Shown one piece after another: positions 1-64,000 of a DNA stretch of 64,000 nucleotides (the stretch's first letter is position 1; each line of letters begins with the position of its first letter). The translations under genes and the position numbers were made by a program. Under the pieces are notes generated by a model, which saw nothing but the letters and a program-made list of their open reading frames with translations, made no database searches and was not told the DNA's origin. Source of the DNA: Fulvivirga imtechensis AK7. Its GTDB lineage: Bacteria > Bacteroidota > Bacteroidia > Cytophagales > Cyclobacteriaceae. Location: contig NZ_AMZN01000001.1 of assembly GCF_000331535.1 (NCBI RefSeq), positions 1 to 64,000 on the forward strand, in the 5' to 3' direction.

Positions 1-24
1 CAGATCACTTCCGAGAGGCTTTTG

Positions 25-98
25 CGGTCTGGACGGGACTCGAACCCGCGACCTCCTGCGTGACAGGCAGGCATTCTAACCAGCTGAACTACCAGACC
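25..98 (-). tRNA. tRNA-Asp (GTC)
   Basis: On the minus strand this 74-nt stretch folds as a complete cloverleaf. The acceptor stem pairs GGTCTGG with CCAGACC, the discriminator base is G as expected for Asp, and the T arm carries GGTTCGAGTCC. The anticodon stem CCTGC/GCAGG encloses the loop CTGTCAC, giving anticodon GTC, so it decodes Asp codons GAC and GAT. The 3' CCA is not encoded. It is transcribed away from accA. Confidence 0.97.
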
Positions 99-283
99 AA
101 TTTTTATCTATTTTCCCCACCTTTTTATCGGTGAAAATCTTCATTTCTGAAGCCCTTTTGTTTAAGGTGTTGCAAATGTATGGTGGCGATTTTTTAAATG
201 CAACAACTTGTCTGAATTTATTTTAATTTTTTTTCAAACTGCTGAAAATGCAACAGATGCTTACCAAAAGTCCATATAAGTTT

Positions 284-291
284 TAATTTTG
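284..291 (+). promoter_or_regulatory. possible -7 element for accA
   Basis: TAATTTTG matches the Bacteroidota -7 consensus TAnnTTTG and lies about 20 bases before the accA start. No clean TTG was found at the expected -33 distance, so this rests on the -7 match alone. Confidence 0.35.
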
Positions 292-311
292 TAGCCTTAA
301 CTAAAAACGAC

Positions 312-1259
312 ATGCTATTGGATTTCGAAAAACCCATCGCAGAACTGGAAGCTAAGCTTGAAGACATGAAAAAGATCGCTCAGGAGAGTGATGTGGATGT
401 TAAAGATGCTGTCAAGTCCTTGGAAGCAAGGATCAAAAACCTGAAAAAGGAAACCTTTGGTAACCTTACACGCTGGCAGAGAGTGCAGCTATCACGGCAC
501 CCCGAGCGGCCTTATACATTAGATTATATATATGAAATGTCTGATGATTTTGTTGAGTTGCATGGCGACAGAACAGTGAAGGATGATAAAGCTATTGTAG
601 GAGGCTTTGCAACCATTAATAAACAGACTTTTATGATCATAGGTCAGCAGAAGGGAAGGAATACCAAACAACGGCAAATGCGCAATTTTGGTATGGCCAA
701 TCCGGAAGGTTATAGAAAGGCGCTGCGTTTGATGAAGCTGGCGGAAAAATTTAACAAGCCTATTATTACCTTAATAGATACTCCGGGAGCATTTCCTGGC
801 CTGGAAGCTGAAGAACGTGGACAGGGGGAAGCCATTGCGCGAAACCTCAAGGAAATGTTCATGCTTAAAGTACCGGTGATCTGTATTGTGATAGGAGAGG
901 GAGCTTCTGGCGGAGCCTTAGGGATTGCCATTGGCGACAGAGTATTTATGCTGGAAAATACCTGGTATTCGGTGATATCTCCTGAAAACTGCTCAACAAT
1001 CTTATGGCGTAGCTGGGATTATAAAGAACAGGCTGCTGAGGCCATGCGTGTAACAGCTCACGATATGCTTGATCTTAAATTGATCGATGGCATTATAAAT
1101 GAACCGCTGGGAGGCGCTCATGTTGACCTGAAGGCTATGACCAAAGAGCTTAAAAAGGTAATTATGGAGCACATTAAAGAATTACTACAAAAAACACCGG
1201 AAGAGCGTATTGAACAACGCATAGATAAATTCTGCAAAATGGGTGTAGTAAAGGAATAG
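312..1259 (+). CDS. accA: acetyl-CoA carboxylase carboxyltransferase subunit alpha
   Basis: This 315-residue protein is the alpha subunit of the carboxyltransferase half of acetyl-CoA carboxylase. With AccD it moves the carboxyl group from biotinyl-BCCP to acetyl-CoA, the first committed step of fatty acid synthesis in the cytosol. Length is close to the roughly 319 residues of the enterobacterial protein. The helical N terminus (residues 1-60) precedes the crotonase-like core. DTPGA (156-160) and EGASGGALG (196-204) are the family's conserved oxyanion and CoA-binding segments. It is a single gene with its own downstream terminator; accD and accBC are not in the window. Confidence 0.97.
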
Positions 1260-1286
1260 ATTATAGAAGGTTTCTTTTAATTTTAG

Positions 1287-1319
1287 GCCACAGGATATCA
1301 ATTCTGTGGCTTTATTTTT
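1287..1319 (+). terminator. rho-independent terminator after accA
   Basis: A 7-bp perfect stem GCCACAG/CTGTGGC with a 10-base loop is followed by TTTATTTTT. It lies 28 bases after the accA stop, on the coding strand. Confidence 0.8.
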
Positions 1320-1344
1320 ATCACTGTCAGGAAGCTGAAATATT

Positions 1345-2187
1345 ATGAAATTACATGTTATAAATACCGGGTTTTTTAAGTTGGATGGAGGAGCTATGTT
1401 TGGCGTGGTGCCAAAGTCCTTGTGGCAGCGAACGAATCCTGCCGATGAAAATAACCTTTGTACCTGGGCCATGCGTTGTCTGCTTATAGAAGACGGAGAC
1501 CGGCTTATTTTGATAGACAATGGAATTGGAGACAAGCAAAGCGATAAGTTCTTATCCCACTATTATCTGCATGGAGACGCCAGTCTGAAAAAATCTCTCA
1601 ATGAAGCAGGGTTTAAAGAAGATGATATCACAGATATGTTTCTCACTCATCTTCACTTCGACCATTGTGGAGGGGGGGTGAAATATGCCACGAACGAAAA
1701 GCTGGAGCTAACCTTTAAAAATGCCAGTTATTGGACGAATGAGGACCATTGGAAATGGGCCACAGAGCCCAATGCCCGTGAAAAGGCCAGCTTTCTAAAG
1801 GAAAATATTATGCCCATGCAGGAAAGCGGGCACCTTAAATATGTACCCACTGATGGCGCCTCACCATTTAATCAATTTGATATTATTACAGTAGACGGAC
1901 ATACCGATAAGCAGATGCTTCCCCGTATAAAATATAAGGATAAGACCATAGTATTTGTGGCTGACCTGCTGCCGTCAACCGGACATATCCCCTTGGCCTA
2001 TGTAATGGGGTACGACACAAGGCCGCTGCTTACACTTCAGGAAAAAGAAGCATTCCTCAATGAAGCAGTTGATAACGAGTACATTTTATTCCTTGAACAT
2101 GATCCTGTCAACGAATGTTGTACCGTGAAGCATACTGAAAGGGGCGTTAGGCTAGACAAAACATTTCCTTTAAAAGAGGTGCTGTGA
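1345..2187 (+). CDS. metallo-beta-lactamase-fold hydrolase
   Basis: A 280-residue cytosolic metal-dependent hydrolase of the metallo-beta-lactamase superfamily. The zinc motif THLHFDHCGG is at 101-110 (H102, H104, D106, H107). Further candidate ligands are H186 in VDGHTD, D207 in FVAD and H252 in FLEHDP, so the di-metal site looks complete. The substrate cannot be read from sequence; quorum-lactonase-like, glyoxalase-II-like and phosphodiesterase-like members share this pattern. Its stop overlaps the start of the patatin gene (TGATG), so the two are translationally coupled and may act on a common ester substrate, which is inference. Confidence 0.85.
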   Translation: MKLHVINTGFFKLDGGAMFGVVPKSLWQRTNPADENNLCTWAMRCLLIEDGDRLILIDNGIGDKQSDKFLSHYYLHGDASLKKSLNEAGFKEDDITDMFLTHLHFDHCGGGVKYATNEKLELTFKNASYWTNEDHWKWATEPNAREKASFLKENIMPMQESGHLKYVPTDGASPFNQFDIITVDGHTDKQMLPRIKYKDKTIVFVADLLPSTGHIPLAYVMGYDTRPLLTLQEKEAFLNEAVDNEYILFLEHDPVNECCTVKHTERGVRLDKTFPLKEVL

Positions 2188-2957
2188 TGAAAAAGGTAGG
2201 ACTTGTTCTTTCCGGCGGTGGCGCCCGGGGTATAGCACATCTGGGTGTCATTAAAGCCCTGGAAGAAGCGGGGCTTATTTTCTCGGCAATATCCGGCAGT
2301 AGCGCTGGTGCTATTATTGGAGCGTTTTATGCGCAGGGATTTACAGCCGATGAAATAATATGCATTGTTAAAGAAGTTAAAACCTATCATTTTCTGTTGC
2401 CTTCCCTAAGTTGGAAGGGCCTTTTAAAAATCGATGTGATCAGAAGGTTTGCTGATCGTCATCTACGGGTAACTACTTTTGAGGAATTAGCTATACCGCT
2501 ATATGTTGCTGCCACTCACCTGAAGTCCGGGCGCACAAAGATATTTCAATCAGGTGACCTTGTGAGCGCTCTGGCTGCATCGTCATGTATACCGGTGCTT
2601 TTTGATCCTGTGGAGTATGAAGGCGAGCTTTACATTGACGGAGGGATCTTAAATAATCTTCCTGTAGAGCCAGTACGCAAAAGCTGTGATGTGGTGATAG
2701 GCTCTCACTGTAATCCCGTGGATCATAATTTTGATGCAAAAAATGCCAAATTAGTAATGGAAAGAGCGCTTTTGCTGGCCATTTCCTGCAATGTATATAG
2801 CAGAAGCGGTCTTTGCGACTTCTTTTTTGAGCCTAAAGGCCTGGAAACATATAAAGTAATGGACCTTTCTGCCGTTGATGATATGTATGAAATCGGCTAT
2901 ATAGAGGCTAAAAAACAGATTGAAGCACAACAAATTGTTGAGCGCCTTAATACATAA
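2187..2957 (+). CDS. patatin-like phospholipase / lipid acyl hydrolase
   Basis: A 256-residue patatin-domain acyl hydrolase. The oxyanion-hole motif GGGARG is at residues 10-15, the nucleophile elbow GSSAG at 37-41 (Ser39), and the catalytic Asp lies in DGG at 151-153, so the Ser-Asp dyad is intact. There is no signal peptide, so it is likely cytosolic or membrane-peripheral, in the same size class as the RssA/YchK type. I chose the ATG that overlaps the upstream stop by one base; a GTG one codon upstream is also possible. It is coupled to the metallo-hydrolase before it. Confidence 0.9.
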   Translation: MKKVGLVLSGGGARGIAHLGVIKALEEAGLIFSAISGSSAGAIIGAFYAQGFTADEIICIVKEVKTYHFLLPSLSWKGLLKIDVIRRFADRHLRVTTFEELAIPLYVAATHLKSGRTKIFQSGDLVSALAASSCIPVLFDPVEYEGELYIDGGILNNLPVEPVRKSCDVVIGSHCNPVDHNFDAKNAKLVMERALLLAISCNVYSRSGLCDFFFEPKGLETYKVMDLSAVDDMYEIGYIEAKKQIEAQQIVERLNT

Positions 2958-3016
2958 GCTATCAAACTTATGCTTGATTTGAACCTCAGTTAAAGACTAA
3001 ACAATAGAATTAAAAA

Positions 3017-5008
3017 ATGAATTTTAAAGAACTCATACTTCAGGGAATACCGGATGAACTGCCTCCTAAAAAGGAGTATGATCCGTCCGTTAATCACGCA
3101 CCAAAACGCAAGGATATTTTATCTGATCAGGAAAAGAAATTAGCGATAATCAATGCGCTGAGATATTTTCATCCGAAGCATCATGGGGTATTGAGCAAGG
3201 AATTCAGTGAGGAATTGCACCAATACGGTCGTATATACATGTACCGGTTCCGTCCGGGCTATGCCATGTATGCCAGATCTATTGACGAGTATCCCTGCCA
3301 GTCGAAGCAGGCGGCAGCCATAATGCTGATGATACAAAACAACCTTGATCCCGCGGTTGCACAGCATCCCCATGAACTGATCACCTATGGGGGAAATGGC
3401 GCGGTGTTCCAAAACTGGGCTCAGTACCTGCTTACTATGCAGTACCTGGCCACTATGACTGATGAGCAGACCCTTCATATGTACTCAGGCCATCCGCTGG
3501 GGCTGTTTCCTTCCTCCAAAGGAGCGCCACGTGCGGTGGTGACCAATGGCATGATGATACCCAACTACTCCAAACAGGACGATTGGGAAAAATACAACGC
3601 CTTAGGAGTAACCCAATATGGCCAAATGACCGCAGGGTCCTATATGTATATCGGGCCTCAAGGTATCGTACATGGCACTACTATTACTGTGCTTAATGCC
3701 GGTCGTAAGATCGCTAAAAATGGAGAGGGGCTTGCTGGTAAATTGTTTGTATCTTCAGGGTTAGGTGGTATGAGTGGCGCTCAGCCAAAGGCAGGCAATA
3801 TTGCGGGATGTATCTCTATTGTAGCCGAGGTCAACCCCAAGGCCATCCACACCCGTCATTCTCAGGGATGGGTCGATGAAGTGATAGAAGATATGCACTC
3901 GCTTATTCAGAGGGTGAAAAAGGCTAAGGATGTTAAAGAGGTAGTATCCATTGCCTACCATGGTAACATTGTTGAAATATGGGAAGAATTTGATAAAGCC
4001 GGAGTTTATATTGATATGGGTTCTGATCAGACGTCTCTGCACAACCCATGGGCAGGCGGCTATTATCCCGTAACACTCTCATTTGAAGATGCCAATGCAA
4101 TGATGGCTTCAGACCCGACTCAGTTCAAAGAACATGTGAAGGAGTCATTAAGAAGGCAGGCTACTGCTATCAACAAGCACACGGCAAAGGGCACTTACTT
4201 TTTTGATTATGGGAATGCCTTCTTACTGGAAGCATCCAGGGCAGGAGCCGACATCATGGCTGAAAATGGTATAGATTTCAGGTACCCTTCCTACGTACAG
4301 GATATTATGGGGCCTATGTGTTTTGACTATGGCTTCGGGCCTTTCAGGTGGGTATGCACGAGTGGAAAAGCAGAGGATCTCGAAAAAACGGATCAGTTAG
4401 CTGCTGATGTACTTGAAGAGATCATGCGTAACTCACCAGCAGAAATACAACAGCAGATGGGTGATAACATACGCTGGATCAGGGCTGCCGGTGAAAATAA
4501 ACTGGTGGTAGGGTCTCAGGCCAGGATCTTATATGCAGATGCTGAAGGTAGAATGAAGATCGCTTCGGCATTTAATGAAGCCATCAAACGCGGAGAAATT
4601 GGACCGGTTGTGCTCGGGAGAGACCACCACGATGTTTCCGGCACGGATAGTCCATACAGGGAGACATCTAATATCTATGATGGCTCACGCTTCACTGCTG
4701 ATATGGCCATTCAGAATGTAATTGGTGATGCCTTCAGAGGAGCTACCTGGATATCTATTCATAACGGTGGTGGTGTAGGCTGGGGAGAGGTGATCAACGG
4801 AGGATTCGGCATGTTGCTTGACGGAAGTGAGGAAGCGCAACAGAGATTGGAGAACATGCTTTTCTATGACGTGAACAACGGCATAGCGAGAAGAAGCTGG
4901 GCCCGGAATGAAGGGGCGGTCTTTGCGATTAAACGAGAAATGGAGAGAAATCCTAATTTAAAAGTTACGGTACCATATTCTGTTAAAAATGATGATTTTT
5001 TTCGTTAA
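3017..5008 (+). CDS. hutU: urocanate hydratase (long form)
   Basis: Urocanase converts urocanate to imidazolonepropionate with tightly bound NAD+, the second step of histidine degradation. The glycine-rich stretches YGGNGAVFQNW, GLGGMSGAQPKA and FRWVCTSG (holding the conserved Cys) and the C-terminal NGGGVGWGEVINGG are hallmark urocanase segments. At 663 residues it is about 100 longer than the classical proteobacterial enzyme, which agrees with the long subgroup I know from Bacteroidota. No hutH, hutI or hutG lies next to it; a hutD-like gene is at 49682. It seems to be transcribed alone. Confidence 0.96.
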   Translation: MNFKELILQGIPDELPPKKEYDPSVNHAPKRKDILSDQEKKLAIINALRYFHPKHHGVLSKEFSEELHQYGRIYMYRFRPGYAMYARSIDEYPCQSKQAAAIMLMIQNNLDPAVAQHPHELITYGGNGAVFQNWAQYLLTMQYLATMTDEQTLHMYSGHPLGLFPSSKGAPRAVVTNGMMIPNYSKQDDWEKYNALGVTQYGQMTAGSYMYIGPQGIVHGTTITVLNAGRKIAKNGEGLAGKLFVSSGLGGMSGAQPKAGNIAGCISIVAEVNPKAIHTRHSQGWVDEVIEDMHSLIQRVKKAKDVKEVVSIAYHGNIVEIWEEFDKAGVYIDMGSDQTSLHNPWAGGYYPVTLSFEDANAMMASDPTQFKEHVKESLRRQATAINKHTAKGTYFFDYGNAFLLEASRAGADIMAENGIDFRYPSYVQDIMGPMCFDYGFGPFRWVCTSGKAEDLEKTDQLAADVLEEIMRNSPAEIQQQMGDNIRWIRAAGENKLVVGSQARILYADAEGRMKIASAFNEAIKRGEIGPVVLGRDHHDVSGTDSPYRETSNIYDGSRFTADMAIQNVIGDAFRGATWISIHNGGGVGWGEVINGGFGMLLDGSEEAQQRLENMLFYDVNNGIARRSWARNEGAVFAIKREMERNPNLKVTVPYSVKNDDFFR

Positions 5009-5065
5009 GAGATTGATATAGTAATTTTTCTATAATTTTTTAAGTTTAAAAAAAGGCGAAATTTG

Positions 5066-5095
5066 TTGGATAAGTAATTTTAACCAATAGATTTG
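5066..5095 (+). promoter_or_regulatory. Bacteroidota-type promoter of the first OMP gene
   Basis: TTG at 5066-5068 and TAGATTTG at 5088-5095 are separated by exactly 19 bases, a textbook TTG-N19-TAnnTTTG primary-sigma promoter of this phylum. It lies about 34 bases before the ATG at 5129. The AT-rich leader without Shine-Dalgarno is typical of highly expressed Bacteroidota genes. Confidence 0.75.
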
Positions 5096-5128
5096 CAGTA
5101 AATTTAATTTTTTAAAATACAAAACATT

Positions 5129-5785
5129 ATGAAAAAAGTATTACTTTCTATTTTTGCAGTTATTGCTTTTGCTGCAACATCTAATGCGCAAGTTAACTTT
5201 GGTGTTAAAGCTGGTCTAAACCTTGCGGATCTTGCATCTTCTGAAGACGAGTTTGAAGCGGATTCAAAAATTGGTTTGCACCTAGGTGGATATGTTGAGT
5301 TATCTCTTTCTGATAAGTTTGCTTTACAGCCAGAATTAGTTTATTCCGCTCAGGGAGCGAAATCTGAGTTTTCAGGAGAGGAAGATTTGGGCGGAGGAAT
5401 TATTGGAACTTACTCTGAAGAATATAACCTTAAATTGAACTACCTGAACGTACCGGTATTGTTTAAATTTAAACCTTCTGAATCATTTTATATAGGAGCA
5501 GGTCCTCAATTAGGCTTACTTCTGAGTGCAAATTCTGAATATGACTACACTGTTACTGCTTCTGGAATATCGGTTTCTGATTCTGGCGAGGAAGATGTGA
5601 AAGATGAAATGAAAGGAATGGATTTGTCTTTTGCCATCGGTGCTGGACTGGAGCTTGAGAGCGGTTTGAACTTCGGTTTACGATACAACTACGGCCTGTC
5701 TGATGTATATGATAAGAATGAAGGAGATGCTGTAAGAAACTCTGTTCTTCAATTTTCTGTAGGATTCAGATTGACAAATAACTAA
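5129..5785 (+). CDS. PorT-like beta-barrel outer-membrane protein
   Basis: A 218-residue exported protein with a signal peptide (MKKVLLSIFAVIAFAATSNA, cut before Q). The mature part consists of alternating amphipathic strands with aromatic girdles, as expected of an eight-stranded outer-membrane barrel. NFGVKAGLNLADL near the start, FALQPELVYSAQGA in the middle and GLRYNYGLSDVYD near the end recur in the neighbours at 8087 and 8705. The family (OMP_b-brl_2/PorT-like) has mostly unknown function. It is the first of six related genes to 9316 and has a strong promoter. Family-1 repeat copy A follows 9 bases after its stop. Confidence 0.88.
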   Translation: MKKVLLSIFAVIAFAATSNAQVNFGVKAGLNLADLASSEDEFEADSKIGLHLGGYVELSLSDKFALQPELVYSAQGAKSEFSGEEDLGGGIIGTYSEEYNLKLNYLNVPVLFKFKPSESFYIGAGPQLGLLLSANSEYDYTVTASGISVSDSGEEDVKDEMKGMDLSFAIGAGLELESGLNFGLRYNYGLSDVYDKNEGDAVRNSVLQFSVGFRLTNN

Positions 5786-5794
5786 AATATTAAG

Positions 5795-5948
5795 TAGTGT
5801 TTGTAAGAAAGCTCTAAGTGGCTTTAAGAAAAGGTTCCCGCTAAAGAGCAGGATGAAGTTCAAAAAAGCAGTAGTCCCGTACAGTTGTCGGGAAGAGTAT
5901 TTTTGGAACGAGTGTAACGCGAACATTGGCGTTTTCTTAGAGACACTA
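5795..5948. mobile_element. family-1 MITE-like element, copy A
   Basis: A 154-bp non-coding element with imperfect 16-bp inverted ends: TAGTGTTTGTAAGAAA on the left and, read inward from the right, TAGTGTCTCTAAGAAA. The left subterminal block CTCTAAGTGGCTTTAAGAAA and the right subterminal block with AACGAG, GTAACGC and ACATTGG recur in copies D and E. It has no reading frame of note. It lies just after an OMP gene and before a terminator. Confidence 0.8.
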
Positions 5949-5962
5949 AGTAAATAAATTGG

Positions 5963-5992
5963 AGCCGGAGTGTATTGCACTTCGGCTTTTTT
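5963..5992 (+). terminator. rho-independent terminator
   Basis: The stem AGCCGGAGTG/CACTTCGGCT (10 positions, one mismatch) runs into TTTTTT. It would stop transcripts that pass through copy A from the OMP gene at 5129. Confidence 0.75.
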
Positions 5993-6046
5993 GTTGATAA
6001 ATAAAATTTGTCAGATATTTACCTCTTAAAACCAAAATTTACTTAT

Positions 6047-6640
6047 ATGAAAAAATTTTTACTCGTTGTCTTTGCTTTAGTTGGTTTCTTGGCTTCAGTG
6101 AATGCGCAAACTGAAAAAGGTTCTATTACTGCCGGAGGAAATATTTCGATAGACTTTGAAAAAGAGAAATTCAAATCGGGAAGTACCACCGTAGATGTGG
6201 GAAACAATACTTCTTTTACTTTTAATCCTTTAGTTGGATTTTTTATTATGGATGGGCTGGCTGCGGGCTTGGAGGTTAACCTTCAGACGTCAAAATTTAA
6301 ATCAGATGATGATACGTTTGAGTCAAAGTTCAATGCTATATCCATAGGTCCATTTGTTAAATATTATCATACAAGTGGCGCCTTCGGGATGGGAAGTATT
6401 GGCTTTGGGTCTGCAAAATCCGAATCAACAAATAACAATAACACCAATGAAGCGGAATTTGGTCTGTTTACATGGCGGTTAGGGGGAGGCTATGCGCTGT
6501 TTCTTAATGATCATGTTTCTCTTGAGCCCATGCTTTCTTATGGGTCATTTGTCACTAAAGATAAAGACTCAGATCAGGACGAAAAGGATATTACCAATGG
6601 TTTTCAGATTAGTGTGGGGTTCCACATCTTTTTGAAATGA
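6047..6640 (+). CDS. beta-barrel outer-membrane protein
   Basis: A 197-residue exported protein. I chose the ATG that begins MKKFLLVVFALVGFLASVNAQ, a clear signal peptide, over an upstream ATG that would add 13 unlikely residues. The rest is strand-rich: GSITAGGNISIDF, FTFNPLVGFFIMDGLAAGLEVNL, FVKYYHT, TWRLGGGYALFLNDHVSLEPMLSYGS and the C-terminal strand ending GFHIFLK. This fits a small OmpA-like or OMP_b-brl barrel, related more distantly to its neighbours. It ends about 28 bases before a bidirectional terminator shared with the convergent gene at 7285. Confidence 0.85.
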   Translation: MKKFLLVVFALVGFLASVNAQTEKGSITAGGNISIDFEKEKFKSGSTTVDVGNNTSFTFNPLVGFFIMDGLAAGLEVNLQTSKFKSDDDTFESKFNAISIGPFVKYYHTSGAFGMGSIGFGSAKSESTNNNNTNEAEFGLFTWRLGGGYALFLNDHVSLEPMLSYGSFVTKDKDSDQDEKDITNGFQISVGFHIFLK

Positions 6641-6667
6641 CATTTATTGGGTAGCACCCTGGAAATG

Positions 6668-6703
6668 AAAAAGGACTGTCATGTTGATCAGTCCTTTTCT
6701 ATT
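6668..6703. terminator. bidirectional terminator between convergent OMP genes
   Basis: AAAAGGACTG and CAGTCCTTTT form a 10-bp stem with about 10 bases of loop. It is flanked by A-rich sequence on the left and T-rich on the right, so it can work for both the + gene ending at 6640 and the - gene ending at 6722. Confidence 0.7.
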
Positions 6704-6721
6704 TTTGATAGTATATGTGTT

Positions 6722-7285
6722 TTATTTTTTACCTCCGAAAATAAAAGCACCTATTCTTATGCCAATGTAGCTGTTCTTGAACTCATATTCTATGGTTTCA
6801 GTGCCGAATTGCATACTGTCTTCTGTTTTAGGAATAATGTTGTAGTCAATATTAATATTGAAATGCCCAATATCAGCACCAATTCTTGGATATAATCCGA
6901 ATTTAGAACTGGCATCAAGTTTAAGATCTGCATCATCAAAACCTACAGAAGCGATTGAATATAAACCAAATCCAAGTCCTACATAAGGACGGAAGGTGTT
7001 ATCGCTCAGATAGTACTGCCCGTTTAGAGTATAGGAGCCATTTGTTGAAATGTCAGCCTCGGTATTATCAATACTCTTAGCCATTGCAGCCCATTCCATT
7101 CTTAAACCAACTGCAATAGCATCGTTAACCCTATAAGCAGGTTCAATGGCAAAAAGAACACCGCCACCACCATCTGGTATGGCATAGCCTAATCCTAATC
7201 CAAGCTTAAAAGGCTTGTAATTTTGTGCGTTTACGGTTGCAAAAGCAACAAAAAGTAACGCAATAGAAAAGAAAAATTTTTTCAT
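6722..7285 (-). CDS. beta-barrel outer-membrane protein
   Basis: A 187-residue exported protein on the opposite strand to its relatives, with signal peptide MKKFFFSIALLFVAFATVNA and mature start QNYKPF. Strands such as FKLGLGLGYAIPDGGGGV, AIEPAYRVNDAIAVGLRMEW, YYLSDNTFRPYVGLGFGLY, KFGLYPRIGADIGHFNINIDYN and the last strand SYIGIRIGAFIFGGKK describe a small membrane barrel of the OmpW/OMP_b-brl kind. No substrate is predictable. Confidence 0.86.
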   Translation of the reverse strand: MKKFFFSIALLFVAFATVNAQNYKPFKLGLGLGYAIPDGGGGVLFAIEPAYRVNDAIAVGLRMEWAAMAKSIDNTEADISTNGSYTLNGQYYLSDNTFRPYVGLGFGLYSIASVGFDDADLKLDASSKFGLYPRIGADIGHFNINIDYNIIPKTEDSMQFGTETIEYEFKNSYIGIRIGAFIFGGKK

Positions 7286-7509
7286 AAAAAGTAAGTTTTG
7301 GTTATAAAAATTTTTTCAAAATAGTGATAAAAATGAATATGTCAAATTCTTTTTCGATAGTTTTTTGATCAACTAAATAAGATGAAGTAGAAATATACTA
7401 ACATTATCCAATGTTATAGTAGTTCATCTTGAGGCCTTTAGCTTACTTTATGGTCCTTTTTTGTATATATTTATCAAAATAAAAAAACTAAAACCAAAAC
7501 TGATAAATT

Positions 7510-8003
7510 ATGAAAAAGCTGTTACTAACATTTGGTATTGTCTCCTCAATCATCACCTTTTCGAATGCCCAAGGTATAACGTTAGGAGGTGGGTTGGCTT
7601 ACGGTACAGAAATAGACGAGTTGGGATTAGGGTTTGACGCTGAATTTTATCTTAAAGATAACCTGTCCATTTCTCCTGATCTTATCATTTACTTCGTAGA
7701 TGACTCCCGTTTTGTCGACCGTGGTTTTGGGAGATCAATGCCAATATAAACTATTATTTTCTTCAGGAAAGCTCAGTCGATGTATATGGAGTTGGAGGCT
7801 TGAGTTTGGGCACCGTTAAGGTGAAATACGATGATGGTAATATCAGGTATAAGGACACGAATTCCGAACTGGGCCTGAATTTGGGAATAGGCACCAACCT
7901 GAATTTAGGAGGTAGCATTAAACCTTTTGCGGAATTTAAATTTACCATAAGTGATTTTGACCAGGCCGTACTGTTTTTCGGGGTTAAGTACGACTTAAAG
8001 TAG
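7510..8003 (+). pseudogene. frameshifted beta-barrel outer-membrane protein
   Basis: The first frame (7510-7749) encodes the signal peptide MKKLLLTFGIVSSIITFSNA and early strands (GITLGGGLAYGTEIDELGLGFDAEFYLKDNLSISPDLIIYFVDD), then ends in a nonsense tail. From about 7722 another frame reads continuously as barrel strands (FWEINANINYYFLQESS, then GVGGLSLGTVKV) to the stop at 8003, ending FFGVKYDLK. A stop in the second frame at 7701 places the break between about 7704 and 7730, near TTTTGGG. Joined, the product would be about 163 residues, close to its neighbours. It may be a true pseudogene, a recent shift or a sequencing error. Confidence 0.8.
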
Positions 8004-8086
8004 TATTTGTTCGAAAAACTTATGCAGAGACAAATTATTTATAGCCTTTTTTTATATTGCGGCTAACAATCAAAAGAAAACTAACT

Positions 8087-8635
8087 ATGAAAAAACTAAC
8101 TATTCTAGTCTTACTCTTGGCTGCCACCATGGCAGGGGCTAATGCTCAAGTAGGTTTGGGTGTTAAGGCAGGATTAAATTTTGCTAACTTAGATGCAGCA
8201 GGTGACCCGGATGCAAAAACCGGATATCATTTTGGTGCTTTTGCAGAAATTGGATTGGGAGGCATTGCCTTACAACCTGAGTTGTTGTTTTCAGCAAAGG
8301 GAGCAGAGGATTTTGATTTAAGTTATCTTGAAATTCCAATTTTGCTCAAGAAAAATTTTGCTAAAGTTCTAAATATCCATTTAGGACCTCAATTTGGCAT
8401 TTTAACAAAGGCTGAAGCAGATTTTGGAACTGGTAGTGAAGACATCAAAGATAGCCTTAAGTCATCGGATTTAAGCTTGGTGGCTGGTGCAGGTGTAAAC
8501 CTACCTATGGGATTGGTTGGAGGAGCAAGGTACGTTCTGGGGCTTTCTGACATCAATGACTTTGAGGGGAGTGACTCCGACATAAAAAACAAAACCTTCC
8601 AGGTATATGTAGGCTGGAAATTTGCCGGTAACTAA
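8087..8635 (+). CDS. PorT-like beta-barrel outer-membrane protein
   Basis: A 182-residue protein starting MKKLTILVLLLAATMAGANAQ; an ATG 10 codons upstream would spoil the signal peptide. VGLGVKAGLNFANLDA, GGIALQPELLFSAKGAEDF and GARYVLGLSDINDFEGSD align by eye with the genes at 5129 and 8705, so the three are recent paralogues within the array. Mature strands fit an eight-stranded outer-membrane barrel. A strong terminator follows 25 bases downstream. Confidence 0.88.
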   Translation: MKKLTILVLLLAATMAGANAQVGLGVKAGLNFANLDAAGDPDAKTGYHFGAFAEIGLGGIALQPELLFSAKGAEDFDLSYLEIPILLKKNFAKVLNIHLGPQFGILTKAEADFGTGSEDIKDSLKSSDLSLVAGAGVNLPMGLVGGARYVLGLSDINDFEGSDSDIKNKTFQVYVGWKFAGN

Positions 8636-8660
8636 TAGTACAAATATACGTTTTATATCT

Positions 8661-8687
8661 AGCCCCGTTTTTGCGGGGCTTTTTTTA
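8661..8687 (+). terminator. rho-independent terminator
   Basis: AGCCCCG and CGGGGCT form a 7-bp GC-rich stem around TTTTTG, followed by TTTTTTT. It is the strongest intrinsic terminator in the window. Confidence 0.9.
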
Positions 8688-8704
8688 TAACAAAAATATA
8701 AACC

Positions 8705-9316
8705 ATGAAAAAACTACCATTACTAATTGCTCTTTGTCTATTTGGTTTTATTATTGGATCTCATGCTCAGGTAAGCGCACGACTGGGAGTAAAAGCCGGC
8801 CCTAACTTTGCAAATGTAGATGCAAAAAGTTCTTTTGGGGAAAAATATAATTCTCGTACTGGCTTTCACGCTGGTGCTTTTGCCACTTTTAAATTTACCA
8901 AGTTGGCGGTTCAGCCAGAATTGATTTTTTCAAAACAGGGCTCAACCATAGATTTTAATGGAGAGGATCTGGATAGGAATTATTCCTATTTTAATATCCC
9001 TGTAATGCTAAAGTTGTATTTATTAGGAGGATTGAACCTGCAAGTCGGCCCGCAGTTCGGCTTTTTGGCCTCAGCCAAGGGTGATGTTTTAGACGGGCTT
9101 GGAAACAAATCAGAAGAAGACATCAAAGATGAACTAAAAGGCTCAGAGATCAGTCTCGGGCTGGGTGCCGGATGGGACCTGCCTTTTGGACTTACGGTAG
9201 ATGCACGTTATAACCTGGGTTTATCTGATATCAACGACAATGAGGCTTCACCTGAAGCAAAAAATCAGGTGTTTCAGGTTTCCATAGGTTACCGGCTTAT
9301 TCAGTTGGGAAAATAA
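8705..9316 (+). CDS. PorT-like beta-barrel outer-membrane protein
   Basis: A 203-residue exported protein (signal MKKLPLLIALCLFGFIIGSHA, then Q). It repeats the array's signature: RLGVKAGPNFANVDA, KLAVQPELIFSKQGS, NLQVGPQFGFLASAKGD, EEDIKDELKGSEISLGLGAGW and DARYNLGLSDINDNE. The acidic EEDIKDELKG segment is shared with 5129 (EEDVKDEMKG) and 8087 (SEDIKDSLKS), a conserved loop of these paralogues. A promoter must lie in the 17 bases after the upstream terminator or overlap it, or the gene is expressed by read-through. Confidence 0.88.
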   Translation: MKKLPLLIALCLFGFIIGSHAQVSARLGVKAGPNFANVDAKSSFGEKYNSRTGFHAGAFATFKFTKLAVQPELIFSKQGSTIDFNGEDLDRNYSYFNIPVMLKLYLLGGLNLQVGPQFGFLASAKGDVLDGLGNKSEEDIKDELKGSEISLGLGAGWDLPFGLTVDARYNLGLSDINDNEASPEAKNQVFQVSIGYRLIQLGK

Positions 9317-9351
9317 TCTCTGTCAGTAATTAAAAAAATCAAAACTAACAG

Positions 9352-9431
9352 TCCCCGGACCTGTTCCAGTACAGTTGTTCGGGAAGTGGAACGAGCGTAA
9401 CGCGGACATTGGCGTTTTCTTAGAGACACTA
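9352..9431. mobile_element. family-1 element fragment, copy B, joined to a palindrome fragment
   Basis: The right end (9378-9431 with CGGGAAG, AACGAG, GTAACGC, ACATTGGCG and TTTCTTAGAGACACTA) matches the right part of copy A, but the left end is missing. Immediately to its left, TCCCCGGACCTGTTCC at 9352-9367 matches the arm of the palindromic element at 24264-24760. The site therefore looks like a junction of two decayed elements. Confidence 0.65.
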
Positions 9432-9446
9432 AGTACATTTAATTCA

Positions 9447-9482
9447 AGAAGCCTTGTCATGCGACAAGGCTTCTCTTTCTTC
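9447..9482 (+). terminator. rho-independent terminator
   Basis: AGAAGCCTTGTC and GACAAGGCTTCT form a 12-bp perfect stem with a 4-base loop, followed by CTTTCTT. It separates the OMP array from the FGase operon. Confidence 0.75.
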
Positions 9483-9516
9483 ATAACATTGGTGCGGCAT
9501 TTGCAAAGTGTAATGT

Positions 9517-10302
9517 ATGGCAAGAATAAAAATACAACACGGCAAATCGCCCATAGTAGTATGTGCTATTCACAACGGCCATAATATCCGGCCGGAGGTG
9601 CTTCCTTACCTGAATTTATCTGAAGCCGAACGTTTGCGTGAGGAAGACCCTTATACCACCGAATGGCTCTATATATCGGATAATACCATAAAATTAACTG
9701 TCTCCAGATTTGAGCTGGACATCAACAGGCCCCGGGAAAAGGCTGTGTACCTCAAGCCGGAAGACGCCTGGGATCTTCAGGTGTGGAAACAAGATCTCCC
9801 GCAGCAAATTGTAGATAACTCTCTACAACTGTATGACGAATTCTATGATCAGATAGAAGCCTATTTTGATCAACTGTTTCACGAACACGAATGGCTGGTA
9901 ATATACGACCTGCATTCCTACAATTATCGCAGGGGAGGGGTAGATCAATATTCCAGTCCGGAGGGAAACCCTGAGATAAACCTGGGGACCCAAAATCTTA
10001 ACCGGTCGGTTTGGACTCCTGTTATTGACACAATGCTTCAATCCTTTCGGGAGTTCAATTTTGAAGGCCGACACCTCGATGTACGGGAAAATGTAAAATT
10101 TGGTGGTGGCTACTTCAGTAAGTGGCTTTATCAGAAATATGGCGACCGCATCTGTCCTGTGGCTTTGGAGTTTAAAAAGTTTTTCATGGATGAATGGACT
10201 GGCGAGCAGGATGACAGGAAGATCCAACATATCAGGGAGTTGCTGATCGCTTCTATTAATCCTGTAAAAGAAGCCGCCTCCAAAATAAAAGTGTCGGTAT
10301 AA
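9517..10302 (+). CDS. N-formylglutamate amidohydrolase-like enzyme
   Basis: A 261-residue cytosolic protein of the N-formylglutamate amidohydrolase (FGase) family, zinc hydrolases that cleave N-acyl amino acids. Motifs: HNGH (19-22), REEDP (41-45), SRFELDINRPR (63-73), DLHSY (131-135), GGYF (197-200) and E218. It opens a tight three-gene operon; the next start is one base after its stop. The name suggests HutG in histidine breakdown, and hutU and hutD are in the window, but its constant companions here are a DUF1704 peptidase and an ATP-grasp ligase. The true substrate is more likely an amide or small peptide of that system (inference). Confidence 0.85.
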   Translation: MARIKIQHGKSPIVVCAIHNGHNIRPEVLPYLNLSEAERLREEDPYTTEWLYISDNTIKLTVSRFELDINRPREKAVYLKPEDAWDLQVWKQDLPQQIVDNSLQLYDEFYDQIEAYFDQLFHEHEWLVIYDLHSYNYRRGGVDQYSSPEGNPEINLGTQNLNRSVWTPVIDTMLQSFREFNFEGRHLDVRENVKFGGGYFSKWLYQKYGDRICPVALEFKKFFMDEWTGEQDDRKIQHIRELLIASINPVKEAASKIKVSV

Positions 10303-10303
10303 T

Positions 10304-12145
10304 ATGATTGAACAATCTTTTATCCAATCCATCTGCAAGTCATTAAAAAGAGGTAAGAGCGTTAATCGTCTATTACCGGATGGTGGAAAAATAGTTATTG
10401 ATCAATTGCTGCCTTATATCTGTATTTACAGGTATCCTGCTGATCACCAGGATGTTTACCTGTCGGGTATTCTGCGTACGCAAGCGGCCTATATTCTGGT
10501 TAGTCAGGACCTGGATATCAGGGAGTTGGTTCGCTGTATAGCGTCAACGGTTTCCTCACGATTTAAGGCGATGATGATCATTGAAATGTGGCCGGGCAAG
10601 GGAGCTGATATCGAAGCATTTAAAGTGTTGTGCCCAAGTGAAAGAGCACCGGCTACAGCTAGGGCACTAAAGGAAGGCCTGGAAGAGGTAAAGCTGGACT
10701 ATCCACAGTTGTCAGTAGAGGTTATTGATACTAAGCACCGTCATCCCGATGGCTTACCAGAGTTGCTGTCTATTGATCAATCAAAAGAAGCGGGCAGCTT
10801 GATTATCGGTATTGAAGTGCCACCTATATATATCAGTGCTAATAAGGCATACTTTGCTCTCTTATACAGGAAATTGAGAACCCGGTTATCGAAGGTGCTG
10901 AAGCGCGCTGCGTTTGAATTTGTAAGGGTACAGACCGCCAACGAATTTACGCATTATCTCATGATGGGCAAGACCCGCCTGACGCAACTTGTACGGTCTG
11001 CGGATCAGAGAATAGCAGAGGTGAGTGAGCGAATGAATTTTCTTATGCGCGTGACACCTGTCAATGATGTTACAGCATGGGAAAAATTTAAGGAAAGCAA
11101 GTTTCAGAAAGTACCGTCATTTAAATACCGGCTAATTCCGCTAGATCCTGAGCTCGAAAAGAGGAAGCTTTATAGCATAGAACTGGAAAGGATAGAAGAT
11201 CCTACGCTTGCATTTCTTTTTAGGAGCAAAAGAAAGGAACTGGAGCTCCAGCTCTCCATGCTTGAGGCAAGGCAAAAGCAAAGTTTCAGGCACCTGAGTC
11301 AGAGTTTGTTCGGAGAGATACCTGAGAGCACTAAACGACTTGCAAAGGATATTCTCAGCAATATCTCGCTTGCAAATACCACTGGTGCGAAGAAAATGAA
11401 ATGCTATGAATTTGCAGAATTAGCAAAAAGGGAAATAGCTATATATCAGGAAAAATTTCCTGAAATAAAAATAGGAGTAGAGATCAGGCATGATGTTACT
11501 GGTCTGATGGTTTCCAAATCAATGCTGCTCGTGGGGGATACGCTTTCTATAAATCCGGCAAGGGCAGAGGCTTTGATCCAGCACGAAGTGGGGACACATA
11601 TATTGACCTATTGTAACGGTAAAAGACAGCCCATCCATCAAATGTATGCAGGTCTTGATAGCTATGACCAGCTTCAGGAAGGGCTGGCGGTATTGGCAGA
11701 ATACTTTACCGGAGGGCTTACAGCCGGCAGGTTGCGGTTGCTGGCTGCAAGGGTACTAGCTGCTGACCTTATGGTGAAAGATGCCGATTTTATTGAGACT
11801 TTCAGATATTTAAAGGATGAATTGGACTTTCCACCGGTAAGCTCTTTTGACATTACTGCAAGAATATTCCGCGGTGGCGGGTTCACCAAAGATGCAGTTT
11901 ACCTGCGTGGATTGGAACAGTTGCTGAAATTTCTTCATAAGGGGGGCAATATCGAGACGCTCTATCTGGGAAAGTTTGACCTCAAACATGTTAGCTTTAT
12001 TGAAGAACTGTTGCACAGAACTGTTCTTAAAAAACCAGTATTGCCTCCTTTTTTAAAGCAAAATATAGTTGAAAAAAAATTAGAAAAAATCCGCCAGGGT
12101 ATGTCACCGCTGGCGCTGTTGGAACCATTGCAACAACTAAATTGA
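10304..12145 (+). CDS. DUF1704 / QEGLA-motif metallopeptidase (MATCAP-like)
   Basis: A 613-residue protein of the family annotated flavohemoglobin-expression-modulating QEGLA protein (DUF1704). The catalytic motif HEVGTH is at 427-432 (His427, Glu428, His432) and QEGLA at 458-462 supplies the third-ligand Glu459. The same HExGTH plus QEGLA-type arrangement is found in eukaryotic MATCAP enzymes, which remove C-terminal tyrosine from tubulin, so a C-terminal carboxypeptidase role is plausible here. The N-terminal 200 residues contain an additional all-alpha/beta region with no motif I recognise. No signal peptide, so cytosolic. It sits between the FGase-like gene and the ATP-grasp gene. Confidence 0.85.
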   Translation: MIEQSFIQSICKSLKRGKSVNRLLPDGGKIVIDQLLPYICIYRYPADHQDVYLSGILRTQAAYILVSQDLDIRELVRCIASTVSSRFKAMMIIEMWPGKGADIEAFKVLCPSERAPATARALKEGLEEVKLDYPQLSVEVIDTKHRHPDGLPELLSIDQSKEAGSLIIGIEVPPIYISANKAYFALLYRKLRTRLSKVLKRAAFEFVRVQTANEFTHYLMMGKTRLTQLVRSADQRIAEVSERMNFLMRVTPVNDVTAWEKFKESKFQKVPSFKYRLIPLDPELEKRKLYSIELERIEDPTLAFLFRSKRKELELQLSMLEARQKQSFRHLSQSLFGEIPESTKRLAKDILSNISLANTTGAKKMKCYEFAELAKREIAIYQEKFPEIKIGVEIRHDVTGLMVSKSMLLVGDTLSINPARAEALIQHEVGTHILTYCNGKRQPIHQMYAGLDSYDQLQEGLAVLAEYFTGGLTAGRLRLLAARVLAADLMVKDADFIETFRYLKDELDFPPVSSFDITARIFRGGGFTKDAVYLRGLEQLLKFLHKGGNIETLYLGKFDLKHVSFIEELLHRTVLKKPVLPPFLKQNIVEKKLEKIRQGMSPLALLEPLQQLN

Positions 12146-12147
12146 AA

Positions 12148-13188
12148 ATGAAAATAGCATTTATAATCAACGATATAAAAACCGAAAAAAAAGGGTACAC
12201 TACAGTAGATCTGGCTCTTACCGCCCATAGAATGGGGCATGAGATATATGTGATAGGGGCCGGAGAGCTGGCTTATGCTTCTGATGGCTTTATGACCGCA
12301 CGAGCCTACATAGTACAGGAAACAAAGTACAAGTCTGCCGAGAATTTTTTGAAGGCTCTTCAGAAGTCCGACCCGGTAACGATCAACGCTAAGGATCTGG
12401 ATGTCTTGTTTATCAGGAATGATCCCTCCGATGATATGAATGACCGCACCTGGGCGCAGAATTCACCGTATGTTTTTGGGCAGATCGCTATGCGAAACGG
12501 TGTATTGGTGCTGAACCATCCCGTAACGCTGCCCAATTCCATTAATAAGATGTATTTTCAGCACTTCCCAGAGATTATACGTCCAAAAACTATTATCACC
12601 CGGGATGTTCGGGAGATAGAGGATTTTTTTAAAGAGCAGAAAAGCAGGATGATCCTGAAACCACTTCAGGGCTCAGGAGGGAAAAATGTGTTTTTGATAG
12701 AAGAAAAAACAAAGAAAAACCTGAAGCAGATAATAGAAGCCATAAGCCGGGATGGTTATATCATTGCCCAGGAGTATCTGCCTAAGGCAGTTGATGGCGA
12801 CACTCGTATGTTTTTAATGAATGGTGAGCCACTAGTGGTGAATGGCAAGTATGCGGCTATCAGGCGTGTTAATAATAATGGAGATATCCGGAGCAACATA
12901 CATGCTGGCGGGCATCCGGAAAAAGCAAAAGTAGATGATGATATGCTCAGGCTGGCCGATGCCCTTCGACCGAAACTGATCCAGGATGGAATGTTCCTGA
13001 TCGGTATCGACATAGTAGGGGATAAGCTAATGGAAGTAAATGTTTTCAGCCCGGGCACATTAAATATTATGTCAAAAACATATGGAGTGGACTTTAGTAA
13101 GGCGGTTATCCAATCCATAGAACGCAAGATCAGGTACAAGGAAATATACGGACCGGATGTGAATAATGCTACATTAGCAGTCCTGTAG
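12148..13188 (+). CDS. ATP-grasp ligase (glutathione synthetase / RimK-like)
   Basis: A 346-residue ATP-grasp enzyme. These form amide bonds between a carboxylate, activated as acyl phosphate, and an amine. RMILKPLQGSGGKNVFLIEE is the ATP-binding lid, AQEYLPKAVDGDTRMFLMNGEP the central strand, and GIDIVGDKLMEVNVFSPG the Mg2+-binding end with Asp and Glu-x-Asn. The N-terminal domain (MKIAFIINDI) resembles prokaryotic glutathione synthetase GshB, but no gshA-type partner is nearby. I used the ATG three bases after the upstream stop; a TTG two codons earlier overlaps it. It is the last gene of the FGase-DUF1704 operon, so a non-glutathione product should be considered. Confidence 0.85.
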   Translation: MKIAFIINDIKTEKKGYTTVDLALTAHRMGHEIYVIGAGELAYASDGFMTARAYIVQETKYKSAENFLKALQKSDPVTINAKDLDVLFIRNDPSDDMNDRTWAQNSPYVFGQIAMRNGVLVLNHPVTLPNSINKMYFQHFPEIIRPKTIITRDVREIEDFFKEQKSRMILKPLQGSGGKNVFLIEEKTKKNLKQIIEAISRDGYIIAQEYLPKAVDGDTRMFLMNGEPLVVNGKYAAIRRVNNNGDIRSNIHAGGHPEKAKVDDDMLRLADALRPKLIQDGMFLIGIDIVGDKLMEVNVFSPGTLNIMSKTYGVDFSKAVIQSIERKIRYKEIYGPDVNNATLAVL

Positions 13189-13527
13189 AGGGCTCGGTGG
13201 CCGTAGTCTAAATTCAGGTTCTTCCGACTTCGGTCTTCGGACTTCCCCGCCACTGTCCTCCGCTGGCGGAGGTGTCCGAAGGACGGAGGTGGTAGAGCGT
13301 GGAGCCGAACGGCAGGCGCTAAGAGTCAATTCACTTTTGCATCTATTTTCGGGAGGAGCATGAGCACGTGTATTAAAAACATTGCGGTTTGGGATTAGTG
13401 ATGACTGCTTACTATTCAGGTTCTTCGGACTTTCCATAGTTATTCATCGGATGAGACATGCTTTGAGAAGACACTCATCGGATGAGTTCGCACACCTTGC
13501 TTCGGACTTCGGTCTTCCGACTTCATC
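13189..13527. repeat. gene-free interval with palindromic repeat family 3
   Basis: This 339-bp convergent intergenic interval has no credible gene. At 13251-13306 it holds a 56-bp block (starting CACTGTCCTCC, ending CGTGGAGCC) identical to the reverse complement of 43330-43385. The block is itself hairpin-rich (CCTCCGC/GCGGAGG; GTCCGAAGGAC). Around it are short shuffled motifs such as TTCGGACTTCGGTCTTCCGACTTC at both ends and two copies of CATCGGATGAG at 13446-13485. Confidence 0.8.
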
Positions 13528-14811
13528 CTAAACCACATGTATCAAATAGTAGTTCTTCTTACCTTTTTGCGCCAGCAGGTATTTCCCCTGCAGCAGTTCA
13601 AAATCAACCGCCTGCTTAGGGTCGCTTACTTTGGTTTTGTTGATGCTTACACCACCACCCTGTATCATCTTACGCGCCTCACCTTTTGAGGAGAAAATGA
13701 TACCGTTTGATGCGTCTGAAAGCAGTTCCGTAATATCTGAAGTTGTGCCTAATGTATCCTTGCTGATCTCTGTTTGTGGTACACCTTCAAATACTGACAA
13801 TAGCGTTTGCTCATCAAGAGATGCCAGGTCTTCTGTGGTAGACTTTCCAAACAAGATCTGGGAAGCCTTTACGGCCATATCAAAATCCGCTTCTGAATGA
13901 ACTCTTATGGTGATGTCCTTCGCCAGAGCGTGTTGCAGCTTCCTTTCATGAGGTGCTTCGGCATGTTCTTTTTCAAGCGCTTCGATCTCTTCTTTGCTCA
14001 ATAGCGTAAATATTCTGATGAAGTTGGAAGCATCTTCATCGGAAGCATTTAGCCAGTACTGGTAGAATTTATATGGGGATGTCCTTTCCCTGTCCAGCCA
14101 AACGTTACCTTCCTCAGTTTTGCCGAATTTGGTGCCGTCTGCCTTTTTTATCAATGGAGTTGTAATGGCAAATGCCTCTCCCTGGTCCTTACGTCTGATC
14201 AACTCTGTTCCCGTTACAATATTTCCCCACTGGTCTGATCCTCCTAGTTGTAGCCTGCAGTTTTTGTTTTTGTATAACCAATAGTAGTCATACCCCTGAA
14301 CGAGCTGGTAGCTAAATTCAGTGAATGACATACCGCTTTCGAGCCTGTTTTTAACGGAGTCTTTTGCCATCATATAATTAATCGTAATATGCTTACCAAC
14401 ATCCCGGATAAAATCCAGGAATTTAAAATCTTTGAACCAGTCGTAGTTGTTAACCACTTCTGCCGAATTATCACCGCTATTGAAGTCGAGGAATTTCTCC
14501 AGTTGTTTTTTTACACATGCCAGATTGTGGTTGAGTGTCTCTTCAGAAAGCAGGTTCCGTTCTGCTGATTTTCCTGAGGGGTCGCCTACCATTCCGGTGG
14601 CTCCACCTACCAGGGCAAATGGCTTATGACCGGCTTTTTGAAAGTGTACCAGGGTCATGATCTGAACCAGGTTACCGATATGCAGCGAATCAGCAGTAGG
14701 GTCAAAGCCTATATAGCCGGCAGTCATCTCTTTGTTCAGTTGCTCTTCAGTGCCCGGCATAATGTCGTGAATCATGCCCCTCCATCTCAATTCAGCTACA
14801 AAATCTGTCAT
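13528..14811 (-). CDS. tyrS: tyrosyl-tRNA synthetase
   Basis: A 427-residue class I aminoacyl-tRNA synthetase that charges tRNA-Tyr. The signature HIGN is at 44-47 and the KMSKS-equivalent KFGKT at 228-232. [14 protein letters not shown] (188-201) is the tyrosine-pocket segment of bacterial TyrRS. The C-terminal 90 residues, with [19 protein letters not shown], form the S4-like RNA-binding domain. Length equals the TyrRS standard. It is monocistronic and convergent with the ATP-grasp operon across the repeat interval. Confidence 0.97.
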
Positions 14812-15076
14812 TTTTTTTAAAATTTATTAGCATTGTAAATAGGGTGCAAATATAGAAAAACGAATGAACCATTCTCGAAATTTAAATATCAATATTGACA
14901 GGGTTACTTACTGGAGTCAAATTAAATAACATGTTATTGGGATGTAATTGACAGACGTTTAACACCAATTTTTTCCGTTTGAGTAATAAATGACAACCGA
15001 TCGGATATTTTTGTCGCTATAAATGTAACCTATTCACCGCAAATCAGTCAATAACAGAAGGATTATCTAAGTAACT

Positions 15077-16255
15077 ATGAATATAAGACAAATTGTAATT
15101 GTAGGAGTCGGTATAGTAGTTTTGGTCGGTTCCTTTGTGCTAAGTGGGATACTGGGGAGTATGAAAGAACCACCTCAGGTAAAGGCTCCTGTTGAAATAA
15201 AAAAATATGTGAAGACTAAGCCGGTTGACTATGACCCGATAGCTACAGAGGTCACTGCTTTTGGCAGAGTAAGAACTGCAGAATCTTTGGACATGATAGC
15301 CGAGGTGTCGGGAAGGATGTTCGAAGGTGCCGTTACTTTAAAGGAGGGACAGCGATTTACTAAAGGTACACTATTGTACAGAATAGATGACACCGAAGCT
15401 AAATTCAATTTACAATCACAAAAGAGCACTTTCCTGAAGGATCTCGCAGCTATTTTACCCGATATGAAAATTGATTTTAATGATAATTATTCGGTATGGG
15501 AAAGCTATTTCGGATCTGTGCGTATGGATGAACCTCTGCCGGAGCTTCCCGAATATAAAAGTAACAAAGAAAAGACTTTTCTGGCTACAAAGAATATTTT
15601 CAGTAGCTACTATAGCATAAAAAGTCAGGAGGCGAATCTTAGAAAATTCAGGTTTTATGCCCCATTCAACGGAACAATTTCAGTAGTAAACCTGCAATCC
15701 GGATCATATGTAAATCCCGGTAGTAATATCGGTAAGCTACTACGGTCCGATAAACTGGAGATCAAGGTAGATGTCGCTACTTCGGATATTGACTGGATAG
15801 AGCTTGGCTCGCCCGCTACCGTAGTTTCTGAAAATGGTGATGAATGGACAGGGAGGGTAACCCGGATAGGAGAGTTCGTAAACCAGCAAACACAATCTAT
15901 TGATGTTTTTGTGGCCATTCAGCCCGGAAATCGCAGGATCTATGATGGTGAATACCTAAAAGCACGAATACCTGGCAAAACTGTAGATAATGGAATGATC
16001 ATACCACGTAATGCTATTTTTAATGGGAATGAGGTATTTGTTTTACAAGACAGCACACTGAAAGTAAGGCAGATCCAGGTACATAAACTGAATCCTGAGA
16101 CTGTGATATTCTCAGGCTTACAGGAGCAGGAGAATGTGGTTGTGGAGCCGTTGATCAACGCACACAATAATATGAGGGCCTTTAAGCTGGAACAAAAGGA
16201 AAAGGAAATAGATCTCGAAAAAAAAGAGAGCTCGAACACTCTGGTAAAAAACTAA
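15077..16255 (+). CDS. RND efflux periplasmic adaptor (membrane fusion protein)
   Basis: A 392-residue HlyD/AcrA-type adaptor with one N-terminal membrane segment (about residues 5-27). The lipoyl half-motifs flank a short hairpin region: AEVSGRMFEGAVTLKEGQRFTKGTLLYRID and FRFYAPFNGTISVVNLQSGSYVNPGS. Beta-barrel and membrane-proximal domains follow, and the tail is charged. It would bridge the inner-membrane pump (16262) and the TolC-type channel (20166). Spacing to the pump gene is 6 bases. The exported substrate cannot be told. Confidence 0.92.
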   Translation: MNIRQIVIVGVGIVVLVGSFVLSGILGSMKEPPQVKAPVEIKKYVKTKPVDYDPIATEVTAFGRVRTAESLDMIAEVSGRMFEGAVTLKEGQRFTKGTLLYRIDDTEAKFNLQSQKSTFLKDLAAILPDMKIDFNDNYSVWESYFGSVRMDEPLPELPEYKSNKEKTFLATKNIFSSYYSIKSQEANLRKFRFYAPFNGTISVVNLQSGSYVNPGSNIGKLLRSDKLEIKVDVATSDIDWIELGSPATVVSENGDEWTGRVTRIGEFVNQQTQSIDVFVAIQPGNRRIYDGEYLKARIPGKTVDNGMIIPRNAIFNGNEVFVLQDSTLKVRQIQVHKLNPETVIFSGLQEQENVVVEPLINAHNNMRAFKLEQKEKEIDLEKKESSNTLVKN

Positions 16256-16261
16256 TCAATC

Positions 16262-19200
16262 ATGATGAAGTCGGTTAAAGGCTTAATTGAATATTTTGTT
16301 AAATATCCAATACTGGCCAACGTAATTATTGCACTCACACTCCTGGCAGGAGTAGTAAGCTTGCTCCATACTAAAAAGTCATTCTTCCCGACCCAAAAGG
16401 ATAAAAATATTATCATTCAGGTGGCTTACCCGGGAGCTTCCCCGGAAGAAATGGAAGAAGGAGTGACATTAAAAGTAGAAGAAGCCTTAACCAGTATTGC
16501 CGGTATTGATGAAATTATATCCACGTCTTCCGAGAATTCAGCCAATATCACCGTAGTTACTCTTGAGAGCTATGCTATTGATGAAGTATATACGGATATA
16601 AAGAATGCAGTGGATGGTATCAGCTCCTTTCCGGTCAATGCTGAAAAACCCATCATCTACAAACAGCGTCAACAGTCGGTAGCACAGTGGCTGGGACTCA
16701 CAGGTGATGTCGACCTGAGGGTTTTGGAACGGTATGCCAAAGATATAAAAGACGACCTGTTGGCCTCTGGTGTTATCTCTCAGGTCAATATCAATGGATT
16801 GCCACCCAGGGAGATCTCTATTGAGGTATCTGAGCAGGATCTTGCGCGATATGGCATCACTTTCGATGAGGTGGCCAATGCGGTAAGGCAAAATAACCAG
16901 GATATTTCCGCAGGCTCCATTAAGGCGGAAACGGAGGAAATCCTCATTCGCTCAAATGCAAAAGAGACGGATGCGGCTATTATCGGAGAAATAACTGTAC
17001 GGTCCAACGCTGATGGAAGCAAACTTTTGCTCAAAGATATCGCTACAATTAAGGAGCAGTATGCTGAGCAACCGCAGAAGGCGCTGCTCAATGGAAAACG
17101 TGCTGTATTCATACAAGTGAATAAACTGGAAGACGAAGATCTTCAGGAAATATCAGCATTTGTAACACCCTATGTTGAGGAGTTTAACAGTACCCATAAT
17201 GGTGTGAAGCTGGAGTTAACGTGGGATTTTATGACCATGTTGAACCAGCGCCTTGAATTGCTTACCAGTAATGGATTGATCGGCCTGTTCCTTGTACTTA
17301 TTGCACTAGGTACTTTTTTGAGTCTCAGGTTGTCGTTTTGGGTAGCCTGGGGTATTCCTTCCTCTTTTCTGGGCATGTTTGTGCTGGGCAGTTTTGTGGG
17401 CCTTACTATCAACATGATCTCCCTTTTCGGTATGATACTCGTCATCGGGATACTCGTTGATGATGGAATTGTGATTGCGGAGAATATTTATTCTCATTTC
17501 GAAAAAACAAAGAACCCTATAAAAGCGGCCATACAAGGTACTTTGGAGGTGGTGCCGGCAGTATTTACTTCCGTAACCACTACCATTGTGGCTTTTCTGC
17601 CATTGCTGTTCCTTACAGGTGGGTTTGAATTCCTCAGAGACATGGCCTTCGTGGTGATTTTTAGCCTTGCATTTTCGCTCTTGGAGGCATTCTTTGTGCT
17701 GCCTGCTCACCTGGCCAGCAAAACGGTACTGAGTGTAAAAAAAGAAGATACCCGTAGCCATAAGATCAGGGGCTATATCAATCGAGGTATTGATTTTATG
17801 CGCTATAGCCTCTACGGCAATATGTTGAAATATACCATTAAATATAGGGCCGTGTCAATATGTTTCCTTATAGGGTTGTTTCCAATAATAATGGGGCTGT
17901 TCCAGGGTGGATTCATTAAGTCTACATTTTTCCCCCAGATCCCGTTTACAAGCTTCAATATCAATATTGCTTTTAAACCCGGTGAGCGGGAATCCAAGGT
18001 CGAAGCTTACCTGGAACGGTTTGACAATGCAGTTTGGGAAGTAAACAGTGACTTGAAAGAGGAACTTGATATAGAGGAGGATATTGTGAATTACACTTTT
18101 GGATCTGTGGGAAATACTGGTGATGGCTCCGAGTCAGGCTCACATGCAGGCAACATTAATGTGTTCCATAAAGAACTGGACGATTACGGTATCAATAGCT
18201 TCGATCTGATCAGGAAAATAGAAGAGAAGATAGGACCTGTGCCAGAGGCGGAAAAATTCAACATCGGTGGGGGCAACAGGTGGGGTAAGCCCATTTCTGT
18301 TAGGCTACTGGGCAAAAACTATGAGGAGCTGCAGCAGGCAAAGGATTTCCTAAAAGCAGAGCTGGTGAAGATTACCGACCTTAAAGATGTAGAAGATAAT
18401 GTGGCTATCGGTCGCAGAGAAATGCTTTTCGATCTTACCCCTGAAGCGTACTTCTTAGGCCTTACGCATAATGACATCACCAAGCAGATCCGCCAGGGCT
18501 TTTTCGGCGAAGAGGTGCAGAGACTACAAAAAGGAGATGATGAAGTAAGGGTATGGGTAAGATATCCGGGATCAGGCAGATTGAATGTAGGCCAGCTTGA
18601 GGATATGAAGGTTAAAACCCAGCAGGGAGAACAATTCCCGTTGACACAGGTTTCAAACTATACTGTTGAGCGTGGTATTTCAGGTATAAGACATTATAAT
18701 ACCAATCGCGCTGTTACTGTTGAAGCGGATATGGTCGATCCCTTTGGAGAAGTACCACCGATATTAAATAAAGTGCAGACAGAAATTGTTCCTCAGCTAC
18801 AGACCCAATACCCCACGGTAAAGGTTGACTACGGTGGGCAGGCTAAGGAAAGCGCCCGGGCAGGACAGGAAATAGGCTTGTTTTTCGGAGGAGCATTCTT
18901 GCTGATTTTCTTCATCATTATGATTACCTTCAGGTCCTTCTACCAGGCGGTTATGATCTTGGCCATGATCCCGCTAGGATGGATAGGAGCGGCTATAGGC
19001 CATGGGCTGGAAGGACACCCCGTGTCATTACTGAGCGCATGGGGAATGATCGCTTTGTCCGGTGTAATTATTAACGATGCCGTGGTATTCCTTGCAAAAT
19101 ACAACTCACTGGTGAAAGATGATGGACAATCGGTTTCAGAAGCTGCTTACAATGCTGGTATAGCTAGGTTCAGGGCTATTATGCTTACTTCCATCACAAC

Positions 19201-19459
19201 TGTTGCCGGGTTGTGGCCTTTGATCATGGAGAAGAGCTTTCAGGCACAATTCCTGATACCAATGGCCATTTCAGTAGCCTATGGAGTGCTGGTAGGTACA
19301 TTTATCATACTACTCTTCTTCCCGGTGCTCATCCTGTTCTTTAACGATGTAAGGAGATTCGCCAAATGGGTTTGGACAGGCGAAAAGCCTCTGAAAGAAG
19401 ATGTGGAAAGAGCGCTGATAGATGAAGAGCGCGTCCATAAATATGACATTGCAGCATAA
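16262..19459 (+). CDS. RND-family inner-membrane efflux transporter
   Basis: A 1065-residue AcrB/MdtB-type proton-driven pump. It shows the duplicated topology of one N-terminal segment, a large periplasmic loop and a block of membrane segments, repeated twice (membrane blocks near 335-480 and 870-1030). GILVDDGIVIAENIYSHFEK carries the paired Asp of the proton relay, and AYPGASPEEMEEGVTLKVEEAL is the conserved N-terminal porter motif. The second half has GVIINDAVVFLAKYN. Which substrates it moves is not visible. It is the second gene of a four-gene operon. Confidence 0.94.
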   Translation: MMKSVKGLIEYFVKYPILANVIIALTLLAGVVSLLHTKKSFFPTQKDKNIIIQVAYPGASPEEMEEGVTLKVEEALTSIAGIDEIISTSSENSANITVVTLESYAIDEVYTDIKNAVDGISSFPVNAEKPIIYKQRQQSVAQWLGLTGDVDLRVLERYAKDIKDDLLASGVISQVNINGLPPREISIEVSEQDLARYGITFDEVANAVRQNNQDISAGSIKAETEEILIRSNAKETDAAIIGEITVRSNADGSKLLLKDIATIKEQYAEQPQKALLNGKRAVFIQVNKLEDEDLQEISAFVTPYVEEFNSTHNGVKLELTWDFMTMLNQRLELLTSNGLIGLFLVLIALGTFLSLRLSFWVAWGIPSSFLGMFVLGSFVGLTINMISLFGMILVIGILVDDGIVIAENIYSHFEKTKNPIKAAIQGTLEVVPAVFTSVTTTIVAFLPLLFLTGGFEFLRDMAFVVIFSLAFSLLEAFFVLPAHLASKTVLSVKKEDTRSHKIRGYINRGIDFMRYSLYGNMLKYTIKYRAVSICFLIGLFPIIMGLFQGGFIKSTFFPQIPFTSFNINIAFKPGERESKVEAYLERFDNAVWEVNSDLKEELDIEEDIVNYTFGSVGNTGDGSESGSHAGNINVFHKELDDYGINSFDLIRKIEEKIGPVPEAEKFNIGGGNRWGKPISVRLLGKNYEELQQAKDFLKAELVKITDLKDVEDNVAIGRREMLFDLTPEAYFLGLTHNDITKQIRQGFFGEEVQRLQKGDDEVRVWVRYPGSGRLNVGQLEDMKVKTQQGEQFPLTQVSNYTVERGISGIRHYNTNRAVTVEADMVDPFGEVPPILNKVQTEIVPQLQTQYPTVKVDYGGQAKESARAGQEIGLFFGGAFLLIFFIIMITFRSFYQAVMILAMIPLGWIGAAIGHGLEGHPVSLLSAWGMIALSGVIINDAVVFLAKYNSLVKDDGQSVSEAAYNAGIARFRAIMLTSITTVAGLWPLIMEKSFQAQFLIPMAISVAYGVLVGTFIILLFFPVLILFFNDVRRFAKWVWTGEKPLKEDVERALIDEERVHKYDIAA

Positions 19460-19471
19460 ACCTGTTGAAAG

Positions 19472-20173
19472 ATGAATTACAAAAAGGTATTTTTTAATAA
19501 AAGTAATGAGGAGCTTCTGGAGCTTTTGGAGCACGATGAAGGTACTATCAACTATAGTGCTAAATTATCCCTTCTTGATCTGCTGAAGGAGCGGAAAATA
19601 ATTGATGAAGATGACCCTCGGGTTATTGCTATCAAACAGTCGTTGCAGGTGGAAGAGGATAAAATTAAGGATTTGAAATACCTGCACAATATGGGCTTTA
19701 AAATTCATGCTGCTGACGGTCAGGTGAAGATTGTAAGGTCAGGGATGGCGAAATTTGTTGATCTCTTGGGCGCTTTCCTCGGATTTTTGCTAATGCTCGT
19801 GTTTATACCCGCTTTTGGCAGATGGCGCGAAATATTTGATACAGGTATGGAGATAATGCCATTAGTTTTTGCAATAGTCCTTTCGGTTATTGGTCTACTG
19901 GGACTTATGCTTTTCCAAAAAGGCGCTGCGAGGTTTATTGATCACCTGGGGTTTGAGATTTTGAAAGACGGAAGTGCAATTAGGGTAAGCAGGCTTACCG
20001 GTTTTAAATTAAACAAATTTGATGTAGCCCCAAATGCTCTTTTTGTTGAAAAGAATGATGGAAACGTTAGTCTCGTTTGCGACAGCAATGATACCAGGTT
20101 TGCATTGATCACAACACATGGTGGCCCCCGTTTTGAAAAAACCATCTACTATTTAAAGTCGGAACTTGCTTAA
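19472..20173 (+). CDS. uncharacterised membrane protein within the RND operon
   Basis: A 233-residue protein I do not recognise. The N-terminal 75 residues are charged and helical (NEELLELLEHDEG, LLDLLKERKIIDEDDPRV). Two membrane segments lie near 97-116 and 129-147. The C-terminal 85 residues look like a beta-rich PH-like domain (FEILKDGSAIRVSRLTGFKL, RFALITTHGGPRFEKTIYYL). It starts 12 bases after the pump gene and its end overlaps the TolC gene by 8 bases, so it is part of the efflux operon and may be an accessory or assembly factor. Confidence 0.7.
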   Translation: MNYKKVFFNKSNEELLELLEHDEGTINYSAKLSLLDLLKERKIIDEDDPRVIAIKQSLQVEEDKIKDLKYLHNMGFKIHAADGQVKIVRSGMAKFVDLLGAFLGFLLMLVFIPAFGRWREIFDTGMEIMPLVFAIVLSVIGLLGLMLFQKGAARFIDHLGFEILKDGSAIRVSRLTGFKLNKFDVAPNALFVEKNDGNVSLVCDSNDTRFALITTHGGPRFEKTIYYLKSELA

Positions 20174-21545
20174 AATGAATATGTATCGATCATTACTAAT
20201 AATTGCTTTCAGCTTTTTATATATTTCTGTGTCCGCTCAGGAGGAGCTTTCACTTTCAGATGCAATAAAAACTGGTCTGAAAAGAAATTATGACATCAGA
20301 ATTGAAGAGAAGAATATCGAAATAGCAGAGAATAACAACAGTTGGGGCGAAGCAGGCAAATATCCTACGCTTACACTTAATCTGAATCAAAATAACAGTT
20401 TGACTGATAATATTAAAACCGCCAGTCCTTTCCAGCTTCAGGACCAGACTATTTCAAATAGTTTGAACCCTGGAATAAATCTGAACTGGACATTGTTCAA
20501 CGGTTTTAAGATCAATATCTCCAAGTATAGATTGGAGCAATTGCAGGCTCAATCAAAGGGAAACGCAGAAATTGTGATCTCCAATACCATACAATCGATT
20601 ATACTGGGGTATTACAAGGCTGTTCTCGAAAAAGAGCGTTTGGAAGAGTTTGAGAAGCAGTTGCGCCTTTCTTCCGATAAATACGAATATACAAGGGTTA
20701 AATCAGAGTTGGGTAGCGCGGTGAGTTCTGATTTGCTTTTAGAAGAAGCCAATTATCTCACAGACTCAACGAATTATATTAATCAGCAGTTGACACTTCG
20801 AAATGCGGTCCGTGACCTAAATGTCCTGCTTGCTGAGCCTGAAGTGGATAAGCAGTATGTGCTTACCACAGAGTTGGCGGTAGAGGTGGAGGAGTATGAA
20901 CTCGCGAACCTGATGACAAAGCTTAATACAAATAATGTTGATCTTAAGAAGCAATATATTGCTCAGCGACTTCTGGATTATGATGTAAGGCTGAGTAGGG
21001 CTGAAAGGTATCCCCAGGTTGCTCTTAATGCTGGTTATTCCCATAACAGGAGCCGTGTTGATTTGAGTAACGCTACTTTCCCCAGCCAGGATGGCAGCAG
21101 TTCTCCCGGGCCTCCGGATCCACTAAATGCTGTCACAGATAATTATTTCGCTAATTTTACAGTCTCCTTTACACTTTTTAACGGTGGACGAATTAACAGG
21201 GCCATACAAAACACTATAATCCAGGAGGATATCGAAAATATAAGAACTGATAAACTTAAAAATTCATTGTATGGAGATCTGGCAAAAGCACATGATGAGT
21301 ACCAAATAAGGGCTCGGCTCTATAGGATCAGTGACAGAAGGAAAACTTCAACTCAAACTAACCTGAATATTTCAGAAGAAAAGTTTAAAACGGGAACGAT
21401 CAATTCTTTTGATTACAGGACCGTGCAAAACAACCATCTTTCTGCCGCAATCCAGGAGCTCCAATCATTGTATAATGTAATAGATGCGAAAGTCACATTG
21501 ATGCGCCTTACCGGCGGTATCATCGAAACTTATGTAGTAGAATAG
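20166..21545 (+). CDS. TolC-family outer-membrane efflux channel
   Basis: A 459-residue exported protein. A signal peptide (about residues 1-24, ending SAQ) is followed by two repeats of the outer membrane efflux protein domain: long coiled-coil helices and barrel strands such as PGINLNWTLFNGFKINISKYRLEQ and FTVSFTLFNGGRINRAIQNT, each with the WxLFNGxR-type signature. The start may be this ATG or the one two codons later. It completes the tripartite pump; its start lies inside the upstream gene. A terminator follows. Confidence 0.93.
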   Translation: MLKMNMYRSLLIIAFSFLYISVSAQEELSLSDAIKTGLKRNYDIRIEEKNIEIAENNNSWGEAGKYPTLTLNLNQNNSLTDNIKTASPFQLQDQTISNSLNPGINLNWTLFNGFKINISKYRLEQLQAQSKGNAEIVISNTIQSIILGYYKAVLEKERLEEFEKQLRLSSDKYEYTRVKSELGSAVSSDLLLEEANYLTDSTNYINQQLTLRNAVRDLNVLLAEPEVDKQYVLTTELAVEVEEYELANLMTKLNTNNVDLKKQYIAQRLLDYDVRLSRAERYPQVALNAGYSHNRSRVDLSNATFPSQDGSSSPGPPDPLNAVTDNYFANFTVSFTLFNGGRINRAIQNTIIQEDIENIRTDKLKNSLYGDLAKAHDEYQIRARLYRISDRRKTSTQTNLNISEEKFKTGTINSFDYRTVQNNHLSAAIQELQSLYNVIDAKVTLMRLTGGIIETYVVE

Positions 21546-21569
21546 TGGCGATCATGAACGATCTCAATA

Positions 21570-21602
21570 AAAACCCGTGAATTATCGCGGGTTTTCTTTT
21601 TT
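21570..21602 (+). terminator. rho-independent terminator of the RND operon
   Basis: AAAACCCG and CGGGTTTT pair around TGAATTATCG, followed by CTTTTTT. It lies 25 bases after the TolC stop. Confidence 0.85.
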
Positions 21603-21650
21603 CAGCTCACTTAAATGGTTAAAATTGCATTTTTAAATTGATCATCTTTT

Positions 21651-22121
21651 ATGAAGCAACCCGAATCTCTCCAACAAGTAGCCGAATTCCATAAAACTTT
21701 CCAGCATCCGATATTGGATAACCCTACTATCCCTGATGAAAAGCGGTGCGCGCTTCGGGTTTCGCTCATTGCGGAAGAGTTAAAGGAATTGGAAGAGGCG
21801 ATAAAGGCTAATGATATTGTGGAGATTGCTGATGCTCTTTGCGATATACAGTACGTGCTGTCAGGCGCTGTACTTGAGTTTGGGCTCGCTGAAAAATTTA
21901 AAGCTCTTTTTGATGAGGTACAACGCTCCAATATGAGTAAAGCATGCGATAATGAAGATGAAGCCAAAGCCACAGTAAAATACTATCAGGAGGAAAGAGA
22001 TACAGAATGCTATTTCAAAAAGATCGATGGTAAATACCTGGTTTTCAGAAGGTCAGATAATAAGACTATCAAGTCAATTAATTATTCTCCTGCTGATCTA
22101 AGATCAATTCTCAATAAATAA
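21651..22121 (+). CDS. MazG-like / PRA-PH nucleotide pyrophosphohydrolase
   Basis: A 156-residue all-helical protein with the metal-binding signature of the MazG/phosphoribosyl-ATP pyrophosphohydrolase superfamily: AEELKELEEA (E42, E43, E46) and EIADALCDIQYVLSG (E58, D61, D65). Such enzymes hydrolyse NTPs or PRA-type substrates to monophosphate and pyrophosphate. The C-terminal 50 residues (KKIDGKYLVFRRSDNKTIKS) are an extra small beta unit. It does not lie in a his operon, so house-cleaning of nucleotides is more likely than histidine synthesis. Confidence 0.82.
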   Translation: MKQPESLQQVAEFHKTFQHPILDNPTIPDEKRCALRVSLIAEELKELEEAIKANDIVEIADALCDIQYVLSGAVLEFGLAEKFKALFDEVQRSNMSKACDNEDEAKATVKYYQEERDTECYFKKIDGKYLVFRRSDNKTIKSINYSPADLRSILNK

Positions 22122-22173
22122 TATTTCCTGAAGACCCCGGAAAATATTATATTACAAGTAGAGAAATAGCTAC

Positions 22174-23334
22174 ATGTCTAAAGAAGTTGAATCCCTTAAG
22201 GCTGAAATAGACAGGTTGAAAGCGATTATCAATCGGGATCATTCTGCGATAGATGATCAAACTTTTAAAGACCTGTTCGACAACAGCAGTGACCTGATTT
22301 ACATTCATGATGAAAATGGCATTTTCATAGATGTCAACAAGGCTGTTTTAGAAAAATATGGTTATAGCAAAGAGGAAGTGATAGGGCAAACACCCCAAAT
22401 GCTTTCCGTTGCCGGTATGAACGATCTTGATGATGTAGTTGCCAAAACAAAGATCGTATGGACGGGTGGGCCTGCGCAATCTCTTGAGTGGTGGAGCAGG
22501 CGGAAGGACAACACCATGTTTCTCAAGGAGCTTATCCTTCGTAAGGGTAAATATTTTGGCAGAGAGGTGATCGTTGCCACAGGCAGAGATATAACCGAAA
22601 GAAAAAGGGTTGAGAATGAACTTCGTAATAAAAACGAGGAGCTTAAAAATCTAAACGAAGCGCTTGATGCCTTTGTGTATAGCGCTTCACACGATCTGAA
22701 GGCACCGCTTCTTTCCATTAAAGGCCTCGTGGGGCTTATGAAAGTTGATAAGGAGACTAATCCTAACTATTACCTGGAGAAAATCAATCAGTCAATTCAA
22801 AAACTGACAAGCTTTGTCAATGACCTGGTGGAATATTCCAGAAATACACGCACAGAGGTAAAGGTCGAAGGTGTCGATTTCAGGGAATTTATTGATGAAG
22901 TATTTAGCAATTTTGAATTTTTACCTGACGACAGGCAAGTATATAAAGATATTGAAATAGATCAGGTCCACGATTTTTATACTGATCGTTATCGCCTGTA
23001 TGTTATCCTCAATAACTTAGTCTCTAATGCCATCAGGTACAGCGACAAGGAGAAGGGGCAGTCTTTCATTCATGTGAAGGTACACCAGGAAAAGAGCAAG
23101 GTGATGATAAGTGTTTCTGATAATGGCATTGGTATCGCCAAAGCTCATGCCGGTAAGATATTCCAAATGTTTTATCGCGGCACAGATGTAAAAACAGGGT
23201 CAGGCTTGGGATTATACATTGTGAAGGAAACATTGAATAAGCTACAAGGCCATATCACATATACCTCTGAGCCAGGGCAGGGTACAACTTTTGTAGTAGA
23301 GCTCCCTAACCTGAAGGGGATGACTAATATTTAA
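22174..23334 (+). CDS. PAS-domain sensor histidine kinase
   Basis: A 386-residue soluble kinase. A short coiled coil (1-20) is followed by a PAS domain (about 25-145, LFDNSSDLIYIHDENGIFIDVN to VIVATGRDITERKRVE), a linker helix, a HisKA dimerisation domain with the phospho-accepting H173 in SASHDLKAP, and an HATPase domain with N box NNLVSNAIRYSD, G1 box DNGIGI and G2 box GSGLGLYIVKE. No membrane segment, so it senses a cytosolic signal. No response regulator is adjacent; the output partner is unknown. The 3' end overlaps the convergent psd gene by 11 bases. Confidence 0.93.
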   Translation: MSKEVESLKAEIDRLKAIINRDHSAIDDQTFKDLFDNSSDLIYIHDENGIFIDVNKAVLEKYGYSKEEVIGQTPQMLSVAGMNDLDDVVAKTKIVWTGGPAQSLEWWSRRKDNTMFLKELILRKGKYFGREVIVATGRDITERKRVENELRNKNEELKNLNEALDAFVYSASHDLKAPLLSIKGLVGLMKVDKETNPNYYLEKINQSIQKLTSFVNDLVEYSRNTRTEVKVEGVDFREFIDEVFSNFEFLPDDRQVYKDIEIDQVHDFYTDRYRLYVILNNLVSNAIRYSDKEKGQSFIHVKVHQEKSKVMISVSDNGIGIAKAHAGKIFQMFYRGTDVKTGSGLGLYIVKETLNKLQGHITYTSEPGQGTTFVVELPNLKGMTNI

Positions 23335-24226
23335 GACCCATGAATACCTGATCACCTTTTTGTCTGACTGTGGATTCCGGTGAGGCCATGCAGCAGGTTG
23401 AACCAAGTAAAAATTTCCCAATTTCATCGGCTACATTCATAGATGCTCCTGGCTTAATTTGTAGATCAAGTACGATGGTACCAACAGCAGGTCCACCCAC
23501 TATAGATAAGTGCCATGGACGACCAAGATCATCTGTTAGTTGCAAGTTTACACGTTCATTTCTTAAAGCAGGTAAAGACGGATCTTTCTTATAAACCCAG
23601 GGCCTGAGCAGGATCAGCTCTCCGGGGATGCGTTCTATCTTTTCAACTATACAATTCACAGGGCTATGGATTCGGTGATAATTGTTGTTGTGTAAAAACA
23701 CATTGGAGAAAAAGTAGTGGCCGGGGATGTCTTTACCTAAATTTCCGAATATATGATGAATCAGTCGTATATCTCCCTTGACATTGATAGCGGGTAATTC
23801 ATCCACACGGCCGTAATCACAAAGCAGTCCTTCACACGGCCAGATGTATGGCTCATCAGTTATGGGGCCCTTTTTGTACACGCGGGTAAAAAAATCCTGG
23901 AAGCTGCTATAATTAGCGTTGCCGGATTCTGATTGAAACTGTGACAGATATTCTTTAGTAAGTCCGTTGAATCTGCAATACGGTTTGATGATAAACCGGG
24001 TAAATGCGTGATTGTATACCCTCGCATATACCGATGAGATCATCTTTTGCCATAGAGCAGGGAGCTGTCCCCAGATGTGTAGTGAAATGAATCTATAGAG
24101 CACCATATTAAGATACGAATTTATAATGGAGATATTTTTTCGATATACGTGATGCAATGGCAGAGGGATTACCCTTGAAGAGGTTTTTAGACCAATAACA
24201 GGTTGCTGATGATCAACGATGTACAT
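23324..24226 (-). CDS. psd: phosphatidylserine decarboxylase proenzyme
   Basis: A 300-residue enzyme that makes phosphatidylethanolamine from phosphatidylserine at the inner membrane. The self-cleavage motif LGST lies near the C terminus (Ser about 276), where cleavage gives a pyruvoyl-capped alpha chain of about 25 residues. GHYFFSNVFLHNNNYHRIHSP is the conserved catalytic-His region and GGPAVGTIV also fits. I start at MYIVDHQQ; an ATG 18 codons upstream would borrow sequence from the inserted palindromic element at 24278. That element lies only about 50 bases upstream, so the promoter probably lies within it or on its far side. Confidence 0.9.
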   Translation of the reverse strand: MYIVDHQQPVIGLKTSSRVIPLPLHHVYRKNISIINSYLNMVLYRFISLHIWGQLPALWQKMISSVYARVYNHAFTRFIIKPYCRFNGLTKEYLSQFQSESGNANYSSFQDFFTRVYKKGPITDEPYIWPCEGLLCDYGRVDELPAINVKGDIRLIHHIFGNLGKDIPGHYFFSNVFLHNNNYHRIHSPVNCIVEKIERIPGELILLRPWVYKKDPSLPALRNERVNLQLTDDLGRPWHLSIVGGPAVGTIVLDLQIKPGASMNVADEIGKFLLGSTCCMASPESTVRQKGDQVFMGLKY

Positions 24227-24263
24227 TTCTATATTGAGGAAGCCTAACACCCTCGCACCAGCT

Positions 24264-24760
24264 CCCGGACTTGTTCCCATAGCCGTTAACTTAAGAGAAT
24301 AACGAGCCCCCAGAGGGGGTAAATCTTTGTAGCCCGGGGTGAAGCCCCGGGTTTAAACGAGAAGTTGAGTGTGCCATAGGAAGGCCCAACCATGGAACAC
24401 AGGCTTCCTTGGCACACATGGCAGGAATGAGTTCGAAGCATTTACCTTAGTAAGCATGGATGCGCCAAAATAGCCTTCTCATCTTCCCAAGCTTGAATGT
24501 GGCGCATAAAAAAATCTAATCCTGTCCCGGGGCTTCACCCCGGGCTACCAATATTGCATCCCTACCGGGATGCTTAAGTTAACGGCTATGGGACTTGTTC
24601 CGGGACCCTTCAGCAAAGCACTTCTTGAGAAGTAGCCCGATAAACCCAGTCAATGAAATGGCGCAGAAAAAATCCCTATTTTTCGGCTTTTCATTGGTTT
24701 TGGCGGAGTGTTACTTCGGTTAATCCCCCTTCTCTCAAGGGCCCCGGAACAGGTCCGGGG
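24264..24760. repeat. palindromic host element interrupted by the family-2 insertion
   Basis: If the family-2 element and one copy of its duplication are removed, a 173-bp inverted-repeat element is left. The left arm CCCGGACTTGTTCCGGGACC (joined across the insertion) and the right arm, read inward, CCCCGGACCTGTTCCGGGGC, match closely, and both continue as CCCTTNAG. The centre also pairs (CAATGAAA near 24652 with TTTTCATTG near 24687). A fragment of the same arm lies at 9352-9367. No gene is present. Confidence 0.7.
24278..24590. mobile_element. family-2 MITE-like element with perfect 18-bp inverted ends
   Basis: A 313-bp non-coding element. Its left end CATAGCCGTTAACTTAAG (24278-24295) is the exact reverse complement of its right end (24573-24590). 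It is flanked on both sides by the same 11 bases GGACTTGTTCC (24267-24277 and 24591-24601), which reads as a target-site duplication. Inside, a 22-bp block with AGCCCGGGGTGAAGCCCC (24330-24351) is inverted perfectly at 24526-24547, and further arms pair (TGTGCCA/TGGCACA, ATGCGCCA/TGGCGCAT). The whole element can fold into a branched cruciform. No transposase is encoded. Confidence 0.85.
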
Positions 24761-24783
24761 ACAAGTGGTTATGGATTTGACGT

Positions 24784-25017
24784 CTAAATATAGAACTCCA
24801 GTTGAAATACGGGAGATGTTTTTACAGGGATCGGGCGTACAGCCAGAATATTGGCATTGTTAAATACATCGATGAATTCAGTACGGCTAATACGTTCTTT
24901 ACTCTGACCTGGTTTGATCTTGTGGTATTGCATTCGTCCCGATGAATTTGCCGTTGCGCTGTAAACATAATTATAGCGCAATGGAATAGGGGAGGGGACA
25001 AATCTCATATTGTTCAT
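24784..25017 (-). CDS. small uncharacterised protein
   Basis: A 77-residue basic protein I do not recognise, with no signal peptide or membrane segment. The middle is polar (MQYHKIKPGQSKERISRTEF) and the end strand-like (NILAVRPIPVKTSPVFQLEFYI). It begins 13 bases after the stop of the 81-residue gene upstream, so the two look like a small operon. Reality is supported by this spacing and Bacteroidota-like codon use, but not by any motif. Confidence 0.5.
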   Translation of the reverse strand: MNNMRFVPSPIPLRYNYVYSATANSSGRMQYHKIKPGQSKERISRTEFIDVFNNANILAVRPIPVKTSPVFQLEFYI

Positions 25018-25030
25018 ATCGTAACATCAG

Positions 25031-25276
25031 TCAGTATGAATTCTTGAAATTTGTATATACCATCCTGTTTTGCAGACTGTTATACTGTGAAAGCAGTATA
25101 TAAGCTGAGTCGGGAACGTAATTAAACCTTCTTTTAAACTCATCAACTTTCATAGATAGTTCGTTGACGTAAAATCTGATCTGTTCCAGGTTTTTACACC
25201 GGGTAGGTTTTTCAAAGTTCTTTCTGGCGAAACTTGAAAACTCTTCGTCCAGCCTCTTTTTTTCGAATTCACTCAT
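25031..25276 (-). CDS. small uncharacterised helical protein
   Basis: An 81-residue charged, helix-rich protein (EKKRLDEEFSSFARKNF, ELSMKVDEFKRRFNYVPDSAYILLSQYNSLQNRM). I do not recognise the family. It is the first gene of a minus-strand pair. Two near-identical short palindromic motifs lie 3 and about 80 bases upstream of its start and may be an operator. The size, charge and paired layout would be compatible with a small regulatory or DNA-associated protein, but there is no direct evidence. Confidence 0.55.
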   Translation of the reverse strand: MSEFEKKRLDEEFSSFARKNFEKPTRCKNLEQIRFYVNELSMKVDEFKRRFNYVPDSAYILLSQYNSLQNRMVYTNFKNSY

Positions 25277-25715
25277 AGATTTGTGTATTTTTGCACAACT
25301 ATCTAAAGCAATAATAACTAATACTCAGATTAATAACAATAAAATTGAGCATTTTTTTTGTGCATTTCTGCACATAAATAATAGACGATAGTTATCAATG
25401 GGTATGAAATAAACGAATTTGATGAAATGTTATAGTTTGTTGATTTACAGGTAGTTATTATATCTAACCGAAGTTATTTTTTAATCGTATTTTAGTAATA
25501 TAATAGCGATAAGCATTGATCAGTTTGTTCCATTTGCTCAGTTTGTCGAGGTCTTTCCTGCTGTATCTCTACACACAAGAGTTTTTAAACATTATTTTTC
25601 TGACTTTTCTCATCATAGGAAAGTTGATGACATGTAAATTGAACAATTTACTCAAGGGATTAACAACTATTTAATTATATTTATGGCAAGTAAAAATAAT
25701 TAAATAACAGTGACT
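25277..25715. promoter_or_regulatory. divergent AT-rich intergenic region with two copies of an operator-like motif
   Basis: This 439-bp gene-free region separates the minus-strand small genes from the plus-strand membrane gene. TTTGTGTATTTTTGCACAA (from 25280) and TTTGTGCATTTCTGCACAT (from 25357) are two copies of one imperfect palindrome, TTTGTGYATTTYTGCACA, spaced about 77 bases apart. This suggests binding of a dimeric regulator. I see nothing else in the remaining AT-rich sequence. Confidence 0.5.
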
Positions 25716-26621
25716 ATGGAAGAATCTACTGCAGGTGGCTTTCTCTCAAATTGGCATAGCGCAATGATTATAGGCGCTATTGCATTTACCGCGTTAGCTA
25801 TTATCATCTATATATATCATAACATTCGTGTTTCTGGTATTAGTGATTATAAGGATAAATATGACTATCTGAGAAAATATGAGATCAAAGCGTACAAGCT
25901 GTGCTTTATACTTATTGCGGTAGCCGTAGCTATGTTGATCAATACATATGGTAAAAACACGCTTGAATTCGATCCGGTATGGTTTTTCGTGCGTTTGTTT
26001 ATTTCCGTTGCAGGCGGAACACTCATAGGGTATATAGCTGCGTTGGTACTACAATACTACTACCCTACGAAGCTAAATAAAAAGCTCAGAAAATGGAGGT
26101 ATACACCTCGTGTCAATCCTAATACCGGCAGAAAAATGAGACTGTTGAGCGAAGATGAGGAAGATGTACATTTGGATGAAGGGATGCAAGCGGAAGAGAA
26201 TGTATTTTCAGTGGATTATGATGTTTGGATAGATGAGGAAACCGGTTATACCAAAATAGAAAAGTATCAGGGACACCTTGAAGCGCTGCAATGCGGCAAT
26301 TGCGGCTTTTACACAATGAAAGTTGTTAGGGAGGAGATCATTGAGCCTCCAACAGAAACAAAGGAGGGTGAGCTGATCAAACATTATGAATGTCAGTATT
26401 GTGGCTCGGTTAGGGCTACACAATTCCATATAGCGAGGGAAGAAAACTATGATGGCTTCAAGCCCGAACAGTCCAAGTTCAAAAAAAATGCGCTGGTAAA
26501 CGTAGTAAAAGTAGAGATCCATGGTTCAAATGGCGAAAAGAAAAGCTATACTTTTCAAACCGTAGAGCAGGCCACAAAATTTCTTGATGAGTTTGATTTC
26601 GAAAAAACAGGAGCAATATAG
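25716..26621 (+). CDS. membrane protein with a cytosolic zinc ribbon
   Basis: A 301-residue protein I cannot name. Three hydrophobic segments lie near residues 14-36, 63-80 and 91-116. They are followed by a basic linker (KLNKKLRKWRYTPRVNPNTGRK), an acidic stretch (SEDEEDVHLDEGMQAEE) and a four-cysteine zinc ribbon built from CGNC and, 43 residues on, CQYC. The C terminus is charged and ends EFDFEKTGAI. A GTG two codons upstream is an alternative start. It is monocistronic. Zinc ribbon plus membrane anchor suggests a scaffold or regulator; function unknown. Confidence 0.75.
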   Translation: MEESTAGGFLSNWHSAMIIGAIAFTALAIIIYIYHNIRVSGISDYKDKYDYLRKYEIKAYKLCFILIAVAVAMLINTYGKNTLEFDPVWFFVRLFISVAGGTLIGYIAALVLQYYYPTKLNKKLRKWRYTPRVNPNTGRKMRLLSEDEEDVHLDEGMQAEENVFSVDYDVWIDEETGYTKIEKYQGHLEALQCGNCGFYTMKVVREEIIEPPTETKEGELIKHYECQYCGSVRATQFHIAREENYDGFKPEQSKFKKNALVNVVKVEIHGSNGEKKSYTFQTVEQATKFLDEFDFEKTGAI

Positions 26622-26635
26622 CTTTAATGTCATTC

Positions 26636-26680
26636 TTGGGAGGCTTTTCTCTATAGTCAACAAAAGTGAAAGCCTCCCTT
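26636..26680 (+). terminator. terminator-like hairpin
   Basis: GGGAGGCTTT and AAAGCCTCCC form a 10-bp perfect stem with a loop of about 20 bases, followed by the short T-rich run TTATTCT. The long loop and weak U tract make it a moderate candidate. Confidence 0.5.
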
Positions 26681-26860
26681 ATTCTACAGATGAAAAAACC
26701 TGAAAATCACTTCCTTTTATTTTTTATTTTGCCTAATTTACTCAATGCTTTTTCACCCGGTTTAGTTTTTTTTGAGAAGTTTTGTTACTTCTGGCACCCT
26801 TTTGGTGAAGTATGCGTTAATACCACAGAAAAATAATTATTGATTAGAAAGCAGAGAAGC

Positions 26861-28927
26861 ATGAAGAAGATCGCAGTTCTATTAGCTCCCATCCTGGTAC
26901 TTTTAAGTTTCATCACCTATAGTTCTAACCCTGCTGCTGACCTGGGTCTTGCTCCCGGAGATAGCACCGAGCTGGTTCCTAAATCGTATTACGGAGATGA
27001 AGCCAAACTGATCGCTCAGATACTGGACACCTACCATTACAAAAAAATTAAGCTTAACGACTCACTTTCATCAGTGATCCTCGATACGTACATTGAAACA
27101 CTGGATAATAACCGTTCCTATTTTTTGAAATCGGACATCGAGTCTTTTGAGAAGTTCAGAACTAAAATTGATGACTTAACGAAAGCAGGAAGCGTTAGCC
27201 CCGCTTACGAAATATATGCAGTTTTTAAAGAACGGTTTGACAATAGAATGTCCTTTGTTCTCGATAGCCTGGTAAATGTGGAATTTGACTACACCATTGA
27301 CGAATACTACAACACTGACCGCTCAAAAGAAGCCTGGTCTAATAACGATCATGAATTGAACGAGCTTTGGAGGAAGATGATAAAAAGTCAGACGCTTTCG
27401 TTGAGATTAAACGGCAAGGATCAGGAGGGCATAAAAGAAACTATTACCAAACGATATGAACGCTTTGACAAGGCCATTCAGCAATATAAAACAGAAGATG
27501 TGTTTGAACTGTATATGAATGCTGTTGCAGAAGCATTCGACCCTCATACCAATTACTTCTCACCACGTACTTCAGATCGCTTCAAACAGAATATGAGCCT
27601 TTCATTGGAGGGTATCGGAGCCAGATTGCAGACAGAGACAGATTTCACTAAAGTTGTGCAGGTATTGCCTGGAGGCCCTGCAGAAAAGAGCAACCTGTTG
27701 CATGAAAACGATAGAATAGTAGGTGTAGGACAGGGCGAGGAAGGTGAGATCGTAGATGTGATAGGATGGCGTATAGACGATGTAGTGCAATTGATCAAAG
27801 GGCCAAAAGGTACTACGGTAAGATTAGAAATATTACCTGCCGAGACTGGTGTTAACGGTCCTTCAGAAGTGATCACACTGGTTCGTGATAAAATTAAGCT
27901 GGAAGATATGCAGGCCAAGGCAGAAGTCGTGCCTCTGCGTAAAGATGGAAGAGAATTCAAAATAGGTGTTATCACGCTACCTAGTTTTTATATGGATTTT
28001 GATGCTTATCAGGCGGGAGACCCTGATTATACCAGTACCACAAGAGATGTGAAACGCCTGGTAGAAGAGCTCGAAGCGCAGGGGATTGATGGGTTGATGA
28101 TGGACTTGCGTAATAATGGTGGCGGATCGCTGGCAGAGGCCATAGATCTTACCGGTTTGTTCATAAAGGACGGTCCGGTAGTGCAGGTGCGTACCTCAAC
28201 CAACCGGATCGAAGTGGGTGAAGATGACGATCCGGGAGTGATCTATGACGGACCTTTGGCAATAATGATCAATAGATTTAGCGCTTCGGCCTCTGAAATT
28301 TTTGCTGCTGCTATACAGGATTACCACCGGGGTGTGGTAATCGGTGAACAGACATTCGGGAAAGGAACGGTTCAGAGTATAATTGACCTTGGTAAGTACC
28401 TCCAGTTAGATGGACAGCAGCAGGCAGGCCAGCTTAAGCTAACTTTGCAAAAATTCTACAGAGTAACCGGTAGCAGCACCCAGCATTTAGGTGTTAATCC
28501 CGATGTCAATCTGCCGTCAGCATTTGATGCAAATGAATTCGGAGAGAGCGCAAGCAAAGGTGCATTGCCCTGGGATCAGATCAAAAGCGCAACATTTAAA
28601 ATGACAGACAAGGTATCACCCAAAATGGTGGTAAAGCTGAATGATGTTTACAATAAGAGACTTACCAGCGATAATGGCTTGAAAGGCCTGGTAGAGGATA
28701 CCCGTGAGTTAAAAGAAAGCCTGTCTAAAACACAAATTTCGCTGAATGAAGAGAAGCGGAAGCAGGAGATAGCAGAGGCTGAAAAGAGAAAAGCCAGCCG
28801 GGTTTCACTTTCCGGGACTAAAATACAAAAGGAAGGAGACGGAGAGAAAGATGCTATTAAAATTGAAGACCCATACCTAAAAGAAGGGGTAATAATTCTA
28901 TCTGAAATGATCTCAGAGATAGGATAA
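26861..28927 (+). CDS. prc: tail-specific carboxy-terminal processing protease (S41)
   Basis: A 688-residue periplasmic protease of the Prc/Tsp type. A signal sequence (about 1-22) precedes an N-terminal helical domain, a PDZ domain (near 230-330, LSLEGIGARLQ to IKGPKGTTVRLEI) and the S41 core. The Ser-Lys dyad is intact: Ser476 in SASASE and Lys501 in FGKGTVQ, 25 residues apart as in E. coli Tsp. A C-terminal coiled, charged domain follows. It trims or degrades envelope proteins by their C termini. The ATG was preferred over a TTG seven codons upstream. Terminator follows. Confidence 0.93.
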   Translation: MKKIAVLLAPILVLLSFITYSSNPAADLGLAPGDSTELVPKSYYGDEAKLIAQILDTYHYKKIKLNDSLSSVILDTYIETLDNNRSYFLKSDIESFEKFRTKIDDLTKAGSVSPAYEIYAVFKERFDNRMSFVLDSLVNVEFDYTIDEYYNTDRSKEAWSNNDHELNELWRKMIKSQTLSLRLNGKDQEGIKETITKRYERFDKAIQQYKTEDVFELYMNAVAEAFDPHTNYFSPRTSDRFKQNMSLSLEGIGARLQTETDFTKVVQVLPGGPAEKSNLLHENDRIVGVGQGEEGEIVDVIGWRIDDVVQLIKGPKGTTVRLEILPAETGVNGPSEVITLVRDKIKLEDMQAKAEVVPLRKDGREFKIGVITLPSFYMDFDAYQAGDPDYTSTTRDVKRLVEELEAQGIDGLMMDLRNNGGGSLAEAIDLTGLFIKDGPVVQVRTSTNRIEVGEDDDPGVIYDGPLAIMINRFSASASEIFAAAIQDYHRGVVIGEQTFGKGTVQSIIDLGKYLQLDGQQQAGQLKLTLQKFYRVTGSSTQHLGVNPDVNLPSAFDANEFGESASKGALPWDQIKSATFKMTDKVSPKMVVKLNDVYNKRLTSDNGLKGLVEDTRELKESLSKTQISLNEEKRKQEIAEAEKRKASRVSLSGTKIQKEGDGEKDAIKIEDPYLKEGVIILSEMISEIG

Positions 28928-28948
28928 GATCTGTTGTATATTAGAAAG

Positions 28949-28989
28949 GAGCCATTATTCGCAGTTACGGAATAATGGCTCTTTTTTTT
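28949..28989 (+). terminator. rho-independent terminator after prc
   Basis: GAGCCATTATTC and GAATAATGGCTC form a 12-bp perfect stem with a 9-base loop, followed by TTTTTTTT. Strong. Confidence 0.92.
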
Positions 28990-29153
28990 GGAAGAAGAGT
29001 GGCAGGCATGCATTAAATCGGCCTCTGGTTACCGATTATCACCGATTACTTCCGGCCTTAGTCTTCCAACTTTCACGTTTTTGATTTTTGAGCTATCTCC
29101 GTGCTACATTGTAGAAATTATTTAATTTTAAGCTTCAAGTAAACTTATAATGT

Positions 29154-31406
29154 ATGTTAAATCGTAAGATATATTTATTGCTTTTCATCATGAGCATACT
29201 GGCTTTCAGGCCGGAATTAATTGCTCAGCAGAAGGAATATTCTGATGTCCGTGAGGCATTGTTTTCAGGAGGCAGGCTTTCGGGTGGTAGCGGCCCTGCC
29301 AGTGTCAACTGGATCGATAAGGGGGACCGGTTTTCCTATATTGATAGCAAAAATGGTACTCCTGAAATCAGGTCCTTCAATCCCAAAACTCAAAAAGACG
29401 AATTGATCTTTAAGGCAGAAGGGGTGAAATTTCCTGACCATGACAAAAATTTTGAGTACACCTCCTTTCAGTGGTCAAAAGATTCAAAGTATATATTATT
29501 CCAAACCAATTTCAGGCCGGTATGGAGAAGGTCAGGAATTTCTGACTTCTACTTTTACTCGGTGGCGGACAAGACACTAAAGCTCGTGGCTAAGGATGCT
29601 CAGACTGCTGAAATATCTCCTGACGGCACCAAGATAGGCTATGAAAGAGACGGGAACCTGTTTGTTTTTGACTTTAGTACCCAAAAGGAAACACAGCTTA
29701 CCCTGGATGCGGAAGAGTATTTTTATAACGGACGTTTTGGTTGGGCCTATGAAGAGGAATTCGGATTGGCCCAGGCGTGGGTTTGGTCACCGGACAGTAA
29801 GTATATTGCATTTTGGCAGTCCGATGAACGTGACGTGCCTATTTTTCAGATGACCGACTATTCAGGGCAGCATGCGGAATATGTAAATGTGCCATATCCA
29901 AAGGTAGGTGATACCAACCCCACAGTAAAAATAGGCGTGATAGATGTGGCTGCACGCCACAATCAATGGATGGATGTGAAACTGAATGGTGGATATATTC
30001 CAAGAATTTACTGGACATCTACCTCCGGTCAGTTGGCTATCGTGCATCTAAATCGTAAGCAAAATCATTTGAAACTGTTCTTTAATGATGTAAAAAGCGG
30101 ACAGGGAAAGCTGATCATGGAGGAACAATCGGAAGCATGGATAGATGTGTTTGATTTCTTTGCCGGTATCATGCATTTATTCTTTTTCCCTGAAGATAAG
30201 GAGGAATTCTTGTGGATATCGGACAGAGACGGGTGGAGCCATATTTACAGATATGATTACCAGGGTAACATTATCAACCAGGTGACCAACGGTGAGTGGG
30301 AGGTGACACGAGTGGAGGCTGTGGACTCAAAAAATAGCACGATATACTATACCAGCACCGAAGTGTCTCCCCTGGAACGTCACCTTTATGCTGTTAACTT
30401 TAGTGGTAAGGATAAGAAGAAGCTAACAAGAGCGGCAGGAAGACACTCACTTGATGTAGCTCCTAATGGAAAATATTATATCGATTCCTATTCAAATATT
30501 AATACTCCTCGTCAGGTGGAATTATGGACGTCCAAAGGCCAGATGCTGAAAAAATTTGAAGAGAATAAAGCCGTGAAGGAATTTACCAATGAGCACTTCT
30601 ATTCCCCCAAAGAATTGGTTACCTTCACTACCAGCGATGGGCAGAAGCTCGATGCGTATATTATTAAGCCTAAAGATTTCAATCCCGAAAAGGCTTACCC
30701 GTTAGTGCTCAACATCTACGGAGGACCCGGTGCACAGTCTGTATATAATGAATTCGCCACCAGTGCCTGGGAGCAGTATCTGGCCCAACAGGGTTATGTC
30801 ATTGCCAGCGTCAACAACAGGGGCTCAGGAGGCTATGGCAGTAAGTTCGAAAAGGTTGTCTATGGTAATTTGGGAGAGTGGGAGAGTAAGGATTTTGTTG
30901 AAACTGCCAAATACCTCGCTTCGCAATCCTGGGTAGATGGAGACCGGATGTCTATCCGAGGCCATAGCTATGGCGGATATATGTCAAGTTATACCATGCT
31001 TAATCACCCAGATGTTTTTAAGGTGTCGCTTGTAGGAGCGCCTGTCACCGATTGGAGGTTGTATGACAGTATATATGCGGAACGTTATATGGACCTGCTT
31101 AATGATAACAAAGAGGGTTATGAGAAGAGCGCTGCTACGGCAGCCGCTGGGAATCTGCAAGGAAGAATGTTTATTGCTCATTCAGCCATGGACGAGAACG
31201 TTCACATGCAAAACACCATGCAGTTGGTGAAAGCGCTGATTGACAATGGAAAGGATGCAGATCTGAGGATCTATCCCCCCGGCGCACATGGCGTGGCGTA
31301 TAATGGCCCAAGCTATGTGTTGTTATACACCCAGTATGTCGACTATCTCAATGAGCACCTTAAGGCAGAAAATAAGCCAAAGGGAGTGAAGGTTGATAGT
31401 AAGTAG
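29154..31406 (+). CDS. dipeptidyl peptidase IV-type serine protease (S9B)
   Basis: A 750-residue exported peptidase that releases X-Pro dipeptides in the periplasm. The signal peptide is about residues 1-24 (ending LIAQ). An eight-bladed propeller with the DPP IV Glu-Glu pair in GWAYEEEFGLAQAWVWSPD is followed by the alpha/beta-hydrolase domain. The catalytic triad is intact: Ser605 in GHSYGGY, Asp680 in MDENVH and His712 in GAHGV. The stop codon TAG is the first three bases of the family-1 repeat copy C, so the present C terminus (KGVKVDSK) was set by that insertion or coincides with it. Confidence 0.94.
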   Translation: MLNRKIYLLLFIMSILAFRPELIAQQKEYSDVREALFSGGRLSGGSGPASVNWIDKGDRFSYIDSKNGTPEIRSFNPKTQKDELIFKAEGVKFPDHDKNFEYTSFQWSKDSKYILFQTNFRPVWRRSGISDFYFYSVADKTLKLVAKDAQTAEISPDGTKIGYERDGNLFVFDFSTQKETQLTLDAEEYFYNGRFGWAYEEEFGLAQAWVWSPDSKYIAFWQSDERDVPIFQMTDYSGQHAEYVNVPYPKVGDTNPTVKIGVIDVAARHNQWMDVKLNGGYIPRIYWTSTSGQLAIVHLNRKQNHLKLFFNDVKSGQGKLIMEEQSEAWIDVFDFFAGIMHLFFFPEDKEEFLWISDRDGWSHIYRYDYQGNIINQVTNGEWEVTRVEAVDSKNSTIYYTSTEVSPLERHLYAVNFSGKDKKKLTRAAGRHSLDVAPNGKYYIDSYSNINTPRQVELWTSKGQMLKKFEENKAVKEFTNEHFYSPKELVTFTTSDGQKLDAYIIKPKDFNPEKAYPLVLNIYGGPGAQSVYNEFATSAWEQYLAQQGYVIASVNNRGSGGYGSKFEKVVYGNLGEWESKDFVETAKYLASQSWVDGDRMSIRGHSYGGYMSSYTMLNHPDVFKVSLVGAPVTDWRLYDSIYAERYMDLLNDNKEGYEKSAATAAAGNLQGRMFIAHSAMDENVHMQNTMQLVKALIDNGKDADLRIYPPGAHGVAYNGPSYVLLYTQYVDYLNEHLKAENKPKGVKVDSK

Positions 31407-31505
31407 TGTCTTTAAGAAAACGCCAATGTCTGCGTTACGCTCGCCCCAAAAATGCTCACGTACCTCTTAGTAAGCCTTGACCTTGGCGTTTTCTTAAAGT
31501 CACTA
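31404..31505. mobile_element. family-1 MITE-like element, copy C
   Basis: A shorter, 102-bp copy with the longest inverted ends of the family. TAGTGTCTTTAAGAAAACGC on the left and, read inward from the right, TAGTGACTTTAAGAAAACGC differ at one position, and the pairing continues with CAA. The internal part keeps CAATGTCTGCGTTACGC. Its first three bases TAG are the stop codon of the DPP IV gene. Confidence 0.8.
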
Positions 31506-31515
31506 AGTAGTTGAG

Positions 31516-31560
31516 TGGTCAATGGTCATTAGTTCCTTATTCACTAATGACCATTGACCA
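31516..31560. repeat. perfect 17-bp inverted repeat between convergent genes
   Basis: TGGTCAATGGTCATTAG (31516-31532) is exactly repeated in inverse orientation at 31544-31560 with an 11-base spacer. The unit GGTCAATGGTCA contains an internal tandem of GGTCA. There is no T tract, so it is not a classical terminator, though it could block both converging transcripts. Confidence 0.7.
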
Positions 31561-31570
31561 TTGACCATCC

Positions 31571-31999
31571 TTACTTCGTTGTCTGCCCCTCATAGCTATC
31601 TGTAAAAACCTGATCTACAGGCTCCCACAATTCGATTTTATTATTTTCCGGGTCCAGGATATGGACAAACTTCCCATATTCATAGGTCTCTATATCATCC
31701 AGCACTGTTACCCCCGAAGCTTTTAGTTCATCAACCAGTGCTTCAATATTTTCCACCCGATAATTGATCATAAAATCTTTCTCCGATGGCTCGAAATAAG
31801 TAGTGTTTTCACTGAAAGTACTCCATTGCAAGTATCCTTTTTTCTCAGGATCATCCGACTGACGGAACTCAAATAAGGAGCCATATTCGTTAGTAACCAG
31901 CCCCAGATTTTTGTCATACCACTCTCTCATTTGATTGGGCTCCTTACATTTAAAGAAAATTCCTCCTACACCTGTAACTTTTTTGTTGTTTTTACTCAT
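31571..31999 (-). CDS. VOC (glyoxalase/bleomycin-resistance fold) family protein
   Basis: A 142-residue single-unit vicinal-oxygen-chelate protein with two beta-alpha-beta-beta-beta halves: TGVGGIFFKCKEPNQMREWYDKNLG opens the first, and DFMINYRVENIEALVDELKASGV then KFVHILDPENNKIELWEP ends the second. The ending ENNKIELWE carries the usual metal-ligand Glu. Members act as glyoxalases, dioxygenases or resistance proteins; the sequence does not tell which. It is monocistronic, convergent with the DPP IV gene. Confidence 0.85.
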   Translation of the reverse strand: MSKNNKKVTGVGGIFFKCKEPNQMREWYDKNLGLVTNEYGSLFEFRQSDDPEKKGYLQWSTFSENTTYFEPSEKDFMINYRVENIEALVDELKASGVTVLDDIETYEYGKFVHILDPENNKIELWEPVDQVFTDSYEGQTTK

Positions 32000-32370
32000 A
32001 ATACTTGAATTTATTGTTGATTATTCTTTTCTCGCTATTCAAACTTACACCACAAGCTGTTTGAATGATGTCATCTCTTTAGCTCGCAAATAGGTAGATA
32101 ATCAGGCATTTTTCCTCATACTTTAGTATGATTTGCCTTCTTTGCTATCATTGATTGTATTAAAAATTGCAATAAAAGTTACATGAGTCATGGTGTTTGT
32201 TATTAACTAAACTTATTTAAGTAATTGTTAATGTTATTTATATAATTTAGGTTAAATACTAAAAGTTTTTTGTTCACTAATGTTTGTTACTGTTACCTGG
32301 GCTGGATTTCAAATATAAACAACAGACCGGAAGATGCGGTAAAAGACATCTAAACTGGTAAAAAGGTGTT
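32000..32370. other. 371-bp intergenic region without a gene
   Basis: This is the AT-rich upstream region of the divergent VOC and response-regulator genes. The only structure I see is a small palindrome TCATACTTTAGTATGA at about 32117-32132. No clear TAnnTTTG promoter and no sigma-54 -24/-12 site could be assigned. Confidence 0.5.
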
Positions 32371-33537
32371 ATGATAAAAGTATTTGTGGTCGATGACGAC
32401 CCGGTTTATTCTATGATGATAGGAGAGACCTTAAAAAGACATGAGTTACTTGAGTTTACATATTTTACAAACGCTGAAGACTGTGTCTCCAGCTTGCATG
32501 AGAGACCTGATATCATTACGATTGATTTTCATCTGCCGGATGCTAATGGACTGGAGTTGCTATCGAAGATCAAAAAGTTTGATACCGGTATCTATACCAT
32601 TCTGATCTCAGGTCAAAAGGACCTTGAAGTAGTGGTGGAGGCCTACAAAATGGGCGCCACCTCTTATCTGATAAAAAATGAAGATACGCTGGTTGAGCTT
32701 GATAACAGTGTGAAGAACCTGATCGCAGCTATCAAACTGGAGCAGGAGGTGGAGTCGCTCAGAGAGCAGGTGTTTGAACGAAATAAATACAGCAATATCC
32801 TGGGGAGTAGCCCAGCGATCATGAAGATGCTGAACCTGGTTCAAAAAGTTGAATCAAAGAACATACTGGTGATGATTTCCGGTGAGAGTGGTACGGGAAA
32901 AGAACTTTTTGCACGTGCTATTCACTACAACTCTCAAAGAAAGAAAAAACCTTTTGTAACCGTAAACATGGGAGCCATTCCCCTTGATCTGGTGGAAAGC
33001 GAATTGTTTGGTCATGAGAAAGGAGCTTTCACCGGAGCCACTTCAAAGCGGATCGGGAAGTTTGAAGAGGCAAATCAGGGTACCATCTTTCTTGATGAAA
33101 TAGGAGAGATAGATATGGATACCCAGAAAAAGCTGCTACGAGTACTGCAAGAGCAGGAAGTGGTGAGGTTAGGAAATAACAAAGCCATGAAGCTCGATGT
33201 ACGCGTGATTGCAGCAACCAATAAAGACCTGATGAAGGAAGTAAAAGAGGGACGTTTCCGGGAAGATCTTTTTTACCGTCTGCAAGGGTTTTTATTACAG
33301 TTACCTCCGCTCAGGGAGCGTGGTGATGACATCATTATTCTGGCAAAGGCATTCCTCAAGGAATTTACAGAGCAGAATAAGATGGGCGAAATGAAAATAT
33401 CACGACCTGCTATGGAAGCGCTTGTGAAGCATTCATGGCCTGGTAATGTGAGAGAGCTAAAGTCTATAGTTGAAAGGGCTGCTTTAATGGCTGATAGCTC
33501 AGAAATACAGGAAGAGGACTTAATATTCTCGGGATAA
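32371..33537 (+). CDS. sigma-54-dependent response regulator lacking the DNA-binding domain
   Basis: A 388-residue NtrC-type regulator. The receiver domain (1-120) has the phosphorylation site Asp52 with the acidic pocket DDD at 8-10. The AAA+ sigma-54 activator domain (about 140-375) has Walker A GESGTGKE (171-178), the sigma-54 contact loop GAFTGA (218-223), Walker B IFLDEIGE and WPGNVREL (356-363). The protein stops at residue 388, right after the AAA+ lid, so the C-terminal Fis-type helix-turn-helix of ordinary NtrC proteins (about 450 residues) is missing. It may activate sigma-54 from solution, as reported for FlgR-like proteins. The kinase partner is not adjacent. Confidence 0.93.
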   Translation: MIKVFVVDDDPVYSMMIGETLKRHELLEFTYFTNAEDCVSSLHERPDIITIDFHLPDANGLELLSKIKKFDTGIYTILISGQKDLEVVVEAYKMGATSYLIKNEDTLVELDNSVKNLIAAIKLEQEVESLREQVFERNKYSNILGSSPAIMKMLNLVQKVESKNILVMISGESGTGKELFARAIHYNSQRKKKPFVTVNMGAIPLDLVESELFGHEKGAFTGATSKRIGKFEEANQGTIFLDEIGEIDMDTQKKLLRVLQEQEVVRLGNNKAMKLDVRVIAATNKDLMKEVKEGRFREDLFYRLQGFLLQLPPLRERGDDIIILAKAFLKEFTEQNKMGEMKISRPAMEALVKHSWPGNVRELKSIVERAALMADSSEIQEEDLIFSG

Positions 33538-33554
33538 ATTTAAATACATGAGTT

Positions 33555-35393
33555 ATGAGACTACGTCAAAAACAGAAACCTACCTTAAAAACCAGCACGA
33601 GTATTTATCTTAGATATGCTGCTATCGGTATGGCAACCGCGGTTGTCATCTTTATAGTGGTTTTTATCTATAACAGTTTTGTCAATGTTGATGCTACGCG
33701 TGCCGAAGGTGATTTCGGAGGTGGCGTGAAAGGACCGGGCTACGCGCTCACCTTTGATGGCGTAGATGATTATGTGGCGTTGGATGATTCTTTTGAAAAG
33801 GCGGGACAGTTTGCTCAGATCACTATTGAAGCATGGGTGAATACCACTGCAAAGGGTGGGAATAATGTGAATGATGAAGGAGCTATCATTGATTTTGATG
33901 GAAATGAGTACTTCAGCCTTTATATAGATAAGAAAAAGGGTCGTGTGTCTTTTCGAACTACCGATGAGAGTGAAACAGTAAACGACCTGGAGGCTAAAGA
34001 TAAGGTGAATGATGGGGAATGGCATCACATAGCGGCTGTGTATGACGGAAAGGATAAGGTTATTTATATTGATGGGAAGGAATCTGCTTCTGTAAAAAAT
34101 GCTCACAGTGGCCAGAATCTGGGTACCGGGAAGAGTCGTTTTGGCTTTATCGGGGAAGGCTCAAAGGCAGATAGTTACAACGGTTCACGAAAGTCTTATT
34201 ATTTTGAAGGTAGCCTGGATGATGTGAGACTTTGGCACATAGCCAGAAGCCTGTCTGAAATTCGAAGTACCCTTACTGAAAAGCTTTCCGGTAATGAAAC
34301 AGGCCTGCTTTACTACTTTAATTTTGATGAGGGAGTTGATGGAATAACTTCTGATAAAACCCGTGGTGTTACAGGTACTTTAAGTGCAGACTTGTCAGCA
34401 GGGTGGATGGCTTCCGGTGTTTATATGGGCGACCAAAGTAGCTATGCGTATGATGCCGATGAATATACATACAGTATCCCGGGGAAGGGCGCGGTAACTG
34501 TAACTATTACAGATGGCAAACCTCAAGGTATTCATATTTATTATGTTGGAGCAGCGCCTAATGATATTACCTTGCCTGACGGTATAGAAAGCCTGGAAGG
34601 ATATTATTGGGGTGTATATGTAATGGGCAATACGAAGTATACACTTACTTACGATTATAGTGATTATGAAGGGGCGATTGATACGGCAGTGCTGGTATTG
34701 GCCGAAAGGCCGAACAGTGGGGCTAAATGGGCGCATGGAAACCCGCAAAAAGGCTCTAAAAAACTGGTAATTCCCAATCAAACTGGTACAGAATATATAC
34801 TTGGATCGGGAGAAGAGACCGTTATGCCTATTGAGCTGCTAAGCTTTGAGGCAGTGGTAGAAGGCTCGGATGTAATTATAGACTGGACCACAACCTCCGA
34901 ACTGAACAATGACTTCTTTACTATTGAGAGAAGCCGCGATGGAAAGGAATACCAAATTGTGGGCACAGTAGATGGGGCCGGCAACAGTGATGAGTCATTG
35001 TCTTACTCCTTCACTGATAGAAATCCTATGGCCGGAAAATCGTATTACAGGCTTAAGCAAACTGACTTTGACGGTAAGTTTGAATATTTTGCTCCGGCGC
35101 TGGTAAGTTATACTACTACAACTACGGAAGAATTGATGTTATCTGTGTATCCAAATCCCTCTTTTAACCAGACAATTACAGTCACCGTTGAAGGTATGGC
35201 CAGTGGACAGGACGCCCGGGTGGTGATGATGGATCTCCAGGGTAATGCGGTTTTCAGACAAGACATTCAAGATGAAGGTATGGGAGCAGTTGCCGTCAGG
35301 ATAGATCCAAGTAACATGTCGGCAGGCAATTACCTGGTGATGGTATCCACTCCTGAGAATAAATACACCAAGCAGGTGATCCTAAGAAAATAA
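33555..35393 (+). CDS. LamG-domain surface protein with type IX secretion sorting domain
   Basis: A 612-residue exported protein. A basic N terminus and hydrophobic segment (about 22-44) act as signal or signal anchor. A LamG/concanavalin-like domain follows (about 65-250: YALTFDGVDDYVALDDSF, ITIEAWVNT, WHHIAAVYDGKDKVIYIDG, GSLDDVRLWHIARS), then a beta-rich middle. A fibronectin-like segment (ELLSFEAVVEGSDVIIDWTT) and the C-terminal type IX sorting domain (SVYPNPSF to NYLVMVSTPENKYTKQVILRK) end it. LamG domains bind glycans or proteins; this one is likely anchored at the cell surface. It starts 17 bases after the response regulator gene, so the two are probably co-transcribed. Confidence 0.9.
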   Translation: MRLRQKQKPTLKTSTSIYLRYAAIGMATAVVIFIVVFIYNSFVNVDATRAEGDFGGGVKGPGYALTFDGVDDYVALDDSFEKAGQFAQITIEAWVNTTAKGGNNVNDEGAIIDFDGNEYFSLYIDKKKGRVSFRTTDESETVNDLEAKDKVNDGEWHHIAAVYDGKDKVIYIDGKESASVKNAHSGQNLGTGKSRFGFIGEGSKADSYNGSRKSYYFEGSLDDVRLWHIARSLSEIRSTLTEKLSGNETGLLYYFNFDEGVDGITSDKTRGVTGTLSADLSAGWMASGVYMGDQSSYAYDADEYTYSIPGKGAVTVTITDGKPQGIHIYYVGAAPNDITLPDGIESLEGYYWGVYVMGNTKYTLTYDYSDYEGAIDTAVLVLAERPNSGAKWAHGNPQKGSKKLVIPNQTGTEYILGSGEETVMPIELLSFEAVVEGSDVIIDWTTTSELNNDFFTIERSRDGKEYQIVGTVDGAGNSDESLSYSFTDRNPMAGKSYYRLKQTDFDGKFEYFAPALVSYTTTTTEELMLSVYPNPSFNQTITVTVEGMASGQDARVVMMDLQGNAVFRQDIQDEGMGAVAVRIDPSNMSAGNYLVMVSTPENKYTKQVILRK

Positions 35394-35413
35394 CCATGTA
35401 TGTTTAAAGTAAG

Positions 35414-35448
35414 CGGGCGGCTGTGGTTTCATGGCCACCCGTTTTTTT
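35414..35448 (+). terminator. rho-independent terminator
   Basis: CGGGCGGC pairs imperfectly with GGCCACCCG over a loop of about 11 bases and is followed by TTTTTTT. It lies 21 bases after the LamG gene. The 240 bases beyond it, up to the RDD gene, show nothing further. Confidence 0.75.
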
Positions 35449-35686
35449 AAGCCGGGAAGGGTATTCTTCCTAAATAGGCTTAGTAATTCCGTTAAAAACT
35501 ATAATATAAAAACAGGTGCAAAAGTGTAAATTAAGATGGATCCAAATCTGAACTACTGATTATCATTGGCAGGGCATCCTGCGGGTTCATACCTTTTGAA
35601 ATCTTTTCATTTTCGGGCGCTAAAGCAGTGGGATGGCAAGATTCCATTCCGGGTACGCGTGTAATCCGTGATTGTTAATAAAAAAG

Positions 35687-36412
35687 CTATCTCGTTAATA
35701 CTACATAGTCATTGATCAGGACTTTTAGAAAGTCGATATCCGGCATAGAGCCCTGATCGATGTTTGTTTGCGCCTTTATTTTGTCAACAAGCATATGCAC
35801 TGCTTCCCTATGTGCCCGGTTGGGAAATTCTTTATAACGCTCCAGCACATTTTTTACCAGGATCATATTTGCTTCGGATAGTTTCTTCACCTCAGGAAAC
35901 TTCGGTTCATAGTTTTCCAAAGAATTTATCTTGATGATATCGCTGAAGCGCAACACTTTTGAGGGCTTGATCTTGATAACGGAGGTTTCGGCAGCCATAT
36001 CGCCCAGGCGCTGGTTTTTGTTGGAGCTGCTGATGAAAATAGAAGCCAGCGCGCCAAGCGAAAAGTAAATATCAATCATGCGAAATGACCATCGCAGTAC
36101 ATAGTCACTGGAGCGTGGTTCCGACCCGTTTAGCTTGACCACTTTCAGATCTACTGCACGTTTACCGGGTGTTTGTCCGTGGTTCAATATTTCAAATAAC
36201 AATGTATAGAATAGAAATATAGGAACAATAACAAGATAATATGCATATTCGACCCCTGATCCTAATGCCGCGGCCATAATAATCATTAATATTGTGATAC
36301 TACCGGCCAATATGAGAAAATCGATGAAAAAGGCAACAATTCGCTCCCTCAGAGAGGCGGCCTCAAATTCAATATTAACATTTTGTGTGGTGTTAATTTC
36401 AATTTTTTGCAT
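35687..36412 (-). CDS. RDD-family membrane protein
   Basis: A 241-residue protein with the RDD signature: the paired Arg-Asp positions appear as RERIVAFFIDFLILAG and, later, NKNQRLGDMAAETSVI. Three or four membrane segments lie in the first 140 residues, and the C-terminal 90 residues are soluble and helical. RDD proteins are often linked to the MoxR/DUF58 cluster, which starts on the opposite strand 36 bases away, so the two share a divergent control region. Ion transport has been proposed for some RDD proteins; not established here. Confidence 0.88.
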   Translation of the reverse strand: MQKIEINTTQNVNIEFEAASLRERIVAFFIDFLILAGSITILMIIMAAALGSGVEYAYYLVIVPIFLFYTLLFEILNHGQTPGKRAVDLKVVKLNGSEPRSSDYVLRWSFRMIDIYFSLGALASIFISSSNKNQRLGDMAAETSVIKIKPSKVLRFSDIIKINSLENYEPKFPEVKKLSEANMILVKNVLERYKEFPNRAHREAVHMLVDKIKAQTNIDQGSMPDIDFLKVLINDYVVLTR

Positions 36413-36448
36413 ATTGGAAGTCTAATAATATTGAATCACGGATAACTG

Positions 36449-38263
36449 ATGAAGGAGACAAAGTTCATTGAGCAAAATAAGGAAAAATGGTTGAAGTTTG
36501 AACAACTCCTGCGACTTAATAAAAGAGATCCTGACAAATTAAGTGATCTGTTTATTCAAATTACCGATGATTTGTCATATGCACGCACTAACTACCCTAA
36601 TCGCTCCATAAGGGTTTATCTCAACAACCTGGCCCAACAGCTTTTTTATAATATCTATAAAAACAAAAAGGAGAGCAGGAACAAATTCACCCATTTTTGG
36701 AAAGAAGAGCTACCTTCCATTGTGTTTCATTCACGTGTGGAGTTATTCATCGCCTTAGCCGTGTTTCTATTGGCTGCAGCCATTGGTGTGGTATCTTCGG
36801 TGCATGATCCGGAATTCGCCCGCAGTATACTCGGAGATTCGTATGTAGAGATGACAATCAGGAACATTGAAGAGGGAGATCCGATGGGTGTTTATAAAAA
36901 AATGAATGAGGTTGATATGTTCCTTGGCATCACCCTCAATAACGTGCTTGTTGCGTTCAGAACATTTATTACCGGCATTTTCTTCTCCCTGGGGGCCATT
37001 ATCATTCTTATTTACAACGGCATAATGGTGGGCACTTTTCAATACTTTTTTATTGAAAGGGACCTGGGCTTTGAATCATTCCTTACCATCTGGCTTCACG
37101 GCACATTGGAGATATCTTCCATCGTCATTGCCGGTGGAGCAGGTATTGTATTGGGGAAAGGATTCGTTTTTCCCGGTACCTATTCGCGGTTGAGGGCATT
37201 TCAGCTTTCAGCAAGACGCGGGCTGAAGCTCCTGGTCGGAATTGTACCTATATTGGTTTTTGCAGCTTTAATAGAGTCATTCATAACCCGATATACGGAG
37301 CTGCCCACTTCGGTAAAGCTGGCTTTGATATTGGTGTCGCTGGTATTTATGCTTTTTTATTTTGTTTGGTATCCTTTTGTAAAACACCGTAATGGAACGC
37401 TGCAAGGGATCCTGGAAAGTCATTTGCAAGTCAGAAAAACACAGATTCCTCAATTTAAAGGAGCAATCAGAGGTGTCAATGAAATTTTCAGAGATGCGTT
37501 GATCATTTATAAGAAACTTTTCAGGTACTATATTAAACCGGTATTTCTTTGTTCGGTGATATATGTGGGAGCGGCTGCTTATATTTTGCAGAAGCCTGTT
37601 TCTATTGGCTTGATTTCCATCGATGTCTGGGCTTTTGAAAAGCTGTCGTTCCTTATTAATTACACGGAGTTTCCCTCATTGTTTCTTTTGAATACAGCGC
37701 TTTTAGCCGGAGTTGCTTATTGGACGCTTTACAAAGCTTCCGACATCATGATGTTCGAGCTTAATAAAAAAAGGCTTTTATGGGGAATAGTTACCAGTGC
37801 CATTTTATTCAATATCCCGTTTTTTGCCGATGGCTTTTTATCATTTATCTTATGGCTAGCAGTGCTTCCCACCGTATACTATAGCTTGTTTATCTATCTG
37901 CAGGCCAAAAGATCATTTATTTCCGCAATGGGTTTTTTTAAGGGATTCTTAGTGCAGAGTTCGGGTCGTATTCTAGGATTATATTCGCTGCTGTTATTTA
38001 TTGCATTTGTGTTTTTTGTTTTGGTTGATTCCCCGTTTTTTGCTTTCTACCTTGATTTCCTAACCTCCAATTTTGTGCTTGACCCTGATACGACATACTA
38101 TGTAGGGCTGGTGCTCAACGGACTTGTTATTACCATATCTATCACCCTGATTTTACCATTGTTTTTGTATGGTTTTTCACTGCAATATTTTAGCTTGCTT
38201 GAAATAAAGGAAGCAGGTTGGTTAAAGCAGCAGATCGAGCTATTTGGAAAGGACACGGAATGA
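36449..38263 (+). CDS. SpoIIM-like (DUF95) multi-pass membrane protein
   Basis: A 604-residue protein. The N-terminal 330 residues match the stage II sporulation protein M family (FWKEELPSIVFHSR, HGTLEISSIVIAGGAGIVLGKG). The second half adds several membrane segments (about ten in all). The organism is not a spore former by its relatives, so the name is historical. It begins the plus-strand cluster with DUF4129, DUF4350, MoxR and DUF58 genes and overlaps the next gene by four bases (ATGA). Confidence 0.88.
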   Translation: MKETKFIEQNKEKWLKFEQLLRLNKRDPDKLSDLFIQITDDLSYARTNYPNRSIRVYLNNLAQQLFYNIYKNKKESRNKFTHFWKEELPSIVFHSRVELFIALAVFLLAAAIGVVSSVHDPEFARSILGDSYVEMTIRNIEEGDPMGVYKKMNEVDMFLGITLNNVLVAFRTFITGIFFSLGAIIILIYNGIMVGTFQYFFIERDLGFESFLTIWLHGTLEISSIVIAGGAGIVLGKGFVFPGTYSRLRAFQLSARRGLKLLVGIVPILVFAALIESFITRYTELPTSVKLALILVSLVFMLFYFVWYPFVKHRNGTLQGILESHLQVRKTQIPQFKGAIRGVNEIFRDALIIYKKLFRYYIKPVFLCSVIYVGAAAYILQKPVSIGLISIDVWAFEKLSFLINYTEFPSLFLLNTALLAGVAYWTLYKASDIMMFELNKKRLLWGIVTSAILFNIPFFADGFLSFILWLAVLPTVYYSLFIYLQAKRSFISAMGFFKGFLVQSSGRILGLYSLLLFIAFVFFVLVDSPFFAFYLDFLTSNFVLDPDTTYYVGLVLNGLVITISITLILPLFLYGFSLQYFSLLEIKEAGWLKQQIELFGKDTE

Positions 38264-39012
38264 TGAGGATGCGTGGTATTTGTTTATTAATATTTGGATT
38301 AACATTTGTTTTGTCCGGCCTGAGAGGACAGGAATTCGAATCGTTTGACAGGAAGGAGTGGCGTCAGATTACAAAAGATATTGACTATTCTCCCGATGGA
38401 AAGGGGGGTAATGCAGGTGAGAATAATATGCCTCGGGGAAAAGGAAATGCCGGCAAAGGACGACAGCGTGGAGAACTTCAGGATGATAATACTTCGCGTC
38501 CGATCAGCGGCTCTGGATGGGGAACCATCTTTCCTTTCGCAGGTCCGGTTTTAAAAATCATTTTTATAGTGCTGGCGATTGCGGTACTGGTGTTGGTGAT
38601 CAGCAAACTGGTGGGTAATAATATTTGGCTCAAGAGGAAAAAGAAGGAGGGGGATCAGGAGCAAATGGCCTTAGAAGACATAGAGGAAAATCTGATGGAG
38701 TCAGATTTGATGCGCTGGCTACGAAAGGCTGTTGAAGACAAGAATTACCGGCTCGCTCTTCGGATCTATTACTTAATGATCATTAAAGAGTTATCCATCA
38801 AAGGCCTTATAATCTGGAAGAAAGAAAAGACCAATCTTGAATACCTCTATGAAATGCGTGACCATGGCAGTCATTCGCAATTTGAGGAGATTACTGGTAT
38901 CTATCAGTTGGTATGGTATGGCGAGAAGGAGTTAGGAGATGGGTACCTGATCAATGCCAGCCACAAGTTCAAGGATTATTTTCAAGCTATTAACACCCTT
39001 CAGAATGGATAG
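38260..39012 (+). CDS. DUF4129-domain membrane protein
   Basis: A 250-residue protein. The ATG chosen overlaps the SpoIIM stop and begins MMRMRGICLLIFGLTFVLSGLRGQ, a signal peptide. A glycine- and charge-rich low-complexity segment (GKGGNAGENNMPRGKGNAGKG) precedes one membrane segment (about 100-120). A cytosolic C-terminal domain with DKNYRLALRIYYLMIIKELS and WKKEKTNLEYL is the DUF4129 signature. This is a standard member of MoxR/DUF58 clusters; biochemical role unknown. It overlaps the next gene by 8 bases. Confidence 0.83.
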   Translation: MMRMRGICLLIFGLTFVLSGLRGQEFESFDRKEWRQITKDIDYSPDGKGGNAGENNMPRGKGNAGKGRQRGELQDDNTSRPISGSGWGTIFPFAGPVLKIIFIVLAIAVLVLVISKLVGNNIWLKRKKKEGDQEQMALEDIEENLMESDLMRWLRKAVEDKNYRLALRIYYLMIIKELSIKGLIIWKKEKTNLEYLYEMRDHGSHSQFEEITGIYQLVWYGEKELGDGYLINASHKFKDYFQAINTLQNG

Positions 39013-40207
39013 AAAAAAGCTGTTCATTATTATCGGGGCGTTGCTGGTGGGGGTCTTTCTTGTTTTCTATTTTACGAAAGACCGGGACTCCAGGTTCTTT
39101 AGCTGGCGAGAGACCTTACGTATTGATAGCAAGGAGCCTTATGGTGCATTTGTTTTTCACCAGTTACTGAAATCACACTTCAGTGATTCCTTTACCATAT
39201 TGGAGTCATCGTTGTCAGACACAATATCCGGCACACAACGCAACTCACTCTATGTGCTTTTGGGGCAGAGCGGCTACTATCAGTATGAAGATATTGATTC
39301 TCTGATGTCGTTTGTAAATGCTGGTAATGTTGCTTTTATAGCAACAAACGCTTTTCCCTATGATGTCAGTTATGAGATACTTACCGGTGAGTGTGGTATT
39401 ATTCAGTCATGGCCGTCAGAGGAGGTAGAAATGAACCTCGAAAATGATTCGACACGTTACTGGTATACCTACGTGCAGAATCATGAAGCTGCCGACTACT
39501 ATTGGAATTATCTGGACAGTCTGATCTGTCCGCAGCAACTGGAGGCATTGGGACACTTTGAGGGAAGCAGAGCCAATTTTTTGCGGGCTCCTTATGGAGA
39601 AGGTTATTTTTACTTTCATACTACTCCGCTGGCGTTTACTAATTATTACCTTACGGATGAAGAGCACCTGGGTTATGTGGAAAATCTATTGGCTTACTTC
39701 CCGACCGGGCATATTTACTGGGATGAGTTCAGTAAACTTCCTTTTCAGGCTGGAAATGATAAGAATAGTCCGCTGAAGTACATACTTTCGCAGCCAGCAC
39801 TTCGATGGGCATGGTATCTTTTATTGGCAGGCGTACTCATTTATTTCATCTTTTATGCCAGGCGCAGACAAAGAATTATTCCTGTACTTGCTGCTAACCG
39901 CAATACATCAATAGAGTTTGCCGAAACCATGGGATACCTCTATTTTGAGGAACAGAATCATAAGAAAATAGCTGATCATAAAATGAACCTCTTTATGGCA
40001 TTTGTGAGGAACAGGTATTATCTGCATACGAATAATGTGAATGACCAGTTGATCAGAAAAATAAGCCTGAAATCTCATGTGTCTGAAGACGAGGTGCACA
40101 AGATTTTTAAAGAATACCAAAGGCTTGATTTTAAAGTGGAAATATCAGCTAATGAGCTCATTAGATTTCACGAAATGATTGAGTCGTTCTATCAAAAAAG
40201 TAAATAA
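39005..40207 (+). CDS. DUF4350-domain protein
   Basis: A 400-residue protein anchored by an N-terminal membrane segment (FIIIGALLVGVFLVFYF). A DUF4350/GATase-like periplasmic domain follows (YGAFVFHQLLKSHF, SLYVLLGQSGYYQYEDIDSLMSFVNAGN, EGYFYFHTTPLAFTNYYLT), then a second membrane segment near 283-300 and a cytosolic tail (about 305-400). The start at MDRKKLF was preferred over an ATG 17 codons upstream inside the previous gene. It belongs to the MoxR cluster, 17 bases before moxR. Confidence 0.83.
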   Translation: MDRKKLFIIIGALLVGVFLVFYFTKDRDSRFFSWRETLRIDSKEPYGAFVFHQLLKSHFSDSFTILESSLSDTISGTQRNSLYVLLGQSGYYQYEDIDSLMSFVNAGNVAFIATNAFPYDVSYEILTGECGIIQSWPSEEVEMNLENDSTRYWYTYVQNHEAADYYWNYLDSLICPQQLEALGHFEGSRANFLRAPYGEGYFYFHTTPLAFTNYYLTDEEHLGYVENLLAYFPTGHIYWDEFSKLPFQAGNDKNSPLKYILSQPALRWAWYLLLAGVLIYFIFYARRRQRIIPVLAANRNTSIEFAETMGYLYFEEQNHKKIADHKMNLFMAFVRNRYYLHTNNVNDQLIRKISLKSHVSEDEVHKIFKEYQRLDFKVEISANELIRFHEMIESFYQKSK

Positions 40208-40224
40208 GAAGAAAATATAGATTA

Positions 40225-41202
40225 ATGGAAGAAGAAAATATACAAGTAGATGAAAAGCTGGTTCGCTTCAGGGAAAGTGTGAATGCCGTGAGGCAGGAAA
40301 TAAAGAAGCTCCTTGTTGGACAGGATCAACTGGTAGACCTGATGATGGTGTCACTTTTTACCAAAGGACACATATTATTAGAAGGGGTACCCGGACTGGC
40401 CAAAACTATGGGAGCAAAATTATTTGCCCAAACTTTGTCGGTTAACTACAGTCGCATCCAGTTCACACCGGACCTCATGCCTTCCGATGTTGTAGGCACT
40501 TCGGTGTTTAATCTTAAAAATTCGGAGTTTGTGTTTAATTCCGGGCCGGTATTTTCCAATATTGTTCTCATAGATGAGATCAACCGGGCGCCCGCAAAAA
40601 CGCAGGCAGCCCTCTTTGAAGTAATGGAAGAACGACAGGTGACAGTGGATGGCACCACCTACCCAATGGAATTTCCATTTATGATCATTGCCACACAAAA
40701 TCCGATAGAGCAGGAGGGTACATACAGACTTCCTGAGGCACAACTCGACCGGTTCCTTTTTAAGATTAAGCTGGATTATCCAAACCTGGAGGAAGAAAAG
40801 CTTATTCTTAGAAAGTTCAGGCAGAACTTCTCACTAGAGTTAATGAAGACCGTAAAGGCGGTACTGAAGGAAAAGGATATCAAAGAAGCGGGACAGTTGA
40901 TAGAGAAGGTACATATAAAAGATGAGATCCTCGATTATATTGCGGAGATCATCTTTGATACTCGTAATAATGGCGATCTATTCCTGGGCGCTTCCCCCAG
41001 GGCGTCTCTGGCGCTTATGCGGGCCTCAAAAGCAGTTGCAGCCATCAATGCACGAGATTTTGTGATCCCCGATGACGTAAAATTTGTATCAAAGGCTGTG
41101 CTGAACCATCGTATCATTCTCAACCCCGACAGGGAGCTTGAAGGAATGGAACCAGAAGATGTTATCGAAGAGATCATCAAGAAAACTGAAGTGCCCAGGT
41201 GA
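40225..41202 (+). CDS. MoxR-family AAA+ ATPase
   Basis: A 325-residue AAA+ chaperone-like ATPase. Walker A is GVPGLAKT (54-61), Walker B LIDEINRAPAKTQAALFEVMEE, sensor 1 ATQNPIEQEGTYRLPEAQLDRF, and sensor 2 lies in ASPRASLALMRASKA. Members of this family help mature or regulate von Willebrand-type partner proteins; the DUF58 protein that follows is the usual partner. Its stop overlaps the GTG start of the next gene by four bases. Confidence 0.95.
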   Translation: MEEENIQVDEKLVRFRESVNAVRQEIKKLLVGQDQLVDLMMVSLFTKGHILLEGVPGLAKTMGAKLFAQTLSVNYSRIQFTPDLMPSDVVGTSVFNLKNSEFVFNSGPVFSNIVLIDEINRAPAKTQAALFEVMEERQVTVDGTTYPMEFPFMIIATQNPIEQEGTYRLPEAQLDRFLFKIKLDYPNLEEEKLILRKFRQNFSLELMKTVKAVLKEKDIKEAGQLIEKVHIKDEILDYIAEIIFDTRNNGDLFLGASPRASLALMRASKAVAAINARDFVIPDDVKFVSKAVLNHRIILNPDRELEGMEPEDVIEEIIKKTEVPR

Positions 41203-42530
41203 TAAAACTACGCAACTTGTATCTGCCTTCCAGATTCTTTTACCTACTGGGAGGCATCATTTTCATATTTGTACTGGGCTTTGTATGGCCAGTATTTTTG
41301 GCTATTGGCCAAACAACTTTACTGGCACTGGCAGCTACACTGATCGTGGATGTTCTGCTGCTATATAACAAATCGCTGAAGCTGAGGTGTGTGCGGATTA
41401 CCTCAAGGCTTATGTCGCTTGGAAATGAAAATGAGGTGAAGTTGAGAATAGCAAGTGCCGCTGGTATTCCTCTTATTATTGATGCGGTAGATGAATTGCC
41501 CTACCAACTCCAACAGCGAGATTTTCGGCTGAAGTTTATGATCAATCCCGGAGAAAGAAAGCTATTGGTATATCATGTGCGGCCATTGGTGAGGGGAGTC
41601 TATAATTTTGGCCGCCTGCATCTGTTTTTGTCTTCTGCAATCGGTTTAATACAAAGAAGGTTATCGTTTGAAATTCAGCAGGATATTGCGGTGTATCCCT
41701 CTATCATGGACATGAAGAAGTACGAGCTGAGATCTGCCATGAGCGCCACCGCTAACTTTGGAATCAAAAAGATCAGAAGGATAGGGCATAGTTATGAATT
41801 TGAGCAGATCAAGGAATATACCAGAGGCGATGACTATAAAAGTATGAACTGGAAGGCTACGTCACGGATCAATAAGCTGATGGTAAATAGCTACACAGAT
41901 GAGAAGGCCCAGCAGGTGTACTGCCTGATCGATAAGAGTCGTTATATGAAAATGCCTTTTAATGGTCTCAGCTTACTTGACTATTCGATTAACTCGAGTT
42001 TAGTTATTGCGAATACATCGCTTCAGAAGCAGGATAAGGCGGGATTGATCACTTTTTCGGACCGGGTGGAAAGTATGATTCGGGCCGATAGAAATCGCAA
42101 TCAGCTTAAACTGATACTCGAAACTTTATACAAAGAGGAGGAGTCGATGCTGGATGCTAATTATGAAAAGATGTACCCTGCCCTGCAGCGAACGCTTAGA
42201 AGCAGAAGTCTTATATTCCTGTTTACCAATTTTGAGAGTGTGCATTCTTTGGAACGGGTATTGCCTGCTCTTAGAAAGATCAATAAATCGCATTTGTTGG
42301 TCGTCATAGTATTTGAGAATAAGGAGTTGATAGAATACTACAATGCTGAGAAGAAATCCCTCAAAGACATCTATTACAAAACAATTGCTCACAAGCTGGC
42401 TGCTGATCGGGAGCAAATAGCCAACGAGCTTCGGCACTATGGCATTCAATACATCTTTACCCGCCCTGAGCATTTGTCTATCAATGCCATTAATAAATAC
42501 CTGGAATTAAAGAGTAGGGGCATGATATAA
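41199..42530 (+). CDS. DUF58-domain protein (VWA-like)
   Basis: A 443-residue protein with a GTG start overlapping the MoxR stop. Two membrane segments lie near 12-50. The DUF58 signature is YEFEQIKEYTRGDDYKSMNWKATSR, followed by a VWA-like fold (VYCLIDKSRYMKMP, LLDYSINSSLVIANTSLQKQDKAGLITFSD) with a partly degenerate metal site (DKSR where DxSxS is classical). It is presumed to be the client or target of the MoxR ATPase and ends the cluster. No terminator is obvious. Confidence 0.92.
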   Translation: MIKLRNLYLPSRFFYLLGGIIFIFVLGFVWPVFLAIGQTTLLALAATLIVDVLLLYNKSLKLRCVRITSRLMSLGNENEVKLRIASAAGIPLIIDAVDELPYQLQQRDFRLKFMINPGERKLLVYHVRPLVRGVYNFGRLHLFLSSAIGLIQRRLSFEIQQDIAVYPSIMDMKKYELRSAMSATANFGIKKIRRIGHSYEFEQIKEYTRGDDYKSMNWKATSRINKLMVNSYTDEKAQQVYCLIDKSRYMKMPFNGLSLLDYSINSSLVIANTSLQKQDKAGLITFSDRVESMIRADRNRNQLKLILETLYKEEESMLDANYEKMYPALQRTLRSRSLIFLFTNFESVHSLERVLPALRKINKSHLLVVIVFENKELIEYYNAEKKSLKDIYYKTIAHKLAADREQIANELRHYGIQYIFTRPEHLSINAINKYLELKSRGMI

Positions 42531-42648
42531 AGTTTCACACTATCGTATATTTCTCATTTTCAGAGATCAAATGACTTTTTGCACCTAACTATCCAAGGTT
42601 GTGATTGTTATTAGAAAAAATAATAATTCAATAAATCAAGGATATACT

Positions 42649-43095
42649 ATGGAAGCAAAGGTAGCTAGTGAAATAAAAGAGATATTTGAAGTGCTTAACG
42701 AAAGGATCAAGGGCTATGAAAAAGCTTTTAACAATGCTGAGGCTCCTGAAATTAAGTCCATATTTGAGAAATATATGCTCCAGTCGATAAGCTTTGAAGA
42801 AGAGCTGAGGCCATTTTCAACCAAACGTCCCGAAGACGCGGGTACACGAGTGGTTGGTGATGTCTGGAGGTTCTGGATGGACATAAAAAAAGCACTGTCA
42901 GCCAATACCGATGAAGCTATGATCAATGCTTCAATTACCGGTGAAGAGGCGGCAATTGACAAATACCAGCATGTGTTAAGGGATCCGGATCTCTCTTCTA
43001 ACCTAAGAGAGCGCCTGGAGCAGCAGTTGATCGAACTTCGTGGCGCTCACGGCAACTTATGCCGTTTGAGGGATCTTGTAAAAGAGTCGCATTAG
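42649..43095 (+). CDS. PA2169-family (DUF2383) four-helix-bundle protein
   Basis: A 148-residue soluble all-helical protein: SEIKEIFEVLNERIKGYEKAFNNA, EIKSIFEKYMLQSISFEEELRPF, VWRFWMDIKKALS and EEAAIDKYQHVLRDPDLSSNLRERLEQQ. This is the pattern of PA2169 proteins, ferritin-like bundles induced by stress. The glutamates and the central Tyr could bind a metal, which is not shown. The ATG giving MEAKVASE is preferred over a GTG 16 codons upstream. Single gene, followed by a repeat-filled interval. Confidence 0.85.
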   Translation: MEAKVASEIKEIFEVLNERIKGYEKAFNNAEAPEIKSIFEKYMLQSISFEEELRPFSTKRPEDAGTRVVGDVWRFWMDIKKALSANTDEAMINASITGEEAAIDKYQHVLRDPDLSSNLRERLEQQLIELRGAHGNLCRLRDLVKESH

Positions 43096-43787
43096 AGAGA
43101 AGTCCGAAGTCCGAAGTCTGAAGTAAAGAAGTGCAAAACTGGTCGGATGAGCATGTTTTTAAAACAAGTCTCATCGGGTGAATGATTTTTGAAAGTCGGA
43201 AGACGGAAATTGGAAGAACCTGAATAGAAGACGGTGATCGGTAATGCGAAACCTGTGAGTTTTTATATACGCGCTCATTCTCCTCCTTCGGAGATACAGA
43301 GGTGGATTGACGCTTAGCGCTTAGCGCCCGGCTCCACGCTCTACCACCTCCGTCCTTCGGACACCTCCGCCAGCGGAGGACAGTGACGGATGTAAGAAGT
43401 GCAAAACTGATCGGATGAGCATGTTTTTAAAACAAGTCTCATCGGGTGAATGATGACTATAATGAGGTAGCCTTAAAAAAATAATCCGGCCGCAGAAGCC
43501 GGATTATCAAACATTAGGAATTAGATTAACTTAATGGAGAATATTTTCTTCAACTTTTCTTAAATCACCATATACAAAAGATGTTCCTTTATTTTAAACT
43601 GCTTCAATGCTTAAAATTTAGCCGTTTGAAGCATCTACTTCTTCATGTAATCCCCAAATAACCTCAAAAATGTGGAGAAATATTCTCAAAATTGCACAAA
43701 GGCATGATGCCGTTATTTAGAAATTGTTACTGAAAACAGGGAATCAGTTTGAAGCCCCTTAACAATCTTTTACATTTCGGTTCCTGT
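43096..43787. repeat. gene-free interval with direct and inverted repeats
   Basis: This 692-bp interval has no gene. A 61-bp direct repeat (43126-43186 and 43394-43454, one mismatch) begins AAGAAGTGCAAAACTG and contains a GATGAG/CTCATC hairpin. Between the copies, 43330-43385 is the inverse of the 56-bp block at 13251-13306. Tandem CGAAGTC-type heptamers occur at 43101-43122 and GCTTAGC at 43311-43325. The last 280 bases are AT-rich and, apart from a minus-strand terminator, empty. Confidence 0.8.
43474..43507 (-). terminator. minus-strand rho-independent terminator
   Basis: Read on the minus strand, ATAATCCGGC and GCCGGATTAT form a 10-bp perfect stem with a 7-base loop, followed by TTTTTTT. 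It is about 280 bases beyond the cydB stop and probably ends the cyd transcript. Confidence 0.8.
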
Positions 43788-44804
43788 TCACACAGTTTCC
43801 CTGGTATTCTCCTTTTGAAACTTATAGATAAGATAAAACAGAGCAGGCAGGATGAACAGGCTCCCCATTATTAAAGCCCAGCCCAAGCCATCTACCGGGC
43901 CCTTGTTTGCTGCGGCATCCAGCAGAGACAGGTTGTCGCCATTGCTGGTTACGACAAAGTCAGGAAAATAAAGATAGCTCACTGCAAAAAGTATCATCGT
44001 AATTTGGAATCCAGCAGTGAGCCTGATCCTGACTTTGCTTCTGCGCTTGAGGAACTGCCATAGCAGGATCAGAGAAAGTGTGGCTGCTATAAGTGCCGTT
44101 AACGTCACCGGTTGACTGATAAGCTCTCTCATAAGCTTTAATCCCTCTATTTCCGCAGCTATGAATACCAACCCACCTGTAGTAACTGTGGTAATGTTAA
44201 AAAGACGCGATTTTCTGATGAAAACGGTTTTCATTGCCTCATCTTTTGTTTCACCCGTTAAGTAAATGGCAGCCAGGAACCCACAAATGGAAACAGTAAA
44301 TAGTCCTACGGCAAACGAAAAATAATTTATCCATGTCCAGATGTAGCCTTCGCTGAAAGTTTGGGCTTCAGGGTCAATATTCCCCGCAAGTAAGGAACCT
44401 GCTATTATTCCCAGAAATAACGGAGTGATGAAGCTGGAATAAGTAAATATAAAGTTGTAGACCTGTTGCATGTCATCCTTCACCGCATCGTAATGGCGAA
44501 AAATAAATGCCGTACCTCTTCCAATAATACCGAAAAGCATTAATAGCAGAGGGATGTGCAGGTGGACGGAAAGAATGCTGTAGATAGCCGGAAATCCTAC
44601 AAACAGGATAACAATAACTATGATCAGCCACATGTGGTTGGCCTCCCAGATAGGGCCTATAGTTTTGTAGGTGAGTGTTCTTACTTGCGTACGCACTTTG
44701 CCTCCGGATGTCAGTTCAATAATGCCGGCTCCGAAATCAGCTCCCCCAAACAAGATGTAGAGGAGTATGGAAAGGTATAAAAAAGCTATTACAACGTATA
44801 TCAT
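43788..44804 (-). CDS. cydB: cytochrome bd quinol oxidase subunit II
   Basis: A 338-residue eight- to nine-helix membrane protein, the second core subunit of the high-affinity bd oxidase. The N terminus has the subunit-II signature FGGADFGAGIIEL, and TIGPIWEANHMWLI follows at 47-60. The complex oxidises quinol and reduces O2 at low oxygen without pumping protons. It lies downstream of cydA but is separated from it by the 148-bp family-1 repeat copy D instead of the short gap usual for cydAB. Confidence 0.94.
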   Translation of the reverse strand: MIYVVIAFLYLSILLYILFGGADFGAGIIELTSGGKVRTQVRTLTYKTIGPIWEANHMWLIIVIVILFVGFPAIYSILSVHLHIPLLLMLFGIIGRGTAFIFRHYDAVKDDMQQVYNFIFTYSSFITPLFLGIIAGSLLAGNIDPEAQTFSEGYIWTWINYFSFAVGLFTVSICGFLAAIYLTGETKDEAMKTVFIRKSRLFNITTVTTGGLVFIAAEIEGLKLMRELISQPVTLTALIAATLSLILLWQFLKRRSKVRIRLTAGFQITMILFAVSYLYFPDFVVTSNGDNLSLLDAAANKGPVDGLGWALIMGSLFILPALFYLIYKFQKENTRETV

Positions 44805-44820
44805 ACAAAAGATGGATTAG

Positions 44821-44968
44821 TAGTGTCTCTAAGAAAACGTCAATGTCTGCGTTTCGTTTGTCCCAAAAATGCTCTCGTACCTCAGTACGCTCCGCTTTTT
44901 GTGACTTCGTCCGGCACTTTGTCGGGAATGTTTTCTTAAAGCCACTTAGAGTTTTCTTACCAACACTA
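44821..44968. mobile_element. family-1 MITE-like element, copy D (between cydA and cydB)
   Basis: A 148-bp copy with ends TAGTGTCTCTAAGAAA (left) and, read inward from the right, TAGTGTTGGTAAGAAA, followed by the subterminal block CTCTAAGTGGCTTTAAGAAA shared with copies A and E. The TAG of its right end, read on the minus strand, is the stop codon of cydA. It occupies nearly the whole cydA-cydB gap, leaving 16 bases before the cydB start. Confidence 0.85.
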
Positions 44969-46309
44969 GTTAAGATAAAGAGAGTCGCCCGGATCATCGC
45001 CATTTGCATCATAGAGTACAGGAACCATTTTCATCTGCCTGTATAACAGAAAAGTAACAACAGCAGCCAGTGATATATACACTATGGTGAAAAGAATAAA
45101 CGAATAGAAGATACCAGGCATGGGTGTTACAGCATCTTTGGTCTTCATTATCCCATATATTATCCACGGTTGCCGGCCCACTTCTGTTACTGTCCAGCCG
45201 GCCTCTACCGCTATGAAGCCAACAGGGGTGGCCGCGATAAAGAGCCGTAGAAACCATTTCTTCATTATCCAGCTTTTCTTCTTCCACCGAGCAATAAAAA
45301 ACAAAATACTAAGGGCTACCAGCGCCATCCCAAATAATACCATGATCTGAAATGCGAAATGTGTGATCAGCACCGGAGGGTGATATTCCGCGGGGATATC
45401 GTTGAGTCCGGTTACGCGAGCGTCAAAATCTCCATGAGCCAGATAGCTGAGCGCTCCGGGTATTCTTATTGCATAGTCAACAGTTCGCTTTTCTTCATCA
45501 GGAATACCGCCAATGATCAGGTCCGCGTGATCTTCGGTCTCAAAATGAGCTTCCATGGCCGCCAGCTTAGCAGGTTGTCGCTGTGCTACATCTTTAGCGG
45601 CCACGTCACCTGTTAAAGGCTGTGCTATGGCTGAGACAGCTCCAAATACGAGGGCAATTTTAAATGCCTTAAGATGAAATCGTATATTTTTTCTTTTTAG
45701 AAGCATAATAGCGTGTATGCCGGCTACCCCGAACCCGGTGGCAACAAAGGCAGCCACGATCATATGTAATGCTTGGGTAAACCAGGCATCGTTAAACATG
45801 GCTGCTATCGGATCAATATTGTGGTATTCTCCATTGACATAGTCAAAGCCTTCAGGGCTGTTCATCCATCCATTGGCTGCTACTACAAGTATACCCGAGG
45901 CAATACCGCTGATCCCAACAACGACACCAGTTACCCAATGGAACCATTTGTTGAAACGGTCCCAGCCATAGAGGAAGAAACCAATAGCGATCGCTTCTAT
46001 GAAAAATGCCGTTCCTTCTAAAGAAAAGGGCATACCAAAAATAGGTCCTGCATGTTCCATAAACTGGGGCCAGAGAAGGCCCAATTCAAAAGAAAGGATG
46101 GTGCCGGAAACAGCGCCGGTTACAAAAAAGATGGCAACTCCCTTGCTCCAGGCTTTGGTCAGGTTTCTATATTGCTCGTCATTGAAGCGCAGGTAAAGGT
46201 AATGTGAGGTGGCCATAAAAAAAGGCATTACCATACCGATGCAAGCAAAAATAATATGAAAGCCCAAAGACAGGGCCATTTGCGAGCGGGCTGCCAGCAA
46301 GTCATCCAT
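44966..46309 (-). CDS. cydA: cytochrome bd quinol oxidase subunit I
   Basis: A 447-residue membrane protein that carries the three hemes and the quinol site. Heme ligand His18 is in SLGFHIIF, a second histidine in TQALHMIVAAFVATGFGV, and GWTVTEVGRQPW is the conserved GWxxxExGRQPW motif. It is shorter than E. coli CydA (522), in line with the short Q-loop class. The C terminus (DDPGDSLYLN) ends at a TAG contributed by repeat copy D. The gene precedes cydB in the same direction. Confidence 0.95.
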   Translation of the reverse strand: MDDLLAARSQMALSLGFHIIFACIGMVMPFFMATSHYLYLRFNDEQYRNLTKAWSKGVAIFFVTGAVSGTILSFELGLLWPQFMEHAGPIFGMPFSLEGTAFFIEAIAIGFFLYGWDRFNKWFHWVTGVVVGISGIASGILVVAANGWMNSPEGFDYVNGEYHNIDPIAAMFNDAWFTQALHMIVAAFVATGFGVAGIHAIMLLKRKNIRFHLKAFKIALVFGAVSAIAQPLTGDVAAKDVAQRQPAKLAAMEAHFETEDHADLIIGGIPDEEKRTVDYAIRIPGALSYLAHGDFDARVTGLNDIPAEYHPPVLITHFAFQIMVLFGMALVALSILFFIARWKKKSWIMKKWFLRLFIAATPVGFIAVEAGWTVTEVGRQPWIIYGIMKTKDAVTPMPGIFYSFILFTIVYISLAAVVTFLLYRQMKMVPVLYDANGDDPGDSLYLN

Positions 46310-46554
46310 AGTAGCAATGTTTTGGTTTTAAAAACAGCCATGAATACTCGATTGTTGCTCTGCAAGCCTGAGCATTATGCCGTTATATAATGCTTTCAAC
46401 AAGTATTCGTCTGTACCGTAAAAGTAGTCATCAAAGAACAAGTATCATTAGTTGTCGATGATGAATATCTGTGATAATGTCATCTTTTTTTTATATATTA
46501 TAATCACAACCTACCTGGATCAACTGAACACTGGAAAACTAAAAAAAAAATAAT

Positions 46555-47103
46555 ATGGCACAGTTTATTGCTTATGACAAGAAGGTCAATGTAAACGGAC
46601 AAACTATTCTTTCGGTGATCAATGCCATGGACTATGGTAAAGATACCCGGGCGGCTATTCTGAAAAAGCATGGTTTATCAGGTATCGAGCCTGAGAAGTG
46701 GTACAACCAACAAAATTGGTTGGATGCATTTAAAGAGATACAGTCTTCGCTAGGCGAAAAGACATTGTATATTATTGGTAAGGCCATACCTGCTAATGCT
46801 AAATTTCCACCCGAAATAGACAGTCTTGAAAAGGCGCTTGGCTCCATAGACATTGCCTATCACATGAATCATAGTAAGGGTGAAATAGGTCATTACAAAC
46901 TTGCCGCGTTTGATGGTAATAAACATGAAGCTGTTATGGTTTGTAACAATCCTTACCCCAGTGAATTTGACCGGGGAATAATCATGGCCATGGTGAGCAA
47001 ATTCAGACCAAAAGATTCAATTAAATATGATGTGCAACTGGATGCCTCAAAGGAAACGCGAATAAATGGCGCTGATAGCTGCACCTACAAGATCAGTTGG
47101 TGA
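46555..47103 (+). CDS. uncharacterised protein, possibly V4R / heme-NO-binding-like
   Basis: A 182-residue cytosolic protein, divergent from cydA. I do not recognise it with certainty. The N-terminal half is helical (SVINAMDYGKDTRAAILKKHG, WLDAFKEIQSSLGEKTLYIIGKAI). The C-terminal half, with MVCNNPYPSEFDRGIIMAMVSKF and the ending NGADSCTYKISW, recalls the V4R/4-vinyl-reductase-type small-ligand sensor fold (a C-terminal GGDSCxY-like motif). No heme-ligand His is evident. Its place beside the oxygen-related cyd genes would fit a gas or redox sensor, but this is inference only. Confidence 0.55.
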   Translation: MAQFIAYDKKVNVNGQTILSVINAMDYGKDTRAAILKKHGLSGIEPEKWYNQQNWLDAFKEIQSSLGEKTLYIIGKAIPANAKFPPEIDSLEKALGSIDIAYHMNHSKGEIGHYKLAAFDGNKHEAVMVCNNPYPSEFDRGIIMAMVSKFRPKDSIKYDVQLDASKETRINGADSCTYKISW

Positions 47104-47291
47104 TGGGGCTTAGATATGAGATATGAGATGGGCCTGGTGGCTTTAGGCACTTCTATTAAGCCTGAGGCCAGTAGCCTTATCAACGGTGAAACTGAGAACT
47201 GAGAACCGGCTGACAACAATCATACCCCAATGTGACGCTGGTCATCTGATTTTAACGGTATCTCACTTACTTTCATATAAAAATTAGAGCT

Positions 47292-47501
47292 ATGAGATCG
47301 ACACGAGTAAAAGCCGGACCATTTCACAGAATAGGAGATAGTTATGCAACATTCTTTGATCGCGATCATTTTCTGGGTAGGAACGCCTTCGAAGACGGAT
47401 GGTTAACCAAATCTTCCCGCGACTTGTTAGTAAGGTTAGGAAAGGATAAGCATGGTAATACCCGCCTGGAAGTATTGACGCCTATTAAACCGGTAAAATA
47501 G
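47292..47501 (+). CDS. small uncharacterised basic protein
   Basis: A 69-residue basic protein (MRSTRVKAGPFHRIGDSYATFFDRDHFLG). I do not recognise the family and there is no signal peptide. The preceding 188 bases are gene-free and hold low-complexity direct repeats such as GATATGAGATATGAGATG and GAGAACTGAGAAC. Confidence 0.45.
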   Translation: MRSTRVKAGPFHRIGDSYATFFDRDHFLGRNAFEDGWLTKSSRDLLVRLGKDKHGNTRLEVLTPIKPVK

Positions 47502-47605
47502 TTTGGTAAGCGAAGGGGTAGTACTCTATTGACACCTGGACTTTTGCGGAGTAGGGTATTCCAGGTCAGGTAGGAATTGATTTGTGTCATTTAAATGAGT
47601 AACTT

Positions 47606-48115
47606 ATGATAATCATAGTATTTGGTTTACCCGGATCCGGTAAAACGTATTTTGCCGAACGACTGGCGCATCGAATTAAAGCAAACCTCATAAGCAGCGA
47701 TACGTTACGCAAGGAAATTGTGGATGTGCCCACATATTCAGACGATGAGAAGAGGCTGATATATAAGAAAATGTTTGACATTATGTATGATTTTCTTCAT
47801 TCAAAAAATCACCTGGTGTTGGATGGCACATTTTACAAAGCTGAACTCAGGAATAATTTTATAGAAGAAGCACAGGGCATAGGAAAGAATATCAGTTTTA
47901 TTGAGATACAGGCAGATGAAGGGCTGATCGAAGAACGGCTGGCTCATAAACGTAAAACCAGCGATGCAGATTTTGAGGTATATCAACGTATTAAAAATGA
48001 GTTTGAGCCTTTTCATTTGGATCATCTGGTCTTAAAATCAACCAATGAAAACATAAATGAAATGCTGGGAACAGCTATGGAGTATCTTTTTCCGCAGCAT
48101 GTCATAAAACAATAA
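47606..48115 (+). CDS. AAA_33 / COG0645-type P-loop kinase
   Basis: A 169-residue small kinase with Walker A GLPGSGKT (7-14), a DTLRKE switch (SSDTLRKEIVD) and LVLDGTFYKAELRNNF as the Walker-B-like segment. It belongs with zeta-toxin-like and COG0645 predicted kinases. In many bacteria this domain is the C-terminal half of a fusion with an aminoglycoside-phosphotransferase-like domain; here that partner is a separate gene two positions downstream (48572). The substrate is unknown. It is 4 bases before DUF2267. Confidence 0.85.
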   Translation: MIIIVFGLPGSGKTYFAERLAHRIKANLISSDTLRKEIVDVPTYSDDEKRLIYKKMFDIMYDFLHSKNHLVLDGTFYKAELRNNFIEEAQGIGKNISFIEIQADEGLIEERLAHKRKTSDADFEVYQRIKNEFEPFHLDHLVLKSTNENINEMLGTAMEYLFPQHVIKQ

Positions 48116-48119
48116 TGCC

Positions 48120-48575
48120 ATGATGGATTTTAATAAATATGCAGCAAAGGGTAATCAAATATTAGATGAAGTTGCTGTTGAACTCGGCTTCGTTGATGAC
48201 AGGGAAAGAGCCGGGCGAATATTACGCGCAGTATTACACACATTACGGGAGCGCCTTACGATCCAGGAATCGTTTCAATTGATAGCACAGTTGCCATTTG
48301 TCATCAAAGCGCTGTATGTAGAAGGGTGGAAATACCAGGAAAAACCATTCAGGATCAAGCATATAGGTGAATTTGTAAAAAATGTCATCCATGAGGATTT
48401 CCCGGTTGGCCACCATGACATATCTACGGCAAAAGATGGTGAAAATGCAATAATGGCTGTGTTAAAAGTAATTAAACGACATGTGTCAGAAGGAGAGATA
48501 AGAGATATATTGGCTACTATTCCGGCAGACTTGCATCCACTATGGGGCGAGGTAAAAAAGGAACCGTCTTCATGA
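48120..48575 (+). CDS. DUF2267 protein
   Basis: A 151-residue all-helical protein of the DUF2267 family (AVELGFVDDRERAGRILRAVLHTLRERLTIQESFQLIAQLPFVIKALY is its two-repeat core, and VIKRHVSEGEIRDILATIPADL the second repeat). Members are common in stress and mycobacterial dormancy settings, biochemical role unknown. It lies between the split kinase halves and overlaps the downstream gene by four bases (ATGA). Confidence 0.85.
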   Translation: MMDFNKYAAKGNQILDEVAVELGFVDDRERAGRILRAVLHTLRERLTIQESFQLIAQLPFVIKALYVEGWKYQEKPFRIKHIGEFVKNVIHEDFPVGHHDISTAKDGENAIMAVLKVIKRHVSEGEIRDILATIPADLHPLWGEVKKEPSS

Positions 48576-49603
48576 CTAAGAATGAGGTAGACTTACTTAT
48601 TACCAGTGGGTTTTCTGACCAAGGAAAGACCATTGAAATGATAGAAACTCATATTTCATGGGTTATTATCACTCCTTTTTTTGCTTTTAAACTAAAAAAA
48701 CCAGTCAAATACCCTTTTTTGGATTTTTCAACGCTCGACAAACGTAAATTTTACTGTGAGCGTGAAGTGCTTTTAAACAGCAGACTTTCCAATGATGTCT
48801 ACCTGGGAGTGCTTCCGGTTTGGCAGTATAAAGACAAGTTCGTTATCGGGGAAGCGGGCCCGGGTACAATAGTAGATTATACAGTGCAGATGCGTACGCT
48901 CGATCCCGATAAACGAATGGATAAGCTGTTAAATGCCGGACTTCTCACCTTTAATGATCTAAAACCTATAGCTGAAAAGTTGATTACCTTTCATCAGCAT
49001 GCCACCGAAATTAAGGGGGTGGAGTATAATGCCATTGGGAAACGCTTTGCTGAGGTAGCTTCGGAAACTGAATTTTTAGCTGGTACATTGGGTAGCACAG
49101 CCGACATCATACAGGAAGCCATCCAGCAGTCGGACAACTTTGTTGACCAAAATAGCGAGCTCTTAAAGGAGAGGGTAGAAAAAGGGTACATAAGGGACGT
49201 TCATGGAGACTTGCATGCCCGCAACATTTTTTTGCTTGATAAACCAATTATTTTTGATTGTATCGAGTTCAGCGATGAATTGCGACAGATCGATCTGCTC
49301 AATGAGCTTGCCTTCTTTTGCATGGATCTTGATGTAGCCGGGTACCAGGAGTTAAGCTCCCGGTTTTTTGAGTATTACAATCAACTGTTCTGCATTTGTA
49401 AAAGCGCTGAGGAAGAAAAGCTGTTTGTTTATTTCAAAGCATACAGAGCCAATGTGAGAGCGAAGGTCAACTCACTCAGAGCCAGGAGCGCTGATAGTGA
49501 GGAGGCGCTTCAGCAGGCTTTGAATGAAGCCAGGCGGTATCTCATACTGATGAAAACTTATATGGATATATTAGTGGAACAGCATGCAGATCACAACCGG
49601 TAA
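48572..49603 (+). CDS. COG2187-type phosphotransferase (APH fold)
   Basis: A 343-residue protein of the choline/aminoglycoside-kinase fold. RDVHGDLHARNIFLLDKPIIFDCIEFSDELR holds the catalytic HGDLHxxN (His211 to Asn218) and the metal-binding Asp after it. The first 90 residues are the ATP lobe (FFAFKLKKPVKYPFLDF). It corresponds to the N-terminal half of the fused COG2187-COG0645 proteins. The start was placed at the ATG overlapping the DUF2267 stop. An ATP-dependent phosphorylation of an unknown small molecule is likely; resistance to drugs should not be assumed. Confidence 0.85.
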   Translation: MTKNEVDLLITSGFSDQGKTIEMIETHISWVIITPFFAFKLKKPVKYPFLDFSTLDKRKFYCEREVLLNSRLSNDVYLGVLPVWQYKDKFVIGEAGPGTIVDYTVQMRTLDPDKRMDKLLNAGLLTFNDLKPIAEKLITFHQHATEIKGVEYNAIGKRFAEVASETEFLAGTLGSTADIIQEAIQQSDNFVDQNSELLKERVEKGYIRDVHGDLHARNIFLLDKPIIFDCIEFSDELRQIDLLNELAFFCMDLDVAGYQELSSRFFEYYNQLFCICKSAEEEKLFVYFKAYRANVRAKVNSLRARSADSEEALQQALNEARRYLILMKTYMDILVEQHADHNR

Positions 49604-49681
49604 TTGTTTGTTTTAGAACTTAAAGCTTGGATCTTGCTGCTATACTGATCTCCTTGATCCCAGATAATATGCCAGACACAG

Positions 49682-50269
49682 CTATTCGTTTATAGTTAAG
49701 GCGCTAATTACCACATCCGAATCTTCCTGAGCTTTTAAGACAATGTCTTTAATATTCTGATCAACGGATATCAGCATCAGGTCGCCCTCTCCTAAAGAGT
49801 AATGGCTATCAAGCGCTATTTCCAACGCGCCTCTAAAAGTATAGCATCCAATTACTGAGCTATCCTTATTGACGGCATGTTTGTATGTATCGCCCTTCTT
49901 TAACGTAAATCCTTCCAGTCTTCCTTTGGTTTTGCCCCTGGTCATTAAATTAAAGTCAGTAGCTCTGCCATAGCTAATAGTATCCCAGCCCCCGTTAAAG
50001 GTGTCGGTATCAAATTTCTCCAGTGTGACGGTGTGTTTACCCGGGTGTTCCAGGGTGAGGCGCCCATCCAGCACTAATAGTGTTCTGTCAATTCCAGGCA
50101 ATTTGGTAAAACTGGACTCATCTATTTCTACCTCGGCCAGGCTCAGCCGGTAAAAAAAATTCCTATCCTTAAAACGGCTTTTTTTTGGATAAATGACCAA
50201 TTCTGTAGTCGTGCCACCGGTCCATCTGGTGGTCGCCTGTTCTTTTTTCCTGATGATATTAATTTGCAT
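49682..50269 (-). CDS. HutD/Ves-type cupin
   Basis: A 195-residue protein of the HutD family: TTRWTGGTTTELVIYP, FYRLSLAEVE, SFTKLPGIDRTLLVLDG and ATDFNLMTRG are typical HutD segments of a bicupin fold. HutD is a small-molecule-binding protein needed for efficient histidine use in Pseudomonas, where it may limit or sense pathway metabolites. Here it stands alone, 46 kb from hutU. I start at the ATG giving MQINIIRKKEQ. Confidence 0.85.
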   Translation of the reverse strand: MQINIIRKKEQATTRWTGGTTTELVIYPKKSRFKDRNFFYRLSLAEVEIDESSFTKLPGIDRTLLVLDGRLTLEHPGKHTVTLEKFDTDTFNGGWDTISYGRATDFNLMTRGKTKGRLEGFTLKKGDTYKHAVNKDSSVIGCYTFRGALEIALDSHYSLGEGDLMLISVDQNIKDIVLKAQEDSDVVISALTINE

Positions 50270-50355
50270 AAACAAATGATTTAAGACCGGTCTATTACTA
50301 AATACCGGAGAGGAACCGGAATAAGCAATATATTGTGAGTTCGATATAAAATACC

Positions 50356-50508
50356 TAGTGTCTCTAAGAAAGTGTCAATGTCTGCGTTACGCTTGCCCCA
50401 AAAATACTCTTTCCGGCAACTGTACGGGACTCTGATTTTTGGGGCTTCGTCCCGCCCTTTGGCGGGAACATTTTCTTAAAGCCACTTAGAGTTTTCTTAC
50501 AGACACTA
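50356..50508. mobile_element. family-1 MITE-like element, copy E
   Basis: A 153-bp copy with ends TAGTGTCTCTAAGAAA (left) and, read inward from the right, TAGTGTCTGTAAGAAA, 15 of 16 positions alike. Internally it carries GGGGCTTCGTCCCGCC and a strong hairpin CGCCCTTTGGCG. The subterminal blocks match copies A and D. It lies between hutD (divergent side) and the proline-rich gene. Confidence 0.85.
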
Positions 50509-50555
50509 GTTAGATGCACAGATGCATCTGAAGTCACCCAATCCTCGTTGAAGAA

Positions 50556-50753
50556 TCATTCCCTGCCTTTTGGGTAGGGTGTTTTAGGTTCCCTGGGAGG
50601 TGGGGTAGGTGGTTCGCCCGGAGGTTGAGTAATAGGTTCCTTTGGTGGTTTTTCCGGCTCTTCAGGGGGAAATTTTTCCGGACTATCCGGCTCCGGTATT
50701 ATTTCAGGGGGCCTGTTAGGTGGATCTATTTCTGGTCTTTGCTGGTCTGTCAT
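50556..50753 (-). CDS. small proline-rich acidic/basic repeat protein
   Basis: A 65-residue protein, more than one-third proline, of irregular PPxEP repeats (RPEIDPPNRPPEIIPEPDSP, PPREPKTPYPKG). No signal peptide; probably an extended unfolded chain. It has a proper ATG and stop, and 107 bases of gene-free sequence on its 5' side. Such proteins are hard to tell from chance frames, but the strong and regular proline pattern is unlikely to be accidental. Confidence 0.55.
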   Translation of the reverse strand: MTDQQRPEIDPPNRPPEIIPEPDSPEKFPPEEPEKPPKEPITQPPGEPPTPPPREPKTPYPKGRE

Positions 50754-50884
50754 AATTTTAATCTTGAATTATTGAGTTTTGTACCTTAATTCAATGAGCC
50801 TTGAAATTGGGGAGCTTTGTCAGCTCTATCATTAAAATGAATTTTACTCGCGTTTTGTTTAATATCATGCCCATTTTAACTTGT

Positions 50885-51718
50885 TCAATAATCGGCTGGA
50901 AGTGTCAATAGCGGTGTGTCGCTATGCAAAACCAGCTTTCTGGTGGTACTTCCTTCTACCAATTGGTATAAAAAACTATGCTTACCGGGGCTCATGGCAA
51001 GGAGGTCGATACCATTTTTAATGGCATACTCATTTATTGAATTCGCTACGTCTTCAGATGAAATGTTAACGTATGTTTTATTGAGGTCTTTCAGTTGTTC
51101 CGAAAGCCATAATACCGCATCCGGGCTTACATCATCATCCATCGAAACGTCTTTGTCTTTTTTGATGTGCAACAGTATAACCTCCGCTCTGAAATGACGT
51201 GCCAAATGCTTCAATACGGTCAGCAAATGGATGTTTTCCTTTTCATGCAGCCCAACCGCGAGTGCAATTTTGTTGATAGAAAATTTTGAGGCTTTCTGAG
51301 GCACTGTCAGTACCGCGCATTCAGCGTGTTTCACTATTTTGTAGGTGTTACTGCCAAATATGTCCTTCAATTTGTTGTTTGAACCTTTTGTGCCCATGAC
51401 AACAAGCGACACCTCTTTGCTCGCGACCATCTCCTCGATCTTGTTCACAACAAAGCCGGTTACCACTTCAATATCTACCAAACCAGGATCAATGTTCGGG
51501 AGTTTCTCTCTCACCAGTTGATCAAGCTTTTCTCTGGCTTCCTGCATTTCATCTTCAATCATACCTTCATCTACAAACATAGTGGCATCTCCTCCTATGG
51601 GTTCAACCACGTGCAGAAGCATCAGTCGGGCATGCAGGGCCTGTGTCATTTGTGCTGCATAAGCAAAAGCATTTAAAGCACTTTCGGAAAAATCAACCGG
51701 CATTAAGATCTTAAACAT
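50885..51718 (-). CDS. tandem universal stress protein
   Basis: A 277-residue protein with two UspA domains. The first (MFKILMPVDFSESALNAFAYAAQMTQ to LVVMGTKGSNNKLKDIFGSNTYKIVKHAECAVLTVP) keeps the GxxGSxxxxxxxGSN nucleotide loop. The second (KIALAVGLHEKEN to LLAMSPGKHSFLYQLVEGSTTRKLVLHSDTPLLTLP) is degenerate. Tandem Usps bind ATP or act as signalling scaffolds under starvation or low oxygen. The ATG beginning MFKIL was chosen over one 23 codons upstream that lies in the previous gene. It is the last of a minus-strand DnaJ-unknown-Usp run. Confidence 0.93.
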   Translation of the reverse strand: MFKILMPVDFSESALNAFAYAAQMTQALHARLMLLHVVEPIGGDATMFVDEGMIEDEMQEAREKLDQLVREKLPNIDPGLVDIEVVTGFVVNKIEEMVASKEVSLVVMGTKGSNNKLKDIFGSNTYKIVKHAECAVLTVPQKASKFSINKIALAVGLHEKENIHLLTVLKHLARHFRAEVILLHIKKDKDVSMDDDVSPDAVLWLSEQLKDLNKTYVNISSEDVANSINEYAIKNGIDLLAMSPGKHSFLYQLVEGSTTRKLVLHSDTPLLTLPADY

Positions 51719-51758
51719 TTCTGGTACGGTTAAGTTGTGAATATCTTTTTGTTTCAGT

Positions 51759-52175
51759 TTAATAAAAGTTAGCCAAAGGAATATCACCAGCTTCCATTTT
51801 TTTGCCTTTTTTTCTGTTGCTCAGGTAGTCGGATATGATCTTAAACTGCAACCTGTTCATTTTTTTTGTTTTATGAGGTGAATTTAGAGCCAGATAGGTA
51901 AGCCCCAGCAGGGAGAGTTTCCAATCTTCATATACGCGGCCCTGATCACAGCGATAAACCAGCTTGATGTTTTCCGAAGCGTCAATATGAGCATCAGTCA
52001 TAGCATCTATGAGTGGAGATATCGCGTGATGTAATTCATCCATATTTGCATACCCCATCGATTTCATCCAATCTTGTGCATAGTAAGTTAAGTTTCGATC
52101 ATTTAATGCTTCAATAAAACGCTCCAGTATGGCGCTTTTTGATAATTGTTCCAGTGATGTTATTGAGATTTCCAT
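51759..52175 (-). CDS. uncharacterised protein between dnaJ-like and usp genes
   Basis: A 138-residue soluble helical protein (MEISITSLEQLSKSAILERF, DWMKSMGYANMDELHHAI, WKLSLLGLTYLALNSPHKTKK) without a recognised motif. Its position right after the CbpA-like gene is where CbpM-type modulators sit, but the sequence does not resemble CbpM. An alternative ATG 8 codons upstream would overlap the DnaJ stop by 11 bases. Confidence 0.6.
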   Translation of the reverse strand: MEISITSLEQLSKSAILERFIEALNDRNLTYYAQDWMKSMGYANMDELHHAISPLIDAMTDAHIDASENIKLVYRCDQGRVYEDWKLSLLGLTYLALNSPHKTKKMNRLQFKIISDYLSNRKKGKKMEAGDIPLANFY

Positions 52176-52188
52176 GTTTGTTTTCTGT

Positions 52189-53133
52189 TTAGTTGGCATG
52201 ACTCGTTTGTTTGGAATGGTGCATTGCTTTAAGCTGCTTGAAAAGCGCTGTTTCCTGATCACTTAAGCTGGCAGGTATCAGTACATTGACAGTTACATAA
52301 AGATCTCCGTATCTATGACCCGTTTTTGCTGGCATACCTTTCCCTTTTATCCTTAATACTTTGCCATTAGCAGTACCAGCAGGAATGCTCAGGCTCACCG
52401 GCCCGTGTAGGGTGTTTATGGTTATTTTTCCACCCAGCACGGCTGTATAGATGTCCAATGGAAGGTCAGCATACAGGTCGTCTTCCTTGCGCTGATAGCG
52501 TGGATGAGGATCGATATGAATTTGCAGGTAAAGATCCCCCCGTGGACCACCGGCAGAAATGCCTTTTCCCTTTACGCGTAGCGTTTGACCATCCTGTACA
52601 CCCGGCTTTAACTTAATTCTGATCTTCTCACCGTTGATATTGAGTATCTTAGCTCCTCCGCCAAAGGTATCTTCAAGGCTTATCCGTATATCGGCATGCA
52701 GGTCCTGTCCCTGGGGTTGACGGCTGGTCCTTCCGGCATTTTTTCTGCCAAATCCGCTTCCAAAAATGGTTTGAAAGAAATCTGAAAAATCGCCCCCGCC
52801 AAAGAAATCATTCATATCGCCCTCATAATAGGTATGTCGCTGCCCCTGGGGACCGGACGCATATTGAGCCCAGTCAAAACCTGACCCATCGCCACCGGCA
52901 TGTTGATAATGTCTCCAATTGGCTCCCAATTGATCATATTTCTTTCTTTTTTCCGGGTCCTTCAGCACTTCATATGCCTCGGCAATTTCCTTGAAACGAG
53001 CTTCTGCCTCTTTATTATCAGGGTTTTTGTCAGGATGATACTTTACCGCCAATTTTCGGTATGCTTTCTTTATATCCTCTGCGGAGGCTTTTTTGTCCAC
53101 ACCCAGTGTTTTATAGTAATCCTTGTATTCCAT
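52189..53133 (-). CDS. CbpA-like DnaJ co-chaperone (zinc-finger-less)
   Basis: A 314-residue class B J-protein. The J domain (1-70) has HPD at 33-35, then a Gly/Phe-rich linker ([21 protein letters not shown]), then two C-terminal substrate-binding domains ([68 protein letters not shown] as variants of the usual pattern). The CxxCxGxG zinc repeats of DnaJ are absent, so it is CbpA/DnaJB-like. It would stimulate DnaK. First gene of a three-gene minus-strand run ending in the Usp gene. Confidence 0.93.
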
Positions 53134-53421
53134 CAGTTGGCCAGATCAGGAGGTCTTCTTTTTTAACAAACAAATGAAGTATTCAATGAGTTAAAATTAT
53201 TGTGAGAAAAGGGAAGTAAGAAAAACATTCGTCAAACGAAATAATGATTTATGTCATGTGCTAAAATTTAGCTTTAAACGAAACATTTTAAACCAATTAG
53301 CATTACTACATTAAGGATGAATTGCCCGGGCGCACATGACGAAGATCAGGTGTAATCTTGAGATTTATTATTACAATTCTTCATGTTCAGTTTTTAACTT
53401 TAAGAAATACAAGATCCCGCT

Positions 53422-53685
53422 ATGAATACCAAATCCAAAGTTCCGTACAAAGTCTCTGAGTATATCAGGGATACATTTCGCGAAGAGTTTCTGTGTTCGA
53501 TCAAGTCTTATACCAGAGATGGTAAAACTTATTATCTTGCAGAGGTGACTAAGGATGATCTTATCCATCACCTGAAATTTGATGAGAAGGGCCAATTGAT
53601 GAAAGATGATGCCGATCCGGCTTTTCCTCCGGATATTCATGATGAATCCTTTAAAGAGGAGGGACTTGATTTTGAAGATTATTGA
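53422..53685 (+). CDS. small PepSY-like uncharacterised protein
   Basis: An 87-residue cytosolic protein (KVPYKVSEYIRDTFREEFLCSIKSYTRDGKTYYLAEV, HHLKFDEKGQLMKDDADP). The strand pattern and the phrase xHxLKFDExGxLM recall small PepSY-like domains of Bacteroidota. Function unknown. It begins 13 bases before a longer exported gene start region and may be co-transcribed with it. Confidence 0.6.
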   Translation: MNTKSKVPYKVSEYIRDTFREEFLCSIKSYTRDGKTYYLAEVTKDDLIHHLKFDEKGQLMKDDADPAFPPDIHDESFKEEGLDFEDY

Positions 53686-53733
53686 TTTACCTTCTTTTTG
53701 TGTATATTAGGTATACTAACAAGCACTTGTCGT

Positions 53734-54207
53734 ATGAAAGGCATTTTTATTTTATTTTGTTGTTTTTATGTCACAGACTTGTTGCAAGCACAGGATATCA
53801 TTCCCTTCAGAGAGGCAAATTCTTATGTCTTTGAATTAGACTATAACTTTAAAACAAAACCGCCGCCACCTAAAGACTTCATATCGATGACCGATACATC
53901 TCCGGGTACCACGGATCTGTTGCCCTATGTTAAAGTAAAGTTTGATCTACTCACGCTGGGGCAAAATGATTATCGGATTAAAGTGGTAAACGGCCATGGA
54001 GGATCAGTTTTTAGTAGAAAATTGAAGGGGCCAATGGCCTTTGATATCGATATGGGATTTGCAGAAGACATTAAAGACCGTATAGTACCCCATTCCTATA
54101 GCGTCTATTTTATGGATAAAGCTAAAAATATCCTTTCCCAGATCACCATTGAAGTAAAAAAAGACGGTGAACTACTGCTTAATGAGCAGGTATATGGGAA
54201 GTTGTAG
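53734..54207 (+). CDS. small exported protein of unknown function
   Basis: A 157-residue protein with a signal peptide (MKGIFILFCCFYVTDLLQA, then Q). The mature part is strand-rich (SYVFELDYNFKTKPPPPKDF, LPYVKVKFDLLTLGQNDYRIKVV, MAFDIDMGFAEDIKDRI, HSYSVYFMDKAKNILSQITIEV), like a single Ig-like domain. I do not recognise the family. I start at the ATG beginning MKGIF; 12 more codons upstream are poor. Confidence 0.65.
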   Translation: MKGIFILFCCFYVTDLLQAQDIIPFREANSYVFELDYNFKTKPPPPKDFISMTDTSPGTTDLLPYVKVKFDLLTLGQNDYRIKVVNGHGGSVFSRKLKGPMAFDIDMGFAEDIKDRIVPHSYSVYFMDKAKNILSQITIEVKKDGELLLNEQVYGKL

Positions 54208-54304
54208 TGGCTATATATCTGTCTGATTACCAGTTATTTAAATTTTATTTTCTCCTTTTGGTCCTATAATTGTTCTACAACGTGCAGAACAATCTCTTAA
54301 GGCT

Positions 54305-54727
54305 ATGAAGATAACTGTACCGTTTTTATTGATACTGGCTGTTGCAATCCAGGCCTGCCACATCGATATAGAAGAACCGGCTCCCGTGATAGTATATGCC
54401 GATGAGAGGGATTATTTCACTGGAGTTTTTAATGTGGAAGAATACAGCGAGACATTCGATGTTCATAACTATTATACTATTGATGTGGTGAAGGCAGCGG
54501 GATATCCAGGTATGGTTTACCTGAGAAACTTTTACGGAGCAGGTGTAATGGTTTTGGCCGAAGTAGAGGGCGTTCATTTGTATATTCCTCACCAGGAAAT
54601 AAATGGATTTGAAATTGAAGGAGAAGGTATAATTAACGATCACCGGCTTGATCTGTACTATACAGTGCATGATCATCTGGCGGCATATGATTTTATAGAT
54701 TACTGTAGTTCCACGGCATGGCGATAG
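54305..54727 (+). CDS. small putative lipoprotein
   Basis: A 140-residue protein with a lipobox (MKITVPFLLILAVAIQAC, lipidated Cys18). The mature protein is acidic and beta-rich (YFTGVFNVEEYSETFDVHNYYTIDVV, GVMVLAEVEGVHLYIPHQE, GEGIINDHRLDLYYTVHD) and may form a lipocalin-like or LolA-like barrel. Function unknown. A terminator follows. Confidence 0.72.
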   Translation: MKITVPFLLILAVAIQACHIDIEEPAPVIVYADERDYFTGVFNVEEYSETFDVHNYYTIDVVKAAGYPGMVYLRNFYGAGVMVLAEVEGVHLYIPHQEINGFEIEGEGIINDHRLDLYYTVHDHLAAYDFIDYCSSTAWR

Positions 54728-54762
54728 CCGCTGTGGGGTGTTGTTTTGAGTTTTATGACCTG

Positions 54763-54790
54763 AAATCCCGGATTACCCCGGGATTTTTTT
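54763..54790 (+). terminator. rho-independent terminator
   Basis: AAATCCCGG and CCGGGATTT form a 9-bp perfect stem with a short loop, followed by TTTT. It closes the lipoprotein transcript before bshB1. Confidence 0.85.
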
Positions 54791-54864
54791 GTTTAAACAT
54801 TAATTATAAACCGTGCCTTTCCTTTTATTTAGTAATTTAGCGTTTTCAATAAGGTTTTTAGAAG

Positions 54865-55584
54865 ATGAAATTAGATATATTGGCATTGGCGGCCCATCCG
54901 GATGACACAGAGCTTAGCTGTTCAGGTACGTTGGCGGCACACATAGCTCAGGGATATAAAGTTGGAGTGGTCGACCTCACCAGGGGTGAAATGGGCACCA
55001 GGGGTACTGTTGAGATCAGGAAACAGGAGGCGCAAGCATCAGCAGAAATATTAAAATTGTCAGTACGGGAAAACCTGGGATTTGAAGATGTGTTTTTTGC
55101 CAATGATAAGGAACATCAGCTCCGGGTTGCAGCAATAATCCGAAAATACCGGCCGCACATACTGCTGGCTAATGCAGTTAGAGACCGGCACCCTGATCAT
55201 GGGAAAGCTGCAAGCCTGGCTACTGACGCTTATTTTGTTGCTGGTCTGAAACAAGTGGAGTTGACTGATGAAGATGGACAGGTGTTGGAGCCGTGGCGTC
55301 CTAAGGCGGTTTACCACTATATTCAAAGCAACTACATAAAACCTGATTTTGTAGTGGATATCAGTGATGTATGGGATATTAAAATGGCGTCTATAAGAGC
55401 ATTTAAGTCACAGTTTTTTAATCATGACAGTGCTGAGCCTGAAACTTACATATCCAATCCGGAATTTATGAAGATGATAGAAGCCCGGGCTAAGGAATAC
55501 GGCCATAGCATAGGCGTAAAATATGGAGAAGGGTTTACAGTAAACCGTAATATCGGCATTAAAGATATCACCGGTTTACTGTAA
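54865..55584 (+). CDS. bshB1: bacillithiol biosynthesis deacetylase
   Basis: A 239-residue LmbE/PIG-L-type zinc deacetylase. AAHPDDTE (zinc ligands H11, D14) and DRHPDHG (the later His pair) are intact, and DLTRGEMGTRG is a BshB1 phrase. It removes acetyl from GlcNAc-malate in bacillithiol synthesis, the low-molecular-weight thiol of many Bacteroidota. bshA and bshC are not in the window. The start is the ATG giving MKLDILALAAHPDD. Confidence 0.92.
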   Translation: MKLDILALAAHPDDTELSCSGTLAAHIAQGYKVGVVDLTRGEMGTRGTVEIRKQEAQASAEILKLSVRENLGFEDVFFANDKEHQLRVAAIIRKYRPHILLANAVRDRHPDHGKAASLATDAYFVAGLKQVELTDEDGQVLEPWRPKAVYHYIQSNYIKPDFVVDISDVWDIKMASIRAFKSQFFNHDSAEPETYISNPEFMKMIEARAKEYGHSIGVKYGEGFTVNRNIGIKDITGLL

Positions 55585-55588
55585 GTTG

Positions 55589-56503
55589 TTACAAACCTTT
55601 AACAGGCTCTACTGTATAACCTTCCTGGGAAAGCAGGTGTAAAATTCCCTCTTCATCGGCAAGATGAGAGGCACCAATAGCGAAGAACGTAGGTGATTCT
55701 TTCATATAAGAGGTCATTTTAGGGATCCACTCCCTATTTCTTTCAACAATAAAATGCTGTTTAAACCGGGCATTTTCTTCAACAGGATGCATAGTATACT
55801 CCAATGTAGTGTGAAGATCGCCCTGCTTATATGCCTCAATCAATGTTTTGTAATCGGCCAATTGGGCATCAAGATTTTCCAGTGTATGTTTCAAAGCGTT
55901 TACCTGATCTTCGATAGGGAATTTTTCCAGGGCTTCCACCTCTCGTTCTACAGTTTCAAGGCCGAGCGTCAGCATATCCTTTTCTACAGCTTTTTCAATC
56001 AGGTGTAGCTCATAATATTTCACCTCTTTACCCAGGGCCAGCCGGGTAATAGTCGTGGAAAGCATTACAGGTTTAAAGTGTTTGTATACCAGATTAAATT
56101 TCATGCTGCTTACACCAAATTTATTGGTAAACAGATCCTTCAGCTTGTTGTATTCTTCCTTTGAAAGAAAATCTTCAATGCTTTTGTGGCCATCGAGGTG
56201 AGCGGCTTTGTTTAATTCATGTTTGGCATGATGATCTAACAGTGTTTCTGTGGAGAGTATTTTACATTCGGCCAGGCGCTCGCTGACGTTTTTAGGCATG
56301 AAAAAATCATCGGCAGGTATAAATTTGACAATGGCGAAAATGTAAGATGGTTTTTCCAGCCCATTACCGCTTACCTTCCAAAGGAGCGCGTTTTCTTTGT
56401 AAACCTCAGTTTGCCCGACTGAAGAAAAGTGAATCAGAAAGAGAATGGCAGAAAGCGCCAATTGCACGCTTCTTTTGAAGGATGTAGTTAAAGGATTGTT
56501 CAT
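55589..56503 (-). CDS. TraB/GumN family protein
   Basis: A 304-residue exported protein (signal about 1-32 from MNNPLTTSFKRSV). WKVSGNGLEKPSYIFAIVKF, LGLETVEREVEALEKFPIE and the C-terminal FFAIGASHLADEEGILHLLSQEGYTVEPV are the TraB/PrgY/GumN (Tiki-like) signature; GASHL carries a conserved His of the putative metalloprotease fold. One odd point: the usual GSxH phrase near the N terminus is here replaced by FAIVKF, so the enzyme may be inactive. Function unknown. Confidence 0.85.
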   Translation of the reverse strand: MNNPLTTSFKRSVQLALSAILFLIHFSSVGQTEVYKENALLWKVSGNGLEKPSYIFAIVKFIPADDFFMPKNVSERLAECKILSTETLLDHHAKHELNKAAHLDGHKSIEDFLSKEEYNKLKDLFTNKFGVSSMKFNLVYKHFKPVMLSTTITRLALGKEVKYYELHLIEKAVEKDMLTLGLETVEREVEALEKFPIEDQVNALKHTLENLDAQLADYKTLIEAYKQGDLHTTLEYTMHPVEENARFKQHFIVERNREWIPKMTSYMKESPTFFAIGASHLADEEGILHLLSQEGYTVEPVKGL

Positions 56504-56567
56504 TAGTACGTTTGGTTGATATCTTGTTGTAATTTTACAGAGCGAATCTAAAAAAATAATTTGAATA

Positions 56568-56966
56568 ATGTCGATAAATATTACAACGCCTGCATTGCTT
56601 TTTCCTGCCATTTCACTTCTGCTATTGGCCTATACAAATCGCTTTTTGGCCATAGCCACATTGATCAGAAGTTTGCATAAAAAGCACCAGGAATACCCAA
56701 ACGAACATATCATTGTAGGGCAGATCAAAAACCTGAAAACCAGGCTCAGCCTGATCAAAAACATGCAGGTGTTTGGTGTGTCCAGCTTCTTTTTATGCGT
56801 ATTGAGCATGTTTATGCTTTTCCAGGACAATGAACTTTATGGTAATTACATGTTCGGTGCCAGTATGCTGCTTTTGTTGATATCTCTGGGTATTTCTTTG
56901 AGAGAACTCCAGATCAGTACCCGTGCGCTTAGCCTGGAGCTGAGTGATATGGAGCTTAAGAAGTAA
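56568..56966 (+). CDS. DUF2721 membrane protein
   Basis: A 132-residue protein with three membrane segments (near 7-25, 66-86 and 93-112). MSINITTPALLFPAISLLLLAYTNRFLAIATLIRSLH opens it and SMFMLFQDNELYGNYMFGASMLLLLISLGISLRELQIS is the DUF2721 core. No function is known. It is divergent from the TraB/GumN gene. Confidence 0.82.
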   Translation: MSINITTPALLFPAISLLLLAYTNRFLAIATLIRSLHKKHQEYPNEHIIVGQIKNLKTRLSLIKNMQVFGVSSFFLCVLSMFMLFQDNELYGNYMFGASMLLLLISLGISLRELQISTRALSLELSDMELKK

Positions 56967-56978
56967 GCTTCTTTACAC

Positions 56979-57818
56979 CTATTGCTTCTTGAGGCTGTCT
57001 ATTTCTGCGCCAGCAGGTCTTAGGAATAATGATGCATCCGCTTGTTTATCAGAAAGATCGACATTTGAAAATTCGGCACGATATCGCACCTCTCTGATGG
57101 AATCAGCTTCATATTTGTGACCTGTCATCACTTTAGGTACGGTCAGTCCGTTTACCTGCTGCCATTCGTTGTACACAAGTACATTGTAGTTTTCATGTTT
57201 TTCTCCACTAAAATAGGTGACCGTGTATAGCAGTACCTCAAGTTGAAAGGTCTCGGGATTGAAATGGGCGATATACAGATCACCATCTGCGTCTCCTACA
57301 CCTTTTTGAAATGAGACTTTTAATGCCAGGTAGCGCTTTCCTTCTATTTCACGTTCACCCAGATCTTCATAATTAATACCTGGATCTGCCAGCACAAAAG
57401 GCATAGCAAAAAAATAGAAAACCAGGTTGTGATAAAACCTGGGTGGCATTTGGGCAAAAGCAACTTTATCAGGCGTCACCCACACATCTTCACCATCAAA
57501 GCCTATAGTATAACTGCTTCCGCTAATGCGGACTTTACGGCTCTTAAGGTCTATCAACTGATGCTCTTTTTTCTCTTTACCAAGGGTGGTTGTGAGGTCA
57601 TATTCGAGGGAATAGAATGTTTGCCAGTGCGCTGAACTGCCATGGGCATCCAATGCCTTTTGTAAAATGTGGGGATATTCCGGTTTATTTTTTTTCGCTA
57701 TTACAGCGTCCGGCCTGTCTGAAGGTTTATCTGAACAAGCCGATGCAGTAAAAACCAAAAGGAAGAGCAGATACTTTCTAAATGGGTGCATGCGTATTTT
57801 CATCTTGTTATTTTTCAT
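56979..57818 (-). CDS. putative lipoprotein (DUF6503-like)
   Basis: A 279-residue protein with a lipobox (about 10 basic residues, then YLLFLLVFTASAC, Cys28). The mature part begins with a short disordered stretch (SDKPSDRPDAVIAKKNKPEYP), then beta strands (EYDLTTTLGKEKKEHQLIDLKSRKVRI, DGEDVWVTPDKVAF, HFNPETFQLEVLLYTVTY). It resembles LolA-like or DUF6503 proteins of this phylum. Function unknown. The ATG is preceded by a GTG codon that could also start. Confidence 0.78.
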   Translation of the reverse strand: MKNNKMKIRMHPFRKYLLFLLVFTASACSDKPSDRPDAVIAKKNKPEYPHILQKALDAHGSSAHWQTFYSLEYDLTTTLGKEKKEHQLIDLKSRKVRISGSSYTIGFDGEDVWVTPDKVAFAQMPPRFYHNLVFYFFAMPFVLADPGINYEDLGEREIEGKRYLALKVSFQKGVGDADGDLYIAHFNPETFQLEVLLYTVTYFSGEKHENYNVLVYNEWQQVNGLTVPKVMTGHKYEADSIREVRYRAEFSNVDLSDKQADASLFLRPAGAEIDSLKKQ

Positions 57819-57931
57819 CACTGCTTCTACATATGGTTAAATTCATATTGATGAGGTAAAGATAGGGTCACCTTTGTTCACCTGAATGTCTCATGGTTGA
57901 CATAATAGCCCATCCGGGTGAATATAGTGAA

Positions 57932-58825
57932 TCACACTAACGTCCGATGCTCATAGCGCTCTGCATTCTTTTTTGGTTGTATATGATGTCCTTTTTCCTT
58001 CATATATACCAAAACGAATGCGGCTCCGAAATACATGATGAGTGATGCATAAAAAATGAACAGTAATAGAAGCATGATGGATGCAGAGGCACCGAAGATG
58101 TTGTTCAGGTTGTCGGTTATCAATAATCTACCAAGCAGAAACTTGCCGATATCGAACAAGATAGCTGTGAAAAACCCTCCGATTATGGCGTATTTGCTTT
58201 TAATTCTGGCATTGGGCAGGTACCTGAACAAAATAGCAAACCAAAGGGTGGCTATCAGCAGCGATATGAGCTCATTGACTCCTCTGATCACTAGTGCATT
58301 TACTGAAGGTATGATCTGGTCGAGGTAATCTTTTAGCAGTGTGATAGCCGCGTCAGTGAGTATAGAAATCGAAAACAAAATTCCACCAACAAGTATGAGT
58401 GCAAAGGCACTCAGCCGCTGTTTAATGTTGTGTTGAATCTTTCGTGACTTCTTCAAGCGTATCTTCCATATCTGGTCAAATGCTTGCCTGATAATATGGA
58501 GAAGGGTAGTAGCTACAAATGCCAGAAAGATACTTCCACCGATAGTGATCCATTTACTACTCGCTTGTTTTCGAAAGTTATCGGCTATATTTCTTATCTG
58601 ATCGGCTGTATCAACGCCAAACCAACCGGCCATATGTTGATAAGCTTCTGTTGAAAGTGTATCTTGCCGGAAATAGAGACTTAATATATTGAATAAAATA
58701 ATTAAAATGGGAGCTGATGCGAAAAGTGTGAAAAAGGCTGTTGATGAAGCCAGCAGCAGGGGTTGACTTCTTTTCAACACATGGAATGATTTCGCGATGA
58801 TCTTTCCGGCCTTTTTGATGTTCAT
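57932..58825 (-). CDS. YihY/BrkB family membrane protein
   Basis: A 297-residue inner-membrane protein with six membrane segments. It has the family core (SSTAFFTLFASAPILIILFNIL, RYLPNARIKSKYAIIGGFFTAILFDIGKFLLG, IMLLLLFIFYASLIMYFGAAFVLVY). YihY proteins were once called ribonuclease BN in error. Function is unknown, with links to envelope integrity. Single gene. Confidence 0.93.
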   Translation of the reverse strand: MNIKKAGKIIAKSFHVLKRSQPLLLASSTAFFTLFASAPILIILFNILSLYFRQDTLSTEAYQHMAGWFGVDTADQIRNIADNFRKQASSKWITIGGSIFLAFVATTLLHIIRQAFDQIWKIRLKKSRKIQHNIKQRLSAFALILVGGILFSISILTDAAITLLKDYLDQIIPSVNALVIRGVNELISLLIATLWFAILFRYLPNARIKSKYAIIGGFFTAILFDIGKFLLGRLLITDNLNNIFGASASIMLLLLFIFYASLIMYFGAAFVLVYMKEKGHHIQPKKNAERYEHRTLV

Positions 58826-59088
58826 AAATTGTTGTACACATTTATTCTTCGATACTACAACAATTTTCAGTGCATCGAGTTTTATTAAAGTTTGTTTTTT
58901 GGCCTGGAATGAATAGTGGGCAGTGGGCGAAAGTAGTGGCGAAAAGAGTGTGGGTAATAACCGGGTCTTCTGTGCTGCACTTTGCTCTTAGGGCTTTCGG
59001 TCTTCCATCTATCTCAATACTCAATACTAATATCTCAATACTAATATATACAGGTGAAAAGTATTAATTATTTTTATATGTTTATGGA
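58826..59088. repeat. intergenic region with short tandem repeats
   Basis: The 263-bp divergent interval contains no convincing gene. CTCAATACTAATAT occurs twice in tandem around 59015-59047, preceded by a partial unit, and TAGTGGGCAGTGGGCGAAAGTAGTGGCG at about 58915 is another low-complexity run. No clear promoter motif was identified. Confidence 0.45.
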
Positions 59089-61683
59089 ATGACACTGTGC
59101 CGAAGCAATGTATTGGCAATTTTGCTAATGACTATGTCCTTACTATCATGTTCAGAGGGTGAAAACAACCTACTGGCGCCCGGTATATCAGAGGAGTTGG
59201 CGAATTATCGCAAATCTACCATTGATAGTATTGTATATGATCTTAGGTTCAATATTCCTCCCGGAAAGGATGCTCCGGTAACTGGTGAGGCCAGGATATC
59301 TTTTGCGCTTAAGAATAACGCTGAAGATGTGATCCTGGATTTTAACGCCTCTTCGGATAAGATCAAACAGGTAAAGTCAAATGGAGAGGTTATTGATATT
59401 TGGTGGGAGCAAGAGCATTTGATTATTCCTGCAGCACAATTGCAGTTGCAAAACACTATTCATATTCAATTTGAAGCGGGAGAGCAGTCTCTTAACCGGT
59501 ATGAGGACTATCTGTACACCCTTTTTGTCCCGGAAAGAGCGTCCACATGTTTTCCGGTATTTGATCAGCCCGATCTGAAGGCTCGCTATAAGCTGGCATT
59601 GACAGTGCCCAAAGGATGGCAGGCCGTGGCCAATGGGCCTGTGACATCCATAGAAGAAAATGGTGATGCTGTTAGCTACTATTTTGCAGAGACAAAACCC
59701 ATCAGCAGTTATTTGTTTTCGTTTGCTGCCGGGGACTTTAAAGTTGTAACCCGAGATGCGGGAGGCAGGGAAATGCGAATGTTGCACCGTGAAACTGACA
59801 GTGCTAAAGTAAATAGAAATGTAGATGCTATTTTTGAATGGCATGCCAAATCGCTGCAATGGCTGGAGGAGTATACAGGTATACCTTACCCTTTCGAAAA
59901 GTTTGACTTTGTATTGATCCCTTCCTTTCAGTATGGTGGTATGGAGCATCCGGGAGCTATTTTATACTCAGCTTCGACCTTATTCCTTGATGAATCATCC
60001 ACACTCAATCAGGAGCTGGGTCGTGCGCGGCTTATTGCTCACGAGACTGCCCACATGTGGTTTGGAGACCTCGTCACCATGAAGTGGTTTAATGACGTGT
60101 GGTTAAAAGAGGTATTTGCCAATTTTATAGCAGCAAAGATTGTGAATCCCGGTTTTCCTGAAGTGAATCACGACCTTCAATTTATGATGGCTCACTACCC
60201 GGGAGCTTATCATGTAGATCGTACGCGAGGTACCCATCCTATTCAGCAACCATTAGAGAACCTTAAAAATGCCGGCACGCTTTACGGAGGTATTATATAC
60301 CAAAAGGCTCCGGTAGTGATGAGAATGCTCGAGGAGAGCACAGGCAAGGATAAACTACAGGAAGGACTTCGTCAATATCTTAATACCTATGCTTTTGATA
60401 ATGCCAGTTGGGATGATCTCATAAATATTCTTTCGGATGACGTCACCTTTAATATAGACGGTTGGAACCAGAGGTGGGTAAAGTCTGCCGGTATGCCAGT
60501 GGTTTACTACAGGCTTTCAAGTAAGAAGAAAAATGAGACACTGATAGACAAACTTTCCATTTGGTCGAGAAATGAGTATGCCGATGAGGTACAATGGTGG
60601 AATCAGGACCTTCAAATACTATTGGGCTACACTGATTCTACGGCCATTGTTGAAGCTAATATTCTGACAGACTCAAAATCTTTTGACCTGGAAGGGATGC
60701 CATATCCGGAGTACCTTTTTTTGAATGCAGGAGGGTTGGGGTATGGATATTTTCGTATGGGTGGGGATTCGAAGGAGCATTTTTTGAAAAACATTGATAA
60801 GCATCAAGATCCTGTATTACGGGGTGCAGTATGGATCAACCTGTTTGAAGCGATGCTAAGAAGGCAACTGGACCCGGAAAAACTGATGAGCCGGGCTATG
60901 GCTAGTCTTCCACAGGAGAAGGAGGCGCTGATAGCAGAATATATTACCAGTATTATTGAAACCATATATTGGAGGCTCTATAGTCCTGAGCAGCGCCTAC
61001 AACTGGCTCCGCGCTTAGAAGGACTGCTGCTCAATATGACGCTTCATGCCCCTACGATTAATTTGAAGTCCACTTACTTCAACATACTCAAAAGGATCGC
61101 CATTACTGATAATAGCGTGATGATCTTAAAGAGGATATGGAGTGAAGAAATGACCCTGGAGGGCCTGCCTCTGGCTGAGCGTGATTTCACCAGCCTGGCC
61201 TATGAGCTGGCGGTAAGAGAAGTAGAGGGATACGAAGACATATTGAAACACCAGTACGAAAATATTACTAACCCAGACAGAAAGAAAAAATTTGAATTTA
61301 TAGAGCCCGCGCTTTCTGCAGATGAGACTGTAAGAGATGCTTTTTTTGCGAGTCTGAGAGATGAAAAGAACAGAAGCAATGAAGCCTGGGTGCTTGATGC
61401 TTTATCTTATCTCCACCACCCTTTGAGGGCGCAAAGTGCAGTGAAATATATTAAACCTGGTCTTGAAATGCTTACTGAAATTCAGTTGACAGGAGATATA
61501 TTCTTCCCCTACCGGTGGCTGGACAGAACACTTTCGGGGCATAGCTCTGAAGAAGCTGACAATGAAGTAAGGCAGTTTCTGTACAGACATAATAATTATC
61601 CGGCAAACCTGAAAAACAAGATATTACAGACTTCCGATATGCTTTTCAGAGCTGTTGAAATTAAAAATAAAACTGATAAATAA
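59089..61683 (+). CDS. M1-family metallo-aminopeptidase lipoprotein
   Basis: An 864-residue envelope aminopeptidase. The lipobox ends at LLSC (Cys21). The M1 motif HETAH is at 318-322 with the third zinc ligand Glu341 (KEVFANF), and the exopeptidase motif appears as GMEHPG at 284-289 instead of the textbook GAMEN. A large helical ARM-like C-terminal domain (from about 500) closes the active site. It releases N-terminal residues from peptides in the periplasm or at the outer-membrane surface. Monocistronic. Confidence 0.94.
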   Translation: MTLCRSNVLAILLMTMSLLSCSEGENNLLAPGISEELANYRKSTIDSIVYDLRFNIPPGKDAPVTGEARISFALKNNAEDVILDFNASSDKIKQVKSNGEVIDIWWEQEHLIIPAAQLQLQNTIHIQFEAGEQSLNRYEDYLYTLFVPERASTCFPVFDQPDLKARYKLALTVPKGWQAVANGPVTSIEENGDAVSYYFAETKPISSYLFSFAAGDFKVVTRDAGGREMRMLHRETDSAKVNRNVDAIFEWHAKSLQWLEEYTGIPYPFEKFDFVLIPSFQYGGMEHPGAILYSASTLFLDESSTLNQELGRARLIAHETAHMWFGDLVTMKWFNDVWLKEVFANFIAAKIVNPGFPEVNHDLQFMMAHYPGAYHVDRTRGTHPIQQPLENLKNAGTLYGGIIYQKAPVVMRMLEESTGKDKLQEGLRQYLNTYAFDNASWDDLINILSDDVTFNIDGWNQRWVKSAGMPVVYYRLSSKKKNETLIDKLSIWSRNEYADEVQWWNQDLQILLGYTDSTAIVEANILTDSKSFDLEGMPYPEYLFLNAGGLGYGYFRMGGDSKEHFLKNIDKHQDPVLRGAVWINLFEAMLRRQLDPEKLMSRAMASLPQEKEALIAEYITSIIETIYWRLYSPEQRLQLAPRLEGLLLNMTLHAPTINLKSTYFNILKRIAITDNSVMILKRIWSEEMTLEGLPLAERDFTSLAYELAVREVEGYEDILKHQYENITNPDRKKKFEFIEPALSADETVRDAFFASLRDEKNRSNEAWVLDALSYLHHPLRAQSAVKYIKPGLEMLTEIQLTGDIFFPYRWLDRTLSGHSSEEADNEVRQFLYRHNNYPANLKNKILQTSDMLFRAVEIKNKTDK

Positions 61684-61781
61684 TGGGTAATGAATTTTTT
61701 ATCAAAGGATTATTGCTTTGCTATTGAAGCTTTTATTAATTGAGCTGTCGTTTACTTTTTAAAGATTAGTTACCCCGATCC

Positions 61782-64000
61782 ATGAGCGAGGAATTACTTA
61801 AGGCCATTATTCAATTGTTTGCTATCGTTGCCAAAGAACGTGTTACGGAAGACGAGCGTGCCAACATCAAAGAATTCCTGTCAGTTCACCTCAACCAGGA
61901 AGCCATTGGCTTCTACCTCAGCCTGTTTGACAAATACTGTTGTGAAAACGACCTGTCTCAAAAGGCAGACCTGGGGCAGTTAGATGATGATACCCTGGAG
62001 TTTGTGGGTGACTGGGCCAGGATAATGGCAATTACAAAAGAGGTAAACAAGGCCCTCACCATGCAGCAGAAGGTGGTTTTGGTAGCAAAGATCATTGAGT
62101 TAGTGTTTGCTGACGGTGAAATTTCCGAGCGTCAGGGCAACCTGATTTTTTATATTGGTGAGGCGCTTAAGCTGTCACGTAAAGACACGATATTACTTCG
62201 CAACTTTGTCACAGGCCAGGACCTGGAGGAGCTGTCTTCCAGCGATATTCTGATTATTGATGAAGGATCGGGTGAATACGACCTGGAGGGACCCAGGCTT
62301 GTAGCCAAGAACTTAACCGGTCTCATAGCGATATTACGGCTGCCGGAAATCGAGACTTATTTCATTAAATACCTGGGTATATCCACCCTTACGCTCAATG
62401 GTATTCCGCTGAAAAGCAGGAAGATAGATATTTTTCCCACAGGCAGTACCATACGAGGAAACAAAATAGAGACTATCTACTACAGTGATGTGGTAAGTGA
62501 ATTTTTACAGGGGCATGTAAAAAGCACCATCACCTTCAGTGCAGAACATATATTCTATCACTTCAGGGGTGGTCGTGCCGGGCTTCAGAATGTCAACATA
62601 TTTGAGAAAGGAGGGAAGTTGATCGGAATCATGGGTGCCAGCGGTTCGGGGAAATCCACCTTACTCAACGTTATCAATGGCGCGGAGGCTCCTTCCAGCG
62701 GACGGGTGCTGATCAATGGTATCAATATTCATGAAAATCATGATGCTGTACGAGGTGTGATAGGGTATATCCCCCAGGATGACCTGCTCATTGAGGAGTT
62801 GACTGTATTTGAAAACCTCTACTATGCCGCCAGGCTATGTTTTAGCCAATATAGTAAGGAAGATACCGAGCAACTTGTGAATAAAGTGCTGCTTAGCCTG
62901 GGGCTTTCCGAAATTAAGGACCTTAGAGTAGGCTCGCCACTTGATAAAACCATTAGTGGAGGCCAAAGGAAAAGAGTAAATATCGGCCTCGAATTATTGA
63001 GGGAACCCAGTGTACTTTTTGTTGATGAGCCTACCTCAGGTTTATCCTCACAAGACTCTGAAAATATCATGGACCTTTTGAAGGAGCTGACATTGCGAGG
63101 AAAAATGATATTTGTGGTGATCCACCAACCTTCGTCCGATATTTTTAAGATGTTTGATAACCTTCTCATCCTCGATGTTGGGGGGCTGCAGATATACTAT
63201 GGAAACCCTATAGAGTCGGTCACTTATTTTAAAGAGATTGTAAATGCCGCCAATAAAAACCAAAGCTCATGCCCTGAGTGCGGCAACGTTAATGCTGAGC
63301 AGGTTTTCAGCATAATCGAAACTAAAGTGGTGAACGAATATGGCAGGTTGACAAATACAAGAAAGATATCTCCGGGGCAATGGTACCAATATTTCCGGGA
63401 GCGCATTAAGCTGCCGAAGGTGAAGCATGTAAAGGAAAGTATAAATGTAACCCAGGAGATACCCAATTGGTTTAGGCAGTTTGGGGTGTACGTCACACGT
63501 GATGTACTTTCCAAGGTGGCCAATACCCAGTATATGGTTATTAACCTGTTGCAAGCCCCTGTGTTGGCCATTTTTATGGCCTTTTTGGTCAGGTATTATA
63601 CCACAATCGAAGAGCGAAATCCCGCCTACTCGTTTTACGAGAACGATAATATTCCGGTATATTTCTTTATGAGTATTATTGTTGCCCTTTTTATGGGACT
63701 GACAGTGAGTGCGGAGGAGATATTCAGGGATAGAAAAATACGAAAGCGTGAAAGATTCCTTGACCTGAGCAGGAGCAGCTATTTGTCCTCCAAAGTATTT
63801 ATTTTGTTTTTGATCAGCGCCATTCAAACAGGTTCGTTTATTATTATTGGCAACTGGATACTGGAAATAGATGGGATGGGCGTTCGCTTCTGGATGATAC
63901 TCTTCAGCGCTTCTTGCTTTGCTAATATGCTTGGGCTAAATATTTCAGCGTCATTTAACTCTGCAGTCACTATTTACATTTTGATACCCATTCTGCTTAT
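61782..64000 (+). CDS. ABCG-type ABC transporter with N-terminal TerB-like domain (partial)
   Basis: An open frame of at least 739 codons that runs off the window end, so the C terminus is missing. Residues 1-150 are helical and acidic (ELVFADGEISERQGNLIFYIGEALKLS is a TerB-like metal-binding pattern with ADGEIS). Residues about 150-265 form an uncharacterised beta region. The ATPase follows: Walker A GASGSGKST (285-293), signature SGGQRKR (392-398) and Walker B VLFVDEPTSGLSS. A CPEC motif lies after the ATPase, then membrane segments (NLLQAPVLAIFMAFLVRYYTT onward). The order ATPase-membrane is that of ABCG/White half-transporters. Substrate unknown. Confidence 0.88.
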   Translation, partial: MSEELLKAIIQLFAIVAKERVTEDERANIKEFLSVHLNQEAIGFYLSLFDKYCCENDLSQKADLGQLDDDTLEFVGDWARIMAITKEVNKALTMQQKVVLVAKIIELVFADGEISERQGNLIFYIGEALKLSRKDTILLRNFVTGQDLEELSSSDILIIDEGSGEYDLEGPRLVAKNLTGLIAILRLPEIETYFIKYLGISTLTLNGIPLKSRKIDIFPTGSTIRGNKIETIYYSDVVSEFLQGHVKSTITFSAEHIFYHFRGGRAGLQNVNIFEKGGKLIGIMGASGSGKSTLLNVINGAEAPSSGRVLINGINIHENHDAVRGVIGYIPQDDLLIEELTVFENLYYAARLCFSQYSKEDTEQLVNKVLLSLGLSEIKDLRVGSPLDKTISGGQRKRVNIGLELLREPSVLFVDEPTSGLSSQDSENIMDLLKELTLRGKMIFVVIHQPSSDIFKMFDNLLILDVGGLQIYYGNPIESVTYFKEIVNAANKNQSSCPECGNVNAEQVFSIIETKVVNEYGRLTNTRKISPGQWYQYFRERIKLPKVKHVKESINVTQEIPNWFRQFGVYVTRDVLSKVANTQYMVINLLQAPVLAIFMAFLVRYYTTIEERNPAYSFYENDNIPVYFFMSIIVALFMGLTVSAEEIFRDRKIRKRERFLDLSRSSYLSSKVFILFLISAIQTGSFIIIGNWILEIDGMGVRFWMILFSASCFANMLGLNISASFNSAVTIYILIPILL

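Follow-up and report, generated by a model that had tools for sequence, protein, structure and literature searches.

Three adjoining genes in the window (the whole 64,000-nucleotide stretch of Fulvivirga imtechensis AK7 DNA that was analysed) form a real and widespread bacterial enzyme set that, judging from sequence, would build and then dismantle an amide-linked small molecule. They encode an FGase-family amidohydrolase of 261 aa (9517..10302, + strand; Pfam FGase PF05013, E=7.5e-20), a MATCAP/DUF1704/QEGLA metallopeptidase of 613 aa (10304..12145, +; MATCAP PF08014, E=2.2e-89, residues 260-591) and a GshB-like ATP-grasp amide ligase of 346 aa (12148..13188, +; GSH-S_ATP PF02955, E=4.3e-52; PF08443 RimK, E=2e-21), the last length being counted from an ATG and the mechanical ORF beginning at the TTG at 12142. 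The gaps between them are 1 bp and 2 bp, in agreement with the first-pass annotation, which had described three tightly packed genes of these families, and the FGase, MATCAP and ATP-grasp Pfam profiles are all matched. A terminator-like hairpin with a 12-bp stem separates the operon from the gene upstream (9447..9474, +; consensus scan); it has the longest stem among the terminator-like sites of the region, which are weak as a class since five are seen against 3.6 expected (sd 2.1).

The linkage of these genes is conserved across bacteria. In the main set of 92 loci (window included), the named members of which are the best 80 of at least 574 by similarity to the window MATCAP, 90 have the ligase at most 4 kb away from MATCAP; it is on the same strand in 87 and no more than 200 bp from the catalytic domain in 82. 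The third enzyme is an FGase in 61 loci, as in the window itself, and a member of the AspA/AstE family in 21 (HGNE being present in 21/21), never both; nine loci carry the ligase with neither hydrolase nearby, and some of these, not all, are close to contig ends. On the tree, one event in one clade accounts for the exchange of FGase for AspA, which thus lacks independent repetition. In a sample of the window's phylum, the ligase (E<=1e-30) occurs in 11 of 12 MATCAP genomes and in 0 of 186 others (Fisher p 3e-17, uncorrected for kinship), and in two phylum samples all ligase genomes at this threshold carry MATCAP (11/11 and 11/11). Rare linkage in other genomes, which the first-pass annotation had named in advance as grounds for abandoning its proposal, is not what was found, since the module is conserved in about a dozen phyla; no other gene recurs across them. 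Additionally, several loci carry tandem ligases, which suggests stepwise addition.

The operon claim is limited to the long/fused MATCAP clade and its flavobacterial kin, because the short-form MATCAP mostly stands alone. This form makes up 27 of the 40 gammaproteobacterial regions, where two copies have a ligase-like gene on the opposite strand and none has an FGase. The tree sets 28 short-form rows apart from the operon-type MATCAP rows, each group on its own side. The gammaproteobacterial sample comprises 41 of 47 match rows (G348, G198, two partial G478 rows and two broken G228 rows were excluded), and two of its 40 regions were detected with the better HMM and missed with another.

On the basis of homology, the middle gene is predicted to encode a zinc carboxypeptidase. 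Its product scores 300 bits against PF08014 (cut-off 27) and falls short of the TIGR02421 QEGLA hypothetical equivalog cut-off (316 vs 339 bits). The HEVGTH zinc motif at residues 427-432 (11582..11599, +) and the QEGLA motif at residues 458-462 (11675..11689, +) sit exactly where they had been placed initially; HE...H and QEG are each found in 136/136 MATCAP rows, and H427, E428, H432, Q458, E459 and G460 show no variation among 49 aligned long-form rows (window included). By analogy with the EEG motif reported for TMCP1, QEGLA would be the third-ligand region (PMC10499314). The likeness to eukaryotic MATCAP that had been drawn from these motifs extends to structure, as the top fold match of the predicted model (pLDDT 94.2) is human apo MATCAP 7z5g (E 1.5e-8, TM 0.70 by target). 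The bacterial protein shares its fold, the HExxxH zinc motif and the E of EEG/QEG with the eukaryotic MATCAP/TMCP tubulin carboxypeptidases (KIAA0895L, KIAA0895), which are reported to cleave off C-terminal Tyr and Glu (PMC10499314), but differs from them in the decayed FGase domain of its long form, in its operon with a ligase and an amidohydrolase, and in having no tubulin.

This decayed FGase-like domain, a pseudo-hydrolase, takes up roughly the first 229 residues of the MATCAP protein (10304..10990, +; hhalign), with its right boundary taken from where the TIGR02421 match begins, at residue 234. When long-MATCAP and FGase alignments are compared with hhalign, window residues 38-213 match FGase 74-261 (prob 93.5, E 2.3e-7, 8% identity); the half of FGase holding H19 and E43 lies outside the match, and by eye FGase H133 stands opposite W96 of the MATCAP protein. 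The region is confidently modelled in the structure prediction. Two loci (L016 and L179) encode a MATCAP fused to an FGase domain, and on a Photobacterium sp. GJ3 plasmid a type-B ligase immediately precedes an FGase-MATCAP fusion. The decayed domain and the fusions together argue that both hydrolases probably act on one molecule.

The FGase-family hydrolase clears its profile (72.5 bits vs a cut-off of 28.9 for PF05013), and residues H19, E42, E43, D44, R64, N70, R71, H133 and E218 do not vary among 33 aligned rows, that of the window being one of them. The D-x-H-x-Y-N site is kept in 67 of 70 near-full-length relatives (L032, L055 and L174 being without it) and the stricter D-x-HSYN in 43 of the 70. 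The FGase and AspA/AstE families (HutG, AstE, AspA) are hydrolases of N-acyl acidic amino acids. The closest solved fold to the AlphaFold2 model (pLDDT 95.9) is that of the N-formylglutamate amidohydrolase 2q7s (E=8e-12), and fold comparison also gives a weak match to the phage poly-gamma-glutamate hydrolase 3a9l. FGase-like folds cover other activities, an observation that we counted against an N-capped peptide as substrate (see below).

The ligase combines a GshB scaffold with a RimK-like loop. The initial comparison with tubulin tyrosine ligase (TTL) did not hold, as the window ligase is of the GshB/RimK type and misses the Pfam TTL profile PF03133 (14.8 bits vs 20.1). It passes the PRK12458 subfamily (447 bits vs 408) and remains under both GshB equivalog cut-offs (221 vs 272 and 208 vs 299 bits) and under that of RimK TIGR00768 (85 vs 143 bits). 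Of the two GshB equivalogs, PRK05246 is passed by the type-B ligase of L014 (281.6 vs 272), which fails the other (237 vs 299). Where canonical GshB has S-P-T-C (loop pattern SPT[CG]..R), the window ligase carries an S-P-G loop (residues 301-303; 13048..13056, +) after an E-x-N metal site, matching the aligned RimK chain 5zct. SPG replaces SPTC in both ligase subtypes (114/114 readable rows), with G303 in 104/105 type-A ligases (the remaining one gapped) and 10/10 of type B; T303 and R306 are present in 25/25 canonical GshB sequences, against T303 in 0/114 readable ligases and no conserved Arg at position 306, rows with fewer than 270 model positions or E > 1e-20 being left out of these counts. 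The operon ligase resembles bacterial GshB (1gsa) in overall scaffold and in the positions common to all three groups, but mean identity between groups is 28-30% and the loop differs.

These features would fit a stand-alone module, probably cytoplasmic, for making and unmaking a small peptide that is amide-linked, N-capped and probably acidic, a reading that we favour tentatively and rate somewhat below an even chance. The ligase would spend ATP to couple a free amino acid to the carboxylate of an amino acid or peptide that bears an N-cap; the MATCAP-type zinc carboxypeptidase, by homology, would take the C-terminal residue off again, probably with its decayed FGase domain as the part that recognises the capped end; and FGase, or AspA/AstE in one clade, would cleave the N-acyl cap and release the free amino acid. 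The substrate, the direction and the reversible ligation cycle itself are what we infer. Besides the linkage and the decayed domain, points in favour are the SPG loop of both ligase subtypes, the tandem ligases, the GltP-like glutamate/aspartate symporter near nine loci (see below) and the removal of C-terminal Tyr and Glu by the eukaryotic MATCAP/TMCP relatives. The closest chemical parallel may be the vertebrate NAAG (N-acetyl-aspartyl-glutamate) cycle, composed of the RIMKLA ligase, the GCPII carboxypeptidase and aspartoacylase, which employs the same ATP-grasp ligase, metallocarboxypeptidase and AspA-family deacylase chemistries, although its carboxypeptidase belongs to M28, its genes are unlinked and its substrate is established. 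A comparable trio of ligase, MATCAP and AspA-type deacylase occurs in 21/92 loci, with FGase instead in 61. The more specific proposal of a widespread and undescribed bacterial N-capped acidic peptide cycle, chemically parallel to that of NAAG and with a MATCAP relative as the carboxypeptidase, is possible and rather doubtful. The NAGGN osmolyte dipeptide system likewise links ATP-grasp-type N-acyl dipeptide synthesis to a peptidase, but draws on other enzyme families, and its ligase is fused to an acetyltransferase domain that the operon ligase lacks. Counted against the N-capped peptide is that no acyltransferase was recognised among the recurrent neighbours, the clusters of which were named by eye apart from those scanned against profiles, ten Pfam-scanned representatives among them. 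Also counted against it are the unrepeated FGase-to-AspA exchange, the nine loci with neither hydrolase nearby and the thiol-related neighbours of flavobacterial-type clusters described below.

An unlikely rival is reversible C-terminal tagging of a protein, in which the ligase would add and MATCAP remove an amino acid, with FGase recycling something released. TTL and MATCAP act in this way on tubulin, and RimK on ribosomal protein S6. The MATCAP fold and motifs and the RimK-like ligase loop are consistent with such a role, and operons pairing an ATP-grasp protein with a peptidase, with genetic antagonism between them, are reported in Pseudomonas (RimK-RimB and RloC-RloA, Rlo being connected to hypo-osmotic stress; PMC12239564), but the peptidase there is a retropepsin rather than MATCAP, and an FGase/AspA partner is not mentioned in the portion of that paper drawn on here. 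No conserved target gene was seen beside the operon, although a distant target would escape notice. Tagging also leaves no obvious role for the N-acyl-amino-acid hydrolase or for its decayed copy in the peptidase. Because an FGase or AspA/AstE partner is present in 82/92 loci and the peptidase carries a decayed FGase domain, a small N-capped molecule is favoured over a protein C-terminus; the first-pass annotation, which had proposed ligation and removal of an amino acid at the C-terminus of a protein or peptide, is supported for linkage and motifs and not, as stated, for a TTL-type ligase or a protein C-terminus as target. Nor was a conserved precursor-peptide ORF found beside the operon. Tailoring of a RiPP-like natural product, with the ligase modifying a ribosomal precursor, is very improbable: metallopeptidases are reported in several ATP-grasp graspetide loci (PMC8939145), but among 3,660 small ORFs beside 104 long/fused loci none of the 12 largest families extends beyond the window's phylum (the biggest covers 8 loci, all Pontibacter, and the rest at most 4 each), and the gene set is shared by about a dozen phyla with no further gene recurring.

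A glutathione-like thiol pathway, in which the ligase would extend gamma-Glu-Cys, or an analogue of it, by Gly or a similar residue and the hydrolases would degrade the product, is distinctly improbable. It is encouraged by the NCBIfam label 'glutathione synthetase' (PRK12458) of all three ligases scanned, by the PRK05246 match of the L014 ligase, and by neighbours of flavobacterial-type clusters that could point to thiol chemistry, namely a sulfurtransferase-like gene in 3 loci and a DCC thiol-disulfide gene in 8. Against it, GshB T303 and R306 are not kept in the 114 readable ligases; the host genome yields no PF04262 GshA, in a search that does give matches in control genomes, and its sole GCS2 protein is far under the gshA cut-offs (a PF08886 search, empty in the host, was silent in controls too and is uninformative); and three gammaproteobacterial genomes (G198, G210, G251) carry a true GshB besides the operon-type ligase. 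Comparison with curated cut-offs, the residues of the loop and the searches for GshA led us to reject glutathione synthesis as the main reading and to retain it as a rival. Given the SPG loop and the lack of a credible GshA in the two testable GshA families, the label is doubted and, on sequence grounds, probably a misannotation. Chance proximity or histidine degradation is scarcely credible. An authentic hutU is present at 3017-5008, 4.5 kb upstream of the FGase gene (413 bits vs a cut-off of 375), and FGase is of the HutG family, but the window FGase misses the HutG (N-formylglutamate deformylase) equivalog cut-off by far (36 vs 279 bits) and the same genome encodes another, stronger FGase on C46 (202 bits). 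The conserved linkage refutes this explanation, hutU being found by blastp in 0/91 other main-set loci and 0/40 gammaproteobacterial regions. A catabolic or salvage set, whose hydrolases would degrade imported N-capped peptides with the ligase as a side activity or detoxifying step, is improbable as well. In its favour, two of the three enzymes are hydrolases, nine loci have a GltP-like glutamate/aspartate symporter (so identified from NCBIfam matches of one representative, under the equivalog cut-off) no more than 5 kb upstream, the ligase being of type B in six of the nine, and one rhizobial copy adjoins sugar ABC transporter genes. The ligase, however, is the tightest partner of MATCAP (90/92 loci) and is duplicated in several, unlike an accessory gene.

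A survey by Iyer et al. in 2009, reportedly of ATP-grasp and other amidoligases to go by its title, may already include this neighbourhood. In the open-access literature searched, the bacterial operon is undescribed beyond a table in the part of PMC10308900 considered. If the N-capped peptide module is real, it would point to a class of metabolites that genes of about a dozen phyla make and remove, correct a routine 'glutathione synthetase' annotation and provide a bacterial setting for the role of the MATCAP fold outside tubulin. Many host names are those of marine bacteria, and an osmolyte role was considered for this reason. Its simple form, an osmolyte made at high salt, was dropped because the only expression data show induction at low salt (PMC10308900). 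In that study of Photobacterium damselae, an adjacent 'GshB'/QEGLA pair, matched here by annotation names and the first gene of which is called glutathione synthetase, is strongly induced at low salt (38.4x and 27.5x; PMC10308900, Table 2), and this low-salt induction is the sole physiological lead.

The three ORFs described in the first-pass annotation are present in the window, all on the forward strand: an FGase-family hydrolase (9517-10302; PF05013, E = 7.5e-20), a MATCAP/DUF1704 metallopeptidase (10304-12145; PF08014, E = 2.2e-89), which carries the HEVGTH and QEGLA motifs at the residues originally assigned to them, and an ATP-grasp ligase (12148-13188; PF02955, E = 4.3e-52), whose GshB-like identity rests on sequence profiles. 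The intergenic gaps are 1 bp and 2 bp, a terminator-like hairpin (9447-9474, + strand) sits between the operon and the upstream gene, and a convergent tyrS gene lies downstream. The FGase model (pLDDT 95.9) matches the folds of 2q7s and 2odf and, weakly, M14 carboxypeptidases and a phage poly-gamma-glutamate hydrolase. A structural comparison of the DUF1704 protein with MATCAP had been proposed, and its model (pLDDT 94.2) indeed matches human MATCAP (7z5g; TM 0.70 by target). Directly upstream of the operon are outer-membrane beta-barrel-like genes (5129-9316), two of which match NF049866 below its cut-off. The urocanate hydratase gene hutU (3017-5008; 413 bits vs. a cut-off of 375), located 4.5 kb upstream of the FGase gene, was not detected at the other loci examined.

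Among 92 MATCAP loci (L-numbers below), made up of the 80 named loci most similar to the window MATCAP (the best 80 of at least 574, many of them from MAGs), another 11 taken from the phylum sample and that of the window itself, the ligase lies within 4 kb of MATCAP at 90, on the same strand at 87 and less than 200 bp from the catalytic domain at 82. It is accompanied by FGase at 60/92 loci, by an AspA/AstE-family enzyme at 21 (PF24827 on the two representatives scanned) and by MATCAP alone at nine; FGase occurs without the ligase once (L091), and the short-form locus L013 has neither. FGase and AspA/AstE are found together at none of the 92. By record taxonomy, the 80 named loci belong to Bacteroidota (46), Pseudomonadota (8), Planctomycetota (7), Gemmatimonadota (3), Acidobacteriota, Poribacteria, Calditrichota, Kiritimatiellota, Actinomycetota and Campylobacterota (2 each), Myxococcota and Verrucomicrobiota (1 each), with two unassigned. 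Shinella and Aminobacter plasmids share the gene order, annotated there as N-formylglutamate amidohydrolase, QEGLA motif protein and glutathione synthetase. The order also occurs on a plasmid of Sinorhizobium medicae, where group II intron genes separate FGase from MATCAP, and a profile search detected all three enzymes on S. meliloti 1021 pSymB.

Co-occurrence was further assessed in two phylum samples, neither chosen for linkage, counting the ligase at E<=1e-30. MATCAP is present in 12/198 Bacteroidota genomes, 11 of which carry the ligase vs. 0/186 of the remainder (Fisher p = 3e-17), and in 21/148 planctomycete genomes (the phylum of L084), which include all 11 ligase-bearing ones (p = 3e-11), both tests being uncorrected for kinship. 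Two Bacteroidota genomes without MATCAP gave matches just past the cut-off (E = 5e-30 and 2e-26); other ATP-grasp proteins often match this search weakly.

In a tree of 135 MATCAP domains, 107 operon-type rows split from 28 short-form rows (SH-aLRT 99, at a point where, the tree tool warns, long branches meet). In a gammaproteobacterial sample (MATCAP in 43/276 genomes, 40 regions examined), 13 loci are long or fused, and of these 12 carry the ligase and 12 carry FGase; of the 27 short-form loci, two have a ligase-like gene nearby, on the opposite strand, and none has FGase. Three short-form Bacteroidota loci with ligase and FGase (L014, L015, L020) are placed within the operon clade. The exchange of FGase for AspA/AstE looks like a single event, since all 21 loci with the latter fall together on this tree (support 92). 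Before residue 234, in what is read as a decayed FGase domain, long MATCAP matches nothing in Pfam or NCBIfam; in a profile-profile comparison, residues 38-213 of the window protein align with FGase 74-261 (probability 93.5, E = 2.3e-7, 8% identity), W96 standing opposite FGase H133. In L016 and L179 (a Photobacterium plasmid), FGase is fused to MATCAP and still matches its profile, and in L016 its motifs are readable in the alignment. The simplest history would be a fusion, followed by decay of the fused copy, with a separate active FGase being kept.

The ligase has two subtypes, type A (105 rows, window included) and type B (10 rows), which were compared with 25 canonical GshB rows; type B occurs in genomes from the same class as the window, in one Winogradskyella, on one Photobacterium plasmid and in two genomes of the gammaproteobacterial sample. 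Many GshB positions are common to both subtypes. Position 303 (window ligase numbering) changes from T to G in 104/105 type A rows (the other is a gap) and 10/10 type B rows, and Arg306, present in 25/25 GshB, is conserved in neither. The type B ligase of L014, at 281.6 bits where 272 are required, clears one of the GshB equivalogs; judged on score, this counts against a non-GshB reading. PF04262 GshA was not detected in the own genome, and its sole GCS2 protein falls far under gshA model scores; a PF08886 search was empty there and in control genomes. Three operon-bearing gammaproteobacterial genomes (G198, G210, G251) additionally encode true GshB (at least 428 bits). Type A and type B ligases share one cluster around a common FGase and MATCAP in L017, L018 and L027, and two or three tandem ligase copies adjoin MATCAP in L043 (which carries a second MATCAP), L066, L067, L070, L073, L171 and L177, which suggests stepwise addition or divided roles. 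Ligase genes split between frames (L025 9831-10873, L060 9860-10923, L084 9575-10942) could reflect sequencing error or decay.

Our best estimate, held tentatively, is a make-and-trim cycle on an N-capped acidic small peptide, in which the ligase would make an amide, MATCAP would trim the C-terminal residue and FGase or AspA/AstE would remove the N-cap; that all three enzymes share an amide-linked compound is more certain than what that compound is. Reversible C-terminal tagging of a protein is rather unlikely and retains some weight because MATCAP features and RimK-like features of the ligase suit it, RimK likewise having SPG at the 303 loop. Ligase-plus-peptidase operons are already a known kind. 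Loss of the ATP-grasp protein RloC in Pseudomonas rescues the loss of Rlo peptidases, hypo-osmotic conditions included, a working precedent for antagonistic pairs (PMC12239564). A literature search, outside which lay most subscription papers and one likely survey, did not find this enzyme combination, the decayed domain or the FGase/AspA exchange described. The only physiological lead is low-salt induction in Photobacterium damselae, with increases, at 1% vs. 3% NaCl, of 38.4-fold for A0J47_RS17020 ('GshB'), 27.5-fold for A0J47_RS17025 ('QEGLA') and 52-fold for a RimK (PMC10308900); the first two, which may correspond to the ligase and MATCAP genes, have consecutive locus tags.

Other genes recur nearby. 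An M28-family peptidase lies ~4 kb upstream in eight Pontibacter loci (e.g., L038 2849-4228), and a glutamate/aspartate-type symporter lies less than 5 kb from nine loci (L014, L015, L017, L018, L020, L027, L028, L029, L031), with a DCC thiol-disulfide gene near all except L027 and a sulfurtransferase-like gene near L017, L020 and L027. The own genome has a second FGase cluster (L024 128-3332; G000:C55), in which an RLAN/RimK-like ATP-grasp gene, a GCS2-family ligase gene and an FGase gene are consecutive, a parallel ligase-plus-FGase arrangement.
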